Shown: positions 1-64,000 of the stretch, one piece after another
Layout: the number at the start of each line of letters is the position of its first letter
Position numbering within the stretch: the stretch's first letter is position 1
Source: Methanohalophilus levihalophilus
GTDB lineage: Archaea; Halobacteriota; Methanosarcinia; Methanosarcinales; Methanosarcinaceae
Length of the DNA stretch: 64,000 nt
Direction of reading: 5' to 3'
NCBI RefSeq assembly: GCF_017874375.1
Contig: NZ_JAGGLK010000002.1
Location: 620,001 to 684,000 of the forward strand
Made by a program: the position numbers and the translations under genes
The notes under the pieces: model-generated
Database searches by the model: none
Seen by the model: the letters and a program-made list of their open reading frames with translations, nothing else
What the model was told of the DNA's origin: nothing

Positions 1-294
1 CAGATGCAGATGGGTGGAGCTACAAAAGAAATCCAGGGTCGCCGCGGAATTATTATCAACATGACCTCTGAAGGAGATACCACAATTATTGAATCAAAGG
101 CTCCGGTGTCCGAGCTCTTCGGATTTGCAGGCGATATTCGCTCTGCTACTGAAGGACGGGCAATGTGGAGTACAGAGTTTGCAGGCTTTGAAACCCTCCC
201 AACCAACATGATCGCAGACATTGTGAAGGGAATCAGGGAAAGGAAGGGCCTGAAAGCAGAACTTCCACAGGCATCCGACTATCTGAGTATGTGA
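1..294 (+). CDS. fusA: Elongation factor 2 (aEF-2), C-terminal fragment
   Basis: This is the last 97 codons of archaeal/eukaryotic-type translation elongation factor EF-2, the GTPase that moves tRNA and mRNA after peptide transfer. The gene begins upstream of the window. The visible part is the end of domain IV and domain V, with the conserved run [19 protein letters not shown] followed by the TEGRAMWS segment. It is followed by EF-1 alpha and ribosomal protein S10, the usual end of the archaeal str operon. The stop is TGA and lies inside a hairpin. Confidence 0.97.
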
Positions 295-314
295 GAGAGG
301 TCCTCTTTCTCACA
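290..314 (+). terminator. Hairpin overlapping the EF-2 stop codon
   Basis: TGTGAGA (290-296) pairs with TCTCACA (308-314), and inner GAGG (297-300) pairs with CCTC (302-305). The stop codon TGA at 292-294 is in the left arm. Only a weak T-run follows, so it may be a partial terminator or an mRNA processing or stability element between fusA and tuf. Confidence 0.5.
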
Positions 315-405
315 TTAAAAGTTGGGTTACCTGCGGAAAGGTTTAAACGTGTAAAGGACTATTAAACCACCAAAATCCAAATCAAATTTAACAGGAGAAG
401 TTTAA

Positions 406-1671
406 ATGGCTGAGAAACCACACATGAACTTAGCAGTTATCGGTCACATTGACCACGGAAAGTCCACACTTGTAGGAAGACTCATGTTCGAGACTGGCGC
501 AGTACCAGCTCACCTCATTGAGAAATACAAGGCAGAAGCAAAAGAGAAAGGTAAAGAATCCTTTGCATTCGCATGGGTAATGGACTCCCTCAAGGAAGAA
601 CGTGAGAGGGGTATCACCATCGATATCGCACACAAGAGATTCGACACCGACAAGTACTACTTCACTATCGTAGACTGTCCAGGTCACCGTGACTTCGTCA
701 AGAACATGATTACCGGTGCTTCCCAGGCAGATGCAGCAATTCTCGTAGTTGCAGCACCTGATGGAGTAATGGCCCAGACCAAGGAACACGTTTTCCTTTC
801 CAGGACCCTCGGTATCAATCAGTTGATCATTGCAGTTAACAAGATGGATGCAGCAGACTACAGCGAAGACAGATACAACGCTGTCAAGGAAGAAGTATCC
901 CAACTTCTCGGTATGGTCGGTTTCAAGGCTTCCGAGATTCCATTCATTCCAACTTCTGCATTCGAAGGTGACAACATCTCCGAGAAGAGCGCAAACACAC
1001 CATGGTACACAGGTCCTTCAATCCTTGAGTCCCTCAACGCACTTGTAGAACCTGAAAAGCCAGACACTCTTCCACTCCGTATCCCAGTTCAGGATGCATA
1101 CTCCATTTCCGGTATTGGTACCGTCCCAGTAGGACGTGTCGAAACCGGTGTTATGAAGAAAGGTGACAATGTTATCTTTAACCCAAGTGGCGCAACCGGT
1201 GAGGTAAAATCCATTGAAATGCACCACGAAGAAGTCCCACAGGCTGTACCTGGTGACAACATTGGATGGAACGTCAGGGGTATCGGTAAGGGTGATGTAA
1301 GACGTGGTGACGTCTGTGGTCCAACTGCAAACCCACCAAGTGTTGCAGACGAATTCGTCGGTCAGATTGTAGTGCTTCAGCACCCATCAGCAATCACCGT
1401 GGGTTACACACCTGTATTCCACTGTCACACAACCCAGACAGCATGTACTCTCATGTCTATCGACAAGAAACTTGATCCAAAATCCGGTCAGGTTAAGGAA
1501 GAGAACCCAACATTCATCAAAGCTGGTGATGCAGCAATCGTTACCATCAAGCCAACAAGGCCAATGGTTATCGAGCCTGTAAAAGAAATCCCACAGCTCG
1601 GAAGGTTCGCTATCCGTGATATGGGTATGACCATTGCTGCTGGCATGTGCATGAGTGTTAAACAGAAATAA
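406..1671 (+). CDS. tuf: Elongation factor 1-alpha (EF-Tu homologue)
   Basis: This GTPase delivers aminoacyl-tRNA to the ribosome. The 421 residues carry the GTP-binding motifs GHIDHGKST (residues 13-21), DCPGH (90-94) and NKMD (145-148), then the two beta-barrel domains, which is the normal archaeal length. An AGGAG ribosome-binding site lies about 6 bases before the ATG. The leader has AT-rich TATA-like sequence near 340-350, so the gene may have its own promoter besides read-through from fusA. The codons are those of a highly expressed gene. S10 follows after 33 bases. Confidence 0.99.
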
Positions 1672-2016
<345 letters not shown>

Positions 2017-2018
2017 TT

Positions 2019-2050
2019 CAGGGGCAAAGTCCTCTGATTCCTTTTTTATT
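2019..2050 (+). terminator. Terminator after rpsJ
   Basis: CAGGGG (2019-2024) pairs, with one G-T pair, with CCTCTG (2031-2036). A T-rich run starts at 2041. Archaeal terminators often need only the T-run, and this one has both. Confidence 0.6.
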
Positions 2051-2111
2051 TTCTTTATTTCGATTAGTTAACTATATCTAGAAATTCATTTATTATTACA
2101 GTGGTGATTTT

Positions 2112-2312
2112 ATGGTAACTGAACCTCAGGATGAAAATGAGAAACTTGTCTATAAAGCATTGAAAGAATCCGAAAAACCCATGAGGCCAGGTGATGTGGC
2201 AAAAGAAACAGGTCTTGATAGTAAAGTTGTCAGTCAAGCCATTAAAGCTCTGAAAAACAGGGGACTTGTCTGCTCTCCCAAAAGATGCTATTACGGACCT
2301 TCAGATGAGTAA
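2112..2312 (+). CDS. Small winged-helix DNA-binding protein
   Basis: A 66-residue protein that is essentially one winged-helix domain. Helices cover about residues 8-18, 24-32 (GDVAKETGLD) and the recognition helix 33-47 (SKVVSQAIKALKNRG), then a short wing. Such proteins bind DNA as dimers in the MarR/ArsR-like fold. A GGTGAT ribosome-binding site lies 5 bases before the ATG. The target is not evident. It is on the opposite strand to the histidine kinase that follows and ends 4 bases from that gene's stop codon. Confidence 0.85.
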   Translation: MVTEPQDENEKLVYKALKESEKPMRPGDVAKETGLDSKVVSQAIKALKNRGLVCSPKRCYYGPSDE

Positions 2313-2316
2313 TTTC

Positions 2317-3897
2317 TTATCCTTTTTTAGTGCAGGGGAGGGATACGGTGAAAGTCGTCCCGACACCCGGCTCGCTTTCCACTTCTATTTTTCCTCCATG
2401 CATTTCAACGAAACTTTTCACGAGACTAAGCCCCAGGCCGGTTCCCTGATACTTTCTATTCAGGGATGAATCAAGCTGCCAGAATGGCTCAAAAATCTCT
2501 TTCATATAAGTATTATCAATCCCGATTCCTGTATCACTGATTGATATCATAAGATTGTCTTTTTCCTTTACTGAGTTGATATACACAGAGTGGCCGGGTT
2601 CTGTGAACTTTATTGCGTTGTCTATCAAATTGTAGAGTATTTCTTCTACTTTTGTTTTGTCAGCGCATATTTCTCCAATTGCGATATCCATAGTATTCTT
2701 TATGTCAATGTTTTTGCTTCTTGCAATTATATTGAATGAATTTATTTGGGCATTTAGTACTTTCCTGTAATCAAAACAACTTAATGTGAAATCTGTGTTG
2801 CCGCTCTCAATATAAGACATTTCCAGAATTGAGTCTATTAGCTCAAGAAGATGCTGGCCGCTTTTCAAAACATTGTCAAGGTAACGTCTCTGTTTATCAT
2901 TAATTTTGCCGGGTCGCTCAGTCTTCAGTACTTCAGAAAAACCAATTACAGAATTTAACGGAGTTCGCAACTCATGACTCATGGTTGTAATAAATTGATC
3001 CTTTGTACGGTTCGCTTCTTCTGCAAGGATTTTTGCCTTTATGAGATTGTTTTCAAACTCCCTCTTTTTTGTAATGTCCTCTCCCGCAAGCATTATCCCG
3101 GAAATATTCTCTTCCTGATCAATATATGCCGAATATTTCCACTCAATGAGCAATTCCTTGCGATTAAAATTCAAGATCCTATTTTCAGAGCTTGCAAATT
3201 TGTATTTACTGTCTAATATATCCCGGAAAATAATTTTGGATTGTTCGAGATCTTCAGGGAACTTCATAAGATCGAACCAGTTGCTTCCGAGAAGCCATTT
3301 TCTGGTGTACCCAAGTGTTTCGCATGCTTTCTGATTTACAAGGCGAATATTAAAATCAGTGTCAAGAACGAAAATAATTACCCCGGCGATGTCCAGATAC
3401 CTGTTTGCTCTTTCCTTTTCAACCTGGAGTTGTTTCTCAACTTTTTTCAATTTACCAATATCAACCATTACACCGTTAAGTCCTACCACCTGATCATTTT
3501 CAAATATTGGTTTTGATGAGGTATGGACATATTTAATGTTCCCCGTCTTGTCAATAATGCGAAACATATACGGATTGTATACTCCGGCAATAGTTCTGCT
3601 CATGTCCTGAAGAAGGCCTTCCAAATCATCCGGGTGGACATAACGGGCAAAATTCGTACCAATTACTTCTTCAGGCTTGTAGCCGGTTATCCTCTCAATT
3701 GCAGGGTTTATGTATGTAAACACGCCGGTTCCGTCAACTGAAAAAACAACGTCATTTAGTGTGTTAACATGCTGCTGGATAAACGTTTCCAGATTATCAA
3801 TTTTGCTTTCGAGGCTCTTAATTCGTTCTTCATCAATTCCCGCACAACTCAAAGAAGCCGTATTCTCATTAATATTATGATATTCAGATGCAGACAC
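2317..3897 (-). CDS. PAS-domain sensor histidine kinase (cytoplasmic)
   Basis: A 526-residue signal-transduction kinase without a membrane segment. A short coiled coil (residues about 23-45) precedes a first PAS/PAC domain (45-150), a linker helix, a second PAS domain (165-280), a HisKA dimerisation helix with MSHELRTPLN and the phosphate-accepting His308, and a HATPase domain with N box NLIDNAIKF (423-431), DTGIGI and GTGLGLSL. The start is GTG with a GAGGGG ribosome-binding site 7-8 bases upstream. The PAS domains suggest sensing of a soluble ligand or redox state. No response regulator is nearby, so it is an orphan kinase, as is common in Methanosarcinales. Confidence 0.95.
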   Translation of the reverse strand: MSASEYHNINENTASLSCAGIDEERIKSLESKIDNLETFIQQHVNTLNDVVFSVDGTGVFTYINPAIERITGYKPEEVIGTNFARYVHPDDLEGLLQDMSRTIAGVYNPYMFRIIDKTGNIKYVHTSSKPIFENDQVVGLNGVMVDIGKLKKVEKQLQVEKERANRYLDIAGVIIFVLDTDFNIRLVNQKACETLGYTRKWLLGSNWFDLMKFPEDLEQSKIIFRDILDSKYKFASSENRILNFNRKELLIEWKYSAYIDQEENISGIMLAGEDITKKREFENNLIKAKILAEEANRTKDQFITTMSHELRTPLNSVIGFSEVLKTERPGKINDKQRRYLDNVLKSGQHLLELIDSILEMSYIESGNTDFTLSCFDYRKVLNAQINSFNIIARSKNIDIKNTMDIAIGEICADKTKVEEILYNLIDNAIKFTEPGHSVYINSVKEKDNLMISISDTGIGIDNTYMKEIFEPFWQLDSSLNRKYQGTGLGLSLVKSFVEMHGGKIEVESEPGVGTTFTVSLPCTKKG

Positions 3898-3975
3898 GTT
3901 TTTATCCCCTCGTATAACAATAGGTGTATGATTGTGAGCAACAAAAATACAATTACAATCATTTTATGGAAGTTT

Positions 3976-3987
3976 AAGTATATATGT
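3976..3987 (-). promoter_or_regulatory. TATA box of the histidine kinase gene
   Basis: On the minus strand the sequence reads ACATATATACTT, about 80 bases before the GTG start at 3897. This predicts a transcript start near 3955 and a leader of about 55 bases. Confidence 0.45.
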
Positions 3988-4001
3988 CCTGTGTAGGATA
4001 A

Positions 4002-4010
4002 GTTTATATC
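4002..4010 (+). promoter_or_regulatory. TATA box of tRNA-Arg
   Basis: GTTTATATC is centred about 34 bases before the mature tRNA 5' end. That allows a short 5' leader, as is usual for archaeal tRNA genes. Confidence 0.5.
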
Positions 4011-4039
4011 CGGACATTAACTATAAAACAGAAGCTGAT

Positions 4040-4111
4040 GGGCCTGTAGTGTAGAGGATATCACTTAAGCCTCCGGAGCTTAGAACCCGGGTTCGATTCC
4101 CGGCAGGCCCG
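4040..4111 (+). tRNA. tRNA-Arg (anticodon CCG)
   Basis: A 72-base tRNA. The acceptor stem is GGGCCTG (4040-4046) paired with CAGGCCC (4104-4110), with discriminator G at 4111. The anticodon stem TAAGC/GCTTA encloses the loop CTCCGGA with T33 and anticodon CCG, which reads the arginine codon CGG. The T arm CCGGG/CCCGG has the loop TTCGATT. There is no intron, and CCA is not encoded. Confidence 0.96.
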
Positions 4112-4131
4112 CTAAAATTGATTTGTTTATA

Positions 4132-4533
4132 TTAAATACAATATAATTTACAAAGGTGTTCTCTTATTTTGTGGCAGAGATGTATCCTGTAGACTTCAGG
4201 GTTTGGTATGTCAAAAATAACAACTCCCTGAGTGTGCCAGGAAACATTGTTAATGAGACCTTTTTCTTCCATATCATCCACAAAAAAGCGTGCCTTGCTG
4301 TAATCAAGGTTCTGTCTCCAGTCACCGACGCGCATTTTTGATCCGCCTCTGAGACTTAATTCCAGTTCATCAAGACCAAATTTGTAGAGGTCAAACCATT
4401 GCAGGTCATCCTTCTCGGATTTTATGCGCCCCTTCTTGGTATCTTCCTGCATCATTTTCACGATAAGGTCGATGTCAGTTGATTTCAAGACGTTATTGTT
4501 AATTTTTTCAAGGTAAAGGTCAATCTCTTCCAT
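4132..4533 (-). CDS. Conserved hypothetical protein (133 aa)
   Basis: I do not recognise the family. The protein is soluble, with predicted helices in the first 55 residues and a mixed alpha/beta second half, and an acidic N terminus. There is no signal peptide, membrane segment or metal-binding cluster; the two cysteines near the C terminus (HLCHKIREHLCKL) are close but not a known motif. The gene is alone, with a tRNA on one side and the divergent 2-oxoacid oxidoreductase operon on the other. Confidence 0.7.
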   Translation of the reverse strand: MEEIDLYLEKINNNVLKSTDIDLIVKMMQEDTKKGRIKSEKDDLQWFDLYKFGLDELELSLRGGSKMRVGDWRQNLDYSKARFFVDDMEEKGLINNVSWHTQGVVIFDIPNPEVYRIHLCHKIREHLCKLYCI

Positions 4534-4677
4534 CTTGTATCCTCTTGAATTTATGGATGCTTCTATTATAATTGAGATAAAAGATGGCTTAATCTAGATA
4601 AGGGTTTCTTAATGTCTTTGCCGAAAAGGACATAACTTTTACAGTTGTAGTTTATGTGATATGCCGGGGGGTTTACC

Positions 4678-6396
4678 ATAGTTGATATAAGCATAAAGAT
4701 AGGTGGTGCCGCAGGTCAGGGCATCCAGACAATAGGTACGGTTCTTTCAAAAACCTTCTTAAGAGATGGTTTCCATGTTTTTGGGAGTCAGTTTTACCTT
4801 TCCCGCGTGAGAGGTGGACACAACTTTTTCCAGATTCGTGTAAGTGATCATCCTGTTCAAGCCATAAAAGAAGAACTGGATATTTTAGTTGCGCTTGATG
4901 AAGCATCCATTACGCAGCATCTTGAAGAGGTGCAGGATGGATTTGTTGTTGCTGATGAGGCTGCAGTAAATGATACGACTCCGGAAAATGTTATTTCTAT
5001 CCCATTTGTTGACATAGCAAAGGAAGTCAGCGGGAATAAGCTATTTTCCAATACTGTCGCAGTAGGTGCGGTTTTCGGTATTCTTTGCTATGATCTTTCA
5101 TGCCTCAATACTCTACTCTCAGAGATTTTCGAGAAGAAGGGCGAGGAAATAATTGAGAAAAACATTGCTGCTGCAAAGGCTGGCTATGATTATGTGCAGG
5201 ATGGGAAGTTTAAAGGGGTTTGCAAATTTGATTTAACCCCCAATCCTGTTGATGGAAGGATACTGATCGATGGAAATGATGCAGTTGGGTTTGGTGCACT
5301 GGCAGCAGGAGTGCAATTGGTTTCTTCTTATCCAATGACACCTTCAACGGGTGTCATGACTTTTGTGGCAAAATATGCTGATCGTTTCAATGCCATAGTA
5401 GAGCAGGCAGAGGACGAAGTTGCAGCCCTAAACATGGCAATAGGTGCTTCCTTTGCAGGTGTAAGGGCAATGACTACGACTTCAGGCGGGGGATTCTGTC
5501 TCATGACCGAAGCCCTTGGGCTTGCAGGAATGACAGAAACCCCTGTAGTAGTTTTCCTATCCCAGCGCCCTGGGCCGGCAACAGGTCTTCCCACAATGAC
5601 CGAGCAGGCTGACCTTCAATTTGCTCTTCATGCAGCACAGGGAGAGATACCGAGATGTATTCTTGCTCCCAGAACTCCAAGGGATGCTTTTTACCAGACA
5701 ATGCGGGCATTCAATATTGCGGACAAGTATCAGATACCTGTCATTCTCATGAGTGATCAGTATCTTGCGGATGCATTGTTTACATACGAGAATTTTGATC
5801 TTTCTCATGTAACAATTGAAAGGCATTTGCTATCTGACAGGGAATTAAAGAAGATGGGGGACTATCGCCGTTATGAGATTACCGATTCCGGAATTTCCCC
5901 AAGGGCACTGCCGGGTCAGGCAGGTGTGCTTGTGGTGGCTGATAGTGACGAACATAATGAAGAAGGCCACATTGACCAGACTATTGAAAACAGAATACGC
6001 ATGAATGAAAAAAGGCTGAGAAAACTTGATGGCCTGAAGGAAGATATGCAGCTACCGATCATCCATGGTCTGGAGAATGCGGACATTTCCCTGATTGGCT
6101 GGGGTTCCACATTCGGCCCACTTGCCGAGGCGGTGGATATTCTCAATGAGGATGAAGTTTCCATAAATCTTGTTCATTTCAGTGATATTTATCCGCTCCA
6201 CGAGGGTGATATCGGACTTCTGATGGATGGACTAAACCATACTGTATGTGTGGAAAATAACGCCACAGGACAATTCGCTCAGCTCCTGCGCACGGAACTC
6301 GGTTTTGAAGTTAGTGACAAGATACTGCGCTACGATGGTCTGCCGTTTACTCCAAAGTCGATAATAAGGGAACTTGAAGAGAAGGAGGTGGTCTGA
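4678..6396 (+). CDS. korA: 2-oxoacid:ferredoxin oxidoreductase, fused gamma-alpha subunit
   Basis: With the beta subunit this oxidatively decarboxylates a 2-oxoacid to acyl-CoA and passes electrons to ferredoxin. The first ~190 residues are the gamma domain (GGAAGQGIQTIG near the start), and the rest is the pyrimidine-binding alpha domain with YPMTPST at about 218-224, a form of the YPITPST motif of 2-oxoglutarate-type enzymes. The first canonical start codon in frame is GTG at 4807, which would remove 43 residues including the conserved glycine-rich motif. The frame is open back to 4660. A GGGGGG ribosome-binding site (4666-4671) sits 6 bases before ATA at 4678, so I take ATA as the likely start. 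A one-base change in the G run linking to ATG 4661 is the alternative. korB begins 2 bases after the stop. Confidence 0.9.
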   Translation: MVDISIKIGGAAGQGIQTIGTVLSKTFLRDGFHVFGSQFYLSRVRGGHNFFQIRVSDHPVQAIKEELDILVALDEASITQHLEEVQDGFVVADEAAVNDTTPENVISIPFVDIAKEVSGNKLFSNTVAVGAVFGILCYDLSCLNTLLSEIFEKKGEEIIEKNIAAAKAGYDYVQDGKFKGVCKFDLTPNPVDGRILIDGNDAVGFGALAAGVQLVSSYPMTPSTGVMTFVAKYADRFNAIVEQAEDEVAALNMAIGASFAGVRAMTTTSGGGFCLMTEALGLAGMTETPVVVFLSQRPGPATGLPTMTEQADLQFALHAAQGEIPRCILAPRTPRDAFYQTMRAFNIADKYQIPVILMSDQYLADALFTYENFDLSHVTIERHLLSDRELKKMGDYRRYEITDSGISPRALPGQAGVLVVADSDEHNEEGHIDQTIENRIRMNEKRLRKLDGLKEDMQLPIIHGLENADISLIGWGSTFGPLAEAVDILNEDEVSINLVHFSDIYPLHEGDIGLLMDGLNHTVCVENNATGQFAQLLRTELGFEVSDKILRYDGLPFTPKSIIRELEEKEVV

Positions 6397-6398
6397 GG

Positions 6399-7253
6399 AT
6401 GGTAACTCTTGACGATTACAAAGCAGGTGACACTGAGTGGTGTCCCGGATGTGGCAATTTCAGCATACTTGCAGCAGTCAAAAAAGCACTTGTGAGTCTT
6501 GACAAGGAACCGCATGAAGTCTTGATGGTTTCTGGAATCGGACAATCAGGCAAGCTTCCGCACTACCTGAAGTGTAACACTTTCAATGGCTTACATGGGC
6601 GCACTCTTCCTCCGGCAACAGGGGCCAAACTGGCAAATCCTGAACTTACGGTTATTGCAGTAGGGGGGGACGGTGATTCCTACGGTGAAGGTGGAAATCA
6701 CTTCATCCATGCCCTTCGCCGGAATCCTGATATTACTCTTATTGCTCATGATAACCAGATCTACGGCCTTACAAAGGGGCAGGCTTCTCCGACGAGTGAA
6801 CCGGGAATGAAAACCAAAATACAGACACATGGAGTTATCAATACACCTTTCAATCCTCTGGCTGTGGCTATTTCTCTTGGTTGTACCTTCGTTTCCCGTG
6901 GTTTTGCCGGTGACATCGAACACCTGTCTTCATTGATTGCGGAAGCAGTTGAACATCCCGGTTTTTCTCTGGTGGACATCCTGCAACCCTGTATTAGCTT
7001 CAATAAACTCAATACATACAGCTGGTACAAGGAAAGGGTCTATAAGCTGGAAGATGAGGGCTATGATCCCACCGATCGTATCAAAGCCTTCGAGAAAACA
7101 CTGGAATGGGGAGAACGTATTCCTACAGGTGTGTTCTACAAACATGATTCGACAAGCTTTGAATCCAAACAGCCAGTGCTTGAAAAGGGCCCACTTGTGA
7201 AGCAGAAATATGATCCTGAAGAACTCATTGATGTCATGAAGAGCTTCATGTGA
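6399..7253 (+). CDS. korB: 2-oxoacid:ferredoxin oxidoreductase, beta subunit
   Basis: This is the thiamine-diphosphate-binding beta subunit (284 residues). It has the WCPGCGNFSIL cysteine motif near residues 18-28 and the ThDP-binding GGDGDSYGEGGNHF segment near 88-101. It lacks the 2x[4Fe-4S] ferredoxin domain of four-subunit enzymes, so electrons would go to a free ferredoxin. A GGAGG site overlaps the end of korA, so the two are translated together. A fused gamma-alpha subunit plus beta is the two-subunit type; 2-oxoglutarate or a broad range of 2-oxoacids are likely substrates. Confidence 0.93.
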   Translation: MVTLDDYKAGDTEWCPGCGNFSILAAVKKALVSLDKEPHEVLMVSGIGQSGKLPHYLKCNTFNGLHGRTLPPATGAKLANPELTVIAVGGDGDSYGEGGNHFIHALRRNPDITLIAHDNQIYGLTKGQASPTSEPGMKTKIQTHGVINTPFNPLAVAISLGCTFVSRGFAGDIEHLSSLIAEAVEHPGFSLVDILQPCISFNKLNTYSWYKERVYKLEDEGYDPTDRIKAFEKTLEWGERIPTGVFYKHDSTSFESKQPVLEKGPLVKQKYDPEELIDVMKSFM

Positions 7254-7259
7254 GGATTT

Positions 7260-9293
7260 ATGGCCACTCAAAACAGGCTTGCCGGGGAAAGCAGCCCTTA
7301 TCTCCGGCAGCATGCTAACAATCCTGTAGACTGGTATCCGTGGTCTGATGAGGCGTTTGAGAAAGCCCTGAGTCTGGATATTCCTGTTTTCCTTTCAATA
7401 GGATATTCCTCCTGTCATTGGTGTCATGTGATGGCCGAGGAATCCTTTGAGGATAAGAAAGTTGCAGCTCTGCTGAATTCCCATTTTATTTCAATAAAGG
7501 TGGATAGGGAAGAAAGGCCAGATGTTGATGATTTTTACATGGATGCATGTCAGGCAATGACCGGAAGGGGCGGCTGGCCTCTTACGATAATCATGACTCC
7601 TGAGCGGAAGCCATTCTACGCAGCTACTTATCTCCCGAAAGAAAACAGGTTTGGACAACTGGGTGTAATCGATTTACTAAATAAAGTTACCGAGCTATGG
7701 GAAAATCAGAGAGATGAGATTGAGGAGCAGGCAATGTCAACTCTTCCCGACAATCGTCCTAAAGTAAAAGGTGCACTTACTCCTGCTCTATTTGATCAAA
7801 CATACTCGATGCTTCTGGGAACCTTTGACTGGAGAAACGGCGGCTTTGGCCCGGCCCCCAAATTCCCATCCCCCTCCCTGCTGTTATTCCTGCTCCAATA
7901 CTATGAAATAATGGATTCGGATCGCGCCCTTGAGCTGGTTGAGAAAACCCTTTCCTCTATGGCAGATGGGGGGATATTCGACCATCTGGGGGGTGGTTTC
8001 CACCGCTATTCCACCGACAGTGAATGGGATATCCCGCATTTTGAGAAAATGCTCTATGATCAGGCAATGCTGACCATTTCCTACCTGCAAGCGTATCAGG
8101 CGACTGAAACTGCTGAATACAAAGCTGTCGCTGAAGAAGTTCTGGCTTATTCCATGTCATCCCTGCAACACCCGGAAGGTGCATTTTATTGCGCCGAAGA
8201 TGCCGATGTCAATGGGGAGGAAGGTATCTTCTATTTGTGGTCAGTAGAAGAAATAGAAGAAATTCTTGGAAAAGCCGATACTTCACTTTTCTTCAGGCAT
8301 TTCAAACTTGTTCCGGTGCCCGGAAGTCAGGGCCCTCAGTCAAATGCTCTGAGAAAAATTACTGGCCAAAACGGCAACATTGAGTCATCCGCTGAAACCA
8401 TTGAACAGCTTGCTGGGATGAGACAAAAGCTTTTTGAAAAAAGGGGGTTGCGGGATCATCCCGGCCTTGACGACAAAGTTCTCGCTGACTGGAATGGCAT
8501 GATGATAGCAGCCCTTTCAATAGCAGCCCGGGTTTGCGAAAACGATGATTACCTGAAGGAGGCAAAAAGAGCTGCTGACTTTGTCCGGGAAAACATGTTT
8601 GGTGAGAAGGGATTGACTCACAACTTCCATGAAAGTGGTAAAAGTGTGGAAGGGTTCCTTGACGATTATGCATTCTTTGCATGGGGAATGACTGAACTGT
8701 ATGAATCGACTCTTGATGTTACCTATCTCAAAACCGCTGTTGACTTGATGGAAGAAGCTATCAATCGTTTCTGGGATGAAGAAGAGGGAGGATTCTTCTT
8801 CACTTCATCAGCCTCCCATGAGCTACCTCAGAGGACCAAGAAAGTGTTTGACGGGGCTTATCCCAGCGGAAATTCCATGTGTGTCTACAACCTTTTCAGG
8901 TTGTTCCATATAACCGGGAACAGCAGATTCAGGAAATATGCAGAAGATACCCTCCTGAGCTTTTCAGATATGATCCTGCGATCTCCTCCTTCATATTCCT
9001 TTATGATTACGGGATTCGGTATGGGGATTTACGGGAAACATGTTGTGATTGTGGGGGAGAAGGGTGAAGAAGACGCACAGAAGCTTCTGGATACAGTCCA
9101 ATCAGGCTTTCGTCCTGTTGCCGTGTACATGCTAAAGGATCAGGCTTCATCGTCCATTCTTGAAGAAATTGCACCATACACAAAGGACATGCAAAAAATT
9201 GAAGGAAAGGCCACAGCCTATGTTTGCCATGAGGGAAGCTGCAGCCCGCCGGTGACTGACCCAGCTGAGCTGGAGCGGTTGTTGGGTGAGTGA
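7260..9293 (+). CDS. Thioredoxin-fold DUF255 protein (YyaL/SPATA20 family)
   Basis: A 677-residue soluble protein. The N-terminal thioredoxin-like domain has the hallmark [11 protein letters not shown] segment and a CHWC pair (Cys52, Cys55). The remainder is an (alpha/alpha)6 barrel resembling N-acylglucosamine 2-epimerases and glycosidases, with a C-terminal Cys pair near CHEGSCSPP. The length matches the family. The biochemical role is not settled. It starts 6 bases after korB with GAGG before the ATG, so it is probably cotranscribed. The second CxxC-like site suggests a redox-linked function. Confidence 0.9.
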
Positions 9294-9345
9294 CGAAGAA
9301 ATCATATTTTTTAGAAACATTGTTTCGATCCAGGCGTACTTTGTA

Positions 9346-9379
9346 GTTTATATGCGATGACAATGTACTTTTCAAAGTA
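9346..9379 (+). promoter_or_regulatory. Promoter and palindromic operator of the first WD40-like gene
   Basis: A TATA box (GTTTATATG, 9346-9354) is followed by the palindrome TACTTTTCAAAGTA (9366-9379), which covers the predicted transcript start. The same 14 bases occur at the same distance from TATA box and ATG in front of the paralogous gene at 10867. This arrangement suits a repressor site. Confidence 0.6.
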
Positions 9380-9407
9380 TTGAAGTTATTATCCGGCAGA
9401 CGTTACA

Positions 9408-10733
9408 ATGTAGCTCTTTAGCAAAATCTTCCTTATGGTTATTCTTACTTGTTTAGCTTCATCAGGAGTTCTTCTAGGGCAGGCTTCAGATGCACCTCAA
9501 CCCGTTCTAGTTTCATACAACTATGAAAGAACAGTAAATGCAATAGATCATTCTCCTGATGATAGATATATTGCAGTAGGTCTTGCAGGAGGCTATGTCA
9601 GGGTTTGGGATATTGTTGAGGGAGAAGATATTTTTGATCCTGTCGGATTATATGAAAAAGATAGGATGATGCAGCTTCTTTCAAAAGAACCGTATGATAT
9701 TACAGATATTGAATTCTCTCCAAACGGAAAGTATCTACTTGTGAGTTCGTCAGAATATGACTATCTAAATAACGAATTTATCGGTTCACGTTTGGTAGTA
9801 TATGATGTTGACAACTGGGAAGTTGTACGAGCCCATGATATGGACAGTACAAAGGTGTGGGATGTCGCTTTTTCTCCTGACAGTAATACTTATGCAAGTC
9901 CTTTTAAAATGGATAATGGGAATGGAAATGATCATTCTACTATAGCGTTGTGGGATACAAAAACAGGTGAAGTTTCTCAAAACTTCATAAGTAATAATTA
10001 TGAACCATATTCAATTGCATTTACTCCCGATGGGAATTTCCTTGTTGTTAGTTTCATAAATAACATTGACTCAGATAGGATAGTTTTTTTTGATTTAAAC
10101 AACGGGGAAATAGAAAAAACAATCAAGCATCAATCAGTTTCAGACTTGCAGTTTTCTGATGATGGGTCCTTTTTTGTTGGAGGAAGCGATCGCTATGATG
10201 AAGCAATTGCTTGGAATACTTCATCTGGTGAAGAATTGTATCGTTTCAAGGGCTTTTCTTCTCCCCCAGATGGTATTTCCTTATCCACAAAAGGAGATTT
10301 CTTGGTCGGTGTTGACAACCGAAAAGTGATGGTTTGGAATGTAACTTCGAAACAACTATTAATGGATTCGTTTATCGATTCTGACATCCGCAATTCAAAA
10401 TGCGTTGATTTCTCTTCAGATGATTCTTACATTGCAGTTGGAGCAAGGGTGGCTGATGATTCGGACTACAAAATAAACAACTCTCTTTATTCAAGAGCCA
10501 TCCAAAGTGGTGCTGATTCTCGGCAACTAAAAAGCCGATTTTCACATGGAGATGGCATGGTATTTGTTTACGATTTTCAAGAGATAAGTCAAAGAGGGCA
10601 TTTCAACAAATTTTTAGGCATTGTAAGGGAGTCGCAGCTTAAATCGATTTATGAGTTTTTTGATTTTGGCAAATATGCTATTTTTGCTCTTGCTCTGGTT
10701 ATCATTGTTGCTAGAAAACTGAAAAAGAAATGA
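9408..10733 (+). CDS. Exported WD40-like beta-propeller protein, copy 1, with in-frame TAG at codon 2
   Basis: Signal peptide, repeats of the type FSPDGKYL / WDTKTGEV forming a beta-propeller, and a single C-terminal membrane helix with KKK at the inside end; it should be anchored outside the cell. It is a tandem paralogue of the next gene (10867). The ATG at 9408 aligns with the start of that gene, is the same 28 bases from the shared operator, and gives a signal peptide with the same spacing, but codon 2 is TAG (9411-9413). If TAG is read as pyrrolysine the protein is about 441 residues. Otherwise translation must begin at ATG 9435, leaving a short signal peptide with no basic residues and no visible ribosome-binding site. 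AT-rich compared with its neighbours. Function unknown; such propellers usually bind proteins or polysaccharides. Confidence 0.8.
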
Positions 10734-10805
10734 GGCTTTGTGAAAGCTGTTTTGCCCACAAAGTAGCAATTAGGAATTATGTTTCGCTCTCTTAATCACC
10801 TGAAG

Positions 10806-10838
10806 TATATATACAATGCAGGTGTACTTTTCAAAGTA
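10806..10838 (+). promoter_or_regulatory. Promoter and palindromic operator of the second WD40-like gene
   Basis: The TATA box TATATATA (10806-10813) is followed by TACTTTTCAAAGTA (10825-10838), a perfect 6+6 palindrome with a TC spacer identical to that before copy 1. The distance to the ATG is also the same. Confidence 0.6.
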
Positions 10839-10866
10839 TTAACTTTAGATGTAGGTAGATATTACA

Positions 10867-12159
10867 ATGTCTGACTTTCGCAAATTTCTTTTTACTACTC
10901 TACTCACTTGTTTGGTTCTATCAGGAGTTTTGTTAGGAGAAGCTTCAGATAAACTGGAGCCAATCCAAATTTCATACAATTATGGGGGCAGTCTCAAAAC
11001 CATTGACTATTCTTCTGACGGTAGACATATTGCAGCAGGATATGGGGCTGAATTTACTGAGGGCCATGTGATGCTCTGGGATACAATTGAAGGAAAGCCG
11101 CTATCCTTTACTCCAGAGTTACTTGAGCAAGACAGGTTAATGGAATTGCTTGGGACTGAACCATATGGGGTTAAGGAAGTAGTATTTTCTCCAGATGGTA
11201 AATACTTGCTATCTTGTTCTTCTCGTTTTAATTCTCTTGAAGATGAACTTCTAGGAACACATTTAACGCTATATGATGTGGAAAGTAGGAATGTTGTTCG
11301 AACCCATGATTTGCCAGAATCATATGCATGGGAGGTTGCTTTTTCTCCGGATGGGGAAACTTATGCTGCGTTATATGAGATGGATCAAGAATCGGAAACC
11401 TCCACAATCTATCTGTGGGATGTAGAAACCGGGAAAGTTGCCAACACTATTTCAAGTAATAATTTTGGAGCTATTTCCCTTGCTTTTAGTCCGGATGGAG
11501 AACAACTTGTTGTAAGTTTTCTGAATCACAAAAATCCCGATAGGATAGTCTTTTTTGATCTTGAAAGTGGAAATTCAGAAAAAATAATCGAAGAGCAATC
11601 TGTTGCTGATCTCGAATTTTCTGCAGATGGAAGTGTGCTTGCAGCCCGCAGTCGCCACTATGACGAAGCAATTGTCTGGGATTCCACTTCCGGTGAAGAG
11701 TTGCATCGGATAATCAATTTTGGACATCCGGAGGACATCGCTCTTTCAGGAGATGGGAAATATTTAGTTGGTGTTGGGATGAGGCTGATGGCATGGAACA
11801 TCTCTTCGCAAAAAAAGCTGCTGGATATTTGGGATCGCGATCAACTTGAAGGTTACAATAGCATCGATTTTTCTGATGACAACAACTATGTGGCAGTTGG
11901 TGTAGATTTAGAGGAGGATTCAAAATATGGGATAGGTGGAGAAGCTTGGAGAGAAGCTTTTGGAACATCTGCATTTTACAGTGAAGTACCATTTTTAAAA
12001 GGTTCTATTTTCATCTATGATTTTCAGGATATAAAAGAAAATGAACACCATACAAGCTTGAAAGATCTGCCTGAGATGATTCCTCAAAATATTTTGTTTA
12101 TTCTGCTTGGATTGTCGTTCGTAATTATTTTGTTAGTAGGAAAACGGTTTAAACATTAA
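10867..12159 (+). CDS. Exported WD40-like beta-propeller protein, copy 2
   Basis: A 430-residue paralogue of the preceding gene, colinear along its whole length. It has an N-terminal signal peptide (basic FRKF, then a hydrophobic stretch ending near GEASD), propeller repeats with FSPDG and LWD/VWD turns, and a C-terminal membrane helix (about residues 406-426) followed by KRFKH. The start is the ATG at 10867 with codon 2 TCT, where copy 1 has TAG. The duplication includes the promoter. The function is unknown. Confidence 0.88.
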   Translation: MSDFRKFLFTTLLTCLVLSGVLLGEASDKLEPIQISYNYGGSLKTIDYSSDGRHIAAGYGAEFTEGHVMLWDTIEGKPLSFTPELLEQDRLMELLGTEPYGVKEVVFSPDGKYLLSCSSRFNSLEDELLGTHLTLYDVESRNVVRTHDLPESYAWEVAFSPDGETYAALYEMDQESETSTIYLWDVETGKVANTISSNNFGAISLAFSPDGEQLVVSFLNHKNPDRIVFFDLESGNSEKIIEEQSVADLEFSADGSVLAARSRHYDEAIVWDSTSGEELHRIINFGHPEDIALSGDGKYLVGVGMRLMAWNISSQKKLLDIWDRDQLEGYNSIDFSDDNNYVAVGVDLEEDSKYGIGGEAWREAFGTSAFYSEVPFLKGSIFIYDFQDIKENEHHTSLKDLPEMIPQNILFILLGLSFVIILLVGKRFKH

Positions 12160-12196
12160 TCTAACAGTTTGAAAACCAACTCAAAATGTAGAAAAG

Positions 12197-12221
12197 GGGG
12201 TAATGATGCATGTATTACCCC
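12197..12221. terminator. Hairpin between convergent genes
   Basis: GGGGTAAT (12197-12204) pairs with ATTACCCC (12214-12221). On the minus strand it is followed by CTTTTC, so it may end transcripts of the Fe-S protein gene or serve both convergent genes. Confidence 0.5.
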
Positions 12222-12241
12222 AAATTAGTACAACTCGGTTT

Positions 12242-12859
12242 TCAGAAATACAGAGCATCCTTCGGGCACGCTTCCACGCACCGGTTGCACTTGATGCAAT
12301 CCGGATTGTTCCCTATTTCCCTGACAGAAAGCTGCATTGGGCAGATCTTCTCACATTTCTTGCAATTTACGCAGGCATCATGTACCATTTTGAGCTGATG
12401 TTTCTTACCGCCGATGATTCGTTGCATGGTACCCATGGGACAAACTGTACACCATGTTCTTGAGCTGAAATAGCCTCCCATAAGTGTTGCAACAATCGTC
12501 GTTGTAAGGCACATTGATGCGAAGATTGTTCCGACCTTCTCAAAGGTATTCTGTGTTGTGAGGGCGATGGAAAGCCTGTTGACCATGAGGCTCATCATGA
12601 AGACGATTGCAGGAACCCTTATCCAGAGACTTGAGAGGATTTTTGGTATGTTCTGTTTTCTCGAAAATTTGCCGAGCACGAAATCGTAAAGACTTCCTCT
12701 GGGGCAGAGGTTTCCACAGAACCATCTTCCACGGAAAACACTTGTTGTAAGCAGTGTAACCATTACGACCAGCATCATGTATCCGAGTATGGGATACCAG
12801 AGCCCTCCGATGGCTGCAATCAGTACGATAATCCAGAGATAAGGAGTAATTTTAAGCAT
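12242..12859 (-). CDS. Membrane polyferredoxin (NapH/CcoG-like 4Fe-4S protein)
   Basis: A 205-residue integral membrane protein with about four helices. The cysteine motif CGNLCPRGSLYD and a second CTVCPMGT lie near the membrane, and the C terminus is a 2x[4Fe-4S] ferredoxin domain (CVNCKKCEKICP and CIKCNRCVEACP). It resembles NapH-type electron-transfer proteins that connect membrane and soluble carriers. The start is ATG 12859, two bases after the stop of the regulator gene, so the two form an operon. The electron donor and acceptor are unknown. Confidence 0.9.
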   Translation of the reverse strand: MLKITPYLWIIVLIAAIGGLWYPILGYMMLVVMVTLLTTSVFRGRWFCGNLCPRGSLYDFVLGKFSRKQNIPKILSSLWIRVPAIVFMMSLMVNRLSIALTTQNTFEKVGTIFASMCLTTTIVATLMGGYFSSRTWCTVCPMGTMQRIIGGKKHQLKMVHDACVNCKKCEKICPMQLSVREIGNNPDCIKCNRCVEACPKDALYF

Positions 12860-12861
12860 TT

Positions 12862-13209
12862 TTACCAGTTTTCCAGTTCGTTTTCTACTTTCTTGGCCCA
12901 CTTATAGACAATTTCCATAATGATTTTCTTAATCTCGTTTTTGTCTTTCAGCATGTAGATGTAGGTATATCCTCCTTTGTCCAGATTATTCTGGGATTTT
13001 GTCAGCACTCCTTTCTCGTGCAGTTTTTTCACAGAGCGCTGGACAGTGGAAAGATCAAGACTGGTTTCTTTTGCGATTGAGTCAGTGGTATGCCATTCCT
13101 CAGGCTTTCTTATAAAGTGGTCCATTATTTTCATATCTGCACGGGTAAGTGCCAGAGCACATTTTATCACTTCATCAATCCGGAACTCTTTGCAGGCAAA
13201 ATCAACCAT
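12862..13209 (-). CDS. Winged-helix transcriptional regulator (MarR/TrmB-like)
   Basis: A 115-residue regulator beginning MVDFACKEF. It has a winged-helix domain (about residues 25-85: TTDSIAKETSLDLSTVQRSV is helix-turn-helix) and a C-terminal helix likely used for dimerisation. An upstream in-frame ATG would add 40 residues that run through the promoter, so it is rejected. A palindrome between its TATA box and start codon suggests autoregulation, and the divergent iorAB genes are a likely second target. Cys6 is the only cysteine. Confidence 0.88.
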   Translation of the reverse strand: MVDFACKEFRIDEVIKCALALTRADMKIMDHFIRKPEEWHTTDSIAKETSLDLSTVQRSVKKLHEKGVLTKSQNNLDKGGYTYIYMLKDKNEIKKIIMEIVYKWAKKVENELENW

Positions 13210-13226
13210 ATAATACCTCCATCTTG

Positions 13227-13307
13227 TTGCAGTACTGCAATTATCTGACAGTCTATATATACATTCTCGAGTACTGTTCATTTTTGTACAAAAGTGGCAG
13301 TACTTGC
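13227..13307. promoter_or_regulatory. Divergent promoter region with repeated GCAGTACT operators
   Basis: The palindrome TTGCAGTACTGCAA (13227-13240) lies between the regulator's minus-strand TATA box (about 13252-13260) and its start. A second copy, GCAGTACTTGC (13297-13307), lies just before the iorA TATA box (about 13312-13325). A partial copy, GAGTACTG, is at 13269-13276, and a separate palindrome TTTTGTACAAAA at 13282-13293. The regulator at 12862 is the natural candidate to bind them. Confidence 0.6.
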
Positions 13308-13356
13308 TGTTTCGAGATATATTTATCAATAATGGCTCGTATGAAACTAGCAGGCG

Positions 13357-15168
13357 ATGAACATGAGCAAAAGCGAATACATGCTAGGAAACGTTGCCAT
13401 AGCCCGTGGAATTGTGGAAGGCGCTGTGGACGTTGTATCCGGGTATCCGGGAACTCCTTCTTCTGAAATTATTGGGACCCTCTCATCAATGAAGGAAAGG
13501 GATTTTTACGTAGAATGGTCCGTCAATGAAAAAGTAGCCCTTGAAATTGGTGCCGGTGCTTCCATGTCAGGAGCACGGTCTGTTGTTACCATGAAACACG
13601 TAGGGTTAAACGTTGCTGCTGACCCACTCATGACCCTTGCATACATGGGTGTCAAGGGCGGAATGGTTATCATAGTGGCTGATGACCCATCATGCCACTC
13701 TTCACAAAATGAACAGGATACAAGACGCTATTCAGTTTTCTCCATGATGCCATGCCTTGATCCTGCAACCCCGCAGCAGGCAAAGGACATGATCCCCTAT
13801 GCATTCGAATTATCTGAAAAATTCGAAATCCCCGTAATCTTCCGTTCAACCACCCGTATTTCCCACGGGAAATCAGATATTGAACTTGGTGAAATTCAGG
13901 AAAAGAACAGGGAGATATACTTTGAGAAAAATCCTGACCGCTGGGTCATGGTTCCGAAAAACGCTCGTGTACGTCATCCTCATCTGCTGGCAATCCAGTC
14001 TGAAATCCAGAAAGAACTGGAAGACTCTCAATGGAATGAATTATGCCTTAAAGAAGGAGCAAAAATCGGAGTAATTGCTTCAGGTGTTTCTAGTGCCTAT
14101 GCAGAAGAAGCCCTTGAGAAGCTCGGTGTCGAAGCATCCCTGCTTAAAATTGGAACCTATCCAATTCCAGAGACAATGGTCAGGGAAATCCTGTCAAAGA
14201 CAGAAAAAGTGCTTGTAATCGAGGAACTCGAACCAATTGTGGAAGATATGTGCAAGGTGATTGCAAGGGACAATGATCTTCCTGCAAAGATCCTTGGCAA
14301 AGCAGATGGATTGGTGGCAAGGCTCGGCGAGCTTAACGTTCATGTTTGTGAGAAAGCAATTGCAGATGCCTTTGGAATAGATGCTGAACTGGAATGTCCG
14401 GTTCCAACCAACCTTGAGTTGCCTATAAGGCCTCCTGCAATGTGTCCGGGATGTTCCCACAGGGGTGTATTCCACGCCATGAAGAAAGTCTTCGGCAAGG
14501 ATGCCATATTCCCCAGCGATATCGGTTGCTACACACTTGGTATCCAGCACGGGACTGTTGACACAACCCTTTGTATGGGTGCAAGTATCACAGTAGCTTC
14601 CGGAATCTATGATGCGGGAGAAACCCGTCCAATATGCTGTACCATCGGTGATTCTACTTTCTTCCATACAGGAATGAACGGTCTTTTGAATTCCGTTTAT
14701 AATAAATCAAATATTACAGTCCTGATTCTGGATAACCGAACCACTGCCATGACAGGACATCAGGAAAATCCGGGTATGGGTAAAACCGCTACAGGTGATC
14801 CAACTGTAGAAATTGATTTCGAACTACTCTGTCATGGATTGGGCGCTGAATTCGTGGAAACGGTTGATGCCTATGATATGGCAGCTGTAGAGGACGTTTT
14901 GCAAAGGGCAAAAGACTATGAAGGTGTTTCCGTAGTCATTCCAAAACGCGAATGTGTGATTTCCGCCAGAAGAGGTGGAGCTCGCTTTACACGTTATACT
15001 ATTATCGAGGATACCTGCATTGGTTGTCGCAAATGCCTTAGTTTCGGCTGCCCTGCAATTGAATTCGATCTGGATGCTAAGAAAGCGAAGATCAATGCCA
15101 TGTGTACTGGATGTGGGCTGTGTGTCGACATATGTCCGGTCAATGCAATTGTGGAGGTCCAAAAATGA
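13357..15168 (+). CDS. iorA: Indolepyruvate:ferredoxin oxidoreductase, alpha subunit
   Basis: The large subunit (603 residues) of the enzyme that decarboxylates aryl pyruvates (from tryptophan, phenylalanine, tyrosine) to aryl-acetyl-CoA with ferredoxin; in methanogens it can also run backwards to make aromatic amino acids from aryl acids. It has an N-terminal pyrimidine-binding domain (GYPGTPSSEI near 29), a ThDP domain with CPGCSHRG and GDSTFFHTG, and a C-terminal 2x[4Fe-4S] domain (CIGCRKC, CTGCGLCVDICP). ATG at 13357 or 13363 is the start. The last codon overlaps iorB as ATGA. Confidence 0.96.
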   Translation: MNMSKSEYMLGNVAIARGIVEGAVDVVSGYPGTPSSEIIGTLSSMKERDFYVEWSVNEKVALEIGAGASMSGARSVVTMKHVGLNVAADPLMTLAYMGVKGGMVIIVADDPSCHSSQNEQDTRRYSVFSMMPCLDPATPQQAKDMIPYAFELSEKFEIPVIFRSTTRISHGKSDIELGEIQEKNREIYFEKNPDRWVMVPKNARVRHPHLLAIQSEIQKELEDSQWNELCLKEGAKIGVIASGVSSAYAEEALEKLGVEASLLKIGTYPIPETMVREILSKTEKVLVIEELEPIVEDMCKVIARDNDLPAKILGKADGLVARLGELNVHVCEKAIADAFGIDAELECPVPTNLELPIRPPAMCPGCSHRGVFHAMKKVFGKDAIFPSDIGCYTLGIQHGTVDTTLCMGASITVASGIYDAGETRPICCTIGDSTFFHTGMNGLLNSVYNKSNITVLILDNRTTAMTGHQENPGMGKTATGDPTVEIDFELLCHGLGAEFVETVDAYDMAAVEDVLQRAKDYEGVSVVIPKRECVISARRGGARFTRYTIIEDTCIGCRKCLSFGCPAIEFDLDAKKAKINAMCTGCGLCVDICPVNAIVEVQK

Positions 15169-15758
15169 GCCAGACAAATTCTGCTTTTGACCTTGTAATT
15201 TCCGGAGTTGGTGGGCAGGGTGCAGTTCTTGTGTCCGATATCATTGGGAAATCTGCAGTGAAAGAAGGTATCAGTGTAAGGGCTGCAGAAACACACGGAA
15301 TGGCACAGCGTGGTGGGTCTGTCATAAACCACGTTCGCATTGGATGTGAACTGGGCTCTCTTATCCCCTGTGGCAAAGCTCACGGGATGCTTTCCCTTGA
15401 ACCTGCTGAAACATTGCGTTACATCGCGGATGTTGCAGAAGGTGGCATCGTCGTGATGAACACCTGTGCAATTTACCCGGTGACAGTAGCTTCAGGAGTA
15501 TGTGGCTATTGCGATGTCCAGTCTATCGTGGCCGAACTTGAGAAAAAATACAATGTAATTGCTTTTGATGGTACATCTCTTGCAATACAGGCAGGCAGCA
15601 TTAAAGCGTTAAATGTGGTTATGCTGGGTGCAATTTCCCGCTATCTTCCATTTTCAGAAGAGACAATTCTGGAAAGCATAAGAAGTATGGTTCCTCCCAA
15701 AACTATCGATGTTAACCTTAAAGCTTTCAGGCTGGGAAGGGAAGCTACAGAAGAATAA
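15165..15758 (+). CDS. iorB: Indolepyruvate:ferredoxin oxidoreductase, beta subunit
   Basis: The 197-residue gamma-type subunit of the IOR complex. It has the SGVGGQGAVL motif near the N terminus and the AETHGMAQRGG segment. The start is the ATG at 15165, which overlaps the iorA stop by four bases with a GGAGG site upstream; the frame is open further upstream but that would run inside iorA. Translational coupling ensures equal amounts of the two subunits. Confidence 0.96.
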   Translation: MSQTNSAFDLVISGVGGQGAVLVSDIIGKSAVKEGISVRAAETHGMAQRGGSVINHVRIGCELGSLIPCGKAHGMLSLEPAETLRYIADVAEGGIVVMNTCAIYPVTVASGVCGYCDVQSIVAELEKKYNVIAFDGTSLAIQAGSIKALNVVMLGAISRYLPFSEETILESIRSMVPPKTIDVNLKAFRLGREATEE

Positions 15759-15774
15759 ACTCTGAAGGTAATTT

Positions 15775-16620
15775 ATGTACAACATACCTGCCTCTGACTT
15801 TGATCTTGATTATACGCTTGATTGTGGGCAGGTATTTCGCTGGAATCAGGAAGGCGACTGGTGGCATGGTGTCGTCAAAGGCGAAATTGTTCATGCTTTC
15901 CAGGACAGGGAAACTGAATCCCTGATTCTGGATTCTCGTCTTCCCGAAGATTATCTTTACCGATATTTCAGGCTTGACGACGATCTTCCTTCCATTTTTT
16001 CCGATATGGATAAAGATGCCTACATCCATGAAGCCATTTCCAAATACAGTGGCTTGCGTCTCATTTTACAGGAACCATGGGAATGCCTGATTTCTTACAT
16101 GCTGGCTACGGCTTCCAATATTCCGCGCATCAAGAAAACCATCGGGACAATGTCACGTTTGCTTGGTGAAGATCTTGGGAATGGTTTTTTTTCTTTCCCG
16201 GAACCAGAAGCATTGGCAGGTTGCTGTAGCGATGATTTATGCGAATGCAGGATGGGTTTTCGTGCCAGAAGGCTTGTGCAGGCAGCACAGCGGGTAGCAG
16301 ATGGGGAATTTGATCTGCATGCTCCTTTTGAGATGGATTACAGGGAAGCAAAACAATATCTCATGACCATAGAAGGAATCGGGGATAAAGTAGCCGATTG
16401 TATCCTCCTGTTTTCATACGACAAAATGGAAGCATTTCCTGTTGACACTCATGTCGAAAAAATAGTCAAACAATATTACTCAGACAGCTTTGGAGGACCT
16501 TACACAAAAACAAAAATGGCAGAATGGGGTATTTCTTATTTTGGAAAATACTGTGGTTATGCACAACAGTATCTTTTCTACCAGCGACGCCTTGAAGGTG
16601 CACTTGGTACCAGTCTCTAA
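15775..16620 (+). CDS. OGG1-like 8-oxoguanine DNA glycosylase/lyase
   Basis: A 281-residue HhH-GPD base-excision repair enzyme. The hairpin-helix-hairpin reads IEGIGDKVADC, with the Schiff-base lysine at Lys205 and the catalytic aspartate at Asp224 in PVDTH, in the arrangement of human OGG1. The N-terminal domain (LDCGQVFRW) is also OGG1/AlkA type. It removes 8-oxoguanine and cuts the strand at the abasic site. It follows iorB after 16 bases and is probably in the same transcript. Specificity for 8-oxoguanine rather than alkylated bases is inferred. Confidence 0.9.
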   Translation: MYNIPASDFDLDYTLDCGQVFRWNQEGDWWHGVVKGEIVHAFQDRETESLILDSRLPEDYLYRYFRLDDDLPSIFSDMDKDAYIHEAISKYSGLRLILQEPWECLISYMLATASNIPRIKKTIGTMSRLLGEDLGNGFFSFPEPEALAGCCSDDLCECRMGFRARRLVQAAQRVADGEFDLHAPFEMDYREAKQYLMTIEGIGDKVADCILLFSYDKMEAFPVDTHVEKIVKQYYSDSFGGPYTKTKMAEWGISYFGKYCGYAQQYLFYQRRLEGALGTSL

Positions 16621-16623
16621 AGC

Positions 16624-17970
16624 TTACAGGAACTCCCGTAGTTGGGAGCGATAACCCTCCTCCTCTATCTGGAGAATTTCTTTTCCTGAAAGAATTACGT
16701 ATCCTTCTTGAATACTCTTTTTGATATGTTTTCCAAGGGCGCAGTTGTGAAGTTCAGATTCCAGTAAATCTTTTGCATTGGAGAATCTTCGAGGCAGTTC
16801 TGCAACATATTTTCCGTCTTCAATGTAGAATGAAAATGTATTGGAGTTATTGACGTGTTTTTCCTTGAATTTCTCAGAATGGTCTTGCACCCACACAGGG
16901 GGTCCAAAATGCTTTCGGACATTAGACAGGTTTATATTTTCAAGCTCTGCGATCAGTACTGATTTTTCATCGGCCCACACATTGGTTTTGATTACACGGA
17001 AGTCGTGTTGCTCTAAAAGCAGTTCCACGGATTTCTGCATTTTGAAGAGTTGCGGGTAGAGGATATCTTCCACGATGTCCGGCGTTTTGAAGCAAATAGA
17101 AACAAATCCTGTATTTCTTCTCTCGAATGAATTGATGATCTCATCATCAGACATGGGAATTGGTTCTGTTTTTTGGAAGAAATTTTCTACAGGACTCTTA
17201 AGATAATCCCTTGAAAGGGAGATAAATTGTGTAAACCTATCCGTTGTAAGTGCTGCTGCAACATTGCGATTAGGATCAGTTGGATCAATCACTACCATCG
17301 AGTCTTCAAAACCATGTTTTGGTTTCACCATTTCAATTGTCTCACCTGGTTTCCATGAAGCTGCAGCCTGCAGCACATCCTCAAATGATCCATAATGGAT
17401 AACCAGCAGTTCGGTCAGATATCCTGAAAACCCGCCGGTTTTGAGTTCGGAGCCATACACTCCGCCGGCCTTCATGAACTGTTTCAGGAGAAGCACGTCG
17501 TTTTCAAGTCCGCCTATATGTTCCTTTATAAAGAGATTATGAAATGGTGTCCTGTCGACAGCTGAGATGATATTCTCTGCGCTTTCTACCCTGTAGCATG
17601 GAACAATGTCCACATCAAACCCGGAATATTTGAGTTTGGTATAAGGGTGTTCAGCGTAACCTTCTTCCCAGCTTTCAGCTTCCTTTGCCATTTGTCGACC
17701 TATCAAAAGCCCATATTCTTCAAGTTTTTTTCGTGGAAGTGAAGGTTCAAAAGAAATGAAAATATCCAGATCATGGGTGCCGGAAATCCAGGTTCCTCTT
17801 GCTGCAGAACCAACCAGTTGAAGCTCTGCCCCGGAAATGTCATTTTCAATCGCAAGTTCCTTTGCTCTTTTCATCAAATAAGAGGCTGTGTTTTCAAGCC
17901 TGATTTTTTCTTCATCAGAAGGTTTAATTCTTTCAAGAACTCGCTTTTCAATCGCATCCATGCATATCAT
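16624..17970 (-). CDS. cca: CCA-adding tRNA nucleotidyltransferase, archaeal class I
   Basis: Adds or repairs the 3' CCA of tRNA. The 448 residues include the polymerase motif GSAARGTW (54-61) followed by DLDIFI with metal-binding Asp67 and Asp69, then the central and tail domains of the archaeal enzyme. The length is normal. The ATG at 17970 or the one at 17961 could be the start; neither has a clear ribosome-binding site. The tRNA gene in this window does not encode CCA, consistent with need for this enzyme. Confidence 0.96.
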   Translation of the reverse strand: MICMDAIEKRVLERIKPSDEEKIRLENTASYLMKRAKELAIENDISGAELQLVGSAARGTWISGTHDLDIFISFEPSLPRKKLEEYGLLIGRQMAKEAESWEEGYAEHPYTKLKYSGFDVDIVPCYRVESAENIISAVDRTPFHNLFIKEHIGGLENDVLLLKQFMKAGGVYGSELKTGGFSGYLTELLVIHYGSFEDVLQAAASWKPGETIEMVKPKHGFEDSMVVIDPTDPNRNVAAALTTDRFTQFISLSRDYLKSPVENFFQKTEPIPMSDDEIINSFERRNTGFVSICFKTPDIVEDILYPQLFKMQKSVELLLEQHDFRVIKTNVWADEKSVLIAELENINLSNVRKHFGPPVWVQDHSEKFKEKHVNNSNTFSFYIEDGKYVAELPRRFSNAKDLLESELHNCALGKHIKKSIQEGYVILSGKEILQIEEEGYRSQLREFL

Positions 17971-18057
17971 TGTCTTAATCGCTGAGTTACTTATAGGTTA
18001 ATTTGTAATGTAAATGTTCCTGTCTTTCCCAGAACTGTTTTTGAGATTTGGTTCAAG

Positions 18058-18109
18058 AACTGCAGTAATATAGCAGTTTTTATCAACACAACGATAGTAA
18101 TTTATACTA
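18058..18109 (+). promoter_or_regulatory. Ferritin operon promoter with inverted repeat
   Basis: The TATA box TTTATACTA (18101-18109) is about 110 bases before the ferritin ATG. Upstream, AACTGC (18058-18063) and GCAGTT (18073-18078) form an inverted repeat with a 9-base spacer, a plausible metal- or redox-responsive operator. Confidence 0.4.
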
Positions 18110-18214
18110 ATCTCCACACAACTATTTTGGGTTTATGGAGTGTGTTAACGGAATAACATGATAGCAATGGCTTTCTGTTATCCGCACGATATGATATTCC
18201 TACAGGAGGAAATT

Positions 18215-18730
18215 ATGTTAAGCGAGAAAATGACTGAAGCATTAAATGGCCAGATAAATAAGGAGATATATTCGGCATATCTCTACATGGCAATGTCAGC
18301 TCACAGCACATATACAGGCCTTGATGGGTTTGCAAACTGGTTTATGGTACAATATCAGGAAGAAATGACCCATGCAATGAGAATTTATAACTATCTGAAA
18401 GATCAGGGTGCAAGGATTGAACTTCAGGCTATCGAGCAGCCTCCGGTAGAATTTGGCACTCCGCTTGACATGTTTGAGAAAACACTGGCACATGAGCAGT
18501 TTGTCACAAAATCGATCAACGATCTTGTAACTCTTGCAAATGAAGAGAAGGACTATGCTACAAGTATTTTCCTCCAGTGGTTCATTACTGAACAAATAGA
18601 AGAGGAAAGTAACGATAATGAGATAATAGGCAAGTTAAAACTGGCAGGTGAAGATGGTAACGGTCTTTTCATGATCGATAAGGAACTGGGTACAAGAGTA
18701 TTCGTTCCGCCGGCAACAGAAGGACAATAA
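18215..18730 (+). CDS. ftnA: Ferritin (FtnA type)
   Basis: A 171-residue non-heme ferritin that stores iron as a mineral in a 24-mer shell. The diiron ferroxidase ligands are present at Glu17, Glu50, His53, Glu94 and Gln127, the same positions as in E. coli FtnA. The ATG at 18215 has a strong AGGAGG site; the longer frame from 18158 would include the ribosome-binding site and is rejected. It is the first gene of an oxidative-stress cluster with superoxide reductase and a CMD-family protein. Confidence 0.96.
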   Translation: MLSEKMTEALNGQINKEIYSAYLYMAMSAHSTYTGLDGFANWFMVQYQEEMTHAMRIYNYLKDQGARIELQAIEQPPVEFGTPLDMFEKTLAHEQFVTKSINDLVTLANEEKDYATSIFLQWFITEQIEEESNDNEIIGKLKLAGEDGNGLFMIDKELGTRVFVPPATEGQ

Positions 18731-18747
18731 ATTAAGGAGTTTTGGAT

Positions 18748-19095
18748 ATGGAAATTGGAGAATTATTGAAAGGGAAGCTTTCCGAAGGTAAAGAGAAACA
18801 CGTACCGGTAATAGATATCGGGAAATCCCATGGATCTGAAGTTGAAGACCTTGTTACTGTTACTGTAGGCAAGGAAGTTGCTCACCCTAACACTGTTGAA
18901 CACCACATCGCATGGCTTGAACTATATGGTGTAAAGGATGATGGTCAGGTTGTAGATATTGGTCGTGCTGAATTTGGTCCTTCCTACACTGCTCCACTTG
19001 CGCGTTTCAAGGTTGATGTTGCTGGCTTCAAGGGATTCTTTGCTCTTTCCTACTGTAATATCCACGGCCTCTGGCAGAATGTGGTTGAGCTTTAA
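18748..19095 (+). CDS. sorA: Superoxide reductase (neelaredoxin type)
   Basis: A 115-residue class II superoxide reductase that reduces superoxide to hydrogen peroxide at a mononuclear iron centre. The EKHVP motif (Glu16, His18), HP at His46, EHH at His52, and YCNIHGLW with Cys103 and His106 supply the His4Cys site plus the glutamate sixth ligand. There is no N-terminal desulforedoxin domain. The ATG at 18748 has an AAGGAG site. It is cotranscribed with ferritin, so peroxide and iron handling are linked. Confidence 0.95.
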   Translation: MEIGELLKGKLSEGKEKHVPVIDIGKSHGSEVEDLVTVTVGKEVAHPNTVEHHIAWLELYGVKDDGQVVDIGRAEFGPSYTAPLARFKVDVAGFKGFFALSYCNIHGLWQNVVEL

Positions 19096-19110
19096 CTGAC
19101 AGGTGGATAC

Positions 19111-19473
19111 ATGGATTCAATTGCAGATGAGGTAAAACAGGTCAAAGGTTTCATGCCACGTGCCATAAGGTACGCAAAGAGCATGGACGATGACTTCGGG
19201 GAAGCAGTCGCTGGCTTTTACAAATCTGTATGGGCTGAAAGGGAAGGTGGTCTGTCACTTAAGGAAAAACACCTCCTTGTTTTCACAGTTGCCTGTGCCA
19301 ACAACAACTCTGAAAGTGCTGTCAAGATTCTGGAGCGTCTCAGGAAATTTGACGCAAGCCGGACTGAAATCCTTGATGCAATGATGATTGCAGCATGGAC
19401 TGGTGGAATCCAGAATTTCACAGATTTTAGCAGCGTTGTGCTTAAGCAAATGGAAAAGATTGGAATCGAATAA
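19111..19473 (+). CDS. Carboxymuconolactone decarboxylase (CMD)-family protein
   Basis: A 120-residue all-helical AhpD/CMD-fold protein, with the LSLKEKHLLVFTVACA and EILDAMMIAAWTGG segments. The redox CxxC of AhpD is missing: only one cysteine of the motif remains (ACANNN). It may therefore not act as a disulfide reductase by itself. It follows superoxide reductase after 15 bases in the same operon, which suggests a role in oxygen tolerance. Confidence 0.85.
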   Translation: MDSIADEVKQVKGFMPRAIRYAKSMDDDFGEAVAGFYKSVWAEREGGLSLKEKHLLVFTVACANNNSESAVKILERLRKFDASRTEILDAMMIAAWTGGIQNFTDFSSVVLKQMEKIGIE

Positions 19474-19483
19474 ATCAAAAATT

Positions 19484-19507
19484 CTGCCCTGCTATTTTCA
19501 AGGGCAG
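19484..19507 (+). terminator. Hairpin after the CMD gene
   Basis: CTGCCCT (19484-19490) pairs with AGGGCAG (19501-19507), followed by ATTAACTTTT. It may end most transcripts of the ferritin operon before the small membrane gene. Confidence 0.45.
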
Positions 19508-19525
19508 ATTAACTTTTAGGTTGAC

Positions 19526-19750
19526 ATGAAACTCGATGAGGTTCTTCTGGCAGAAAATGTGGGCGGATACGATCTGTTCCTGAGAGCAATAATCGGCCCG
19601 GCTTTGCTCATAGCTCTTGCTATGGATTTAATAGAAACATCGCCGTGGAACTGGATTGCAGCGATTATAGCATTTGGAAGCATTTTTTCAGGAATAACCC
19701 GTCACTGCACACCGTACTACTTTTTGGGAATAAATACTGCGAAGAAATAA
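19526..19750 (+). CDS. Small DUF2892-like membrane protein
   Basis: A 74-residue protein with two membrane helices (about residues 21-38 and 43-60) and a C-terminal HCTPYYFLGINT segment, typical of the DUF2892/YgaP transmembrane domain. In other organisms this domain is often fused to rhodanese. It is the last gene of the ferritin and superoxide reductase cluster. The function is unknown. Confidence 0.8.
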   Translation: MKLDEVLLAENVGGYDLFLRAIIGPALLIALAMDLIETSPWNWIAAIIAFGSIFSGITRHCTPYYFLGINTAKK

Positions 19751-19776
19751 GTGTTTCACGCTTATCTCTTCAATGC

Positions 19777-20634
19777 TTATATTTCAAAAGTTCTCCTCTT
19801 TTCCCACCAGAGTTTTACCCTTGTACTATGGCCATTTTCCACAATGCGGTTATCCTGCATTTCAAGTGTTTCTTCCAGATAGTCCCTGATTATTTTCTCC
19901 TGCTGGTCCGTTTCAATGGTATATCGGGACATGAAAAAATCAAAAGCCTCATCCATGGAGGAAAAGGAATTATTATAACCGAGGGGAAAAACATGCATGT
20001 CCGGATAGATTCCCATGCTGTAGAGTACATTGTAAAGGACATCACATCTTGGAGAGGGTGTGTAATTTTCCCCATAAAGGAGAGGCCACAATTTGTAAGA
20101 ATGGTCATCCCAGGGGGTTTCACCTGCAAACCAATAGAGATATACATACTTTGAAGAAGCATCCTGCATTTTCCCGATTGCTTCTTTTATGTCGGGCATG
20201 CCTAATGAAAAGGAAGCAATAACAATATCATAGGGTACTTTCAGATCCTTTCCAACATCCAGATCTTCCCAGCGCTTGTTAACACAATCGATGTTTTCCA
20301 CGCCGTAGCGCTCTATATTTTCCTGCAGGATTTCCAGCATTCCCCTGCTTGGTTCAACAGCCGTTACATGTGAGACTCTTTCTGAAAGTGGAATTGCAAG
20401 ACTGCCGGGTCCCGCACCTATATCCAGTACCCTGCAATCCGGAGTAAGGGGAAGTTCATCCAGTGTTTTTTCCACTCTTTCCCGATTTTCGCAGGATCTT
20501 TTCCAGAAACGCTCCGCATTTTCCCTGCTGTCCCACAAATTTGCACAGTCACCACGGTTTTTATTGTCATCTTTGCGGTTTGCCTGAATCATCTCTTTCC
20601 AGACTTCATTCCAATCGATTGAACTCGTTTTCAT
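19777..20634 (-). CDS. Class I SAM-dependent methyltransferase
   Basis: A 285-residue protein with the SAM-binding motif I VLDIGAGPGSLAIPL (about 69-83), acidic motif II TAVEPS, and motif IV VIASFSLGM. The N-terminal ~60 residues are charged and helical. The substrate is unknown; similar proteins are common in methanogens next to corrinoid or metal genes, but nothing here identifies the target. It is convergent with the DUF2892 gene and 14 bases upstream of the S-layer-like gene's stop codon. Confidence 0.9.
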   Translation of the reverse strand: MKTSSIDWNEVWKEMIQANRKDDNKNRGDCANLWDSRENAERFWKRSCENRERVEKTLDELPLTPDCRVLDIGAGPGSLAIPLSERVSHVTAVEPSRGMLEILQENIERYGVENIDCVNKRWEDLDVGKDLKVPYDIVIASFSLGMPDIKEAIGKMQDASSKYVYLYWFAGETPWDDHSYKLWPLLYGENYTPSPRCDVLYNVLYSMGIYPDMHVFPLGYNNSFSSMDEAFDFFMSRYTIETDQQEKIIRDYLEETLEMQDNRIVENGHSTRVKLWWEKRRTFEI

Positions 20635-20648
20635 AATAACACATCCTG

Positions 20649-21890
20649 TCAGTCAGTCCTGCGTTTCAGGATAAAGAATGTTATTAACAGACCGGATGTA
20701 GCTGTAAGGCTCAAAAAACCGGGGATGCTTGCAAGGTTTTGTTTTTCTGCTGCAGTTTCTTCAGTAACCAGGGTTTGTACGTTATCCTCTTCGGATGATG
20801 TTGCAGAGGGCAAAGGGGCAGAAGATTCTTCCGTAAGGGTCGTATCTCCCTGTGAAGCCGTTTCATTAGCGACATTTACATCGTTTTCAGATGAAACAAC
20901 GACATCAGCCTCTTCTGTTTCAAAAACTATATTCATTGCAGGATAGAACAAATATCCGCCGTTGGATCCCTTTCCGGCCTTGGATGTTTTAAAGTACCAG
21001 TCATCTGTAAAATATGTTTTATCATTTATTTCCAGAGTGATTCTTTTACTATTGGACATATTGATCCAGCTTTCCGACACTTCCCTGCATTCAAAAAGTC
21101 CAAATTCATCTCCTTTCTCAATGATTTTGATATTATCCTTATCTATCAACCAGGTATATTTGAAAATGGCAAATGAGTCGGAAGTGCTTCTGAAAGTATT
21201 ATCAAGATATGTGACAAAATAAACCACGTCTTCGGATCCAGCAAAATCATCTTTTGCAATGAAAGCACGGTCATCGTCATTGCCTTCCATATCAAGTACA
21301 ACTGATTCCAGTTCTTCCTCATCTTTGTAAAGGATAACAAAAACCTTGCCTGCATCTACATCCAGTTGATCTAATTTCAGGCTGTATCCCTGACCAAGAT
21401 TCCATGATTCGCCTTCTTTAAGATCTTTTTCCGCATCGCCTCCCTGTTCGGTTATGAGGGTTGCCATTTTACCTGCGTCGTCGTCAACAACAATGTATTT
21501 CTTCCCGAACCACGGAATTACGGAATAGGTATTAACAGCAGTAGCATCGGTTTTGGCACTAAGTTTAAATTTTTTGCTATAGGAGTGAGTGCTGTAAATG
21601 AGTTCTTTTTCATCAATGATGTTGTTGTCCGGTGCCGCTCCAATGGCAGGATTTTCCGTATCAATATTCAGGTAGTATAATATTTCTGTATTTGATCCCG
21701 CATCATTTAATGAAAAATAAAGAACACTCCAATTGAGACCATCCCACACGATGGCAGACGCATTGTTACCACTGTCAAGAATATTCCCGCGCACTTCTAC
21801 CGAATCAGCGGAACAAATACCGCTGACAAGTGCAAGTGACATGAATACAATCAATACTATGCTTAGTTTTCTGAATATGGTTTTTTGAAT
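20649..21890 (-). CDS. S-layer-type surface protein with C-terminal membrane anchor
   Basis: A 413-residue surface protein: signal peptide with basic N terminus (KTIFRKLS) and hydrophobic core ending at SGICSA, one S-layer (DUF1608-like) domain with EVRGNILDSGNNASAIVWDG, a Ser/Thr/Glu-rich spacer, and a C-terminal membrane helix followed by KRRTD. Methanosarcina S-layer proteins have two such domains; this has one. The canonical start in frame is TTG 21854, which would delete half the signal peptide. ATT at 21890 lies 7 bases after a GGAGGT site (21898-21903) and gives a full signal peptide starting MQKTIFRK. I take ATT as likely start. The ATG at 21897 abuts the site and is out of frame. Confidence 0.85.
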   Translation of the reverse strand: MQKTIFRKLSIVLIVFMSLALVSGICSADSVEVRGNILDSGNNASAIVWDGLNWSVLYFSLNDAGSNTEILYYLNIDTENPAIGAAPDNNIIDEKELIYSTHSYSKKFKLSAKTDATAVNTYSVIPWFGKKYIVVDDDAGKMATLITEQGGDAEKDLKEGESWNLGQGYSLKLDQLDVDAGKVFVILYKDEEELESVVLDMEGNDDDRAFIAKDDFAGSEDVVYFVTYLDNTFRSTSDSFAIFKYTWLIDKDNIKIIEKGDEFGLFECREVSESWINMSNSKRITLEINDKTYFTDDWYFKTSKAGKGSNGGYLFYPAMNIVFETEEADVVVSSENDVNVANETASQGDTTLTEESSAPLPSATSSEEDNVQTLVTEETAAEKQNLASIPGFLSLTATSGLLITFFILKRRTD

Positions 21891-21921
21891 AGGCCATACC
21901 TCCTTTTCAGATATTCCATCA

Positions 21922-21966
21922 ATTAGTGTTACTAAAAATAAATATATTCAATATTAATGTTACTAA
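21922..21966 (-). promoter_or_regulatory. TATA box flanked by two TTAGT-ACTAA repeats (S-layer gene promoter)
   Basis: An AT-rich TATA box (21941-21948) predicts a start near 21918, about 28 bases before the ATT codon. Nearly identical 14-base repeats, ATTAGTGTTACTAA (21922-21935) and ATTAATGTTACTAA (21953-21966), lie on each side, 31 bases apart. Each is a near-palindrome, so they look like paired operator sites. Confidence 0.5.
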
Positions 21967-22321
21967 TTAATTAAAACGTAATACTAAACACATATTATTT
22001 ATAGTTTCAGTAGTAACTTTGTTAACCTTGTTAATTTATACAAAATCCTCCTCGCAACTGGCAGGAGTTAGCTAAAAAAGTTTGAAAAACAATGCAGTTG
22101 CCTTTTACAATACAAGGTATCGTAATCAAATATGGTTCGATCCCTGTACAGTTGGGCTCCATTCGTGCTCTTAAATTTTGCAGCCCCAGCTAATACAGGG
22201 GTAAAAGAAGTTTCCGAAAAAACAAAATCTTCTGTATTTTGAATTGATGTTCAGAAATACTATTCTGATCTGCGATTAAGTGTTATCTTTTGAAAAATTC
22301 AATGCACAAAACTAAGGAAGA
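21967..22321. other. Long intergenic region with a large hairpin
   Basis: No coding frame is supported here. It lies downstream of ahbC and upstream of the S-layer gene promoter. A plus-strand TATA-like element (AATTTATACAAAA, about 22032-22045) lies 100 bases before the inverted repeat described in the next entry, so a short non-coding RNA is possible. The rest is AT-rich. Confidence 0.4.
22142..22200. ncRNA. Candidate structured RNA (59-base hairpin)
   Basis: CCCTGTA (22142-22148) pairs with TACAGGG (22194-22200). The stem continues with pairing of AGTTGGGCT and AGCCCCAGCT, apart from bulges and one mismatch, around a 23-base loop. It is too large and has too long a loop for a simple terminator, and there is no T-run. 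The strand and function are unknown. Confidence 0.35.
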
Positions 22322-23515
22322 TCAATCTTCAAATATTTCCTCATCTGTCAGATAGCATGCCGGATCGTTGGCCCAGACGTTGCCATAAACTGCTTCTGCT
22401 CTTACCCTGAAGTTTCCGTTACAGGTATCGAGCCATTTGCATTTTCCACATCTATCAGCATGCTCTTTTAGAAGAGGTTTCCGATCTTTTAGTCCTGCAA
22501 GCAATTCATCGCTTAAGTCAGTCCAGATTTCACTGAATTTGCGCTCTCTCACATTACCGATTGTGTAATGTCTCCAGAACTGATCCGGATGAACCTTGCC
22601 ATCCCATGAAACACATCCTATTCCGATTCCAGTGGAATTACCGCCATTCATCTTCAAAAGCTCAAACACATCCGCCGCTCTTTCCGGGTTTTCTTCCAGC
22701 AACTTCATGTAAATGTAAGGGCCATCACAGTGATTATCTACGGTAAGCACTTCCGCCATCATTTCCTTCTCATGAAGCTGGCGTGTTCTTCTCATTATGA
22801 GATCCAGAGTTTCACGGCTTTCTTCATGTGTAAGGTCTTCCTTGACAAGTTCTGTCCCCCTGCCTGCATATACCAGATGATAGAAGCAGATTCTGGGTAT
22901 TTTTTCTTCTTCCAGCAGGTCGAAGATTGCAGGAATTTCCTTAAAATTGCTTTTGTTAACGGTAAATCTAAGACCGACCTTAATTCCGGCTTCCATACAG
23001 TTGTGCACGCCTTCCAGAGCTTTCCTGAAAGCACCTACAACACCACGGAATTCATCGTTAGTTTCTTCTGTACCATCAATTGAGATGCCTACATAGGAAA
23101 GTCCGATTTCCTTGAGTTTTTTTGCCATTTTTGGGCTAATCAGCGTACCGTTGGTTGAGATTACAGCTCGCATGCCTTTTGAAACCGCATACTCTGCCAG
23201 CTCAGGTAAGTCTTTCCTGACAAGTGGTTCACCGCCTGAAAAAAGGATCACAGGACTTCCGAACTCAGCAAGGTCGTCAATGAGTTTTTTTCCTTCCTCG
23301 GTTGTGAGTTCATCAGGGAAATCCCGGTCATCTGCTTGCGCGTAGCAGTGCACACATTTCAGATTGCATCTTCGTGTTACATTCCAGACAACTACAGGTT
23401 TTTTGTCCTTTGAAAATTGCAACAGGTGTGAGGGTAACTTTTTAGATTCCCTGCCATACCTCAGGGCATCGGATGGTTCAACAGTTGCACAATAGAGTTT
23501 TGATACGCCGATCAT
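22322..23515 (-). CDS. ahbC: Radical SAM protein AhbC (12,18-didecarboxysiroheme deacetylase)
   Basis: In the siroheme-dependent heme pathway of archaea this radical SAM enzyme removes the acetate side chains of didecarboxysiroheme to give Fe-coproporphyrin III. The 397 residues have CNLKCVHC (Cys50, Cys54, Cys57) for the [4Fe-4S]-SAM cluster, the SGGEP motif, and a C-terminal SPASM-like cysteine set (CGKCKWLDTC). The N-terminal LYCATVEPSDALRYGR is typical of AhbC. The ATG at 23515 has GGAGC upstream. It follows hemD, and the strand is shared by cobA, hemD and ahbC. AhbD (a close relative) is the alternative. Confidence 0.9.
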   Translation of the reverse strand: MIGVSKLYCATVEPSDALRYGRESKKLPSHLLQFSKDKKPVVVWNVTRRCNLKCVHCYAQADDRDFPDELTTEEGKKLIDDLAEFGSPVILFSGGEPLVRKDLPELAEYAVSKGMRAVISTNGTLISPKMAKKLKEIGLSYVGISIDGTEETNDEFRGVVGAFRKALEGVHNCMEAGIKVGLRFTVNKSNFKEIPAIFDLLEEEKIPRICFYHLVYAGRGTELVKEDLTHEESRETLDLIMRRTRQLHEKEMMAEVLTVDNHCDGPYIYMKLLEENPERAADVFELLKMNGGNSTGIGIGCVSWDGKVHPDQFWRHYTIGNVRERKFSEIWTDLSDELLAGLKDRKPLLKEHADRCGKCKWLDTCNGNFRVRAEAVYGNVWANDPACYLTDEEIFED

Positions 23516-23537
23516 CAGCAAAGCTCCAGATTTGGTA

Positions 23538-24326
23538 TTAGAAATATTCCTTTTTTATTGTGGATAGCATCTCCTCAAAGGTATACTTTCCAGGTTGGAT
23601 ATCTGTTTTGATTCCGTATTCTCCGAGGGTTGCTGCAGTAGGTCCGCCAATTGCGGAGACAACGGAATTATTCAGGATTTCTTTTACTGTCCCGAGTTTA
23701 TCCATGGACTTTGCAAGTTCAAAGAAGTTTCGTACCATCATAGAACTGGTAAATGCAAAGACAGAGATTTTCCCTTCAAGGATTTTTTCCATCAGGTTTT
23801 TCTGTTTTTCTCCTTCAGGACGTACAAGTGTGTAAACCTGGGTTTCATAGACCATAGCCTCACATTTCTTAAGTCCTGATATCAAGAGACCAGATCCATA
23901 TGCACTTCGTGCTATATCCACAGTTTTTCCTTTGATGTGCGGGCACAGGTATTCCACGAGTCCCTCTGAGCTATAGACTCCAGGCATTCCCATAACTTCG
24001 ATGCCAATGTCTGTAAGTCGTTTTTTGGTGGTAGGCCCGATGGCAACCACATTGGTCTTGTTAAGGGCTTCAATCAGCTTCTCCCTATCAACACCAGATT
24101 TGTTGAGTGTGTGCTCAATTCCGTTTGCACTCGTAAAAATCGCATAATCAGATTTGCCGGACAAAATGTGGTCTATTACAGTATCGAATATCTCGTCCCG
24201 GATAGCTTCCAGTTTTATCATAGGGGCTTCGATTACACTAAAGCCAAAGGATTCTGCCAAGTCCTTTGAAGCAGGCAGATATTCCTCAGGTCGCATTATA
24301 GCAATTGTTGGATTTTCAGTTTCCAT
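23538..24326 (-). CDS. hemD: Uroporphyrinogen-III synthase
   Basis: Closes and inverts ring D of hydroxymethylbilane to give uroporphyrinogen III, the precursor of siroheme, heme, F430 and cobalamin. The 262 residues show the two-domain HemD pattern with TSANGIEH near 70, AIGPTTKKRL, and near the end SAIGGPTAATL. Sequence conservation in this family is low, but the place between cobA and ahbC supports the call. The ATG at 24326 is preferred over an upstream one two codons before. Confidence 0.93.
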   Translation of the reverse strand: METENPTIAIMRPEEYLPASKDLAESFGFSVIEAPMIKLEAIRDEIFDTVIDHILSGKSDYAIFTSANGIEHTLNKSGVDREKLIEALNKTNVVAIGPTTKKRLTDIGIEVMGMPGVYSSEGLVEYLCPHIKGKTVDIARSAYGSGLLISGLKKCEAMVYETQVYTLVRPEGEKQKNLMEKILEGKISVFAFTSSMMVRNFFELAKSMDKLGTVKEILNNSVVSAIGGPTAATLGEYGIKTDIQPGKYTFEEMLSTIKKEYF

Positions 24327-24336
24327 ATTCACAGAC

Positions 24337-25092
24337 TCATACTTTCTGTGTTCCCAGTATTTGGTGCACGTTGACTACATCACCGACTACAGTTATTGCA
24401 GGTGCTTTAACTCCTACTTTTTCCGCAATGTCAGCAATATCGGCAATTGTTCCCACTGTTACTCTTTGATCAGGGCGTGTCCCCCTCTCAATAAGAGCTA
24501 CTGGCGTAGCCGCTTCTTTTCCGTTTTTGAGTAATTCTTCCATATTCCTGCGAAGCATTTTGACTCCCATGAAAATCACCAATGTTCCGGGAGAGCTTGC
24601 AAGATATTTCCAGTCAAGACCGGTCTCTTCCTTTGTAGGATCTTCATGGCCAGTCAGGAATGTAACCATTGATGCGTGTTCCCTGTGTGTAACAGGAATT
24701 CCTGCATAAGCAGGTACTGCAACAGCTGCAGAGATTCCGGGTATGATCTCAAATTCAATACCTTCTTTTACGAGGACTTCGGCTTCTTCCCCTCCACGTC
24801 CGAAAAGGTATGGGTCGCCACCTTTTAGTCTCACCACATCATGCCCTTCTTTGGCTTTTGCAACCAGCAACTCGTTAATTGCTGTTTGGGTCAATCGATG
24901 GTCGCCTGCAAATTTTCCGGCATCAATCTTTTCAGCTGTCTCCGGCATGCTGTCAAGGATAGCTTTGCCGGGAAGTTGATCATAGACTATTACCTTTGCA
25001 TTATCGATGAGTCTCCGGGCTTTCAGGGTAAGTAATTCGGGGTCACCAGGTCCTGATCCAACAAGATAAACCTTTCCATAACTATTGCTCAT
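24337..25092 (-). CDS. cobA: Uroporphyrinogen-III C-methyltransferase
   Basis: Transfers two methyl groups from SAM to uroporphyrinogen III to make precorrin-2, the branch point to siroheme/heme, F430 and B12. The 251 residues have the GSGPGDPELLTLKA motif near the N terminus and the VRLKGGDPYLFGRGGEE loop. The start at MSNSYGKVYL (25092) fits the family; the frame extends 56 codons further but into the promoter. It ends 10 bases before hemD, in an operon with ahbC. Confidence 0.97.
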   Translation of the reverse strand: MSNSYGKVYLVGSGPGDPELLTLKARRLIDNAKVIVYDQLPGKAILDSMPETAEKIDAGKFAGDHRLTQTAINELLVAKAKEGHDVVRLKGGDPYLFGRGGEEAEVLVKEGIEFEIIPGISAAVAVPAYAGIPVTHREHASMVTFLTGHEDPTKEETGLDWKYLASSPGTLVIFMGVKMLRRNMEELLKNGKEAATPVALIERGTRPDQRVTVGTIADIADIAEKVGVKAPAITVVGDVVNVHQILGTQKV

Positions 25093-25180
25093 AATAATCC
25101 TCTGAAGGTTGCTGGAGAATGTAATGAACTGATAGTTTAAAAGGTTATATGCGGCCAAATAAAAGAAAAAAGAAGGCAGG

Positions 25181-25579
25181 TTATTCCCTGCCAAGAATAT
25201 AGAGTAGCATTTCCTTATTGAGTTTACCTTCCTTTGAAAGTTTCTTTGCAATCTCTTCATTATTCATTCCGGAAATTCTGAGATCCTTAATTTTCTCAGT
25301 AACCGAAGGTGAGATTGTGTAGTATTCATTAATGTCTTTTCGATGCCCCCAAACATCGCCTTCAATTAGCTGTACTCCCTGCATTTCAAGAAACATTTCA
25401 ATGGATTTTGAAACTGTTTTGCGATATGATGCAGGAATCTGGATGACTTCTACGTCTTTACATCGTTTTACCAGACCGAAGATATCTTTGTTTGATGGTC
25501 TGAAAGCAAGATGTATTACTTTCTCCCCCGGATCGAGATCTTCGATTTCAGCGCGTTTGCTAACGACTCGTATTTTCAT
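25181..25579 (-). CDS. DUF1699-family protein
   Basis: A 132-residue protein found in Methanosarcinales, beginning MKIRVVSKR. A short alpha/beta N-terminal part contains the RPSNKDIFGLV and IPASYRKTVSKSI segments. The C-terminal half has a helix-turn-helix-like segment (MNNEEIAKKLSKEG) but may not bind DNA. The function is unknown. It lies between cobA and hisD with its own gaps of about 90-100 bases, so it is probably transcribed alone. Confidence 0.82.
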   Translation of the reverse strand: MKIRVVSKRAEIEDLDPGEKVIHLAFRPSNKDIFGLVKRCKDVEVIQIPASYRKTVSKSIEMFLEMQGVQLIEGDVWGHRKDINEYYTISPSVTEKIKDLRISGMNNEEIAKKLSKEGKLNKEMLLYILGRE

Positions 25580-25685
25580 AGTACTCCCTCTTAAGTTGCA
25601 AATAGTACCCACAACTTAATAAATAATTATAGAAGACACCTTTTAAATAATTACCGATTTGTGCCTTCTGGTATTTTTTAAAAAA

Positions 25686-26966
25686 TTATTTTTTAAAACG
25701 TATTTTTACTGCTTCTGCGTGGGCAGACAGTCCTTCTTCTTCAGCAATTGTAACAATTGTATCTTTTAATCCATGAAGTCCTTCTTCGCTGAGTTTCTGT
25801 ATAGTAGAATACTTTAGGAAGTGCTGAACGTTAAGTCCTGAATATATCCTTGTGTATCCGGAGGTTGGAAGAACATGGTTTGTTCCGGATGCATAATCTC
25901 CAGTTGAAACTGGTGAAAACCTGCCAACAAATATTGAACCTGCACTAGTTATTTTTTCCAGCACTGCATCGTCATCAGATGTTACAATTTCAAGGTGTTC
26001 AGGCCCGAAATCATTTGAGAATGTAATACAGTCGGCCATCGAGTCAGCAATAAGAATAGCAGCGTTTTTGAGTGATTCCTTTGCAATTTCGGAACGCTGA
26101 GTAATTTCAACTTGCTTTTCTACTTCCTCTCGAACATCTTCAGCCAGAGAAGAGGATGTTGTAATAAGAACCGATATTGCATTTGGATCGTGTTCTGCCT
26201 GTGCAATCATGTCTGCAGCTATAAACGCAGCTTCTGCAGTTTCATCGGCAATAATCAAAACTTCACTTGGTCCGGCAGGGAAATCAATTTCCGCATTGTT
26301 TCTCACAAGCATCTTGGCAACTGTGACGTAAACATTCCCAGGGCCTACAATTTTGTCAACGGATTTTACGCTCCTAGTTCCATATGCAAGGGCTCCGATA
26401 GCCTGTACCCCGCCGATTTTATAGATGTGATCTGCACCGGCGATGCTCGCAGCTGCAAGGGTTATCGGCTGAACTTTCCCATCCGGTCCCGGGGGTGTGC
26501 AAACAGACACATTCCGAACTCCCGCCACCTTTGCGGGAATCACTGTCATGAGTGCGGTGGACGGATAAGATGCCCTGCCTCCGGGAACATAGGCTCCTAC
26601 TGCATTAAGTGGAATAACTTTCTGGCCTGCCATGACTCCGGGAGCAACTTCCATCATCCATTGCTTTTCCGGCATCTGGGCTTCGTGGAACTTTCTGATA
26701 TTAGCAGCAGCCTTGCGAAGGTGATCTATGAAATCAGTGTCTACTGCTTCAATTGCCTGTTTGATCTCATCTTCACTAACCTCGATTTCTTCAATTTCAG
26801 CTTTATCAAACTGTTTTGTGAATTTCCGAAGGGCAGCATCACCATCTGACTTTATTTCATCAAGTATTGAAGAAACAGTTTCCTGTACTGCCATAAGGTC
26901 AGAAGTTCGGGTCAGAAGTTCTTCCTTCTCTTCCGCGGTCAGATCATTGATGTGTTTGAAAAGCAT
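25686..26966 (-). CDS. hisD: Histidinol dehydrogenase
   Basis: Catalyses the last two steps of histidine synthesis, NAD-dependent oxidation of L-histidinol to L-histidine with a zinc cofactor. The 426 residues are complete, with the conserved [27 protein letters not shown] and GPEHLEI segments and near the C terminus [14 protein letters not shown]. It is not beside other his genes, as is common in archaea. Confidence 0.97.
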
Positions 26967-26990
26967 GTTATTGTTCCACCGTTAATGATG

Positions 26991-29183
26991 TCAGTTAAAG
27001 TCTCCGAATGTTTTTTGTTTGCCCTGGTTGTTTGATGTCACATTATCTAAATAATCGTTACTGTCGGTTTCAATATTGACCCCAAGGGCTTTAAGGATAT
27101 TCCGGGCAGTTTTTGTTCCCACGAGTTTTTCAAGGGCTCTGGGATCTGCTGCTCTTAGCTGTTCAGTTGTCTTGAAACCATTTTTGAATAATTTCCTTGC
27201 CCGGACTCTTCCCACTCCGGATACCTTCACAAGCTCCATAAGCTCTGCACCGGCACCATAATGGATACGTTTTTCCATTATATCCGGAGCATTTGATCCA
27301 ATTTCGAGATGATGGGAGAGCCTTGAAGTGGAATGCATAAGCCACTCTGCAAGTTCTGTGATTGCGTGTACATCACCTTCCCCAATCTGGAATCGTTTTG
27401 TAATATCATCCAGACTCATCTCTTCTACCCACTTCTGGAGCATCATCGCAGTCTTTACTTCTGAAAGGAACCATTCGTATTCTGTTGCCTTGAAAGGATC
27501 TGGCACTTCGATAAAACTCTCGTGGTGTGATATCACATAATCGTTAATCATTTCGTAATCCCGGCTGCGCATATAGAGAAGTCGCATGTCCGGAGCACTG
27601 CAGACAAGTTGCAATAAACCGATGTCTGTTAGGTTGTCTGCTTTTTTCATGCCATCAATAATTCTCGCTGCGGAAAGAGGATCGATATAGAGCATTGACA
27701 CAAGCTTCCCAAGCTGGTTTGCAACTATGTGATTTTCCCGCTCGATAAGCATATCTTTTGCTTCAAGGAAATCCAGACATTCCATTACCACGCTTTCAAG
27801 ACCGAATTCCCTTTGTTGGTAAGCAAAAAAAGTTGAGCTGAGGAATTCAAGAAGTCCGCTGAAACTGTTAGCAAAGCCACTTGCAAGGGTTGAGAGTACA
27901 TGGGTTCGTAGTGCATTTTCCGTACCAAGCTTAGACCAAATGTCTTCGGGACTGGCATAAATGAAATTTTCAAAAACAGATTCCATTTCATCGAAACTTT
28001 TGGCAATCAGTATTGACTCCCCATAGGGATCAAGATGTGGTCTTCCTGCACGGCCTGCCATCTGTTTATACTCAAGCACCGGAATCGGTTGCATTCCCAT
28101 GTTGGTGTCATAACGCTTGTAGCTTCTGATAATTACACGTCTTGCAGGCAGGTTCAGGCCAGCTGCAAGGGTGGGTGTGCTTGCAATCATCAGGATCCGG
28201 TTTGCCCTGAATGCATCCTCAACAATTTTCCTGTGGGCTGAATTTAGCCCTGCATGGTGGAAAGCAACTCCCCCTTCTATACACTTTGCAAGGAGTTCTG
28301 CATTTTCGGTTTCACCGGTTTCCCTGACATTAAGAGCAATCGCTTTCAGCTCTTCTCTTTGCCTCTTGTCCAGTTGTTTTGCAACCTCGAAGCTGGCTTT
28401 CTTTGCAAAAGACGAGCAGTTCCTGCGGCTGCTTTCAAAAACGAGGGATTGGCCGCCTTCCTTAATTGTATCAAGAACAAGAGTAACAGCATCATCACTG
28501 TGTAGTCGTTCTATCTCTTTTTGGCCACCGGGGAAATAGATGGCATCACCCCAGAAAACACCCTCATTCAATTTTGTGGGTCTCCATTCGCTGAGAATAA
28601 GGTTTGCCGAAAGCCATTTTGCAATTTCGTGAGCGTTTCCAACAGTAGCAGAAAGGGCAATAATCTGTGCTTCAGAGTTGAGTTTTCGTAATTTGGTGAT
28701 AACAACTTCAAGTGTAGGTCCGCGGTGTGCTGAATCCAGCAAATGAACTTCATCCACAACGATGCAGGTAATATCTTCCAGCCACCGGACTCCGTTTCGC
28801 AGAAGAGAATCCACTTTCTCAGAAGTTGCAACAATTATGTCATTTGAACCAAGTCTTTCGTCTCTTGACTCAAAGTCACCGGTTGAAATGCCGGTTTTAA
28901 CACCCAATGGTGACATTTTCAGGAACTGTTCGTATTTTTCGGATGCCAGGGCCCGAAGAGGTACAATATAAAGTGCTTTTCCTTCCTTTTTAATGGCTTT
29001 TAGCATTGCAAGCTCAGCTAGCAATGTTTTTCCGGAGGCGGTTGGAATTGCAGCAACAATGTTTTTTCCATTAAGCAAGCCAGCGTCCACTGCCTCTGCC
29101 TGTGGGGGATAAAGTTCCTGGATTCCCATTTCCCTGTAAAGCTCGATGGCTCCTTCATCGATGTCCAGTTCTTCTATCTTCAT
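26991..29183 (-). CDS. hel308: ATP-dependent DNA helicase Hel308
   Basis: A Ski2-like superfamily 2 helicase (3'-5') that acts on stalled replication forks. The 730 residues have motif I PTASGKT (47-53), DEVH (motif II), SAT (motif III), the second RecA domain with QMAGRAGRP, a winged helix, the ratchet domain, and a C-terminal helix-hairpin-helix (VSGVGRVRARKLF). The length is that of the family. It lies 24 bases upstream of hisD on the same strand and may be cotranscribed with it. Confidence 0.97.
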   Translation of the reverse strand: MKIEELDIDEGAIELYREMGIQELYPPQAEAVDAGLLNGKNIVAAIPTASGKTLLAELAMLKAIKKEGKALYIVPLRALASEKYEQFLKMSPLGVKTGISTGDFESRDERLGSNDIIVATSEKVDSLLRNGVRWLEDITCIVVDEVHLLDSAHRGPTLEVVITKLRKLNSEAQIIALSATVGNAHEIAKWLSANLILSEWRPTKLNEGVFWGDAIYFPGGQKEIERLHSDDAVTLVLDTIKEGGQSLVFESSRRNCSSFAKKASFEVAKQLDKRQREELKAIALNVRETGETENAELLAKCIEGGVAFHHAGLNSAHRKIVEDAFRANRILMIASTPTLAAGLNLPARRVIIRSYKRYDTNMGMQPIPVLEYKQMAGRAGRPHLDPYGESILIAKSFDEMESVFENFIYASPEDIWSKLGTENALRTHVLSTLASGFANSFSGLLEFLSSTFFAYQQREFGLESVVMECLDFLEAKDMLIERENHIVANQLGKLVSMLYIDPLSAARIIDGMKKADNLTDIGLLQLVCSAPDMRLLYMRSRDYEMINDYVISHHESFIEVPDPFKATEYEWFLSEVKTAMMLQKWVEEMSLDDITKRFQIGEGDVHAITELAEWLMHSTSRLSHHLEIGSNAPDIMEKRIHYGAGAELMELVKVSGVGRVRARKLFKNGFKTTEQLRAADPRALEKLVGTKTARNILKALGVNIETDSNDYLDNVTSNNQGKQKTFGDFN

Positions 29184-29381
29184 TTTAGCTCACAATAAGT
29201 TGCAGATTATTTTCAGTTCTTACCTCTTTGAACAAACTAATATTGATCATTTAATTTATACTAGAAGGTTTCAAACAAATTCTAGCCAGATTTTGAAAGC
29301 TGTTAATGAGGGGGAAGCATAGCGAATAATTGTCAACATTTTTATAGCTGACTCCATATATACAAAATGAGGATCACAAAA

Positions 29382-30317
29382 TTGGCAGAAAACACAACCA
29401 ATAACGGTTTTACTGATCTAATCTCAGGAAATATTGCTGATTATGTTCAGCTTGGAGATTTTGCTTTCATATTTGTAGTTCTGGTAACCACGCTAGTAGT
29501 TTCTAAAATCGTAGATCGATTGCTTAAAAACCAGTTTAAGGCGATAAGCCTGAAACTCAATGTTGACGAAACAATTTACAGGATTTTCCGTCACATAACG
29601 GTTGCTTTCGTCTATCTTTTAGGCATCATTGTAATTGTAGCTAGAATTCCCACGCTCCAAAACCTTTCACTTGCATTATTCGCAGGTGCCGGGTTTGCAG
29701 GTATCGTGGTAGGTCTCGCTGCCCAGACAACCCTTGCGAACATTATTTCCGGGCTTTCCCTTGCTTTATTCCGTCCGTTTAGGGTGGGCGACAGGGTGAA
29801 CATCCGGGACGAATATGGAAAGATCACAGATATCACCCTGCGTCACACTGTTGTAAAAACATGGGACAACAGGCGGCTTATATTACCCAATCACATCATA
29901 AGCGATGAGGCAATAATCAATTGGTCTATTGAAGATCCGACAGTTGCCTGGCCGGTTGACATCGGGATAAGCTATGATTCTGATATTGATCTTGCCCGCA
30001 AGATAATGATCGAGGTGACAAAGAAGCACTATAATGTGATGACTTACCCCCAGATACGCAGGCACGATGATTCCATTCAGGAAGGAGAAGAGGTTACAGT
30101 CCGTTTAACCGAACTTGGTGATTTTGCAGTGAACCTTCGTTTGCTTTTCTGGGTGGAAGATCGCTCATTTGCCTACACAACAGGTTGTGATATAAGGGAA
30201 TCAATAAAGAAGCGTTTTGATGCTGAAGGTATCGAGATCCCATTCCCTTACAGGACTATCGTCTACAAGACTGATCTCGAAAAAGAAGAAAAAAGAAGTG
30301 AAGAAAAGGCTTCTTAA
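29382..30317 (+). CDS. mscS: Small-conductance mechanosensitive channel (MscS family)
   Basis: A membrane channel that opens under hypo-osmotic shock. It has three membrane helices in the first ~130 residues; the pore helix (GAGFAGIVVGLAAQTTLANIISGL) and the cytoplasmic beta domain (FRPFRVGDRV) are typical. I prefer TTG 29382 (MAENTTNN) as start, because GAGGAT lies 7 bases upstream. The ATG at 29367 would give a slightly longer protein on an almost leaderless mRNA (TATA near 29340). The stop codon is inside a terminator hairpin shared with trpB2. Confidence 0.93.
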   Translation: MAENTTNNGFTDLISGNIADYVQLGDFAFIFVVLVTTLVVSKIVDRLLKNQFKAISLKLNVDETIYRIFRHITVAFVYLLGIIVIVARIPTLQNLSLALFAGAGFAGIVVGLAAQTTLANIISGLSLALFRPFRVGDRVNIRDEYGKITDITLRHTVVKTWDNRRLILPNHIISDEAIINWSIEDPTVAWPVDIGISYDSDIDLARKIMIEVTKKHYNVMTYPQIRRHDDSIQEGEEVTVRLTELGDFAVNLRLLFWVEDRSFAYTTGCDIRESIKKRFDAEGIEIPFPYRTIVYKTDLEKEEKRSEEKAS

Positions 30318-30326
30318 AGCCTTTTC
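30303..30326. terminator. Bidirectional hairpin between mscS and trpB2
   Basis: GAAAAGGCTT (30303-30312) and AAGCCTTTTC (30317-30326) form a perfect 10-bp stem with a CTTA loop. The mscS stop codon (30315-30317) lies in the loop and right arm, and the trpB2 stop follows within three bases. It can serve both convergent genes. Confidence 0.6.
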
Positions 30327-30328
30327 AT

Positions 30329-31633
30329 TTACTCGTTTGTAAGTTCGCCGCTGAAGTATTTGTCATAGGATGCCATATCAAAGTGGCCGTGTCCGCTGAG
30401 GTTGAACAGGATTGTTTTCTCTTCTCCGGTTTCCTTGCACTTACGGGCTTCATCAATGGCACACTTGATTGCATGTGTGGATTCAGGTGCTGGTGCGAAT
30501 CCTTCTGTTCTTGCGAATGTAACACCTGCTTCAAATACTTCCTGCTGGTGATATGAAGTTGCTTCCATCAGTTTTTCTGCGACAAGTTCACTGACAGTTG
30601 GAGCGCATCCGTGGTACCTCAGACCGCCTGCATGAATGGCTGGTGGGATGAAGTCATACCCGAGAGTGTACATTTTCAGGAGTGGAGTCATTTTTCCAGT
30701 GTCACCATAGTCGTACTCAAATTTACCCTCATTCAGGGTTGGGCATGCAGATGGTTCAACAGCAATAATTCTGGGGTCGTGTTTACCTTCGATCTTATCT
30801 TTTATGTATGGGAAACTGACTCCGGCAAGGTTACTTCCTCCGCCACAACATCCGATGACGATGTCAGGATAGTCCTCAGCCATCTCCATTTGCTTCTGTG
30901 CTTCAAGACCAATGATTGTCTGGTGAAGCATCACGTGATTAAGAACGCTTCCGAGTGCATATTTGGTATTGTCATGAGTGGCTGCATCTTCTACAGCTTC
31001 ACCAATAGCGATTCCAAGGCTTCCGGTAGTATCAGGGAATTCCTCAAGTACTTTCTTACCAAATTCAGTCTCAGTGCTTGGGGATGGGATAACGTTTGCT
31101 CCCCAGAGGTTAATCAGGGATTTCCTGTAAGGCTTCTGGTAATAGCTTGATCTTACCATGTAAACCTTACATTCAATGTCGAAATAGTTACATGCAAAAG
31201 AAAGTGCACTTCCCCACTGTCCGGCACCGGTTTCAGTGGTAATCCTTTCAGTTCCTTCTTTCATATTGTAGTATGCCTGAGGGATGGAAGTGTTTGGTTT
31301 ATGGCTTCCTGCAGGGCTAACTCCTTCGTATTTGTAGTAGATGCGTGCTGGAGTGTCCAGTGCCTGTTCAAGCCTCTTTGCACGGTAGAGGGGAGCAGGT
31401 CTCCAGATCTTGTAAATTTCTTGAATTTCTTTAGGAATGTCAATGTACCTTTCGGTTGAAACTTCCTGTTTTATGAGTTCCTTTGGGAAAAGAGGTTCAA
31501 GGTCTGCAGGACTGATGGGTTCCTCGGTTGCCGGATTCAGTGGCGGAGCAAGTGGTGTTGGCAGATCTGCCAATATGTTATACCATTTGTCCGGCATTTC
31601 ATTTTCATCAAGAATAAATTTAACACGATCCAA
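30329..31633 (-). CDS. trpB2: Tryptophan synthase beta chain, TrpB2 type
   Basis: A PLP enzyme that joins indole and serine to tryptophan; TrpB2 forms work without a tight TrpA partner. The 434 residues are longer than TrpB1 and have the TrpB2 N-terminal extension. The PLP lysine is Lys112 in GSHKPNT, and the phosphate loop is CCGGGSN. The start appears to be TTG with GGATGTGA upstream, since an in-frame TGA precedes it by two codons. It is not in a trp operon. It may recycle indole or act on serine in another pathway. Confidence 0.94.
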
Positions 31634-31746
31634 AATAAGTCACATCCTAAATGCACATTTAAGTACTTTGGTGTATGGCGATGAGTAATAAATAGTTTGC
31701 GCCATTTTTTGAAATGTAAAAGGGGTGCAAAAGCGGGAAATAAATA

Positions 31747-32286
31747 TCAGAGGCGACAACCCAAACTGATTTTTTCTTCAGGGGAAAGCGTCTGGTAGAA
31801 TTCCTGTATCTGCAAATCGTTGAAGTTGTTTCTGTGTAAAGCGTCAAATAAACGGTCGAGCTTTTTGATGGTATCAGAATTCATTGGTTTTGAAGACACA
31901 AATTCTTCGGCTTCTTTTTTCATCCCAATTTTTTCCAGGCTTTCAGCAATTGTCATTATTGTTTCGCGGTCATGTCGTATAAATTGCTGGCGAATTGAAT
32001 CAATATCGCTTTTAAGCTGGTCTATCCCCTGCCATCCTTTCTCATGTTCCCTTAGCTCTTTTGCGGTGATGTCTGAGTAAAGATGGTTATATTTTTTCTG
32101 GAGCTCTTTGTTTTTCTCCACATACCAGTCCCAGAACCCATTATTTTTCTTGGTTTCCATTTCTTGTACGCTCTGAATGTGTCTTTCTTTGGCCTGGTTC
32201 ACAAGCCACTGTTTTCTCCATTCGTTAAAATTTCTGGAGGAATTGGCTCCATACTCATTTAAGGGAACATTTGTGTTGACCATCAT
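31747..32286 (-). CDS. Hypothetical charged helical protein (179 aa)
   Basis: I do not recognise the family. The protein is almost all helical and highly charged, with about 40 percent Lys, Arg, Glu and Asp. It has a possible coiled coil around residues 50-110, no signal peptide and no membrane segment. The C terminus ends LGCRL. The neighbours (trpB2, HMG-CoA reductase) do not point to a role. Confidence 0.65.
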   Translation of the reverse strand: MMVNTNVPLNEYGANSSRNFNEWRKQWLVNQAKERHIQSVQEMETKKNNGFWDWYVEKNKELQKKYNHLYSDITAKELREHEKGWQGIDQLKSDIDSIRQQFIRHDRETIMTIAESLEKIGMKKEAEEFVSSKPMNSDTIKKLDRLFDALHRNNFNDLQIQEFYQTLSPEEKISLGCRL

Positions 32287-32554
32287 TTACACCACCGCTA
32301 TCTTGTTCACAATAACTGACGAAAGAACCACTTCCGTTTTATTGCAACTATTCTTTTTATGCTGCACCACCAACATATATAGATCCAACTTTGAGATTGT
32401 TCTTATTTAACTCTTTCCGCATTGTTTTTGATAGTAATACTCATTATAAGACATGATTTCCAGTTAATTTTTATTAGGCGAGAACTATTTGTATCTTCAA
32501 ATAAGCATTAACTAAAATTACTCTTATAATCTCTAAAAGATCGGTGTGATTAAA

Positions 32555-33799
32555 ATGGCTGACAAATTCTCTTTTTCTCCAGATGAGCAAAAGCTTCTGG
32601 ATAGTCTGGTAAGAGGTGAAATTTCCTTTTACAAAGTCGAGAAACAAACCGATATCCAAACTGCTATCAAAATAAGAAGGTCTGCACTGGAAGAGATGAC
32701 TGCAACGGATCTTAATTCACTGGGGCAATTCACAATCGACTCGGAAGACGCTTCCAAACGCAACGTCGAAAATATGATTGGGGCCATCCAGATTCCTGTT
32801 GGGGTTGCAGGTCCAATAAAAGTCAACGGGGAATATGCAGAAGGAAGCTTTTACCTTCCTCTTGCCACAACCGAAGGAGCACTTGTAGCAAGCGTTAACA
32901 GGGGTTGTTCTGCGATAACTGCATCAGGTGGCAGTACCGTGAGGATATTTAAAGATCAGATGACAAGAGCTCCTGTTTACTGTATGGATGGGGTGAGGCG
33001 ATCAAGGGAATTTGTGGACTGGATTAACCTTCCCGAAGTTTTTATGAGGCTTAAGGAAAAGGCATCTGAAACTACCCGTTTTGGTGAATTGACCGCTGTT
33101 GAGCCCTATGTTACGGGAAATAACGTTTACCTGCGTTTTTGTTTTGATACGAAGGATGCCATGGGGATGAATATGGTAACCATTGCAACCCAGGCAATAG
33201 TGGATCTTATTGGTGATGAATTTGGTGTCTATCCCATTTCTCTTTCAGGAAACATGTGCACAGACAAGAAACCTGCTGCAATAAACAGTATTCTCGGTAG
33301 GGGTAAGACAGTTGTGGCAGAAGTTGAACTTTCTCCTGAGATTGTCCAGAACAAACTGAAAACAACGCCTGAAGCAATGGCAGAAGTCAATTATCGTAAG
33401 AATCTTCTCGGATCTGCAAGGGCCATTTCCCTCGGATTCAACGCCCACGCGGCAAACACAATTGCTGCCATGTTCCTTGCATGTGGCCAGGATCCTGCGC
33501 ATGTTGTGGAAGGAAGCAACACAATCACAACTATGGAGGTCACAAAATACGGTTCACTCTATTGCTCGGTGACTTTGCCTTCTCTCCAGCTTGGAACCGT
33601 AGGCGGAGGGACAAAAATTGCCACTCAGAATGAATGTCTCAGAATACTGGATGTTGCCGGTGCAGGCGAGTCTCCGGGTTACAATTCAAAAAAACTGGCT
33701 GAAATAATTGCTTCCGCCGTTCTTGCCGGTGAAATCTCCTTAGTTGGAGCACAGGCGGCAGGCCATCTTGCACGTGCCCATGCAGAACTTGGGCGCTAA
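32555..33799 (+). CDS. hmgA: 3-hydroxy-3-methylglutaryl-CoA reductase, class I
   Basis: Reduces HMG-CoA to mevalonate with NADPH, committing carbon to the isoprenoid ether lipids of archaea. The 414 residues are the soluble catalytic domain without the eukaryotic membrane part: ENMIGAIQIPVGVAGP, the TTEGALVAS glutamate loop, DKKPAAIN with the catalytic lysine, the GQDPAHVVEGS aspartate loop, GGGTKIATQ, and the C-terminal GHLARAH histidine. The start is ATG 32555 with GGTG upstream; an in-frame GTG three codons earlier is less likely. The leader (32287-32554) is AT-rich and holds no other gene. Confidence 0.97.
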   Translation: MADKFSFSPDEQKLLDSLVRGEISFYKVEKQTDIQTAIKIRRSALEEMTATDLNSLGQFTIDSEDASKRNVENMIGAIQIPVGVAGPIKVNGEYAEGSFYLPLATTEGALVASVNRGCSAITASGGSTVRIFKDQMTRAPVYCMDGVRRSREFVDWINLPEVFMRLKEKASETTRFGELTAVEPYVTGNNVYLRFCFDTKDAMGMNMVTIATQAIVDLIGDEFGVYPISLSGNMCTDKKPAAINSILGRGKTVVAEVELSPEIVQNKLKTTPEAMAEVNYRKNLLGSARAISLGFNAHAANTIAAMFLACGQDPAHVVEGSNTITTMEVTKYGSLYCSVTLPSLQLGTVGGGTKIATQNECLRILDVAGAGESPGYNSKKLAEIIASAVLAGEISLVGAQAAGHLARAHAELGR

Positions 33800-33806
33800 T
33801 CCCATT

Positions 33807-35465
33807 TCATTCCCATTGTGATTTGTAAATCTGGGAAATACGTTCAAGAGTTTCTGCTTCCTCAGGGGATTTATCTTCCCTGACTCCCACAAGTCTGGGG
33901 AACCGAAGCGCATAACCGGATTCATAATTGGAACTTTTCTGGATTTCCTCAAATGCAATTTCAAAAACGATTTCGGGACGGACCTCTATCTGTGTTCCGG
34001 ATTCCATTACAATAAGATCTTTAAACATATCGGTAAGCTCGGCAAGTTTCTCATCGGTAAAGCCGGTTGCAACTTTTCCAATTGGTAAAAATTTCCCGCT
34101 TTCCGGTTCAAAAGCAGCCAATGCATATGATCCTATGAGGTTTGCACGTCTTCCGTAACCCCATTCGGCACCGATTACAACCAGATCAAGGGTTTCCATA
34201 ATCGGTTTTTTCTTGAGCCAGTTCTTTCCCCGTTTGCCCGGTGAATATGGAGCATCCGGGTTTTTCAGCATGATGCCCTCATGACCCGCATTCAGGGCTT
34301 CCTCGTAAATACGCTGGATTTCAGTTTCATCATCAGTAATTACCTGGCTGTCGACATGGATGCGGTAGTCATTGTCAACGCACCCGGTTAGCAATTCTCT
34401 TCTGTCCCGGAGGGACATATCCAGCAGGCTTTCCCCATTAAGGTAAAGGATATCAAAAAGGTTGAGAGTCAGAGGGATTGATTTGACCGCTATTTCCACG
34501 TCATACTTCCGCCTGAAACGCTTCAGTATGTCCTGGAATGCGCGGGGCCGGCCATTTTCATCAACTGCAACAGCTTCTCCGTCGAGAATAACAGTTTCAG
34601 ATTTTACCTGATCTTTCACAGCTGCTACAATGTCCGGCAATGAAGACGTAACATCTTCAAGCCTGCGGGAAAATATTCTTATTTTGTCTCCGTTTTTGTG
34701 GATTTGGACCCTTGCTCCGTCAAATTTCCATTCAACTGCAATCTTTCCCAGATCATTTATGGCACTTTCAACGCTGGGGGTTATCTGTGCCAGCATCATT
34801 TTTATCGGCCTGTTTAGCTGGAGATCAAGTTTCGCAACTTCCTCTTTCCCTCCATGCTTGGCAGCCATGGCAACAATACCAAGATCATTGGTTAACATAA
34901 AGGCACGTTCAACCATATCTACAGGCACATCAAAAGCCCTGGAAATTGCGTCCCTTACAATTCCTTCTCCCACTCCTATTCGCATTTCTTCAACGACGAG
35001 TCTTGAGAGATACCTTGCCTCAACAGCACTTGTCGCATTAAACAGGTATTGCAGATTCTTGACTTTTGTAGCCTGTGAATTTTTCCCGGAGGAATTTGCC
35101 ATATGGTTCAATCTTTCGTACACTTCGAGAATCGTGAGTTCTTTTTCCTCCTCAATATAGGAATCAAAAGTAAGCTGGGTTGAAGAGTCCTGTTTCAGGG
35201 CTTCAACAGCAGTTTCCCCGATATCCCCGGTCTTCCTGATTATGTCCTCAATTTCCTTTTCCGAAGTTCCTGCGGATTTCGCAAGCGCGGTATAAAGCGT
35301 ACGACTTCCTATTCCAAGCAGCTTTGTGCTCCATGGGGGAAAAACAGCTCCCATTACAAAATTAGTAACAACAGGGAGTTCATCTTCCTCTATTTCCTGC
35401 AGCATTCCGGAAACAACATCTGTCATTTCAAGAGATCCGGGGATACTCTCTATTTTTTCGCACAT
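33807..35465 (-). CDS. lig: ATP-dependent DNA ligase
   Basis: Seals nicks in DNA at the end of replication and repair. The 552 residues are the normal length of archaeal LigB-type enzymes: an N-terminal DNA-binding domain (1-210), the adenylation domain with Lys247 in EWKFDGARVQIH, motif III and IV segments (ILDGEAVAVD, HEGIMLKNPD) and the OB domain with GRRANLIGSY. It is convergent with hmgA, whose stop is 8 bases away. Confidence 0.97.
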   Translation of the reverse strand: MCEKIESIPGSLEMTDVVSGMLQEIEEDELPVVTNFVMGAVFPPWSTKLLGIGSRTLYTALAKSAGTSEKEIEDIIRKTGDIGETAVEALKQDSSTQLTFDSYIEEEKELTILEVYERLNHMANSSGKNSQATKVKNLQYLFNATSAVEARYLSRLVVEEMRIGVGEGIVRDAISRAFDVPVDMVERAFMLTNDLGIVAMAAKHGGKEEVAKLDLQLNRPIKMMLAQITPSVESAINDLGKIAVEWKFDGARVQIHKNGDKIRIFSRRLEDVTSSLPDIVAAVKDQVKSETVILDGEAVAVDENGRPRAFQDILKRFRRKYDVEIAVKSIPLTLNLFDILYLNGESLLDMSLRDRRELLTGCVDNDYRIHVDSQVITDDETEIQRIYEEALNAGHEGIMLKNPDAPYSPGKRGKNWLKKKPIMETLDLVVIGAEWGYGRRANLIGSYALAAFEPESGKFLPIGKVATGFTDEKLAELTDMFKDLIVMESGTQIEVRPEIVFEIAFEEIQKSSNYESGYALRFPRLVGVREDKSPEEAETLERISQIYKSQWE

Positions 35466-35506
35466 TTCTGCAAAGTAGCGGAAAAGAGTCAGAAAATCAC
35501 CCCGGT

Positions 35507-36505
35507 TTATCGTTCCCTGTAGAGTGATATGATGTCACTCAGGATTGCACTTGCAGTCTCAATAGAACCTGCTCCAAGCCCGCTTACAGTAACGTCTCCT
35601 GACAGATCAGTTTGTATGTATGCTACGTTTCGTGTTCCTCCGACTGCCAGGGGGTGGTCCAGTGGCACGAGTCTCGGTGATGTTTTCAGGGTTCCTTCTT
35701 TCACTTCCCCGATGAGTCTCACTGCATATCCTTCGTCATGGGCGAGCATAAGTGCTTCCGGAGTAATCTTCGTAATCCCTGTGACATCAACGTCGTGATA
35801 ATTTACGTCCATACCAAAGACGCTGTTAGCAATGATTACAAGTTTGGATGCTGCATCAATTCCCTCAACATCATAAGTTGGATCAGTTTCCGCAATTCCC
35901 AGTTCCTGTGCCTCGGCGAGCATTTGTTCATAAGGAGCCTTTTCTTCCATCATCCGGCTCAGGATGTAATTGCAGGTTCCGTTGAGAATTCCCTGGATAC
36001 TCTTGATTTCATTTCCTGCAAGGGTTTCACGAACAAGATTTAGTATAGGCATGGCCCCCCCTACAGTTGCTTCATAACGGAATTTAGAGCCATTTTCCTT
36101 TGCGTAATCGGTAAGTTCACAGAATTTGAGGGCAAGAGGCCCCTTATTTGATGTTACGACATCCCTGCCCTTACTGAAAGCCATGCGCATGTTTTCCAGC
36201 CCGACACCACCGGTGTCGATGTCAGAAGGTGTAGTTTCAATCACAAGCTCATGGTCAACATTCTCAATAATATCAATTCCTGACAGGTTCTCTTCGGAAA
36301 CCCTTCCTGTATCTGCTTTCCGCTTCAGGATTTCTTCAAGATCCAGTCCATCAGTGTCGACAATACCGCTTCTGGAGTCGGCAATTCCGATAACCTTTAT
36401 TTCAAACCCTGCTTTCCTGATTTCTTCTTTTTTTAGCAACAGGGTTTTAGCAACTCCCCTTCCAACCGAACCAAATCCGATGATTGATGCTCGTATTATT
36501 TTCAT
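35507..36505 (-). CDS. hom: Homoserine dehydrogenase
   Basis: Reduces aspartate semialdehyde to homoserine for threonine and methionine. The 332 residues have the N-terminal Rossmann motif [12 protein letters not shown], the SNKGPLAL segment, the lysine-containing catalytic segment [12 protein letters not shown], and the [11 protein letters not shown] loop. There is no C-terminal ACT domain; a separate ACT-domain protein is encoded 8 bases upstream in the same operon. Confidence 0.96.
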
Positions 36506-36513
36506 GTGGGTCC

Positions 36514-37014
36514 TCAGGTAAGTTGTATAGGTTCGATAACCAGCAAATCTTTCTTGCTGGCTATGTTTTTCAGAAGTTCTATTGCATTGTACAGTTCTTG
36601 CCTTCCCAATGCATCGATTTTGAGGGATGCGGATGAGGTTGTATCTATATGTGGCATTGAAAGGGAAATATCCACAACTTCTGCATATCCTGTTTCATCA
36701 ATGCTCTCGATTGTGTCCTGTATGTCGGTGTGGACAATGTGCCCAATTAGCAAAACGGCGCCGTGTTCCATCATTCGTTCTTCATCAACACGAATGACGC
36801 CGATTCCGTTTTCCTCAAGTCTCTTAATAATTTTCTCAAGGTTGCTGGGCTCTGCTTCAAAAACAAGTTGAACGGGTATGGTTCCCCTGGGTGTGTGTTT
36901 TTCGTGGTGATGCACTATAGATTTCAGATTACCTTTTAACTCTGATATAGGTTGAAGAGCATTAAGGAGTTGTCCGGGCGTATCCTTTAGCTCAATGTCC
37001 ATTGAAACTCTCAT
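36514..37014 (-). CDS. ACT-domain amino-acid-binding protein paired with homoserine dehydrogenase
   Basis: A 166-residue protein with two ACT-like beta-alpha-beta modules (about residues 1-75 and 80-166) and nothing else. Stand-alone ACT proteins next to hom in methanogens are thought to give it feedback control by threonine or another amino acid, as the fused ACT domain does in bacteria. It starts the operon. Confidence 0.85.
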
Positions 37015-37098
37015 ACCTTCCCTCGTGCGATTTCATAAAAAATAATGGATTTCGTATCACTAAGGCACAAAAGCAGTTATACGTTTTGGTATTTGCCT

Positions 37099-37902
37099 TC
37101 AGGAGAGGACAATGATGTTTCCTCTTCCCTTTTTGAACTTTTGTACAAGTCCACGATTCTCAAGATCTGCAATCATAAGACTGACTTTTGCTTCAGAATA
37201 ATCAACTTTCTGGCGAAGTTCTTTCTGCGTAATTCTTCCGCCATTGGACTTGATAATATCAATTATTTTCTTGAGGTCTTCAGGCAAGTCCTTTTCCTCG
37301 TTTGGGGATTTTGAGTCGTTGGGAGCAGTCTCCATAAATTCAGCTTCGGGAAATGCATTTGGAATAACTGTTTCTTTTCCAACGCTGGCTTGCTTTGTAT
37401 CTGCTTCTTTTTTCTTTCTGTAAACGCCGTATGCAACAAATGCAGATAACAGGATAAGAATCAGAATCGCATACAAGTAGTTGGAATTTTCAGTTTCCTC
37501 TGCCAAAAATCCGGTTTCTTCTTCAATTGAAGCAGTTAGGTTTTCATTATCTGTTTCTTCAAACGGATTTTCATAAACAGGTTGGAGCAGAAGGTCAACA
37601 ACATAGTCCCCGTCACCATCTATTGTAATTATTTCCTCGGTTGATGACTCCAGATTTTCCCCTTCATAATAGTACGCAGAAATTTTGTAAGTCCCATTGT
37701 CGAGGTCCAATGAATAAATGCCATATTTTGCGACAATAGTCTGAGGAGGTGTTGAGTTTATCTCAATAATTGCATCGTCAAGCAATTCAAAACTATACCA
37801 TTCATATACAGCTCCATGTACTGTCGCTGTACTACTTGCCATGGTTGGCGTAAGTGCGGTTAGCATCAACAGGGATATTACAACGACTTTTAAGGAAACC
37901 AT
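37099..37902 (-). CDS. Membrane-tethered winged-helix regulator with extracellular sensor
   Basis: A 267-residue one-component signal transducer. A signal peptide (residues 1-22) is followed by an outside beta-sandwich resembling carboxypeptidase regulatory or Ig-like folds (about 25-110), a Glu/Asn-rich linker, a single membrane helix (142-160) with RKKK at the inner side, and a cytoplasmic winged-helix domain (205-267, TQKELRQKVDYSEAKVSLMI as the helix-turn-helix). It probably senses something at the cell surface and binds DNA at the membrane. It is divergent from the CxxCH secreted protein gene at 38172. Confidence 0.85.
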   Translation of the reverse strand: MVSLKVVVISLLMLTALTPTMASSTATVHGAVYEWYSFELLDDAIIEINSTPPQTIVAKYGIYSLDLDNGTYKISAYYYEGENLESSTEEIITIDGDGDYVVDLLLQPVYENPFEETDNENLTASIEEETGFLAEETENSNYLYAILILILLSAFVAYGVYRKKKEADTKQASVGKETVIPNAFPEAEFMETAPNDSKSPNEEKDLPEDLKKIIDIIKSNGGRITQKELRQKVDYSEAKVSLMIADLENRGLVQKFKKGRGNIIVLS

Positions 37903-38029
37903 TATTACCGCATTTTAAATGATATCCAAAGCATATATCATTTTTTCATGAAGGATTCGAAGCGGTAAATAAAGATTTTTATTAAACAAATGGGTAATTG
38001 AATGTCTATATGACTATTAAGTCGATTAT

Positions 38030-38110
38030 AAAGCTTCAATAGTCCAATAATTGCTAATTAAAGCTTCAAAAATTGTAACAAATATATCCATTAAAAAGAA
38101 TACTTATATC
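38030..38110 (+). promoter_or_regulatory. Promoter with 30-base-spaced direct repeats upstream of the CxxCH protein
   Basis: AAAGCTTCAA occurs at 38030-38039 and 38060-38069, three helical turns apart, upstream of a TATA box (ACTTATATC, about 38102-38110). The transcript start would be near 38135, followed by a GGGAGG ribosome-binding site. The divergent membrane-tethered regulator is a candidate to bind the repeats. Confidence 0.45.
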
Positions 38111-38171
38111 CAAACCCTTCTTACTCTGGGTAGTTAATATTGATTCTCTATCTATAAGGGAGGTTTGACAA

Positions 38172-39662
38172 ATGAACTCAAAAACAACAAAATTATTCGC
38201 ATTTTTGTCAGCATTTATAGTGCTGACTGCGGTGGTCCCATCTGTAGCATTTGCGTATCCGGATTCTTCGGAAGATTGCTCAAATTGCCACAATGGGAAT
38301 GATAAGAAATTAAAACCTGCTCCTGCCCAGGCGGAAAACAGGCAGGTTAATGCTAATCAAATCCGTGCTGAGAACGCATCGGGACTTGCCTTGATGAACG
38401 GCTCCATGGTTCAGGACAGGGATCGCATCCAGTATTCAAAACAGATCAAAAATGATTACCAGATAGCAAGGAATGAACTGAACAGGGCAAAGACAATGTT
38501 CAATAATGGAAGTGCGACAGAAGAGGATCTTTTCAATATTTCTAAGGATTATCTGAACACAACCATTGATTACATGATTAGCAACCTGAACGAAACAAAA
38601 ACGGTTCTTGAAGACAATGATGGTGATGAAGATCAGATTTCTCTTCTGGAAGGATATATCGCAGACCTTGAAGAAGCAAAAGAGGATCTCGACGAGGCAG
38701 AGGATAGAAAAGATCTTGCTGACATTGCAAAATCCGTGCGTGAAACATGGAGGGAAGCGCATAAGGATATCAATTTATCAAGGGCTGTCCATCTTGTACA
38801 GGGCCTTGAACAGTACATTGTGAAAGCTGATCGGACATCAGAACGTCTGAGTGCTGAAATCACAAGACTCAACGAAAGCGGTGTAGACACTTCTGAAGCT
38901 GAGGAGTTGCTTGAAGAATACAATTCTCTTGTCGCAGATGCAAGTGAATATCTCGATCTTGCCAGAGACAATTACCAGAGCGATACAACCGAAGCTGCGG
39001 CATATGTACAACTTGCCATAAACAGCATAAAAGAAGCCAACATGGTTCTTCGGGATCTTCTTGACGAAATCAAAGATCACCGTCCCGGATATGCTAAACT
39101 TGGTGGCTCCGGAAATGTGAATGCTGAAGGAAATGGAACTGCAGTACTATCCGGAAACATGGATATCGAGATTTCTGCCACGAATGCAACTCTTGTGATT
39201 AAAGACCTTGCAGGTGATGCAACAATTGAAGTGGATGGAGCATACGATCTTTTCAATGGTGGAGAATCACGTGGACAGGGTACTCCTGCACAGGTATACC
39301 ATAACTTCACCGGAGACGCTTCCATATCAGGATCAAGACTGACAGTTGTTGTCCATGGATTTGACATCTCCATTGAGGGTGAGGGCAGTGGAAGCGTCCT
39401 TCTCTCAGGTGAAGGAACTTATGACGTTGAGGGAGACGATGTTTCATCCCAGAGCCTTAAGTGGGCAAATTCCTCAGATGACGACGACATTGATGAAGAT
39501 GACGAAGAGGAAGATGAGTCTGAGTACGAGGATGAAATGGAAAATGAAACCGAGGATGACGATCTGTTTGAAGATGATGAAGATGGCGAGGACGATGAAG
39601 ACGACGAAGATGAAGGGGATGAAGATGACTCAGACGGAAACGAAACAGAGGATATGGAGTGA
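38172..39662 (+). CDS. Secreted acidic protein with a CxxCH motif
   Basis: A 496-residue exported protein. The signal peptide ends at AFA (about residue 29) and is followed at once by EDCSNCHNG, a single CxxCH motif that could bind heme c. Residues about 85-300 are helical with coiled-coil character (helical repeats rich in E, D, N). Residues 305-420 form a beta region with SGNVNAEGNG-type repeats. The last 65 residues are almost all Asp and Glu. There is no membrane anchor. The start codon has a GGGAGG site. It overlaps the next gene (GTGA). The family is not recognised; metal binding by the acidic tail is likely. Confidence 0.8.
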   Translation: MNSKTTKLFAFLSAFIVLTAVVPSVAFAYPDSSEDCSNCHNGNDKKLKPAPAQAENRQVNANQIRAENASGLALMNGSMVQDRDRIQYSKQIKNDYQIARNELNRAKTMFNNGSATEEDLFNISKDYLNTTIDYMISNLNETKTVLEDNDGDEDQISLLEGYIADLEEAKEDLDEAEDRKDLADIAKSVRETWREAHKDINLSRAVHLVQGLEQYIVKADRTSERLSAEITRLNESGVDTSEAEELLEEYNSLVADASEYLDLARDNYQSDTTEAAAYVQLAINSIKEANMVLRDLLDEIKDHRPGYAKLGGSGNVNAEGNGTAVLSGNMDIEISATNATLVIKDLAGDATIEVDGAYDLFNGGESRGQGTPAQVYHNFTGDASISGSRLTVVVHGFDISIEGEGSGSVLLSGEGTYDVEGDDVSSQSLKWANSSDDDDIDEDDEEEDESEYEDEMENETEDDDLFEDDEDGEDDEDDEDEGDEDDSDGNETEDME

Positions 39663-39940
39663 GTAATTTGGCACGGAATCGCTATATTTTACTTGGGTTA
39701 CTGGTCTGCATGATTTTTGTTTCCGGCTGTATTGGAGGGGACGAAGGAACTACCGGCGAATCAACTGAAGATGTGTCTTCTGAAAGCTCCGCATCCGATT
39801 ACGCGGATGAAGTGCTTGCTGAAGAAGGAGTAGCATTAACGGATGAAGAAGTTGATTCACTTGAACAGGATCTTGCAGAGCTTGAGGCAATGTTGGAGGA
39901 TCTGGAAAATGGGACGGATGTAACTGTGGAGGACTTTTAA
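39659..39940 (+). CDS. Small acidic lipoprotein
   Basis: A 93-residue lipoprotein: basic N terminus, hydrophobic stretch and a lipobox FVSGC (Cys about residue 25), then a Ser/Glu/Asp-rich mature part with a helical end. The start is GTG 39659, which overlaps the stop codon of the CxxCH protein gene by 4 bases, so the two are translationally coupled and probably act together at the cell surface. Confidence 0.75.
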   Translation: MSNLARNRYILLGLLVCMIFVSGCIGGDEGTTGESTEDVSSESSASDYADEVLAEEGVALTDEEVDSLEQDLAELEAMLEDLENGTDVTVEDF

Positions 39941-39956
39941 GTCCTCCTCCTTTTTT
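39928..39956 (+). terminator. Terminator after the lipoprotein gene
   Basis: GGAGGACTT (39928-39936) and AAGTCCTCC (39939-39947) form a 9-bp stem with a TT loop, followed by CTCC and TTTTTT (39951-39956). The stop codon TAA (39938-39940) lies at the loop. Confidence 0.65.
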
Positions 39957-40011
39957 CTTCACCGGATAAATATAAATATCTTGCAGAAAAACTCTAGTTT
40001 GGTGAAATGGT

Positions 40012-40143
40012 ATGACCAGCTTCAGGGATTTTCTGGATAATAGCGATGCTCAGCACAAAACAGGGACAATGATGATTATTTTTGCAATCGTCGTATTGTT
40101 CATGCTGGCTCTTCTTTTTGTGGGTCTCATTGGTGTACGCTAA
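40012..40143 (+). CDS. Small single-pass membrane protein (43 aa)
   Basis: A 43-residue protein beginning MTSFRDFLDN and ending IGVR, with one hydrophobic helix (about residues 20-40). GGTG lies 7-8 bases before the ATG and TATA-like sequence (TATAAATAT) is about 40 bases upstream. It sits between the lipoprotein gene and htpX. It could be a small partner of the HtpX protease or of another membrane protein. Confidence 0.6.
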   Translation: MTSFRDFLDNSDAQHKTGTMMIIFAIVVLFMLALLFVGLIGVR

Positions 40144-40237
40144 GTATAAATGGGCAAAACACTTATGTAGAATTACAAAACCTTATTTCATGAATTAATT
40201 TAGTATTTCATGTATCGTTGATACTATGAGGTAAATC

Positions 40238-41086
40238 ATGCAAAATATGCTAAAAACCACCGTATTGCTGGCAGCACTTACAGGTCTGCTGGTGATCATT
40301 GGTTCTTACTGGGGTACCGGCGGGATGGTAATAGCTTTTGCTTTTGCTCTCCTGATGAATTTTGGTACCTACTGGTATAGTGATAAGATTGTCCTTAAGA
40401 TGTACCACGCGAAAGAGGTTACTGAAGCTGAAGCTCCTCAAATCTATCGCGTTGTTCGCAACCTTGCACATGTTGCAGGACTTCCAATGCCTAGGGTCTA
40501 TATTGTCCAGACATCAATGCCCAACGCATTTGCAACAGGCAGGAACCCTGAACATGCGGCAGTAGCAGTTACAACAGGGATTTTAAACATTCTTACAGAG
40601 GATGAGCTTGAAGGCGTGCTTGCCCATGAACTGGCTCATGTAAAAAACCGTGATACTCTGATAAGCGCAGTTGCAGCAACAATTGCAGGTGTCATTACCA
40701 TGGTAGCAATATGGGCTCGCTGGGCAGCAATTTTCGGAGGAATAGGTGGCCGAGACGGTGACAACAACATTGTCGGTTTCATCGCACTGGCCATAATTGC
40801 ACCACTTGCAGCAACCATAATCCGGCTTGCAATATCCAGATCCCGTGAATTTGCAGCCGATGCTGAAGGTGCCCGTATTTCTCATAAACCATGGGCTCTT
40901 GCAAACGCTCTTTCAAAACTGGAATCCGGTTCGGCCAATTACCGGGAACGCCCCTCCGATGTGAAAGCCTCTGAGAGTACTGCACATATGTTCATTGTCA
41001 ATCCTCTCAAGGGAAGTGCTCTGATGAACCTTTTCAGGACACATCCATCTACCGAGGAACGTATCAACAGGCTAAACCAAATGTAA
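40238..41086 (+). CDS. htpX: HtpX-like membrane zinc metalloprotease (M48)
   Basis: A 282-residue membrane-quality-control protease. Two N-terminal membrane helices are followed by the zinc motif HELAH (129-133 region) and two more helices, then the third zinc ligand Glu in [14 protein letters not shown]. The C-terminal [12 protein letters not shown] is typical. GAGGT precedes the ATG. It degrades damaged membrane proteins. Confidence 0.95.
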
Positions 41087-41087
41087 G

Positions 41088-41519
41088 TTAAAATTCGAGT
41101 GATGTCTGGCCCGGTTCAGTAATATGAATCATCCGGACTCCTCTTTTTTCCAGTTCTTGTGCTATAAAATGCCGATGGCAATTCCTCGGGTTTTTCTCAG
41201 CACACATTAAGGCAATTCCTGCATTCTCTTGATTTTCTTTTTCGATCATTGAATACAGCAAAGAAATCGCTTTTTCAAAATCCTTTGATTCCATATATTT
41301 ATGGTACGGAATTTTGCGAATGCCGCCTAGATGAGGGCAGGAAGTGTACTTTAATTCCCTTTTTGGGAGTTCTGCCATAAGATATTCAGCATTGAATTCT
41401 TCTCTTTCTGAATGAGGGTAGCTGCGTACGTCAATAACATGTGATATTTCATGTTTGCAAAGCAATTTGAAAAAATCCTCAAAACTCCGGTTTCCATATC
41501 CAATCGTATGGCAAATCAT
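41088..41519 (-). CDS. DUF488-family protein
   Basis: A 143-residue protein with the DUF488 pattern: TIGYGNRSFEDFFKLL at the N terminus, DVRSYPHS, and LMCAEKNPRNCHRHFIAQ near the end with conserved Cys, His and Arg residues. The family is of unknown function, possibly nucleotide- or DNA-linked. It is convergent with htpX and only one base separates the two genes. Confidence 0.88.
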   Translation of the reverse strand: MICHTIGYGNRSFEDFFKLLCKHEISHVIDVRSYPHSEREEFNAEYLMAELPKRELKYTSCPHLGGIRKIPYHKYMESKDFEKAISLLYSMIEKENQENAGIALMCAEKNPRNCHRHFIAQELEKRGVRMIHITEPGQTSLEF

Positions 41520-41683
41520 GCTATCCGTAATCCTTCAGAAATTTATACTGATTTTATCCAACTCTCTCTATATTTAGTTTCCTAATTTTCGAATGACGAT
41601 TTGCATTATATCCACCAATCGTTTTTTAGGAAATATCTTAATACTTAGAACCGGTAATTCTCTTTAAAAATTGAGGAATCTCC

Positions 41684-42334
41684 ATGGGGCAGGAAACACC
41701 TATTGGGCGAATTGTCCGTGCGAATACAATTACCGATGCCTGGTACAGAGGATTGAATATCATCTGGAATCACGGTAAGGTAATCACCGATGAAAGAGGG
41801 AGCAAAATAAAGGAATTTATGAACCTGATGGTAACCATCAAGGATCCCTATAAAGATGAAATTCCTGCTGATATTGCGTGGAACAAGGAAAGACTTGATG
41901 AATATGCCAAACAGCTGATAACAGGTGAGAATTCCCAGGATTTTGAGTATACTTATGGTCAGCGATTACGCAATTGGGATAATCAGGTAGATCAAATTGA
42001 CTATGCAATAAGAAAACTTAAATCAAGCCAGAGTACCCGCAGGGCCACTGCCGTTACCTGGATTCCTTATGTTGATACAGAGGTTGATGAAGTTCCTTGT
42101 ATGATCCTTGATGATTTCAAGGTAAGAGACGGGAAAGTCCATCTCACAACTCTTTTCCGAAGCCATGATTTTGCAGGAGCCTACCCTGCCAATCTTTATG
42201 GGCTTTCACGATTACTGAAATATGTTGCTGATGAGAGCGGCTACGAACCAGGAACGATTACGACTATCAGCGTATCTGCCCATGTATATGAACATGATTG
42301 GGACAAAATTGAAAAAATAGTGACGGAGATCTGA
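41684..42334 (+). CDS. thyA: Thymidylate synthase, methanogen type
   Basis: Makes dTMP from dUMP; the methanogen enzymes probably use tetrahydromethanopterin-linked carbon. The 216 residues are shorter than bacterial ThyA. The conserved parts are FEYTYGQRLRNW (RLR pattern), the EVPCMILDDF segment with the catalytic cysteine, and FRSHDFAGAYPANLYGL. GAGGA lies before the ATG. It is two bases from aroA and so in one operon. Confidence 0.9.
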   Translation: MGQETPIGRIVRANTITDAWYRGLNIIWNHGKVITDERGSKIKEFMNLMVTIKDPYKDEIPADIAWNKERLDEYAKQLITGENSQDFEYTYGQRLRNWDNQVDQIDYAIRKLKSSQSTRRATAVTWIPYVDTEVDEVPCMILDDFKVRDGKVHLTTLFRSHDFAGAYPANLYGLSRLLKYVADESGYEPGTITTISVSAHVYEHDWDKIEKIVTEI

Positions 42335-42336
42335 TT

Positions 42337-43620
42337 ATGAAAGTGTCAGTTGACGTTTCGGAAGTTTATGGTGAGGTCTTTGCCCCACCTTCAAAAAGTT
42401 ATACTCATAGAGCAATAGCAATAGGCTCCCTTTCAAAAAAATGTGTTGTTGAACGTCCCCTGTTATCGGCAGATACCGAAGCTACCCTTCATGCATGTGA
42501 AATGATTGGTGCGAAAATAACCCGTGAAAAAGATTCCCTTTTGATAGAAGGTGTCAACGGTTCTCCAAAGGTTCCGGATGATGTGATTGATGTGCGCAAT
42601 TCCGGCACAACGTTGCGTTTCATGACTGCAATATCTGCCCTTGCAGATGGCGTAACTATCCTTACAGGAGACAGTTCCCTGCGAACCAGGCCGAATGGCC
42701 CTTTACTTGATGTCCTAAAAGAACTCAGTGTCGATGTATATTCCACACGCAATAATGGATGTGCTCCGCTTGTTGTTCGTGGGGGGATAAACGGCGCGAT
42801 TGTAAAAATAGATGGTTCTATCAGTTCCCAGTTTATATCCGCACTTCTGATTGCCTGTCCGCTTACAAACAAGAGTACTACTCTTTCGATTAAAGGTGAA
42901 CTCAAATCACGCCCATATGTGGATATGACCCTTGAGGTTCTTGAAAAGGCAGGAGCTGAAATCTTTGAAGATGATCAGCATAATGTGAAATTCATAATGC
43001 CTGCAAAACAGCACTATAATCTTGAGAATTATCTTGTTCCTGCTGATTTTTCTTCTGCTTCCTACTTGCTGGCTGCAGCTGCAGTTACGGATTCCAGTGT
43101 GACTGTAAAGAACTTATTCCCATCCAAACAGGGTGATTCCAGAATTATTGAAATTTTGCAGGAAATGGGTGCAAAGGTTGACTGGGACAAAGAGAATGGA
43201 CTTGTTTCAGTAAGGGGCGGTGAATTGAAAGGCATCCGTGTGGATGCTGCTTCAACACCGGATCTGGTACCAACAATTGCTGTCCTTGCGGCAGTTGCGG
43301 AAGGTGAAACCATCATTGAGAACGCAGAGCATGTCCGATTCAAGGAAACCGATCGTTTGCATGCAATGGCTGTCGAGCTAACAAAAATGGGTATTAAAAT
43401 TACTGAGGAGCAGGATAGGCTCATCATAAAGGGTGGAGAGCTCAAAGGTGCAGATGTGCATGGCTGGGACGATCACAGGATAGTTATGGCTCTGACTGTA
43501 GCCGGTTTAGTTGCAGGGGATACGACAATTGATACTGCTGAATCCATATTCATCTCCTATCCAAATTTCTTTGATGATATGCGCTCAATTGGTGCTAATG
43601 TATTGGTGAGTCAGGAATAA
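42337..43620 (+). CDS. aroA: 3-phosphoshikimate 1-carboxyvinyltransferase (EPSP synthase)
   Basis: Transfers enolpyruvate from PEP to shikimate 3-phosphate in aromatic amino acid synthesis. The 427 residues form the two inside-out alpha/beta domains, with SKSYTHRA near the N terminus, NSGTTLRFM, the RPNGPLLDVL segment, and the C-terminal KETDRLHAMA and DHRIVMAL motifs. It is between thyA and the geranylgeranyl reductase on the same strand. Confidence 0.97.
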   Translation: MKVSVDVSEVYGEVFAPPSKSYTHRAIAIGSLSKKCVVERPLLSADTEATLHACEMIGAKITREKDSLLIEGVNGSPKVPDDVIDVRNSGTTLRFMTAISALADGVTILTGDSSLRTRPNGPLLDVLKELSVDVYSTRNNGCAPLVVRGGINGAIVKIDGSISSQFISALLIACPLTNKSTTLSIKGELKSRPYVDMTLEVLEKAGAEIFEDDQHNVKFIMPAKQHYNLENYLVPADFSSASYLLAAAAVTDSSVTVKNLFPSKQGDSRIIEILQEMGAKVDWDKENGLVSVRGGELKGIRVDAASTPDLVPTIAVLAAVAEGETIIENAEHVRFKETDRLHAMAVELTKMGIKITEEQDRLIIKGGELKGADVHGWDDHRIVMALTVAGLVAGDTTIDTAESIFISYPNFFDDMRSIGANVLVSQE

Positions 43621-43629
43621 GGTATATCT

Positions 43630-44826
43630 ATGATTTATGATGTGGCTGTGATTGGTGGTGGACCTGTCGGTTCTATTGCTGCCAGATACGCGGCCATACA
43701 TGGTGCAAAAGTTGCATTATTCGAAGAGCATTCCTCCATAGGTTCTCCGGTTGGTTGTACCGGGCTCTTAAGTGTGAAAGCTCTACGGGAATGCGATATT
43801 TCCCCGGATCCCTCTTTTGTAGTCAATAGTGTTCGTGGTTCCTTTGTTCATGCGCCGAATGGCACCTGTGTATCGATTGATGGCAGGGATACACGTGCCT
43901 ATGTTGTTTTGAGAAAAATATTCGACAGGAAGCTTGCGGAAATGGCTGCAAATCTGGGAGTGGATATTTTCCTGAAATCCCATGTTCACAATTTGGTTTT
44001 GGAAAATGGAATAAATACACTTTTTGTAACTCAGGGAAGCGACATTGCAGAATTCAAAGCAAAGGTTGTAATTGCTGCAGATGGCCCCAGATCCCAAATA
44101 TCTCGATTAGCAGGTATTCCATCTTCTGACAGGCTTCTCCCTGGAATTCAGTTTGAAATGAAAATAAAACCACAGAAAACGGACTTTGTTGAGTTATTCC
44201 CTGGTTCAGTGGCTCCGGGTTTCTTCGCATGGGTTGTCCCGGTTTCAGAAGGCGTATGCAGGGTGGGTATGGCGATTGAAAATCAAGATGAATCTGTTAG
44301 GAATTATTTTGATAAATTCCTCTCAGTTCTCGAAAACAAATACGGAAGGATTGCAATTGGTTCCATGGATTTCGTGATTGGTTCAATACCACTTGGTTTA
44401 CCCTCTACCACAGTTTCAGATGGTGTTATTGTATGCGGTGATGCTGCAGGACAGGTAAAACCAACTTCCGGGGGAGGTATTTATCCCGGAGCAGTATGTG
44501 CGAAAATAGCCGGTAAAGTGGCTGCCGGGGCTGCATTGGAGGGGGATAATTCATCTTCCCGGCTTTCTGCATATGACAGGGAGTGGAGAAGCTTATTGGA
44601 GAAAGAATTGAAAATGGGCATGAAAGCCCATAATTTTGCAGCAAAGCTTTCCGATTCCCAGTGGGATGAACTGCTTAATTCACTGAATAAGCCTCAACTT
44701 CTTGACCTCATAGAAGAATATGGTGATATGGATCACCCTTCAATCCTGCTGAAAAAATTCCTTAATCCATTAAATTCCAGGCATGTGGCAGGTTTACTCA
44801 AAGGTTTTGTAAAATCAGCATTTTGA
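43630..44826 (+). CDS. Geranylgeranyl reductase-family FAD-dependent oxidoreductase
   Basis: Saturates the geranylgeranyl chains of archaeal ether lipids. The 398 residues have the FAD motif VIGGGPVGSIAA at the N terminus, the sequence SIGSPVGCTGLLS, the second FAD motif GDAAGQVKPTSGGGIYPG, and a C-terminal helical region. It is probably membrane associated. It is 9 bases after aroA, on the same strand, and convergent with the ACT regulator. A different lipid or quinone reductase is possible. Confidence 0.85.
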   Translation: MIYDVAVIGGGPVGSIAARYAAIHGAKVALFEEHSSIGSPVGCTGLLSVKALRECDISPDPSFVVNSVRGSFVHAPNGTCVSIDGRDTRAYVVLRKIFDRKLAEMAANLGVDIFLKSHVHNLVLENGINTLFVTQGSDIAEFKAKVVIAADGPRSQISRLAGIPSSDRLLPGIQFEMKIKPQKTDFVELFPGSVAPGFFAWVVPVSEGVCRVGMAIENQDESVRNYFDKFLSVLENKYGRIAIGSMDFVIGSIPLGLPSTTVSDGVIVCGDAAGQVKPTSGGGIYPGAVCAKIAGKVAAGAALEGDNSSSRLSAYDREWRSLLEKELKMGMKAHNFAAKLSDSQWDELLNSLNKPQLLDLIEEYGDMDHPSILLKKFLNPLNSRHVAGLLKGFVKSAF

Positions 44827-44827
44827 G

Positions 44828-45331
44828 TCAGTAGATGCTCACGCCTTTTACACTATTAATTTCCAGAATTTTGTCAACTACTCCCCCAGGTATTTTTGAG
44901 TCGGTGATGATTGTAAGACGAGCTTCATCGGTGAAATAAGGGTCATCAGAGACTGCCTGACGAATACTGAGTCCGTTTTCAGAGACAACTCTCGAGACGT
45001 CGGCAAGAATCCCCACATTTGCTGCATCGTCAGGGGTGATAATAAGAACGCCAAGACCAAGTTGTGGTGCTACGTCTCTCAGGAAGGGGATTGAACGAAC
45101 ATTCTGGAAGATGTTTTTGAGCAATTCATCAGCAAGGATGGTGTCTGTTGTGGCATCGACAACACGTCTGTCAACACCTGCTTCCCTTGCAAGTTGTGTG
45201 TGAGCGATTTCAATACTGCCTGAAACTACTTTTCCATCATTGTTTACCTGAAATCCTCTTTCAAAAAGTATTCTCAACACTTTTTGCTGGGCAGGATGTT
45301 TTTCGAACTTTTGAAGTAGAATTTGCCACAT
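44828..45331 (-). CDS. ACT-domain regulator with N-terminal helix-turn-helix
   Basis: A 167-residue protein of a family found in methanogens. The first ~70 residues form a winged-helix-like domain (AHTQLAREAGVDRRVVDA), and the C-terminal 85 residues form an ACT domain (DAANVGILADVSRVVSENGL). It probably regulates an amino-acid or C4/C5 acid pathway gene in answer to a bound metabolite. ATG 45331 is preferred to the TTG at 45340. It is divergent from the citrate/homocitrate-synthase-like gene (45586), which is a candidate target. Confidence 0.85.
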   Translation of the reverse strand: MWQILLQKFEKHPAQQKVLRILFERGFQVNNDGKVVSGSIEIAHTQLAREAGVDRRVVDATTDTILADELLKNIFQNVRSIPFLRDVAPQLGLGVLIITPDDAANVGILADVSRVVSENGLSIRQAVSDDPYFTDEARLTIITDSKIPGGVVDKILEINSVKGVSIY

Positions 45332-45407
45332 ATCATTCAACTTACATTTTCCTGTATATAGAAGTTAAGGTTAAAAAATAGAAGAAAGCGTTTGCCGTGT
45401 TCTTTCA

Positions 45408-45585
45408 TATAAGCTTATTTCAGATCAAAAAGAAACACATTTATGGATTAAGGCCTTTTTATGAAAGACATAACGATTAAAAGATGCTTTTTGATAAGAT
45501 TATTGCACTATCTAATCTAACGATTTTAATTCAACAACCCCCTCAAAAGAATTAAAAAGCATCTGCAGAGAAAGGAGGTATTTTT
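45408..45585 (+). promoter_or_regulatory. Promoter and structured leader of the citrate/homocitrate-synthase-like gene
   Basis: A TATA-like CATATAAG (45408-45415) gives a transcript start near 45438 and a leader of about 150 bases. Within it GATGCTTTTT (45483-45492) pairs with AAAAAGCATC (45554-45563), and TTTTAATTC (45524-45532) pairs with GAATTAAAA (45549-45557). The two pairings share bases 45554-45557 and cannot form together. The right arm ends 8-9 bases before the AAGGAGG ribosome-binding site. This has the look of an attenuator or riboswitch. Confidence 0.5.
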
Positions 45586-46902
45586 GTGAAGGTATACAAG
45601 GATTATGATGATCTGCCCATGATAAAACTTCCACATGGCCAGGAAGTTTCTATCAGTGACAGTACCATCCGTGATGGTGCGCAGATGCCCGGAATTGTGT
45701 TAAAAAGCGGGCATAAACTAACTATTTATGATTACCTGCATGAGATAGGTATCGAAAAGCTTGAGGCTTTCGTATATAACGAAAGAGATCAAAAAGCTAT
45801 CAATCTCATGCTTGACAGAGGTTATGAATTCCCTGAGGTAACAGGTTGGGCACGTGCGAAAACCGAAGACATTGATCTGGTTCTCAACATGGACGGTTTA
45901 AACGAAACCGGTATTCTAATGTCCGTTTCTGATGTTCACATACTGGAAAAAATGGGTCTTCCCAACAGAGAGGCTGCAGAAGAGAAATACCTTAATGCTC
46001 TCCAGTATGCTGTTGATCATGGCTTACGGACGCGTGCACATGTTGAGGATATGACCCGTGCCGACAATTACGGTTTTGTTTATCCCCTGATCGAGAAAAT
46101 AATGGAAATCGATCCAGAATGCACGATTCGCATTTGTGATACCATTGGTTATGGTGTTCCATTTGACGGTGTTGACGAACCCTATGGTTTCCCATCGATG
46201 GTAAAATACCTGAAGGATAACATTGGTGTGAAGAACATTGAAACCCATTGTCACGACGATTTCGGGTTAGCTGTACCCAATTCCCTTGCCGGCTACTGGC
46301 ACGGTGCCAACTGGTCCAACGTTACATTTTTGGGCATAGGAGAGCGTGCCGGGAATGCCGAGATGGAAAAACTGCTTCTCTTCCTCTGTCGCAGGGTTGA
46401 AGGGTTTGACAAGTACAATATTGAAGCCATCTCTGATTTTGCCAATTTCATGCAAAAAGAAATTGGAATTCGTATACCTCGTAATAAATCCGTGGTAGGA
46501 TCAAACGTGTTTGCTCATGAATCGGGCATTCATGCTGCTGGTGCTATCAAAAATCCATTTACCTATGAACCATATCCTCCTGAAATAGTTGGTGGAAAAA
46601 GGATTTTCCTTGTTGGCGATTCCTCTGGAATTGAAGTTATCAGGTATAAGGTTCAGGAAACACTTAAGGAACTCATTGGTGTCCAGATATCCGTTGAAAA
46701 AACAGATCCTCGCCTGAAATCTATCCAAAAAGACATACAGAAGCTCTACAACAAAGAGAAACGTGTCTCCTGTATCTCAGATGAGGAAATTCAGGGCTAT
46801 GTGGAAAAATACTTCCTGTTTGAGCCTGTCATACAAAAGAATATGAGCAGGGAACCGACTTACTCAGGTGAAGCAATTCCCCGAAAACCACTTGGAAAGT
46901 GA
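45586..46902 (+). CDS. Alpha-isopropylmalate/homocitrate synthase-family enzyme (possible Re-citrate synthase)
   Basis: A 438-residue HMGL-like acyl-CoA lyase/synthase. It has the DSTIRDGAQMPG signature near residues 24-35, a TIM barrel with metal-binding ETHCHDDFG (His at about 220-222), SVVGSNVFAHESGIHAAG, and a shortened C-terminal part without a LeuA-type regulatory domain. The start is GTG with AAGGAGG 7-8 bases upstream. Possible products are homocitrate, isopropylmalate or (R)-citrate. The convergent gene is isocitrate dehydrogenase, which would fit a citrate-forming enzyme of the Re type, as suggested for anaerobes lacking the normal citrate synthase. Confidence 0.88.
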   Translation: MKVYKDYDDLPMIKLPHGQEVSISDSTIRDGAQMPGIVLKSGHKLTIYDYLHEIGIEKLEAFVYNERDQKAINLMLDRGYEFPEVTGWARAKTEDIDLVLNMDGLNETGILMSVSDVHILEKMGLPNREAAEEKYLNALQYAVDHGLRTRAHVEDMTRADNYGFVYPLIEKIMEIDPECTIRICDTIGYGVPFDGVDEPYGFPSMVKYLKDNIGVKNIETHCHDDFGLAVPNSLAGYWHGANWSNVTFLGIGERAGNAEMEKLLLFLCRRVEGFDKYNIEAISDFANFMQKEIGIRIPRNKSVVGSNVFAHESGIHAAGAIKNPFTYEPYPPEIVGGKRIFLVGDSSGIEVIRYKVQETLKELIGVQISVEKTDPRLKSIQKDIQKLYNKEKRVSCISDEEIQGYVEKYFLFEPVIQKNMSREPTYSGEAIPRKPLGK

Positions 46903-46906
46903 AGAG

Positions 46907-46943
46907 TTATAAGGCGATTATCGCCTTATAATATATTTTTTTT
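46907..46943 (+). terminator. Terminator of the citrate/homocitrate-synthase-like gene
   Basis: TTATAAGGCGAT (46907-46918) and ATCGCCTTATAA (46920-46931) form a perfect 12-bp palindrome with a single central T, followed by T8 (46936-46943). This is a strong terminator for the plus strand. Confidence 0.7.
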
Positions 46944-47030
46944 AAATTTTGAGTGCAATAGCATCTTTTATTCGCTGAGTTTAACACTGCCGCTGAGGTC
47001 GTATGTTAATACTTTCCTTCTCGGTTTAGA
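46942..47030 (-). pseudogene. 3' remnant of a dimeric-type isocitrate dehydrogenase gene
   Basis: Read on the minus strand from about 47030, one frame gives PRRKVLTYDLSGSVKLSE then TAA (46970-46968). After a one-base shift the reading continues KDAIALKI and TAA (46944-46942). The pattern VLTYDL-G...SE..DAI is the C-terminal end of homodimeric isocitrate dehydrogenases (TYDL then SE then DAI). It is on the same strand as the monomeric isocitrate dehydrogenase gene, downstream of it and of its terminator, and no ribosome-binding site or start codon serves it. I interpret it as the decayed tail of the gene the bacterial enzyme replaced. Confidence 0.65.
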
Positions 47031-47036
47031 CACTAA

Positions 47037-47062
47037 AAAGCCCCGGCCGAAACCGGGGCTTT
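47037..47062 (-). terminator. Bacterial-style intrinsic terminator of the isocitrate dehydrogenase gene
   Basis: AAAGCCCCGG (47037-47046) and CCGGGGCTTT (47053-47062) form a 10-bp GC-rich stem. On the minus strand the stem is followed by TTAG after TTT, making a T-run of five, about 22 bases after the icd stop. A GC-rich stem with a T tail is typical of bacterial intrinsic terminators and unlike most other ends in this window. Confidence 0.7.
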
Positions 47063-47083
47063 ACTTTTGTTTCCACAATAGAA

Positions 47084-49370
<2,287 letters not shown>

Positions 49371-49386
49371 TTTTTGAATTTGTTAA

Positions 49387-49396
49387 GTTTATATAG
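49387..49396 (-). promoter_or_regulatory. TATA box serving the isocitrate dehydrogenase locus
   Basis: On the minus strand CTATATAAAC is centred about 22-25 bases before the GTG at 49370. That places the transcript start on or next to the GTG, giving a leaderless start for the upstream remnant frame. Confidence 0.5.
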
Positions 49397-49424
49397 TAGC
49401 AGTTGGCCCCTGTAATGCCCCAAT

Positions 49425-49436
49425 CATATATATAAG
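49425..49436 (+). promoter_or_regulatory. TATA box of the DUF2254-like gene
   Basis: CATATATATAAG lies about 60 bases before the ATG at 49486. The transcript start would be near 49458. Confidence 0.5.
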
Positions 49437-49485
49437 CTATACTTTAGTTGTAAAAATCAAACTAATCTGCAGAAATTTAAAATCC

Positions 49486-50832
49486 ATGGGCAATTTTCTT
49501 GTCAATGACAAAAAGTATAATTATCTCCATAGCATCTATTTTTCGGTGCAACCTCAAAATACGTTTTGGCCTAGCTTTTATCCAATAAATAGAAATAAAG
49601 CTGAATTTATAGGTCTTGTAATAGTTGAAATTATATTTTTAATATTAGCATACACTATTTTTGCAACACCGTTCCTCATAATTATTTTAGCTACCATTTT
49701 TTTAATTATGGTGATTTGGTCGGTAACTTTGCCTCCTAAGTGGGCTAATATATGCCTTAAAAGAATAGTGTTTTATCTCTTGTTCATTTCCTCAATCTAC
49801 ATAATATCAATTTTGATCCTTGACGTGTTTGGTTTTCACGTTACTGATGATAACACAGCTCGCTATATGCTTAGTGCTTTAATACAAAGTGAAGCAGCAA
49901 TAATTGCTATTGTAATATCTTTAACTTTAATTGCTATTCAGCAGGTATCGTCATCTTACTCTCCAAAAATCATAGATATCTTTAAACAAAACCCTGATTT
50001 TTGGATCATATTATGCCTCTATGTTGGCACAATTATTTACCAGACTTGGGTTTTAAAGCAAATTCAAGATGATGGAGCTGGAATAAAGCTTCAACACATA
50101 TATGCATCATCTATGGAAACTCATTATAATTTTTCATTTTCTCTAAGTATTATTGCCTTGTTATCTCTTATTCCATACATGTGGAACACAATTGAAATGA
50201 TGAAACCTTCTACAATTATTCTCATATTGTCAGATCGAACAACAAAAGAAGATTTCACGGAAAAGAAAATTCCGTTTCAGTCAATTGATTCAATAATAAC
50301 TAAATCTTTGATGAACTATGATTATGAAACTTTATCCATGGGATTAGATTCTGTTTTAGATCAAGTTGATAGATTGATGAAAGACAAAAATCTAAGTGAT
50401 GCTGATAGAAGCATAATAATTTTCAAGACTCGTCAATACATTGAAAAATTTCTGAACGTGGCTATATCTAAAAACGATGATGAAGCAGGCCGATTAACAC
50501 TAGAGTCAATAAAGCAACTTATTGAAATTTCACTAGATCATTCATTAATTGATCAAGTAACTATTTCTATAGCAAGAATTAAGGACTTTGGGAAGCTTGG
50601 AATTGATGCCAAATTGATTGCGACTTTATATCAATCTATATTATTACTCTCTACAACCTGTTCTAACCTTAAGGAACTTAACAAATCTCATGATGGAAAT
50701 CAAGAAGATTTTGTTAAATCATCCAAAATGGCTGAACGAATGTGTCGTGATCTAATTAAAAAGAGTAGAGACGCAGGTTTGAATGAGGAAATGAATTTAT
50801 TAGAACCAATTGTAGATTCATGTTGTTCATGA
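49486..50832 (+). CDS. DUF2254-like predicted membrane protein
   Basis: A 448-residue protein with about five or six membrane helices in the first 250 residues (including two long ones near 45-90 and a SEAAIIAIVISLTLIAIQQVSSSYSPKI-type segment near 145-172) and a helical cytoplasmic C-terminal half of about 200 residues. The pattern of the SSSYSPKI segment resembles DUF2254 proteins. No ribosome-binding site is evident. The gene is AT-rich against its neighbours, which suggests recent transfer. The function is unknown. Confidence 0.75.
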   Translation: MGNFLVNDKKYNYLHSIYFSVQPQNTFWPSFYPINRNKAEFIGLVIVEIIFLILAYTIFATPFLIIILATIFLIMVIWSVTLPPKWANICLKRIVFYLLFISSIYIISILILDVFGFHVTDDNTARYMLSALIQSEAAIIAIVISLTLIAIQQVSSSYSPKIIDIFKQNPDFWIILCLYVGTIIYQTWVLKQIQDDGAGIKLQHIYASSMETHYNFSFSLSIIALLSLIPYMWNTIEMMKPSTIILILSDRTTKEDFTEKKIPFQSIDSIITKSLMNYDYETLSMGLDSVLDQVDRLMKDKNLSDADRSIIIFKTRQYIEKFLNVAISKNDDEAGRLTLESIKQLIEISLDHSLIDQVTISIARIKDFGKLGIDAKLIATLYQSILLLSTTCSNLKELNKSHDGNQEDFVKSSKMAERMCRDLIKKSRDAGLNEEMNLLEPIVDSCCS

Positions 50833-50893
50833 TTTTTGATTTGGAACACTGCATTAGGTACAAATTTACATAATAACTGGCATACTCTTTGTC

Positions 50894-51736
50894 ATGAACT
50901 CACAATTTCCAATTACCGATGAGCACATCCACATTGATCCAAGAGCAAAGGGGCTAAAGGCAGTTCGTGAATTCCAGAACGCAGGCGGAACCCATATGAT
51001 AGTGGTTTCCAAGCCAAGCTGGACTCTGGGTGTGAATGTTTCCAAACCAGATGACTATAGGCTTGTTTTTGATGAAACCGTGGATATTGTGAAGCAGATT
51101 AACGAGATTGGAGTAGGTGCATATCCTGTTTTGGGACCACATCCTGCTGAAATTACTAAACTGACTGAACGCATGAGTCTGGATGAAGCTTCTTCCATGA
51201 TGAAGGCAGGTCTTGATATTGCTGCAAAATATGTGGAAGAAGGTCTGGCTGTGGGACTTAAGAGCGGCCGTCCCCATTATCCCGTTTCAGATGAAATCTG
51301 GAAAGCTTCCAATGAGATAATGTCTCATGGATTTGATCTGGCTAAGGACTTAGGCTGTGCAATCCAGTTGCACACGGAAAGTGTGGGCGAGCCTGAACTT
51401 CTTGATATTGCTTCCATTGCAAAAAAAACAGGAATTCCTCTTGGAAAAGTTGTGAAACACTATGCTCCTCCTCTTGTAGATGTTTGTGAGAAAATAGGTC
51501 TTTTTCCCGGAGTACTTGCCGGTAAAGGTGCGATTGAAGAGGCACTTTCCCAGGGCAGTCGTTTCATGATGGAAACTGACTACATTGACGATCCTGATAG
51601 GCCGGGTGCGGTTCTTGGTCCGAAAACAATTCCCCGACGGACGCTAAAGCTTGTTGAGGAATTCGGAGAGGAAGTTTTCTGGAAAATACACAAGGAGAAC
51701 GTAGAAGAGGTTTATGAGGTGGAGATAAATCTCTGA
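50894..51736 (+). CDS. TatD-related metal-dependent hydrolase, archaeal
   Basis: A 280-residue TIM-barrel amidohydrolase-superfamily protein with the metal motif DEHIHID near the N terminus, a carboxylate segment near LGPHPAE, HTES at about 158, and METDYIDDPDRP near 230. The family is conserved in methanogens and is related to TatD DNases but its substrate is unknown. It stands between two genes on the same strand but with gaps. Confidence 0.88.
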   Translation: MNSQFPITDEHIHIDPRAKGLKAVREFQNAGGTHMIVVSKPSWTLGVNVSKPDDYRLVFDETVDIVKQINEIGVGAYPVLGPHPAEITKLTERMSLDEASSMMKAGLDIAAKYVEEGLAVGLKSGRPHYPVSDEIWKASNEIMSHGFDLAKDLGCAIQLHTESVGEPELLDIASIAKKTGIPLGKVVKHYAPPLVDVCEKIGLFPGVLAGKGAIEEALSQGSRFMMETDYIDDPDRPGAVLGPKTIPRRTLKLVEEFGEEVFWKIHKENVEEVYEVEINL

Positions 51737-51841
51737 AACTTGTTACCCAAATTATGCTTGTGTGTTGTTGGCAATAGGATAAAATGTAATGAAATTGATA
51801 TTTTAATTGGGAATCAATTTAGGGAATCCCGGGTGACAATT

Positions 51842-52528
51842 ATGGGGACACGAACAATTCTTTTAGTTTTGCTTATAGTTGCGCTTGGGTCAATTTCGGG
51901 AGTGCAGGCAGCCAAGTACTTTGCCTGTGGTGATGATTGCGCAGATCCGGAAACCGGTTACCAGCTAATAGGCTGTACTCTTGCTGTGAACTATGCGGTT
52001 GAAAACGAAATCGGTGTACATGTGCCATCAGGTTCCAGTAACGGATATGTCTATATCCAGTCCATGACCGAGAAAGATGCTAACGGGGATGTGATCTATG
52101 ACGAGATTCTTGCATGTGATTACTGGAAAGACGGTGAGCCTCTGCCGGAAGAAACCATGGGTGGCGAGGAGCGTGACCTGCTTCTGGAAGCAGTGAGAAC
52201 CTACAACCAGAATCTTGGAGTTCTTCCGGGATTCGTACACAGCCTTCTTGGTGATGAGGTAATGCATGTTTATGCTACAATGCCCGATGGCAGTGAACAG
52301 GAATATGCAGCTATCACAGAAACCGGTTTGATTGTTGAAGGCGGTAACTGGGTTGACTTTGACGAAGATGGTAATTATGATGTCTGGAAGGATGAAGGCA
52401 TCACACCTACCATGGAATTAACCATTGATGCGGAAGGCAACATATCATACGAAGGTCTGACCACCGGAACAATTCTCAAGGAATTTATCATTGACATCGG
52501 TATGCTGATTTACAGCATATTTGCCTGA
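51842..52528 (+). CDS. Exported hypothetical protein (228 aa)
   Basis: I do not recognise the family. The N-terminal signal peptide (GTRTILLVLLIVALGSIS) ends near VQAA. The mature part begins KYFACGDDCADPETGYQ and has four cysteines in the first 80 residues and an Asp-rich loop (DFDEDGNYDVW) that could bind calcium. The last 20 residues are hydrophobic enough to be a membrane anchor. The ATG at 51842 has GGTGA upstream; a longer frame from 51740 is not supported by the signal peptide. Confidence 0.72.
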   Translation: MGTRTILLVLLIVALGSISGVQAAKYFACGDDCADPETGYQLIGCTLAVNYAVENEIGVHVPSGSSNGYVYIQSMTEKDANGDVIYDEILACDYWKDGEPLPEETMGGEERDLLLEAVRTYNQNLGVLPGFVHSLLGDEVMHVYATMPDGSEQEYAAITETGLIVEGGNWVDFDEDGNYDVWKDEGITPTMELTIDAEGNISYEGLTTGTILKEFIIDIGMLIYSIFA

Positions 52529-52642
52529 TTTTTGAGCTCATGGTTTCCATGGGCTTATTTCTCTTTTATGGATTATATGATCAGCTTTTGAAGCGTAGCT
52601 TTTTATCAATTAAGTCTTGCTAGTATCTATGGAGACGAGTCT

Positions 52643-52939
52643 ATGAATTCCCTTATCGAAAAGCTTCCGGAAACTGTAGAGGCATTCGGCCAGATGCGTG
52701 CTTCCCTTTTCAAGGATAGTGCGCTTGATGTAAAAACCAAGGAACTGATTGCGGTTTCTTCTGCCGTTCTTATGAGGTGTGAAAAATGTATGGAAATCCA
52801 CGCACAGAGGGCAAAGGATAAAGGTGCAACAGAAGATGAAATCGCAGAGGCCATTGGAGTTGCAATGTTCATTGCCGGCGGTTCACAGTTGCACTGGACA
52901 GAAAAATATAACGATATCCTGAAAAATAACAACGACTGA
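52643..52939 (+). CDS. AhpD/CMD-family thiol protein
   Basis: A 98-residue CMD-fold protein with the AhpD redox motif: CEKCMEIH (Cys about 49 and 52, with the following His). This is the catalytic site of alkylhydroperoxidase-type proteins that reduce peroxides through a disulfide. In contrast the CMD protein of the ferritin operon lacks the second cysteine. It is convergent with a second superoxide reductase gene, so the pair again joins CMD and superoxide reductase. Confidence 0.9.
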   Translation: MNSLIEKLPETVEAFGQMRASLFKDSALDVKTKELIAVSSAVLMRCEKCMEIHAQRAKDKGATEDEIAEAIGVAMFIAGGSQLHWTEKYNDILKNNND

Positions 52940-52970
52940 AAACTGCACATTGCAGTTTTCTTATTCTTTT
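52938..52970 (+). terminator. Terminator of the AhpD-like gene
   Basis: GAAAACTGCA (52938-52947) and TGCAGTTTTC (52951-52960) form a perfect 10-bp stem with loop CAT, followed by TTATTCTTTT. The stop codon TGA (52937-52939) overlaps the first bases of the stem. The run ends at the stop of the convergent gene. Confidence 0.65.
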
Positions 52971-53397
52971 AAACTCCGAAGCCTTCCTGCAAACACTTTT
53001 CCCTACGACAGCCGGCAGTGAGCCTGAGTTCCTCGCGTATTTCTATGCAGCTTTGCCACAATCCATGCACGTTGCAGTATGAAACAGCACAGAATTCCCG
53101 GTATTTGCCAAAATAAACAAGCCTGAATATTGCATCTGGCTCGGTACCCGGGGTAAAATTTACCCTGCCGATTTTTACAACATTCAGCATTTTCGTGTGG
53201 GCATAGAGTTCAATCCATTTGATATGATGTTCCGATTCATTTGGATGTTTAGCATTTTTTCCTACAACAACGCGGATGTAATCTTTCCCGGAGCCACCAT
53301 GATTCCGGAGTACTTCGATGGTCGGGAGGTGCCTTGCCACGGACTGGCTGTCACCTTTATTTCTGTCTTCGGTTTGAATAATGTCCCCGGATTCCAT
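52969..53397 (-). CDS. Second superoxide reductase-like protein
   Basis: A 142-residue class II superoxide reductase relative. Its iron ligands are at His23 (ARHLP), His51 (KHP), His57 (EHH), and Cys and His of YCNVHGLW. The Glu sixth ligand of the other copy (EKHVP) is replaced by Ala in ARHLP. It has an N-terminal extension of about 5 residues and a 25-residue C-terminal tail with an extra CRREKC pair. MESGDI (53397) is the likely start. Activity may differ from the ferritin-operon copy. Confidence 0.88.
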   Translation of the reverse strand: MESGDIIQTEDRNKGDSQSVARHLPTIEVLRNHGGSGKDYIRVVVGKNAKHPNESEHHIKWIELYAHTKMLNVVKIGRVNFTPGTEPDAIFRLVYFGKYREFCAVSYCNVHGLWQSCIEIREELRLTAGCRREKCLQEGFGV

Positions 53398-53539
53398 TAT
53401 GTCACCTTTGTTGTGTTTTGTCTTAGGATACATATAATGACCTATTGTTTTTTAGTCGAAAATAAATCTTTCAATTCTTTTATAAGCCATCCCATACTTT
53501 ATTATACAGTTATTCTTTTGTTATTAATGGTGAATAATC

Positions 53540-55606
53540 GTGGATGAAGATCATTTTGTCAATGAAATAGATACATTAGACGCAGAGCTTCTCGTGCGAT
53601 TATCCGTGATAACCAAAGGTGAACTGCTTGAAAGAAGACGTGGCATACACAAATCTCTGGTAATGGCTGCATTAACAAAATTTTCACCATCTGCATCTTT
53701 TAATTTGGATGAGTTATCAAAACAGATTCATCACATTTGCAAATGTAGCCTAGAGGATACCAATATCGTTACAATTTTAGAAGATCTTGAGAATGAAAAT
53801 ATTGTTGAACATGACACGGAATTTAGGTATAAACTAATATCTAAGCCAGATATTCCTAATTTTGAAGAGCTTTCAAATCCGGTCTGGGCATCATTTAATA
53901 AATTTTTGATTGATCATTATCCTCAATATGATAGCTTTATTCACAGCGAAATAAAAGATGTGTTTAATTCAATCCTCCTAAAATCGCTGATAAGATTTTC
54001 AATTTCTAAACCCCTTTCTACTCAAACGGAGTCATTACCATTTGCTGACATTGAATCAATTATAAAAAATGAGCTAGAACGTTGTTACTTTGATGACTTG
54101 ACACAAAGAAAGTTGCCTGAACTGATTTTAGAATTTTTTTCAACCTCCAACAAAGAACTTCTTGATTTCATATTCACTTGTTATTCTGGGATGATTGATA
54201 TCGATTTAGTTACCAGAGAGCAGGAAATGCCAATTATTAATTTTGGTGATGAGGTAGAATCACTATTAATTGACACAAATTTTATTGTATCTTTAATGTG
54301 TCGTTCTGATCCTCTGCACCCTCTCTCTTCGACACTTGTGAATCATTGCAACAAGTCGCAAATACCTTTATATTATTCGTCTTTAACAAAAAATGAGTTC
54401 ATTGGCCTCATTTCTGCTTCAAAGTCAGAAATGAGAGGTTTGACCAATAAATCATCATCACCAGCAGACAATCAATTTATTTCAGATCGTTTAAAGTTGA
54501 ATATTCCATGGTCCTCGTACATTGTCTATCTAGAAAATTGGGGGCAAATACTGGAATCGAAGTATGCGATAACGCCTCTTGATGAGTATTTTGAAAAGAA
54601 TTTGGATGGGCAAATTATTGAGACGGCGCGAATGGCAATTAATGTCATTGATCAAATAAAGTTTGAAGAAAGATCTAAAAAGGACAAAAACTATGTTTTA
54701 CGTCGAAGGGGTGAAGATAAGATCGCTCATGATTCGACATGCATTTCAATCGTAGGCAGTCTAAAGCAAACCATTCAGAGTAACAAATTAGGTCCATGGT
54801 TTCTTACTTATGATAATTTGTTGCTAGCAGTAAATTCAATGCGATTTCAGGATCAGGATGAATTTGGATATGCTATTCATCCACGGACACTATTGAATTA
54901 TTTCTTGGCTTATTCCACTATAGATTTTACTGATGAAGATAAAGAAGAAGTTGCATTGGCTCTTTTGCGATACTCTACTCGAAAAAAGCAAATACATTTG
55001 ACAGTTGACGAGTACTCTGAGTTGGTAAGTGAAAAGCTAGGTCTAGATTTAACAAATGCTGAAGTTTTAAAGCAAATATTTATGCAGTCTCCTCTTTTGG
55101 AAGAATTGAAGAAATCTTTAGAATATGAGAGTTCCGAAGGACCTGATTCGGTTGCATATCAAATGCTCACGGATCCATCAATTAACGATCTAGTTGAAAG
55201 AATCATTGAGTCTAATTTAGGAATTGAAGAACGTGATGAAAATATTAAACGTTTAAGAGATTCAATTAAACGTTTAAATGATGAGAATCAGAAATTGAGG
55301 GGATTCAAGGAAGGTTCGATCTCTAGTTCTGGTACTATTAATATCACGTTAGAAAACAACTCAACAACAAACATAATTCTTGATCCAGCAGTTCCACCTG
55401 CAATTACAAGTCTCATTAGTTTTCTGGATCAGGAAAATGCTTTTAAGGACGAAATTATTGAGAAGCCTTCCAAAAACTTAGATTTGGACTCTGCTAAGAA
55501 ATGGATTGATACTGTAAAATCGACAATTGAGACTTCGTCCAAAATAACTGGTGGAATACGTGCTCTGCTTCCATATGTGGTACATTTACAACAATTGTTG
55601 TCATAA
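53540..55606 (+). CDS. PIN-domain protein with N-terminal winged helix
   Basis: A 688-residue protein that I do not recognise as a named family. Residues about 35-105 look like a winged helix. Residues 240-430 have the pattern of a PIN nuclease: LLIDTNF (Asp245), KNEF (Glu286), AHDST (Asp398) and FLTYD (Asp425), which would bind metal. The C-terminal half is helical, with a coiled coil (residues about 555-590) and a beta segment rich in Ser/Thr/Asn near 590-620. It starts with GTG after GGTGA. AT-rich, so probably acquired. It could be an RNase effector of a defence or toxin system. Confidence 0.7.
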   Translation: MDEDHFVNEIDTLDAELLVRLSVITKGELLERRRGIHKSLVMAALTKFSPSASFNLDELSKQIHHICKCSLEDTNIVTILEDLENENIVEHDTEFRYKLISKPDIPNFEELSNPVWASFNKFLIDHYPQYDSFIHSEIKDVFNSILLKSLIRFSISKPLSTQTESLPFADIESIIKNELERCYFDDLTQRKLPELILEFFSTSNKELLDFIFTCYSGMIDIDLVTREQEMPIINFGDEVESLLIDTNFIVSLMCRSDPLHPLSSTLVNHCNKSQIPLYYSSLTKNEFIGLISASKSEMRGLTNKSSSPADNQFISDRLKLNIPWSSYIVYLENWGQILESKYAITPLDEYFEKNLDGQIIETARMAINVIDQIKFEERSKKDKNYVLRRRGEDKIAHDSTCISIVGSLKQTIQSNKLGPWFLTYDNLLLAVNSMRFQDQDEFGYAIHPRTLLNYFLAYSTIDFTDEDKEEVALALLRYSTRKKQIHLTVDEYSELVSEKLGLDLTNAEVLKQIFMQSPLLEELKKSLEYESSEGPDSVAYQMLTDPSINDLVERIIESNLGIEERDENIKRLRDSIKRLNDENQKLRGFKEGSISSSGTINITLENNSTTNIILDPAVPPAITSLISFLDQENAFKDEIIEKPSKNLDLDSAKKWIDTVKSTIETSSKITGGIRALLPYVVHLQQLLS

Positions 55607-55729
55607 TTCATGTAGTGACGATCTTTTTTTATAAAAAATTGGATGTTTGCCCCAACAGCAAACCTTTAATCCTCTTACTCAAATAACCCATACTCCACTT
55701 ATCCTGAAAACAAACTTTTCCAGTAAACC

Positions 55730-58558
55730 ATGTCCCTCAAAAATATCGTTGTCAAAGGAGCCAAAGAGCACAATCTCAAGAACCTTGATGTAGTGCTGCC
55801 ACGTGACAAGCTCATTGTAATCACGGGTCTGAGCGGCTCGGGGAAATCTTCCCTTGCTTTTGATACCATCTATGCGGAAGGCCAGAGAAGGTACGTTGAA
55901 TCCCTCTCAGCCTATGCCCGGCAGTTTCTCGGGTTGATGGAAAAACCTGATGTTGAGTACATCGAGGGCTTGTCTCCTGCCATTTCCATCGAGCAGAAGA
56001 CTACAAGCAAGAACCCCCGGTCCACTGTGGGGACTGTTACTGAAATTTATGATTATCTCAGGTTGCTCTTTGCTCGTATTGGTGTACGGCACTGTCCGGA
56101 TTGTGGCAGGATTATCGAGCCGCAAAGCGTTGACCAGATTGTCGACAGCATCCTGAAAATTCCTGAAGGGACAAAGCTGAATATTCTTTCCCCTCTTGTC
56201 AGGGAGAGGAAAGGAGAATACCGCAAACTACTCCTAGATTTGCAAGCAGAGGGCTTCACACGAGTCCGGCTTGACGGGGAAATAATGCGAATTGAGGATG
56301 CTCAGGAAGTGGAACTTGAGCGCTATAAAAAGCACAACATTGAGATTGTTGTGGACAGGGTCCAGATCAAACCGGATATTGCAGAACGCCTTTCTGAATC
56401 TGTGGAGCAGGCACTTGCCAAAAGCGACGGGCTTGTTGTTGCGGATGTTGTTGATGGTGAGGAACTGATTTTCAGCGAAAAACTCGCCTGCCCGGATTGT
56501 GGAACGGGGTTTGAGGAACTCGAACCTGCCATGTTCTCATTCAACAGCCCACAGGGCGCATGTGAGGAATGCCATGGTCTCGGAACCTCAATGGAATTTG
56601 ATCCTGACTTAATTGTTCCCGATCCAACTCTTAGCTTACGGGAAGGTGCTATTGAACCCTGGGGCGACAGGCAGGATGGCTATTACATGCAATCCCTTGT
56701 ATCCATGGCAAACTACTTCGGTTTTTCAATGGATGATCCTTTCGAGGATCTTAAACCCGAATACCAGCACATGATACTCCACGGAACTTCTGCCAAAATC
56801 CCACTGATCCACGTGGGAAAGAATGGCGGTGTCTGGAAACACACCGGGCATTTCAAGGGAGTTATTCATAATCTTTCACGCATCTATGAAAAAACAGAAT
56901 CCGAGAGCACCAAAGACAAGATGCGCAAATACATTAGCACAAATCCATGTCCTGCCTGTGGCGGTGACAGGCTAAAGCCAGCAAGTCTTGCGGTTCTCAT
57001 AGCTGATAATAACATTATTGAAGTCACCCGGATGTCCATTGAGGAAGCACTGCGTTTCTTCGAAAAACTGGAAAAGAATCTCGGGCACAGGGAATACACA
57101 ATTGCAAGATTGATCCTCAAGGAAATCAAAGCCCGTCTGGGTTTTTTGGTGGATGTGGGGCTTGATTACCTTTCCATGAACCGGTCTGCAGCTACTCTTT
57201 CCGGTGGCGAGGCCCAGCGTATCAGGCTGGCAACCCAGATTGGATCAAGTCTCATGGGTGTGCTGTACATTCTTGACGAACCCAGCATCGGATTGCACCA
57301 GCGTGACAATTTACGGCTCATCAACACCCTCAAGCATTTGAGGGATATCGGCAACACGGTTCTCGTGGTAGAGCACGATGAAGAAACCATTATGAATGCG
57401 GATCACGTAGTGGACATGGGTCCGGGTGCCGGTATTCACGGAGGCGAGATTGTTGCCGAAGGTCCGCCCCTTGATATCATGGCGGATCCTCATTCCGAGA
57501 CCGGGCAGTATCTCAGTCGGAAGGTTGAAATTGCAATTCCTGAAATGAGGCGTTCTCCACAGGGATTCATGCGTCTTATCGGAGCTGCAGAGAACAATCT
57601 GAAGTCAATTGATGTGGATTTCCCAATTGGTGTCATGGTGTGTGTAACCGGGGTATCGGGGTCAGGCAAGAGTACTCTCATCAATGAAACCCTGAACAAA
57701 GTGCTTGCACAGAAACTCAACCGTGCACGAGAGCGTCCCGGGAAATACCATTCCATTGAAGGACTCGAATCAGTTGATAAGGTAATTACCATCGACCAGT
57801 CTCCTATCGGCAGGACACCACGTTCCAATCCTGCAACTTATACTAATTTGTTCACTCCCATCAGGGAACTTTTCGCCCAGACAAAACTCGCTAAAACAAG
57901 GGGGTACAAACCCGGAAGGTTCAGTTTTAATGTAAAAGGAGGGAGGTGTGAAACCTGTAGTGGTGACGGGACAATTACAATTGAAATGCATTTCCTTCCT
58001 GATGTTTATGTTCCCTGTGAAGTTTGCCACGGGAAACGTTACAACAGGGAGACTCTTGAAGTCACTTTCAAGGATAAGAACATAGCTGAAGTACTTGACA
58101 TGACTGTAGAGGAAGCTCTTGAGTTCTTTGAAAACGTACCCAAGATAAGCAGGAAATTGCAGACATTGTTTGATGTCGGTCTTGGTTACATCAAACTTGG
58201 ACAGTCATCCACAACCCTTTCAGGTGGTGAAGCTCAGAGGGTTAAACTTGCCACTGAACTCAGCAAAAAATCCACCGGCAAAACAGTGTATATTCTTGAT
58301 GAACCTACTACAGGACTGCATTTTGCAGACGTAAATAAACTACTTGAGGTTCTACAGCGGTTGGTTGACGCCGGGAACACCGTCATAGTTATCGAACACA
58401 ATCTTGATGTCATCAAGGTTTCAGACTGGATAATTGATCTGGGTCCGGAGGGTGGGGAACGTGGTGGGCTTATCATTGCCGAAGGCACTCCTGAGACAGT
58501 GGCAAAAGTTGAGAGTTCCTACACCGGTGAATTCTTGCACAGATTGTTGCATGAATAA
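55730..58558 (+). CDS. uvrA: Excinuclease ABC subunit A
   Basis: The damage-recognition ATPase of nucleotide excision repair. The 942 residues have two ABC-type ATPase units: Walker [10 protein letters not shown] (33-41) and GVSGSGKST (about 641), two LSGGEAQR signatures, the zinc-finger cysteines CPDCG / CEECHG in the first half and CETCSGDG / CEVCHGKR in the second. The length is normal. UvrA is bacterial in origin and was gained early by methanogens. UvrB and UvrC are not in the window. A weak GTTTGC/GCAAAC hairpin (55645-55663) lies upstream, after the PIN gene. Confidence 0.98.
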
Positions 58559-58627
58559 TCTTTCCGCAAGCTTTATCGTGGACGCCTTCCAAAAACTACA
58601 TTGTAAACCATTATTTGGGTGGATTGT

Positions 58628-58819
58628 ATGGTAAGAAAACTTCATTGCAAGAATATCAAGAATGATCTTGAATATCTTGGTGATATCATGGACAAGCAGG
58701 GACGAAAGGAACCTACTCCCGATGTTGCCAGATTCAAGACCCAGGTGGAATACAAGAAAACCCTATGTAAAATAATCAGGGAAGAAAAAGAAATGGAAAG
58801 GCAGAGTAGCCAATCCTGA
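58628..58819 (+). CDS. Small hypothetical protein (63 aa)
   Basis: A 63-residue basic helical protein with Lys- and Glu-rich ends and no known motif. GGTGG lies before the ATG at 58628; an in-frame GTG three codons upstream is less likely. It lies between uvrA and the convergent FmdE gene, whose stop begins 3 bases away. The function is unknown. Confidence 0.55.
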   Translation: MVRKLHCKNIKNDLEYLGDIMDKQGRKEPTPDVARFKTQVEYKKTLCKIIREEKEMERQSSQS

Positions 58820-58821
58820 TT

Positions 58822-59403
58822 TCAGACGTCGTATTTCTCAAAGCAAGGCAGGCAGAAATATTTCCCGTGTGCAACACGCGCACGGCTTTCCATCATGCCT
58901 TCGCCACATTCACTGCAGGTTAGGGTCTGGAAAATTACCGCCTTTTGTGGTGGCTCAGCTTCAATTTCTTCAATTTTGAAGAGCTCGTCTGCAGGAGCTT
59001 CAAGGATCATTTTTATTTTCTCTTCTCGCTCTCTCTGGAATTCTGCTTTTTCTTCAGGTGTGGCAGTTCCGGCACGGACTTTCTGGAATAGATCATTCCC
59101 TCCTCCTCTTTCGAAAACGTCCTGTTTTCGTGAAATGCGGAGTGCCTTTTCGTCACCACGTTTGAAGAACGTGTACACATGTTTCCCGTAATCCCTGAAA
59201 ACGAGATTTCCTTTTCCGAAAGTGCAACTGTTGATCACCTGTATGGCATCCACAGAACATGACTTGTTTTCCACTATTGCAACAAGTTCTTCATCTTTGG
59301 ATCGTGTTCCAAAGTTTTCCTCTGCAATTTTTGCAACCCTGAATCCGATTGCAAGTCCCGGGCACATATGGCCGTGGAATTTCACTGCGTCTTCAATTTC
59401 CAT
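58822..59403 (-). CDS. FmdE-family protein with C-terminal zinc ribbon
   Basis: A 193-residue protein of the formylmethanofuran dehydrogenase subunit E family. The first 150 residues are the FmdE domain (HGHMCPGLAIGFRVA with conserved His and Cys, and VENKSCSVDAIQVINSCTFGKGN). The C-terminal 40 residues are a zinc finger with CSECGEGM and CLPCFEKY. No other fmd/fwd subunits are near. It may be a molybdenum/tungsten or tetrapyrrole-related protein rather than a true subunit. Confidence 0.88.
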   Translation of the reverse strand: MEIEDAVKFHGHMCPGLAIGFRVAKIAEENFGTRSKDEELVAIVENKSCSVDAIQVINSCTFGKGNLVFRDYGKHVYTFFKRGDEKALRISRKQDVFERGGGNDLFQKVRAGTATPEEKAEFQREREEKIKMILEAPADELFKIEEIEAEPPQKAVIFQTLTCSECGEGMMESRARVAHGKYFCLPCFEKYDV

Positions 59404-59434
59404 TGGTGCTCAACTCTGTTGTTTGAAAGTAATT

Positions 59435-60778
59435 TTAAAGGTACAATTTTCTCAGTTTAGCGTTGACGGCTTCAACCTGTTCAACGGCTGTGCCAATGTA
59501 TTTGTAAGGATCAACGAGAGCTTCGATTTCGCTTTCTGTCAATACATCCTTCACAGCTTCATTTTCAAGTAGTGTTTCCTTGAGATGTTTCCCTTCTTCG
59601 TGTGCCTGCATTGCAGCACTTCTTACTATTTCATGTGCATCCTGCCTGCCGACTCCTCTTTTTGCAAGTTCAATCATGACAGCTTCACCCATGTTGAGTC
59701 CTTTGAGAAGCTCAAGGTTACGCTTGATGTTTTCAGGATAGAATCTCAGGTTGTCCAATACGCGAATTCCAAGCTTGATGATGTGGTCGGTAAGTACACA
59801 GCTTTCCGGGAACACCACACGTTCGCAGGATGAATTGGTAAGATCGCGCTCATCCCAGAGGGTATTATTTAGCAATTCGGGTTCAACCATTGAGCGTACA
59901 ATCCTTGCGAGGCCGCAGATTTGTTCGGACTTAATTGGATTACGTTTGTGAGGCATGGTGGAAGATCCGACCTGTTTCTTTCCGAAACTTTCCTCAACCT
60001 CTGCAAGCTCACTTCTCTGGAGGGAGCGCAGTTCAACACCGATTTTATCCAGCGTGGTAACCACGTTTGCCATCCACATAATGAATTCAGCGTGCCTGTC
60101 CCTCTGGATGATCTGGTTGGATACATCGACACTTCCAAGTCCAAGGTATTCCATGGCTTTCTTCTGGATTTCCATTCCCTTTGGTCCGAATGCTGCCTGG
60201 GTTCCCACTGCACCTGTCATCTGGCCCACTGTTACACGTGGTTTGAGTTGCTCCAATCTCTCGATATGCCTTCCGACTTCGGATGCCCAGATTGCAAAGC
60301 GAAGTCCGTAGGTTGTCGGGACGCCAATCTGACCGTGTGTCCTTCCTGCACAGACTGTTTCCTTGTGCTCTTCAGCCTGCCTGACAAGTACGGCGAGCAA
60401 GTCCTTCATCTTAGGTTCCAGAACTTCAATGGCGTCCTTTAGCTGTAAACCGGTTGCAGTATCAAGCATATCGTTGGATGTAGCTCCGAAGTGAACCCAC
60501 TTAGCAGCTTCCTCATCACATTTCTCGGATACTGCAAGGACAACAGCCATCATATCGTGGTGAATTTCATCCTCAATTTCCTTAACACGGCTGTTTTCAA
60601 CTTTTGAGATTCCTTCCTCAATCAATTTGGCTGCATCTTGCGGGATAAGCCCAACATCAGCTTCAGCTTTTGCAAGGGCTGCTTCTGCTTTGAGAACGCA
60701 TTTGAGCCTGTTGTCTTCACTCCAGACATGCTTCATTTCCTCGGTGCCGTAGCGGAATTCTATGGGGTGGATTGCCAT
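59435..60778 (-). CDS. purB: Adenylosuccinate lyase
   Basis: Acts twice in purine synthesis, releasing fumarate from SAICAR and from adenylosuccinate. The 447 residues have the fumarase/aspartase signature GSSTMPHKRNP (about 270), the TSNDMLDTA segment and the HGQIGVPT segment with catalytic His. The length fits archaeal PurB. It is followed on the minus strand by a 31-base gap to the FmdE gene, so the two may share a transcript. Confidence 0.97.
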   Translation of the reverse strand: MAIHPIEFRYGTEEMKHVWSEDNRLKCVLKAEAALAKAEADVGLIPQDAAKLIEEGISKVENSRVKEIEDEIHHDMMAVVLAVSEKCDEEAAKWVHFGATSNDMLDTATGLQLKDAIEVLEPKMKDLLAVLVRQAEEHKETVCAGRTHGQIGVPTTYGLRFAIWASEVGRHIERLEQLKPRVTVGQMTGAVGTQAAFGPKGMEIQKKAMEYLGLGSVDVSNQIIQRDRHAEFIMWMANVVTTLDKIGVELRSLQRSELAEVEESFGKKQVGSSTMPHKRNPIKSEQICGLARIVRSMVEPELLNNTLWDERDLTNSSCERVVFPESCVLTDHIIKLGIRVLDNLRFYPENIKRNLELLKGLNMGEAVMIELAKRGVGRQDAHEIVRSAAMQAHEEGKHLKETLLENEAVKDVLTESEIEALVDPYKYIGTAVEQVEAVNAKLRKLYL

Positions 60779-60866
60779 TGTAAATCTCCTGGTTATGGTA
60801 GTATTTAGTTGGTAGTTCTTGAAGCTTTTATGACCATTTCAACCAATAAAAAAGCTTTGTAATCGT

Positions 60867-61619
60867 TTATTCTAACGGTACAACTATTTTGCATCCGGCA
60901 ATTTCTCCGATTGTTACCCTTACACCATAAACCGCTTCGATATTTTCAGGTGTTATTACCTCTTCCTTCCCGTGAGCAAATACTTCCCCATCTTTTATGA
61001 GGACATACCTGTCAGAAAAACGCAGGGCAAGGTTGATGTCGTGCATTGTGGTGACGGCTGAAACATTTTCCTTTTTTGCAACCTCAACTACGGTTTTGAG
61101 AATGGAAAGCTGGTTTTTCAGGTCAAGGTTGCTTGTGGGTTCATCCAGCAATAAGATCCGGGGCTCCTGAACAAGGGCACGAGCAAGACTCACTTTCTGC
61201 AATTCCCCACCGCTCATCTCATCAATATAACGTAGTGCCAGTTTTTCCAGTCCCATTTCTTCGATAACACGTTTAGCAATCAGGATGTCTTTTTCTTTCA
61301 ATCCCCATTGGATATGGGGTTTTCTTCCGAGAAGAATTGCGTCAAAAGCGGTGAACCTGCCGGGAGTTGTATGCTGGGGAACATAACCCAGACGTTTAGC
61401 CACTTCTGTCCGTGGAAGATCTATTACATTTTCTCCCTCTACCATTATTGTGCCTGATTTTGGAGCGAGTATCATATTAATACAACGAAGAAGTGTTGTT
61501 TTCCCGACGCCGTTTGGTCCGAGAATTGTCAGGACTTCCCCGGGTTTCAAATCGAATTCGATTTCCCTCAGGACTTCACGCTTCCTGTAATCAAACCTTA
61601 ACTCTTTTATTTTGAGCAT
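60867..61619 (-). CDS. ABC transporter ATP-binding protein (FecE/BtuD type)
   Basis: The ATPase of an iron-complex or cobalamin importer. The 250 residues have Walker A GPNGVGKTT (34-42), Q loop, signature MSGGELQKV (about 137) and Walker B ILLLDEPTSN. The ATG overlaps the permease stop by one base (TAATG), so translation is coupled. It is the last gene of a three-gene operon (binding protein, permease, ATPase). Confidence 0.95.
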   Translation of the reverse strand: MLKIKELRFDYRKREVLREIEFDLKPGEVLTILGPNGVGKTTLLRCINMILAPKSGTIMVEGENVIDLPRTEVAKRLGYVPQHTTPGRFTAFDAILLGRKPHIQWGLKEKDILIAKRVIEEMGLEKLALRYIDEMSGGELQKVSLARALVQEPRILLLDEPTSNLDLKNQLSILKTVVEVAKKENVSAVTTMHDINLALRFSDRYVLIKDGEVFAHGKEEVITPENIEAVYGVRVTIGEIAGCKIVVPLE

Positions 61620-62695
61620 TAATTCCTGTACCCCCTTACAAGAAGATAGAGGAAAAGGGGCGCTCCCATAAATGCAGTAATAATACCTACGGGCAGCACA
61701 TACGGAGCTATCACCATCCTTGAGACGATATCCGATGCCAGTAAGAGTAAAGCTCCCACTACACAGGCGGCGGGGATGAGGTATCTCTGGTCATCCCCCA
61801 CAAACCTGCGGGCAATGTGCGGACAAACAAGACCGATGAATCCTATTATTCCGAGGAAAGAGACTGCTGCCGCTGTTGCAAGGGAGGCGACCAGCATCCC
61901 GAATAGGCGTATTCTTTCAACGTTAACTCCCAGTCCTTTTGCAGTTTCATCCCCTGCATCGATTGCCATATAGTTCCACCGGTTGTAGACAAAATATGCG
62001 GTTGAAAGTATCGTGATAATTGCCATTATAAAGATGCATTCCCAGTATGCTCTCCCAAGATCCCCAAAAGTCCAGAACACAATTTCCGGCAATTCGGTAT
62101 CATCAGCGAAATACTGGAGAAGCATGGTGGCTGCTGTGAGAAGGGAACTGAGTGCGACTCCGGTAAGTATGAGTACTTCAGGTGTTGCATTCCTGTACTT
62201 TGCAATGGCAAGAATTGTCAGCGTGGATATGAGGGAAAATATGAATGCAAATATCGTGACGGTATAAGGAAGTTCAAAGAGCCATCCCATCCATCCCCTG
62301 CCGGATGCCAGAATTGCAAGGGTAGCACCAAACGCTGCAGCATGTGAAATTCCAAGTGTATAAGGAGAGCCGAGGGGATTCCTCAGGATTGACTGGAGTA
62401 CAACACCTGAAACCGAGAGTGCAATCCCGGCTACGATGGCAGCTATAGCCCTGGGGATTCGCAATTCCCAGATTACCTGCGGTGTATGTATATTTTCAGT
62501 TTCAAAACCCAATATTGAATTAATAATTTCCGTGATGGTGAGATCAGCATTCCCGACTGACAGGGAATAGAAGAAGAGTGCTATTAGAATACTGATTGAG
62601 ATCCCGATGAAAGCTATTTTCTTTCCGATATACCTATGGTAATCGGAATGAAGGGTATTTTCTTCATGGTTGCAGGACGTGTTGCAATATTCCAT
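61619..62695 (-). CDS. ABC transporter permease (FecCD/BtuC type)
   Basis: A 358-residue permease with about ten membrane helices. The sequence has the FecCD pattern: SVSGVVLQSILRNPLGSPYTLG, GLGVNVERIR, FIGLVCPHIARRFVG near the end and the C-terminal TAFMGAPLFLYLL. It transports an iron chelate, cobamide or heme with the adjacent binding protein. The N-terminal 30 residues are hydrophilic with several cysteines and histidines (CNTSCNHEENT), which could bind metal. Confidence 0.95.
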   Translation of the reverse strand: MEYCNTSCNHEENTLHSDYHRYIGKKIAFIGISISILIALFFYSLSVGNADLTITEIINSILGFETENIHTPQVIWELRIPRAIAAIVAGIALSVSGVVLQSILRNPLGSPYTLGISHAAAFGATLAILASGRGWMGWLFELPYTVTIFAFIFSLISTLTILAIAKYRNATPEVLILTGVALSSLLTAATMLLQYFADDTELPEIVFWTFGDLGRAYWECIFIMAIITILSTAYFVYNRWNYMAIDAGDETAKGLGVNVERIRLFGMLVASLATAAAVSFLGIIGFIGLVCPHIARRFVGDDQRYLIPAACVVGALLLLASDIVSRMVIAPYVLPVGIITAFMGAPLFLYLLVRGYRN

Positions 62696-62716
62696 AGCTT
62701 CTTCCTCATTTTATTT

Positions 62717-63922
62717 TCATTGGAGTTCAATCTTGCCGAAATTATGCCCGAAATTTTCTGCCATTGTATCATAGATTCCTTCGTTTACAGGGCACCCGGA
62801 ATAAAGGAAGCTGTATATCTCATTGGCTTTGTTTTCAGGGTCAATGTCTTCAAATTTGTCTGGATAGACCTGCTTGCCGACATACCATGCATCTGCCAGA
62901 ACATTGCCATGGTTGGTTGTGTACCAGTTGTATGGCATTACGCCGTAGAGATTGCCAGATTTTGCAGCTTCAAGATTTGTATAGACTCCTTCAGGCCCAA
63001 ATGCATCAACCCCGTATTTCTCATTGGTATGGGAGTTTCCGTTTTCTGAAAAATCAAAGGTTGAAAGGTCCACGAAAATGTATTCGATTCCCGGTTCAGT
63101 ATCCCACTGGAAAAGAGCGTCATCACCGATCTGGTAACCTTCCCAGTCCCCGGTAAGTGAAGTGCTGGCAGCTACATTGTTTCCGTTTATGTATTCAAAA
63201 GGAGGGTAATCGGGTTGAGTTGACAGTATCCCATGTGAACCCCTGTATGCAACTCCGGCTACATAGAGGTTAACCGTCTCTTCACCTTCAATCCTGCTGT
63301 TTATATCTTCAATTTCATCTTCAAAGAACGCGATAACTTCTTCTGCCCTTTCCTTGTTGTTCATCACGTCCCCCATTGTCGTGAGAGCAAATTTCATATC
63401 ATCAAAGCCTTCTCCTGTATCCCCGTAATTCAAACCGATTACAGGTATTCCTCCTACGTCATTTGAAAGCTTGTCAGCTCCCTCGGCGTTGGAATATGTG
63501 AGGAAAATAACTTCGGGTGCAGGATCAAGCATGAGGATTGATTCGGCATCATAGTCTCCTCTGAATACTCCTATGTAGGGATAATCCTCTTTGTTTCCAA
63601 ATTGGGGATTTGCTATCCTGTACGGCCGCAATGGATTTTCAATCTCTTCTGGTCTTTGTTCTATATCTTCCACTCCGACAACAGTATCCTGCTCTCCGAG
63701 GTAACAAAGATACCGAAGACTTCCTGATCCAATGCAAATAGTGTAGTTTATTTTTTCAGGGACTTCTACATGTCTTCCGTAAGCGTCGGTTATGGTTCTT
63801 GATTCTGCTTCTTCTGTCTGGGTCAGGTGTTCTGTTTGTTCGTCACTTGAAAGGCACCCGCAAGTAGTTAAAACAATTACAAAAACGGTTACAAGCATAA
63901 TTGTTGATGGAAATTTTTTCAT
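62717..63922 (-). CDS. ABC transporter substrate-binding lipoprotein (iron complex type)
   Basis: A 401-residue exported lipoprotein that captures the substrate and delivers it to the permease. A signal peptide with lipobox TTCGC (cleavage before Cys) is followed by a negatively charged linker and two alpha/beta lobes of the cluster A-II type (ITDAYGRHVEVPEKI, then VEDIEQRPEEIENP). MKKFPST at 63922 is preferred, since GAGGAAT lies 5-7 bases upstream; the ATG at 63940 has no site. It starts the operon. The substrate may be siderophore, cobamide or another metal complex. The bases upstream (63923-64000) are AT-rich with weak TATA-like elements. Confidence 0.93.
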   Translation of the reverse strand: MKKFPSTIMLVTVFVIVLTTCGCLSSDEQTEHLTQTEEAESRTITDAYGRHVEVPEKINYTICIGSGSLRYLCYLGEQDTVVGVEDIEQRPEEIENPLRPYRIANPQFGNKEDYPYIGVFRGDYDAESILMLDPAPEVIFLTYSNAEGADKLSNDVGGIPVIGLNYGDTGEGFDDMKFALTTMGDVMNNKERAEEVIAFFEDEIEDINSRIEGEETVNLYVAGVAYRGSHGILSTQPDYPPFEYINGNNVAASTSLTGDWEGYQIGDDALFQWDTEPGIEYIFVDLSTFDFSENGNSHTNEKYGVDAFGPEGVYTNLEAAKSGNLYGVMPYNWYTTNHGNVLADAWYVGKQVYPDKFEDIDPENKANEIYSFLYSGCPVNEGIYDTMAENFGHNFGKIELQ

Positions 63923-64000
63923 AAGATTCCTCGGTTTCATATAGTAAATGAATGTGATTTGGTGTAATTAAATGTTATGAATTTTACTATCTGTAACACT

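Follow-up and report, generated by a model that had tools for sequence, protein, structure and literature searches.

Within the 64,000-nucleotide stretch of the Methanohalophilus levihalophilus genome analyzed here (the window), the first of two tandem WD40-type genes (copy A, 9408..10733, plus strand) contains an in-frame TAG as its second codon (9411..9413, plus strand). Given the recoding machinery in the genome, we treat this TAG as a candidate pyrrolysine codon, and we consider it probable that copy A is a functional gene and that translation inserts pyrrolysine at this UAG, inside what is predicted to be a signal peptide. According to this proposal, the codon would be decoded by tRNA-Pyl(CUA) charged by PylS, and it would have arisen, probably later than the tandem duplication, in a genome that uses UAG mainly as a sense codon. 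The pyrrolysine would lie in the n-region of the predicted secretion signal and would be removed on export. Because the residue is inside the predicted signal peptide and would be lost with it, the substitution is probably neutral and would have no catalytic role. From the lines of evidence set out below, we infer that translation initiates at 9408, that pyrrolysine is incorporated, that the signal peptide is cleaved, and that the substitution is neutral.

Pyrrolysine machinery and UAG usage in the genome

The pyl genes on which the earlier note had made its proposal depend are present: tRNA-Pyl(CUA), PylS, PylB, PylC, and PylD are encoded in one cluster of the 2.1-Mb genome (GC content 43%, as determined in a 476-kb sample). 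The tRNA-Pyl, with anticodon CUA, was located with ARAGORN (L005:7622-7693, minus strand) and is 93% identical to a Methanosarcina pylT sequence. PylS, PylB, PylC, and PylD are full-length, and all score above the curated NCBIfam cut-offs. The pylB gene (L005:5244-6299, minus strand) itself ends with TAG just before the start of pylC; if it were read through, the protein would be extended by 39 residues in an overlap with pylC, and this TAG looks terminal. A pylB gene ending in TAG has also been reported for M. mazei, M. acetivorans, and M. burtonii (PMC2933860).

The usage of TAG was assessed in the same 476-kb sample, which was taken as stretches and represents about 22% of the genome. TAG terminates 8 of 373 non-overlapping open reading frames of at least 150 amino acids (2.1%), although 17% of the stop triplets counted over all frames are TAG. 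Among these eight reading frames are mttB, PEP synthase, a calcium-binding-type repeat protein, and a predicted lipoprotein, in each of which the TAG is interior. In mttB, the match to TIGR02369 spans the TAG. The PEP synthase gene (L024:15208-17616, minus strand; G000 contig C1) consists of 450 codons, the TAG (codon 451), and a further 351 coding codons; when read through, it gives a full-length match to TIGR01418, and it is the sole full-length copy in the genome. In the congeners, at 84-87% identity, codon 451 is ACG or ACC (Thr). In the repeat protein gene (L020:777-1973) and the lipoprotein gene (L033:14184 onward), coding sequence flanks the TAG on either side. Further, an HD-domain gene (L028:12081-13745) has an in-frame TAG and reads through, and the congeners have GAT, GAA, or ACA at this codon. 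An in-frame TAG is also found in the YyaL-type thioredoxin-domain gene of one congener (G007, L048:1489-3513), a gene whose orthologue in the present genome immediately precedes the WD40 pair; the other congeners have CAG or CAA, and the TAG is one substitution away from CAG.

Because the coding sequence is intact and conserved on both sides of these interior TAGs, we infer that they are translated. Overall, the complete pyl set, the rarity of TAG as a terminal codon, and its occurrence inside ordinary genes indicate that UAG is mostly a sense codon in this genome, and pyrrolysine is therefore to be expected at codon 2 of copy A if the ribosome starts at 9408. A recent paper reportedly describes archaea in which all TAG codons are read as pyrrolysine. 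In M. acetivorans, an amber codon in a reporter acted mostly as a stop, with 20-30% readthrough (PMC2933860), and a UAG at codon 2 should thus cost expression; lower or substrate-dependent expression of copy A may be a side effect of the codon.

Choice between the start codons at 9408 and 9435

The DNA at 9408 reads ATG TAG CTC TTT AGC AAA ATC TTC CTT ATG, in the same frame as 9435-10733, and the start of copy B at 10867 reads ATG TCT GAC TTT CGC AAA. The sequence confirms the difference between ATG TAG CTC and ATG TCT GAC to which the earlier note had drawn attention: codon 2 of the paralogue is a sense codon (TCT), and upstream of the TAG in copy A there is only the ATG. The gapless alignment that had been claimed for the two signal sequences (27 residues to GQAS/GEAS) holds and in fact starts already at a TATA-like box. 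The leaders of both copies, each on the plus strand, consist of a TATA-like box followed by a palindromic element at equal spacing. The boxes, identified from the sequence as TTTATATG in copy A (9347..9354; a putative promoter element) and TATATATA in copy B (10806..10813), each start 61 nt before the respective ATG (9408 and 10867). The palindromic element TGTACTTTTCAAAGTATT (core TACTTT-TC-AAAGTA), a putative operator of copy A at 9364..9381, recurs in copy B at 10823..10840 and ends 26 nt before each ATG, consistent with the equal ATG-to-operator distance noted previously. An exact-match search of the whole genome for the 18-base element returned these two sites only, and looser matches in the genome were not in excess over a reversed-pattern control.

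As a result of this alignment, the ATG at 9408..9410 (plus strand) is homologous to the start codon of the paralogue, which is the sole plausible start of that gene. Within the family, the closest relative (G035, 31-32% identity) begins normally, with no TAG, ∼25 residues before the equivalent point, and the paralogue and the G035 homologue each have a full-length signal sequence of similar length. If translation starts at 9408 and the TAG is read, the protein keeps a full signal sequence, as had been claimed, and its hydrophobic core is preceded by a lysine, as in the paralogue. On the sequence evidence, homology of this ATG to the paralogue's start is the point at 9408 that chance does not account for. 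The hexamer ATGTAG occurs 27 times in the window compared with 22.5 expected, which is not above chance, and an in-frame ATG-TAG just upstream of a gene was found in 3 of ∼363 sampled genes (∼1%). The paralogue is one of these three: it has an in-frame ATG TAG at window positions 10849-10854, 18 nt ahead of the start codon, probably by chance.

We considered the possibility that copy A starts instead at the ATG at 9435..9437 (plus strand), with the ATG-TAG at 9408 as the relic of a former start and with the short signal sequence MVILTCLASSGVLLGQAS at the N terminus. This is unlikely on balance, and it is the alternative that we take most seriously. Under standard decoding, the reading frame from 9435 is intact and comprises 432 codons, and an upstream in-frame ATG-TAG is expected by chance at the ∼1% of genes given above. 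The 432-residue product has no lysine or arginine before its hydrophobic stretch, as the earlier note had stated. In a sample of signal-like N termini, however, 14 of 57 (about a quarter) also had no lysine or arginine before the core, so this feature does not disqualify the 9435 product. The product nevertheless contains no 10-residue stretch passing the hydrophobicity rule applied, and the 9435 ATG is, as claimed, not homologous to the paralogue's start, the equivalent triplet in the paralogue being ACT. Moreover, in this organism, a ribosome that initiated at 9408 would frequently decode the UAG.

The ribosome-binding sites do not separate the two starts. The upstream match to the anti-Shine-Dalgarno sequence amounts to −2.8 kcal/mol for ATG 9408, −0.8 kcal/mol for ATG 9435, and −5.9 kcal/mol for the paralogue; a ribosome-binding site is absent from both 9408 and 9435, and the paralogue has a modest one. 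The earlier argument that 9435 lacks such a site is correct, and its match is weaker still, but the argument applies equally to 9408. The value of −2.8 kcal/mol is close to the median of random sites, and we also rejected the strength of the match as support for 9408.

The start region itself was compared between the copies. Codons 2-9 match at 14 of 24 bases and the leader just upstream at 14 of 26; because the segment is conserved about as well as the leader, it gives no separate sign of being translated. The second positions of codons 4-9 are identical in all six codons, which is no more than suggestive with so few sites, and the coding bias of codons 3-9 of copy A (−0.4 bits) does not discriminate. 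No stable RNA structure of the PYLIS type follows the UAG (fold z-score +0.49 compared with shuffles); a PYLIS is not essential (PMC2933860). In sum, the earlier proposal of pyrrolysine at codon 2 stands with respect to the pyl machinery and the use of UAG as a sense codon elsewhere, but initiation at 9408 is favored by neither a ribosome-binding site, nor an orthologue, nor extra conservation.

Integrity and genomic context of the WD40-type pair

Read through the TAG, copy A encodes a WD40-type β-propeller protein of 441 residues with an N-terminal signal peptide, a C-terminal membrane helix, and a basic tail, and the coding score is positive only in this frame. Copy B (10867..12159, plus strand) encodes a tandem paralogue of 430 residues with 44% protein identity to copy A. 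The WD40-like identity given in the earlier note is borne out by Pfam, in which copy A matches WD40/β-propeller models only; copy B likewise matches such models (Pfam and NCBIfam). Models of MtmB, MtbB, and MttB matched neither copy A (Pfam) nor copy B (Pfam and NCBIfam). Each of the two proteins begins with a signal sequence, ends in a hydrophobic segment with a basic tail, and is probably surface-anchored.

A comparison of codon 2 among close relatives, as envisaged earlier, did not materialize, as the seven congeners contain no orthologue. The closest matches in the genome collection were distant bacterial WD40 proteins only, and a search of the viral collection for homologues returned none. 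In two congeners (G003 and G007), a convergent 4Fe-4S gene lies only a few bases beyond the YyaL gene, whereas in the present genome the two are separated by a 2.9-kb segment carrying the WD40-type pair (window positions 9294-12241). Because the congeners have no homologue and the flanking genes are adjacent in G003 and G007, the pair is most simply explained as a species-specific insertion. The YyaL gene of this genome (window positions 7260-9293) has ∼55% identity to its congeners, compared with ∼86% for PEP synthase, which may reflect either unusually fast change or replacement by transfer.

It appears improbable that copy A represents a duplicate in decay or one that has been switched off, or that the TAG is a sequencing error. 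Such a reading would fit the position of the TAG in a duplicate confined to one species and an anti-Shine-Dalgarno match weaker than that of copy B. Against it, the remaining 432 codons of copy A are open, compared with 25 and 46 stops in the other two frames, the two copies have about equal coding bias (25.0 bits for copy A and 26.6 bits for copy B), and no further damage was seen. Still more remote is the idea that AUG-UAG is a start-stop switch through which the availability of pyrrolysine would control how much of a surface protein is made or where it is located, such that codon 2 would be passed and exported protein made when charged tRNA-Pyl is present (growth on methylamines), and translation would otherwise terminate after one methionine, with possible re-initiation at AUG 9435 to yield a protein whose signal sequence is poor.

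Comparison with known pyrrolysine-containing proteins

If pyrrolysine is incorporated at codon 2 of copy A, it would directly follow the initiator methionine, which would demonstrate that tRNA-Pyl is able to compete with release factor at the first elongation step. The UAG would add to the evidence that this codon is an ordinary sense codon in some methylotrophic methanogens and drifts into genes unrelated to methylamines, and gene callers would assign wrong starts to, or split, genes that contain it. The biologically stronger case in this genome is PEP synthase, a central enzyme seemingly dependent on pyrrolysine.

Interrupted reading frames with a start just upstream of the UAG have been described, and short upstream parts are likelier to arise by chance (Have et al. 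2013, PMC3639795). Copy A has this layout, but its upstream ATG is homologous to the genuine start of the paralogue. As in the methylamine methyltransferases MtmB, MtbB, and MttB, the UAG of copy A would be read by the same tRNA-Pyl and PylS; in those enzymes, however, pyrrolysine is catalytic and its codon conserved, whereas the UAG of copy A is an isolated case lacking a conserved function. A closer parallel is the tRNA-His guanylyltransferase Thg1 of M. acetivorans, which, in the account of Heinemann 2009 given in PMC2933860, contains a non-essential in-frame UAG. As in Thg1 so described, the UAG of copy A would have been gained in one species of a pyrrolysine-encoding methanogen, and the gene concerned has no connection with methylamines. 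For Thg1, that account reports that incorporation was tested and that the UAG position is not essential for activity, whereas the UAG of copy A is a candidate, at codon 2 and in a predicted signal peptide. Overall, the UAG of copy A is probably another example of an already known type of recoding.
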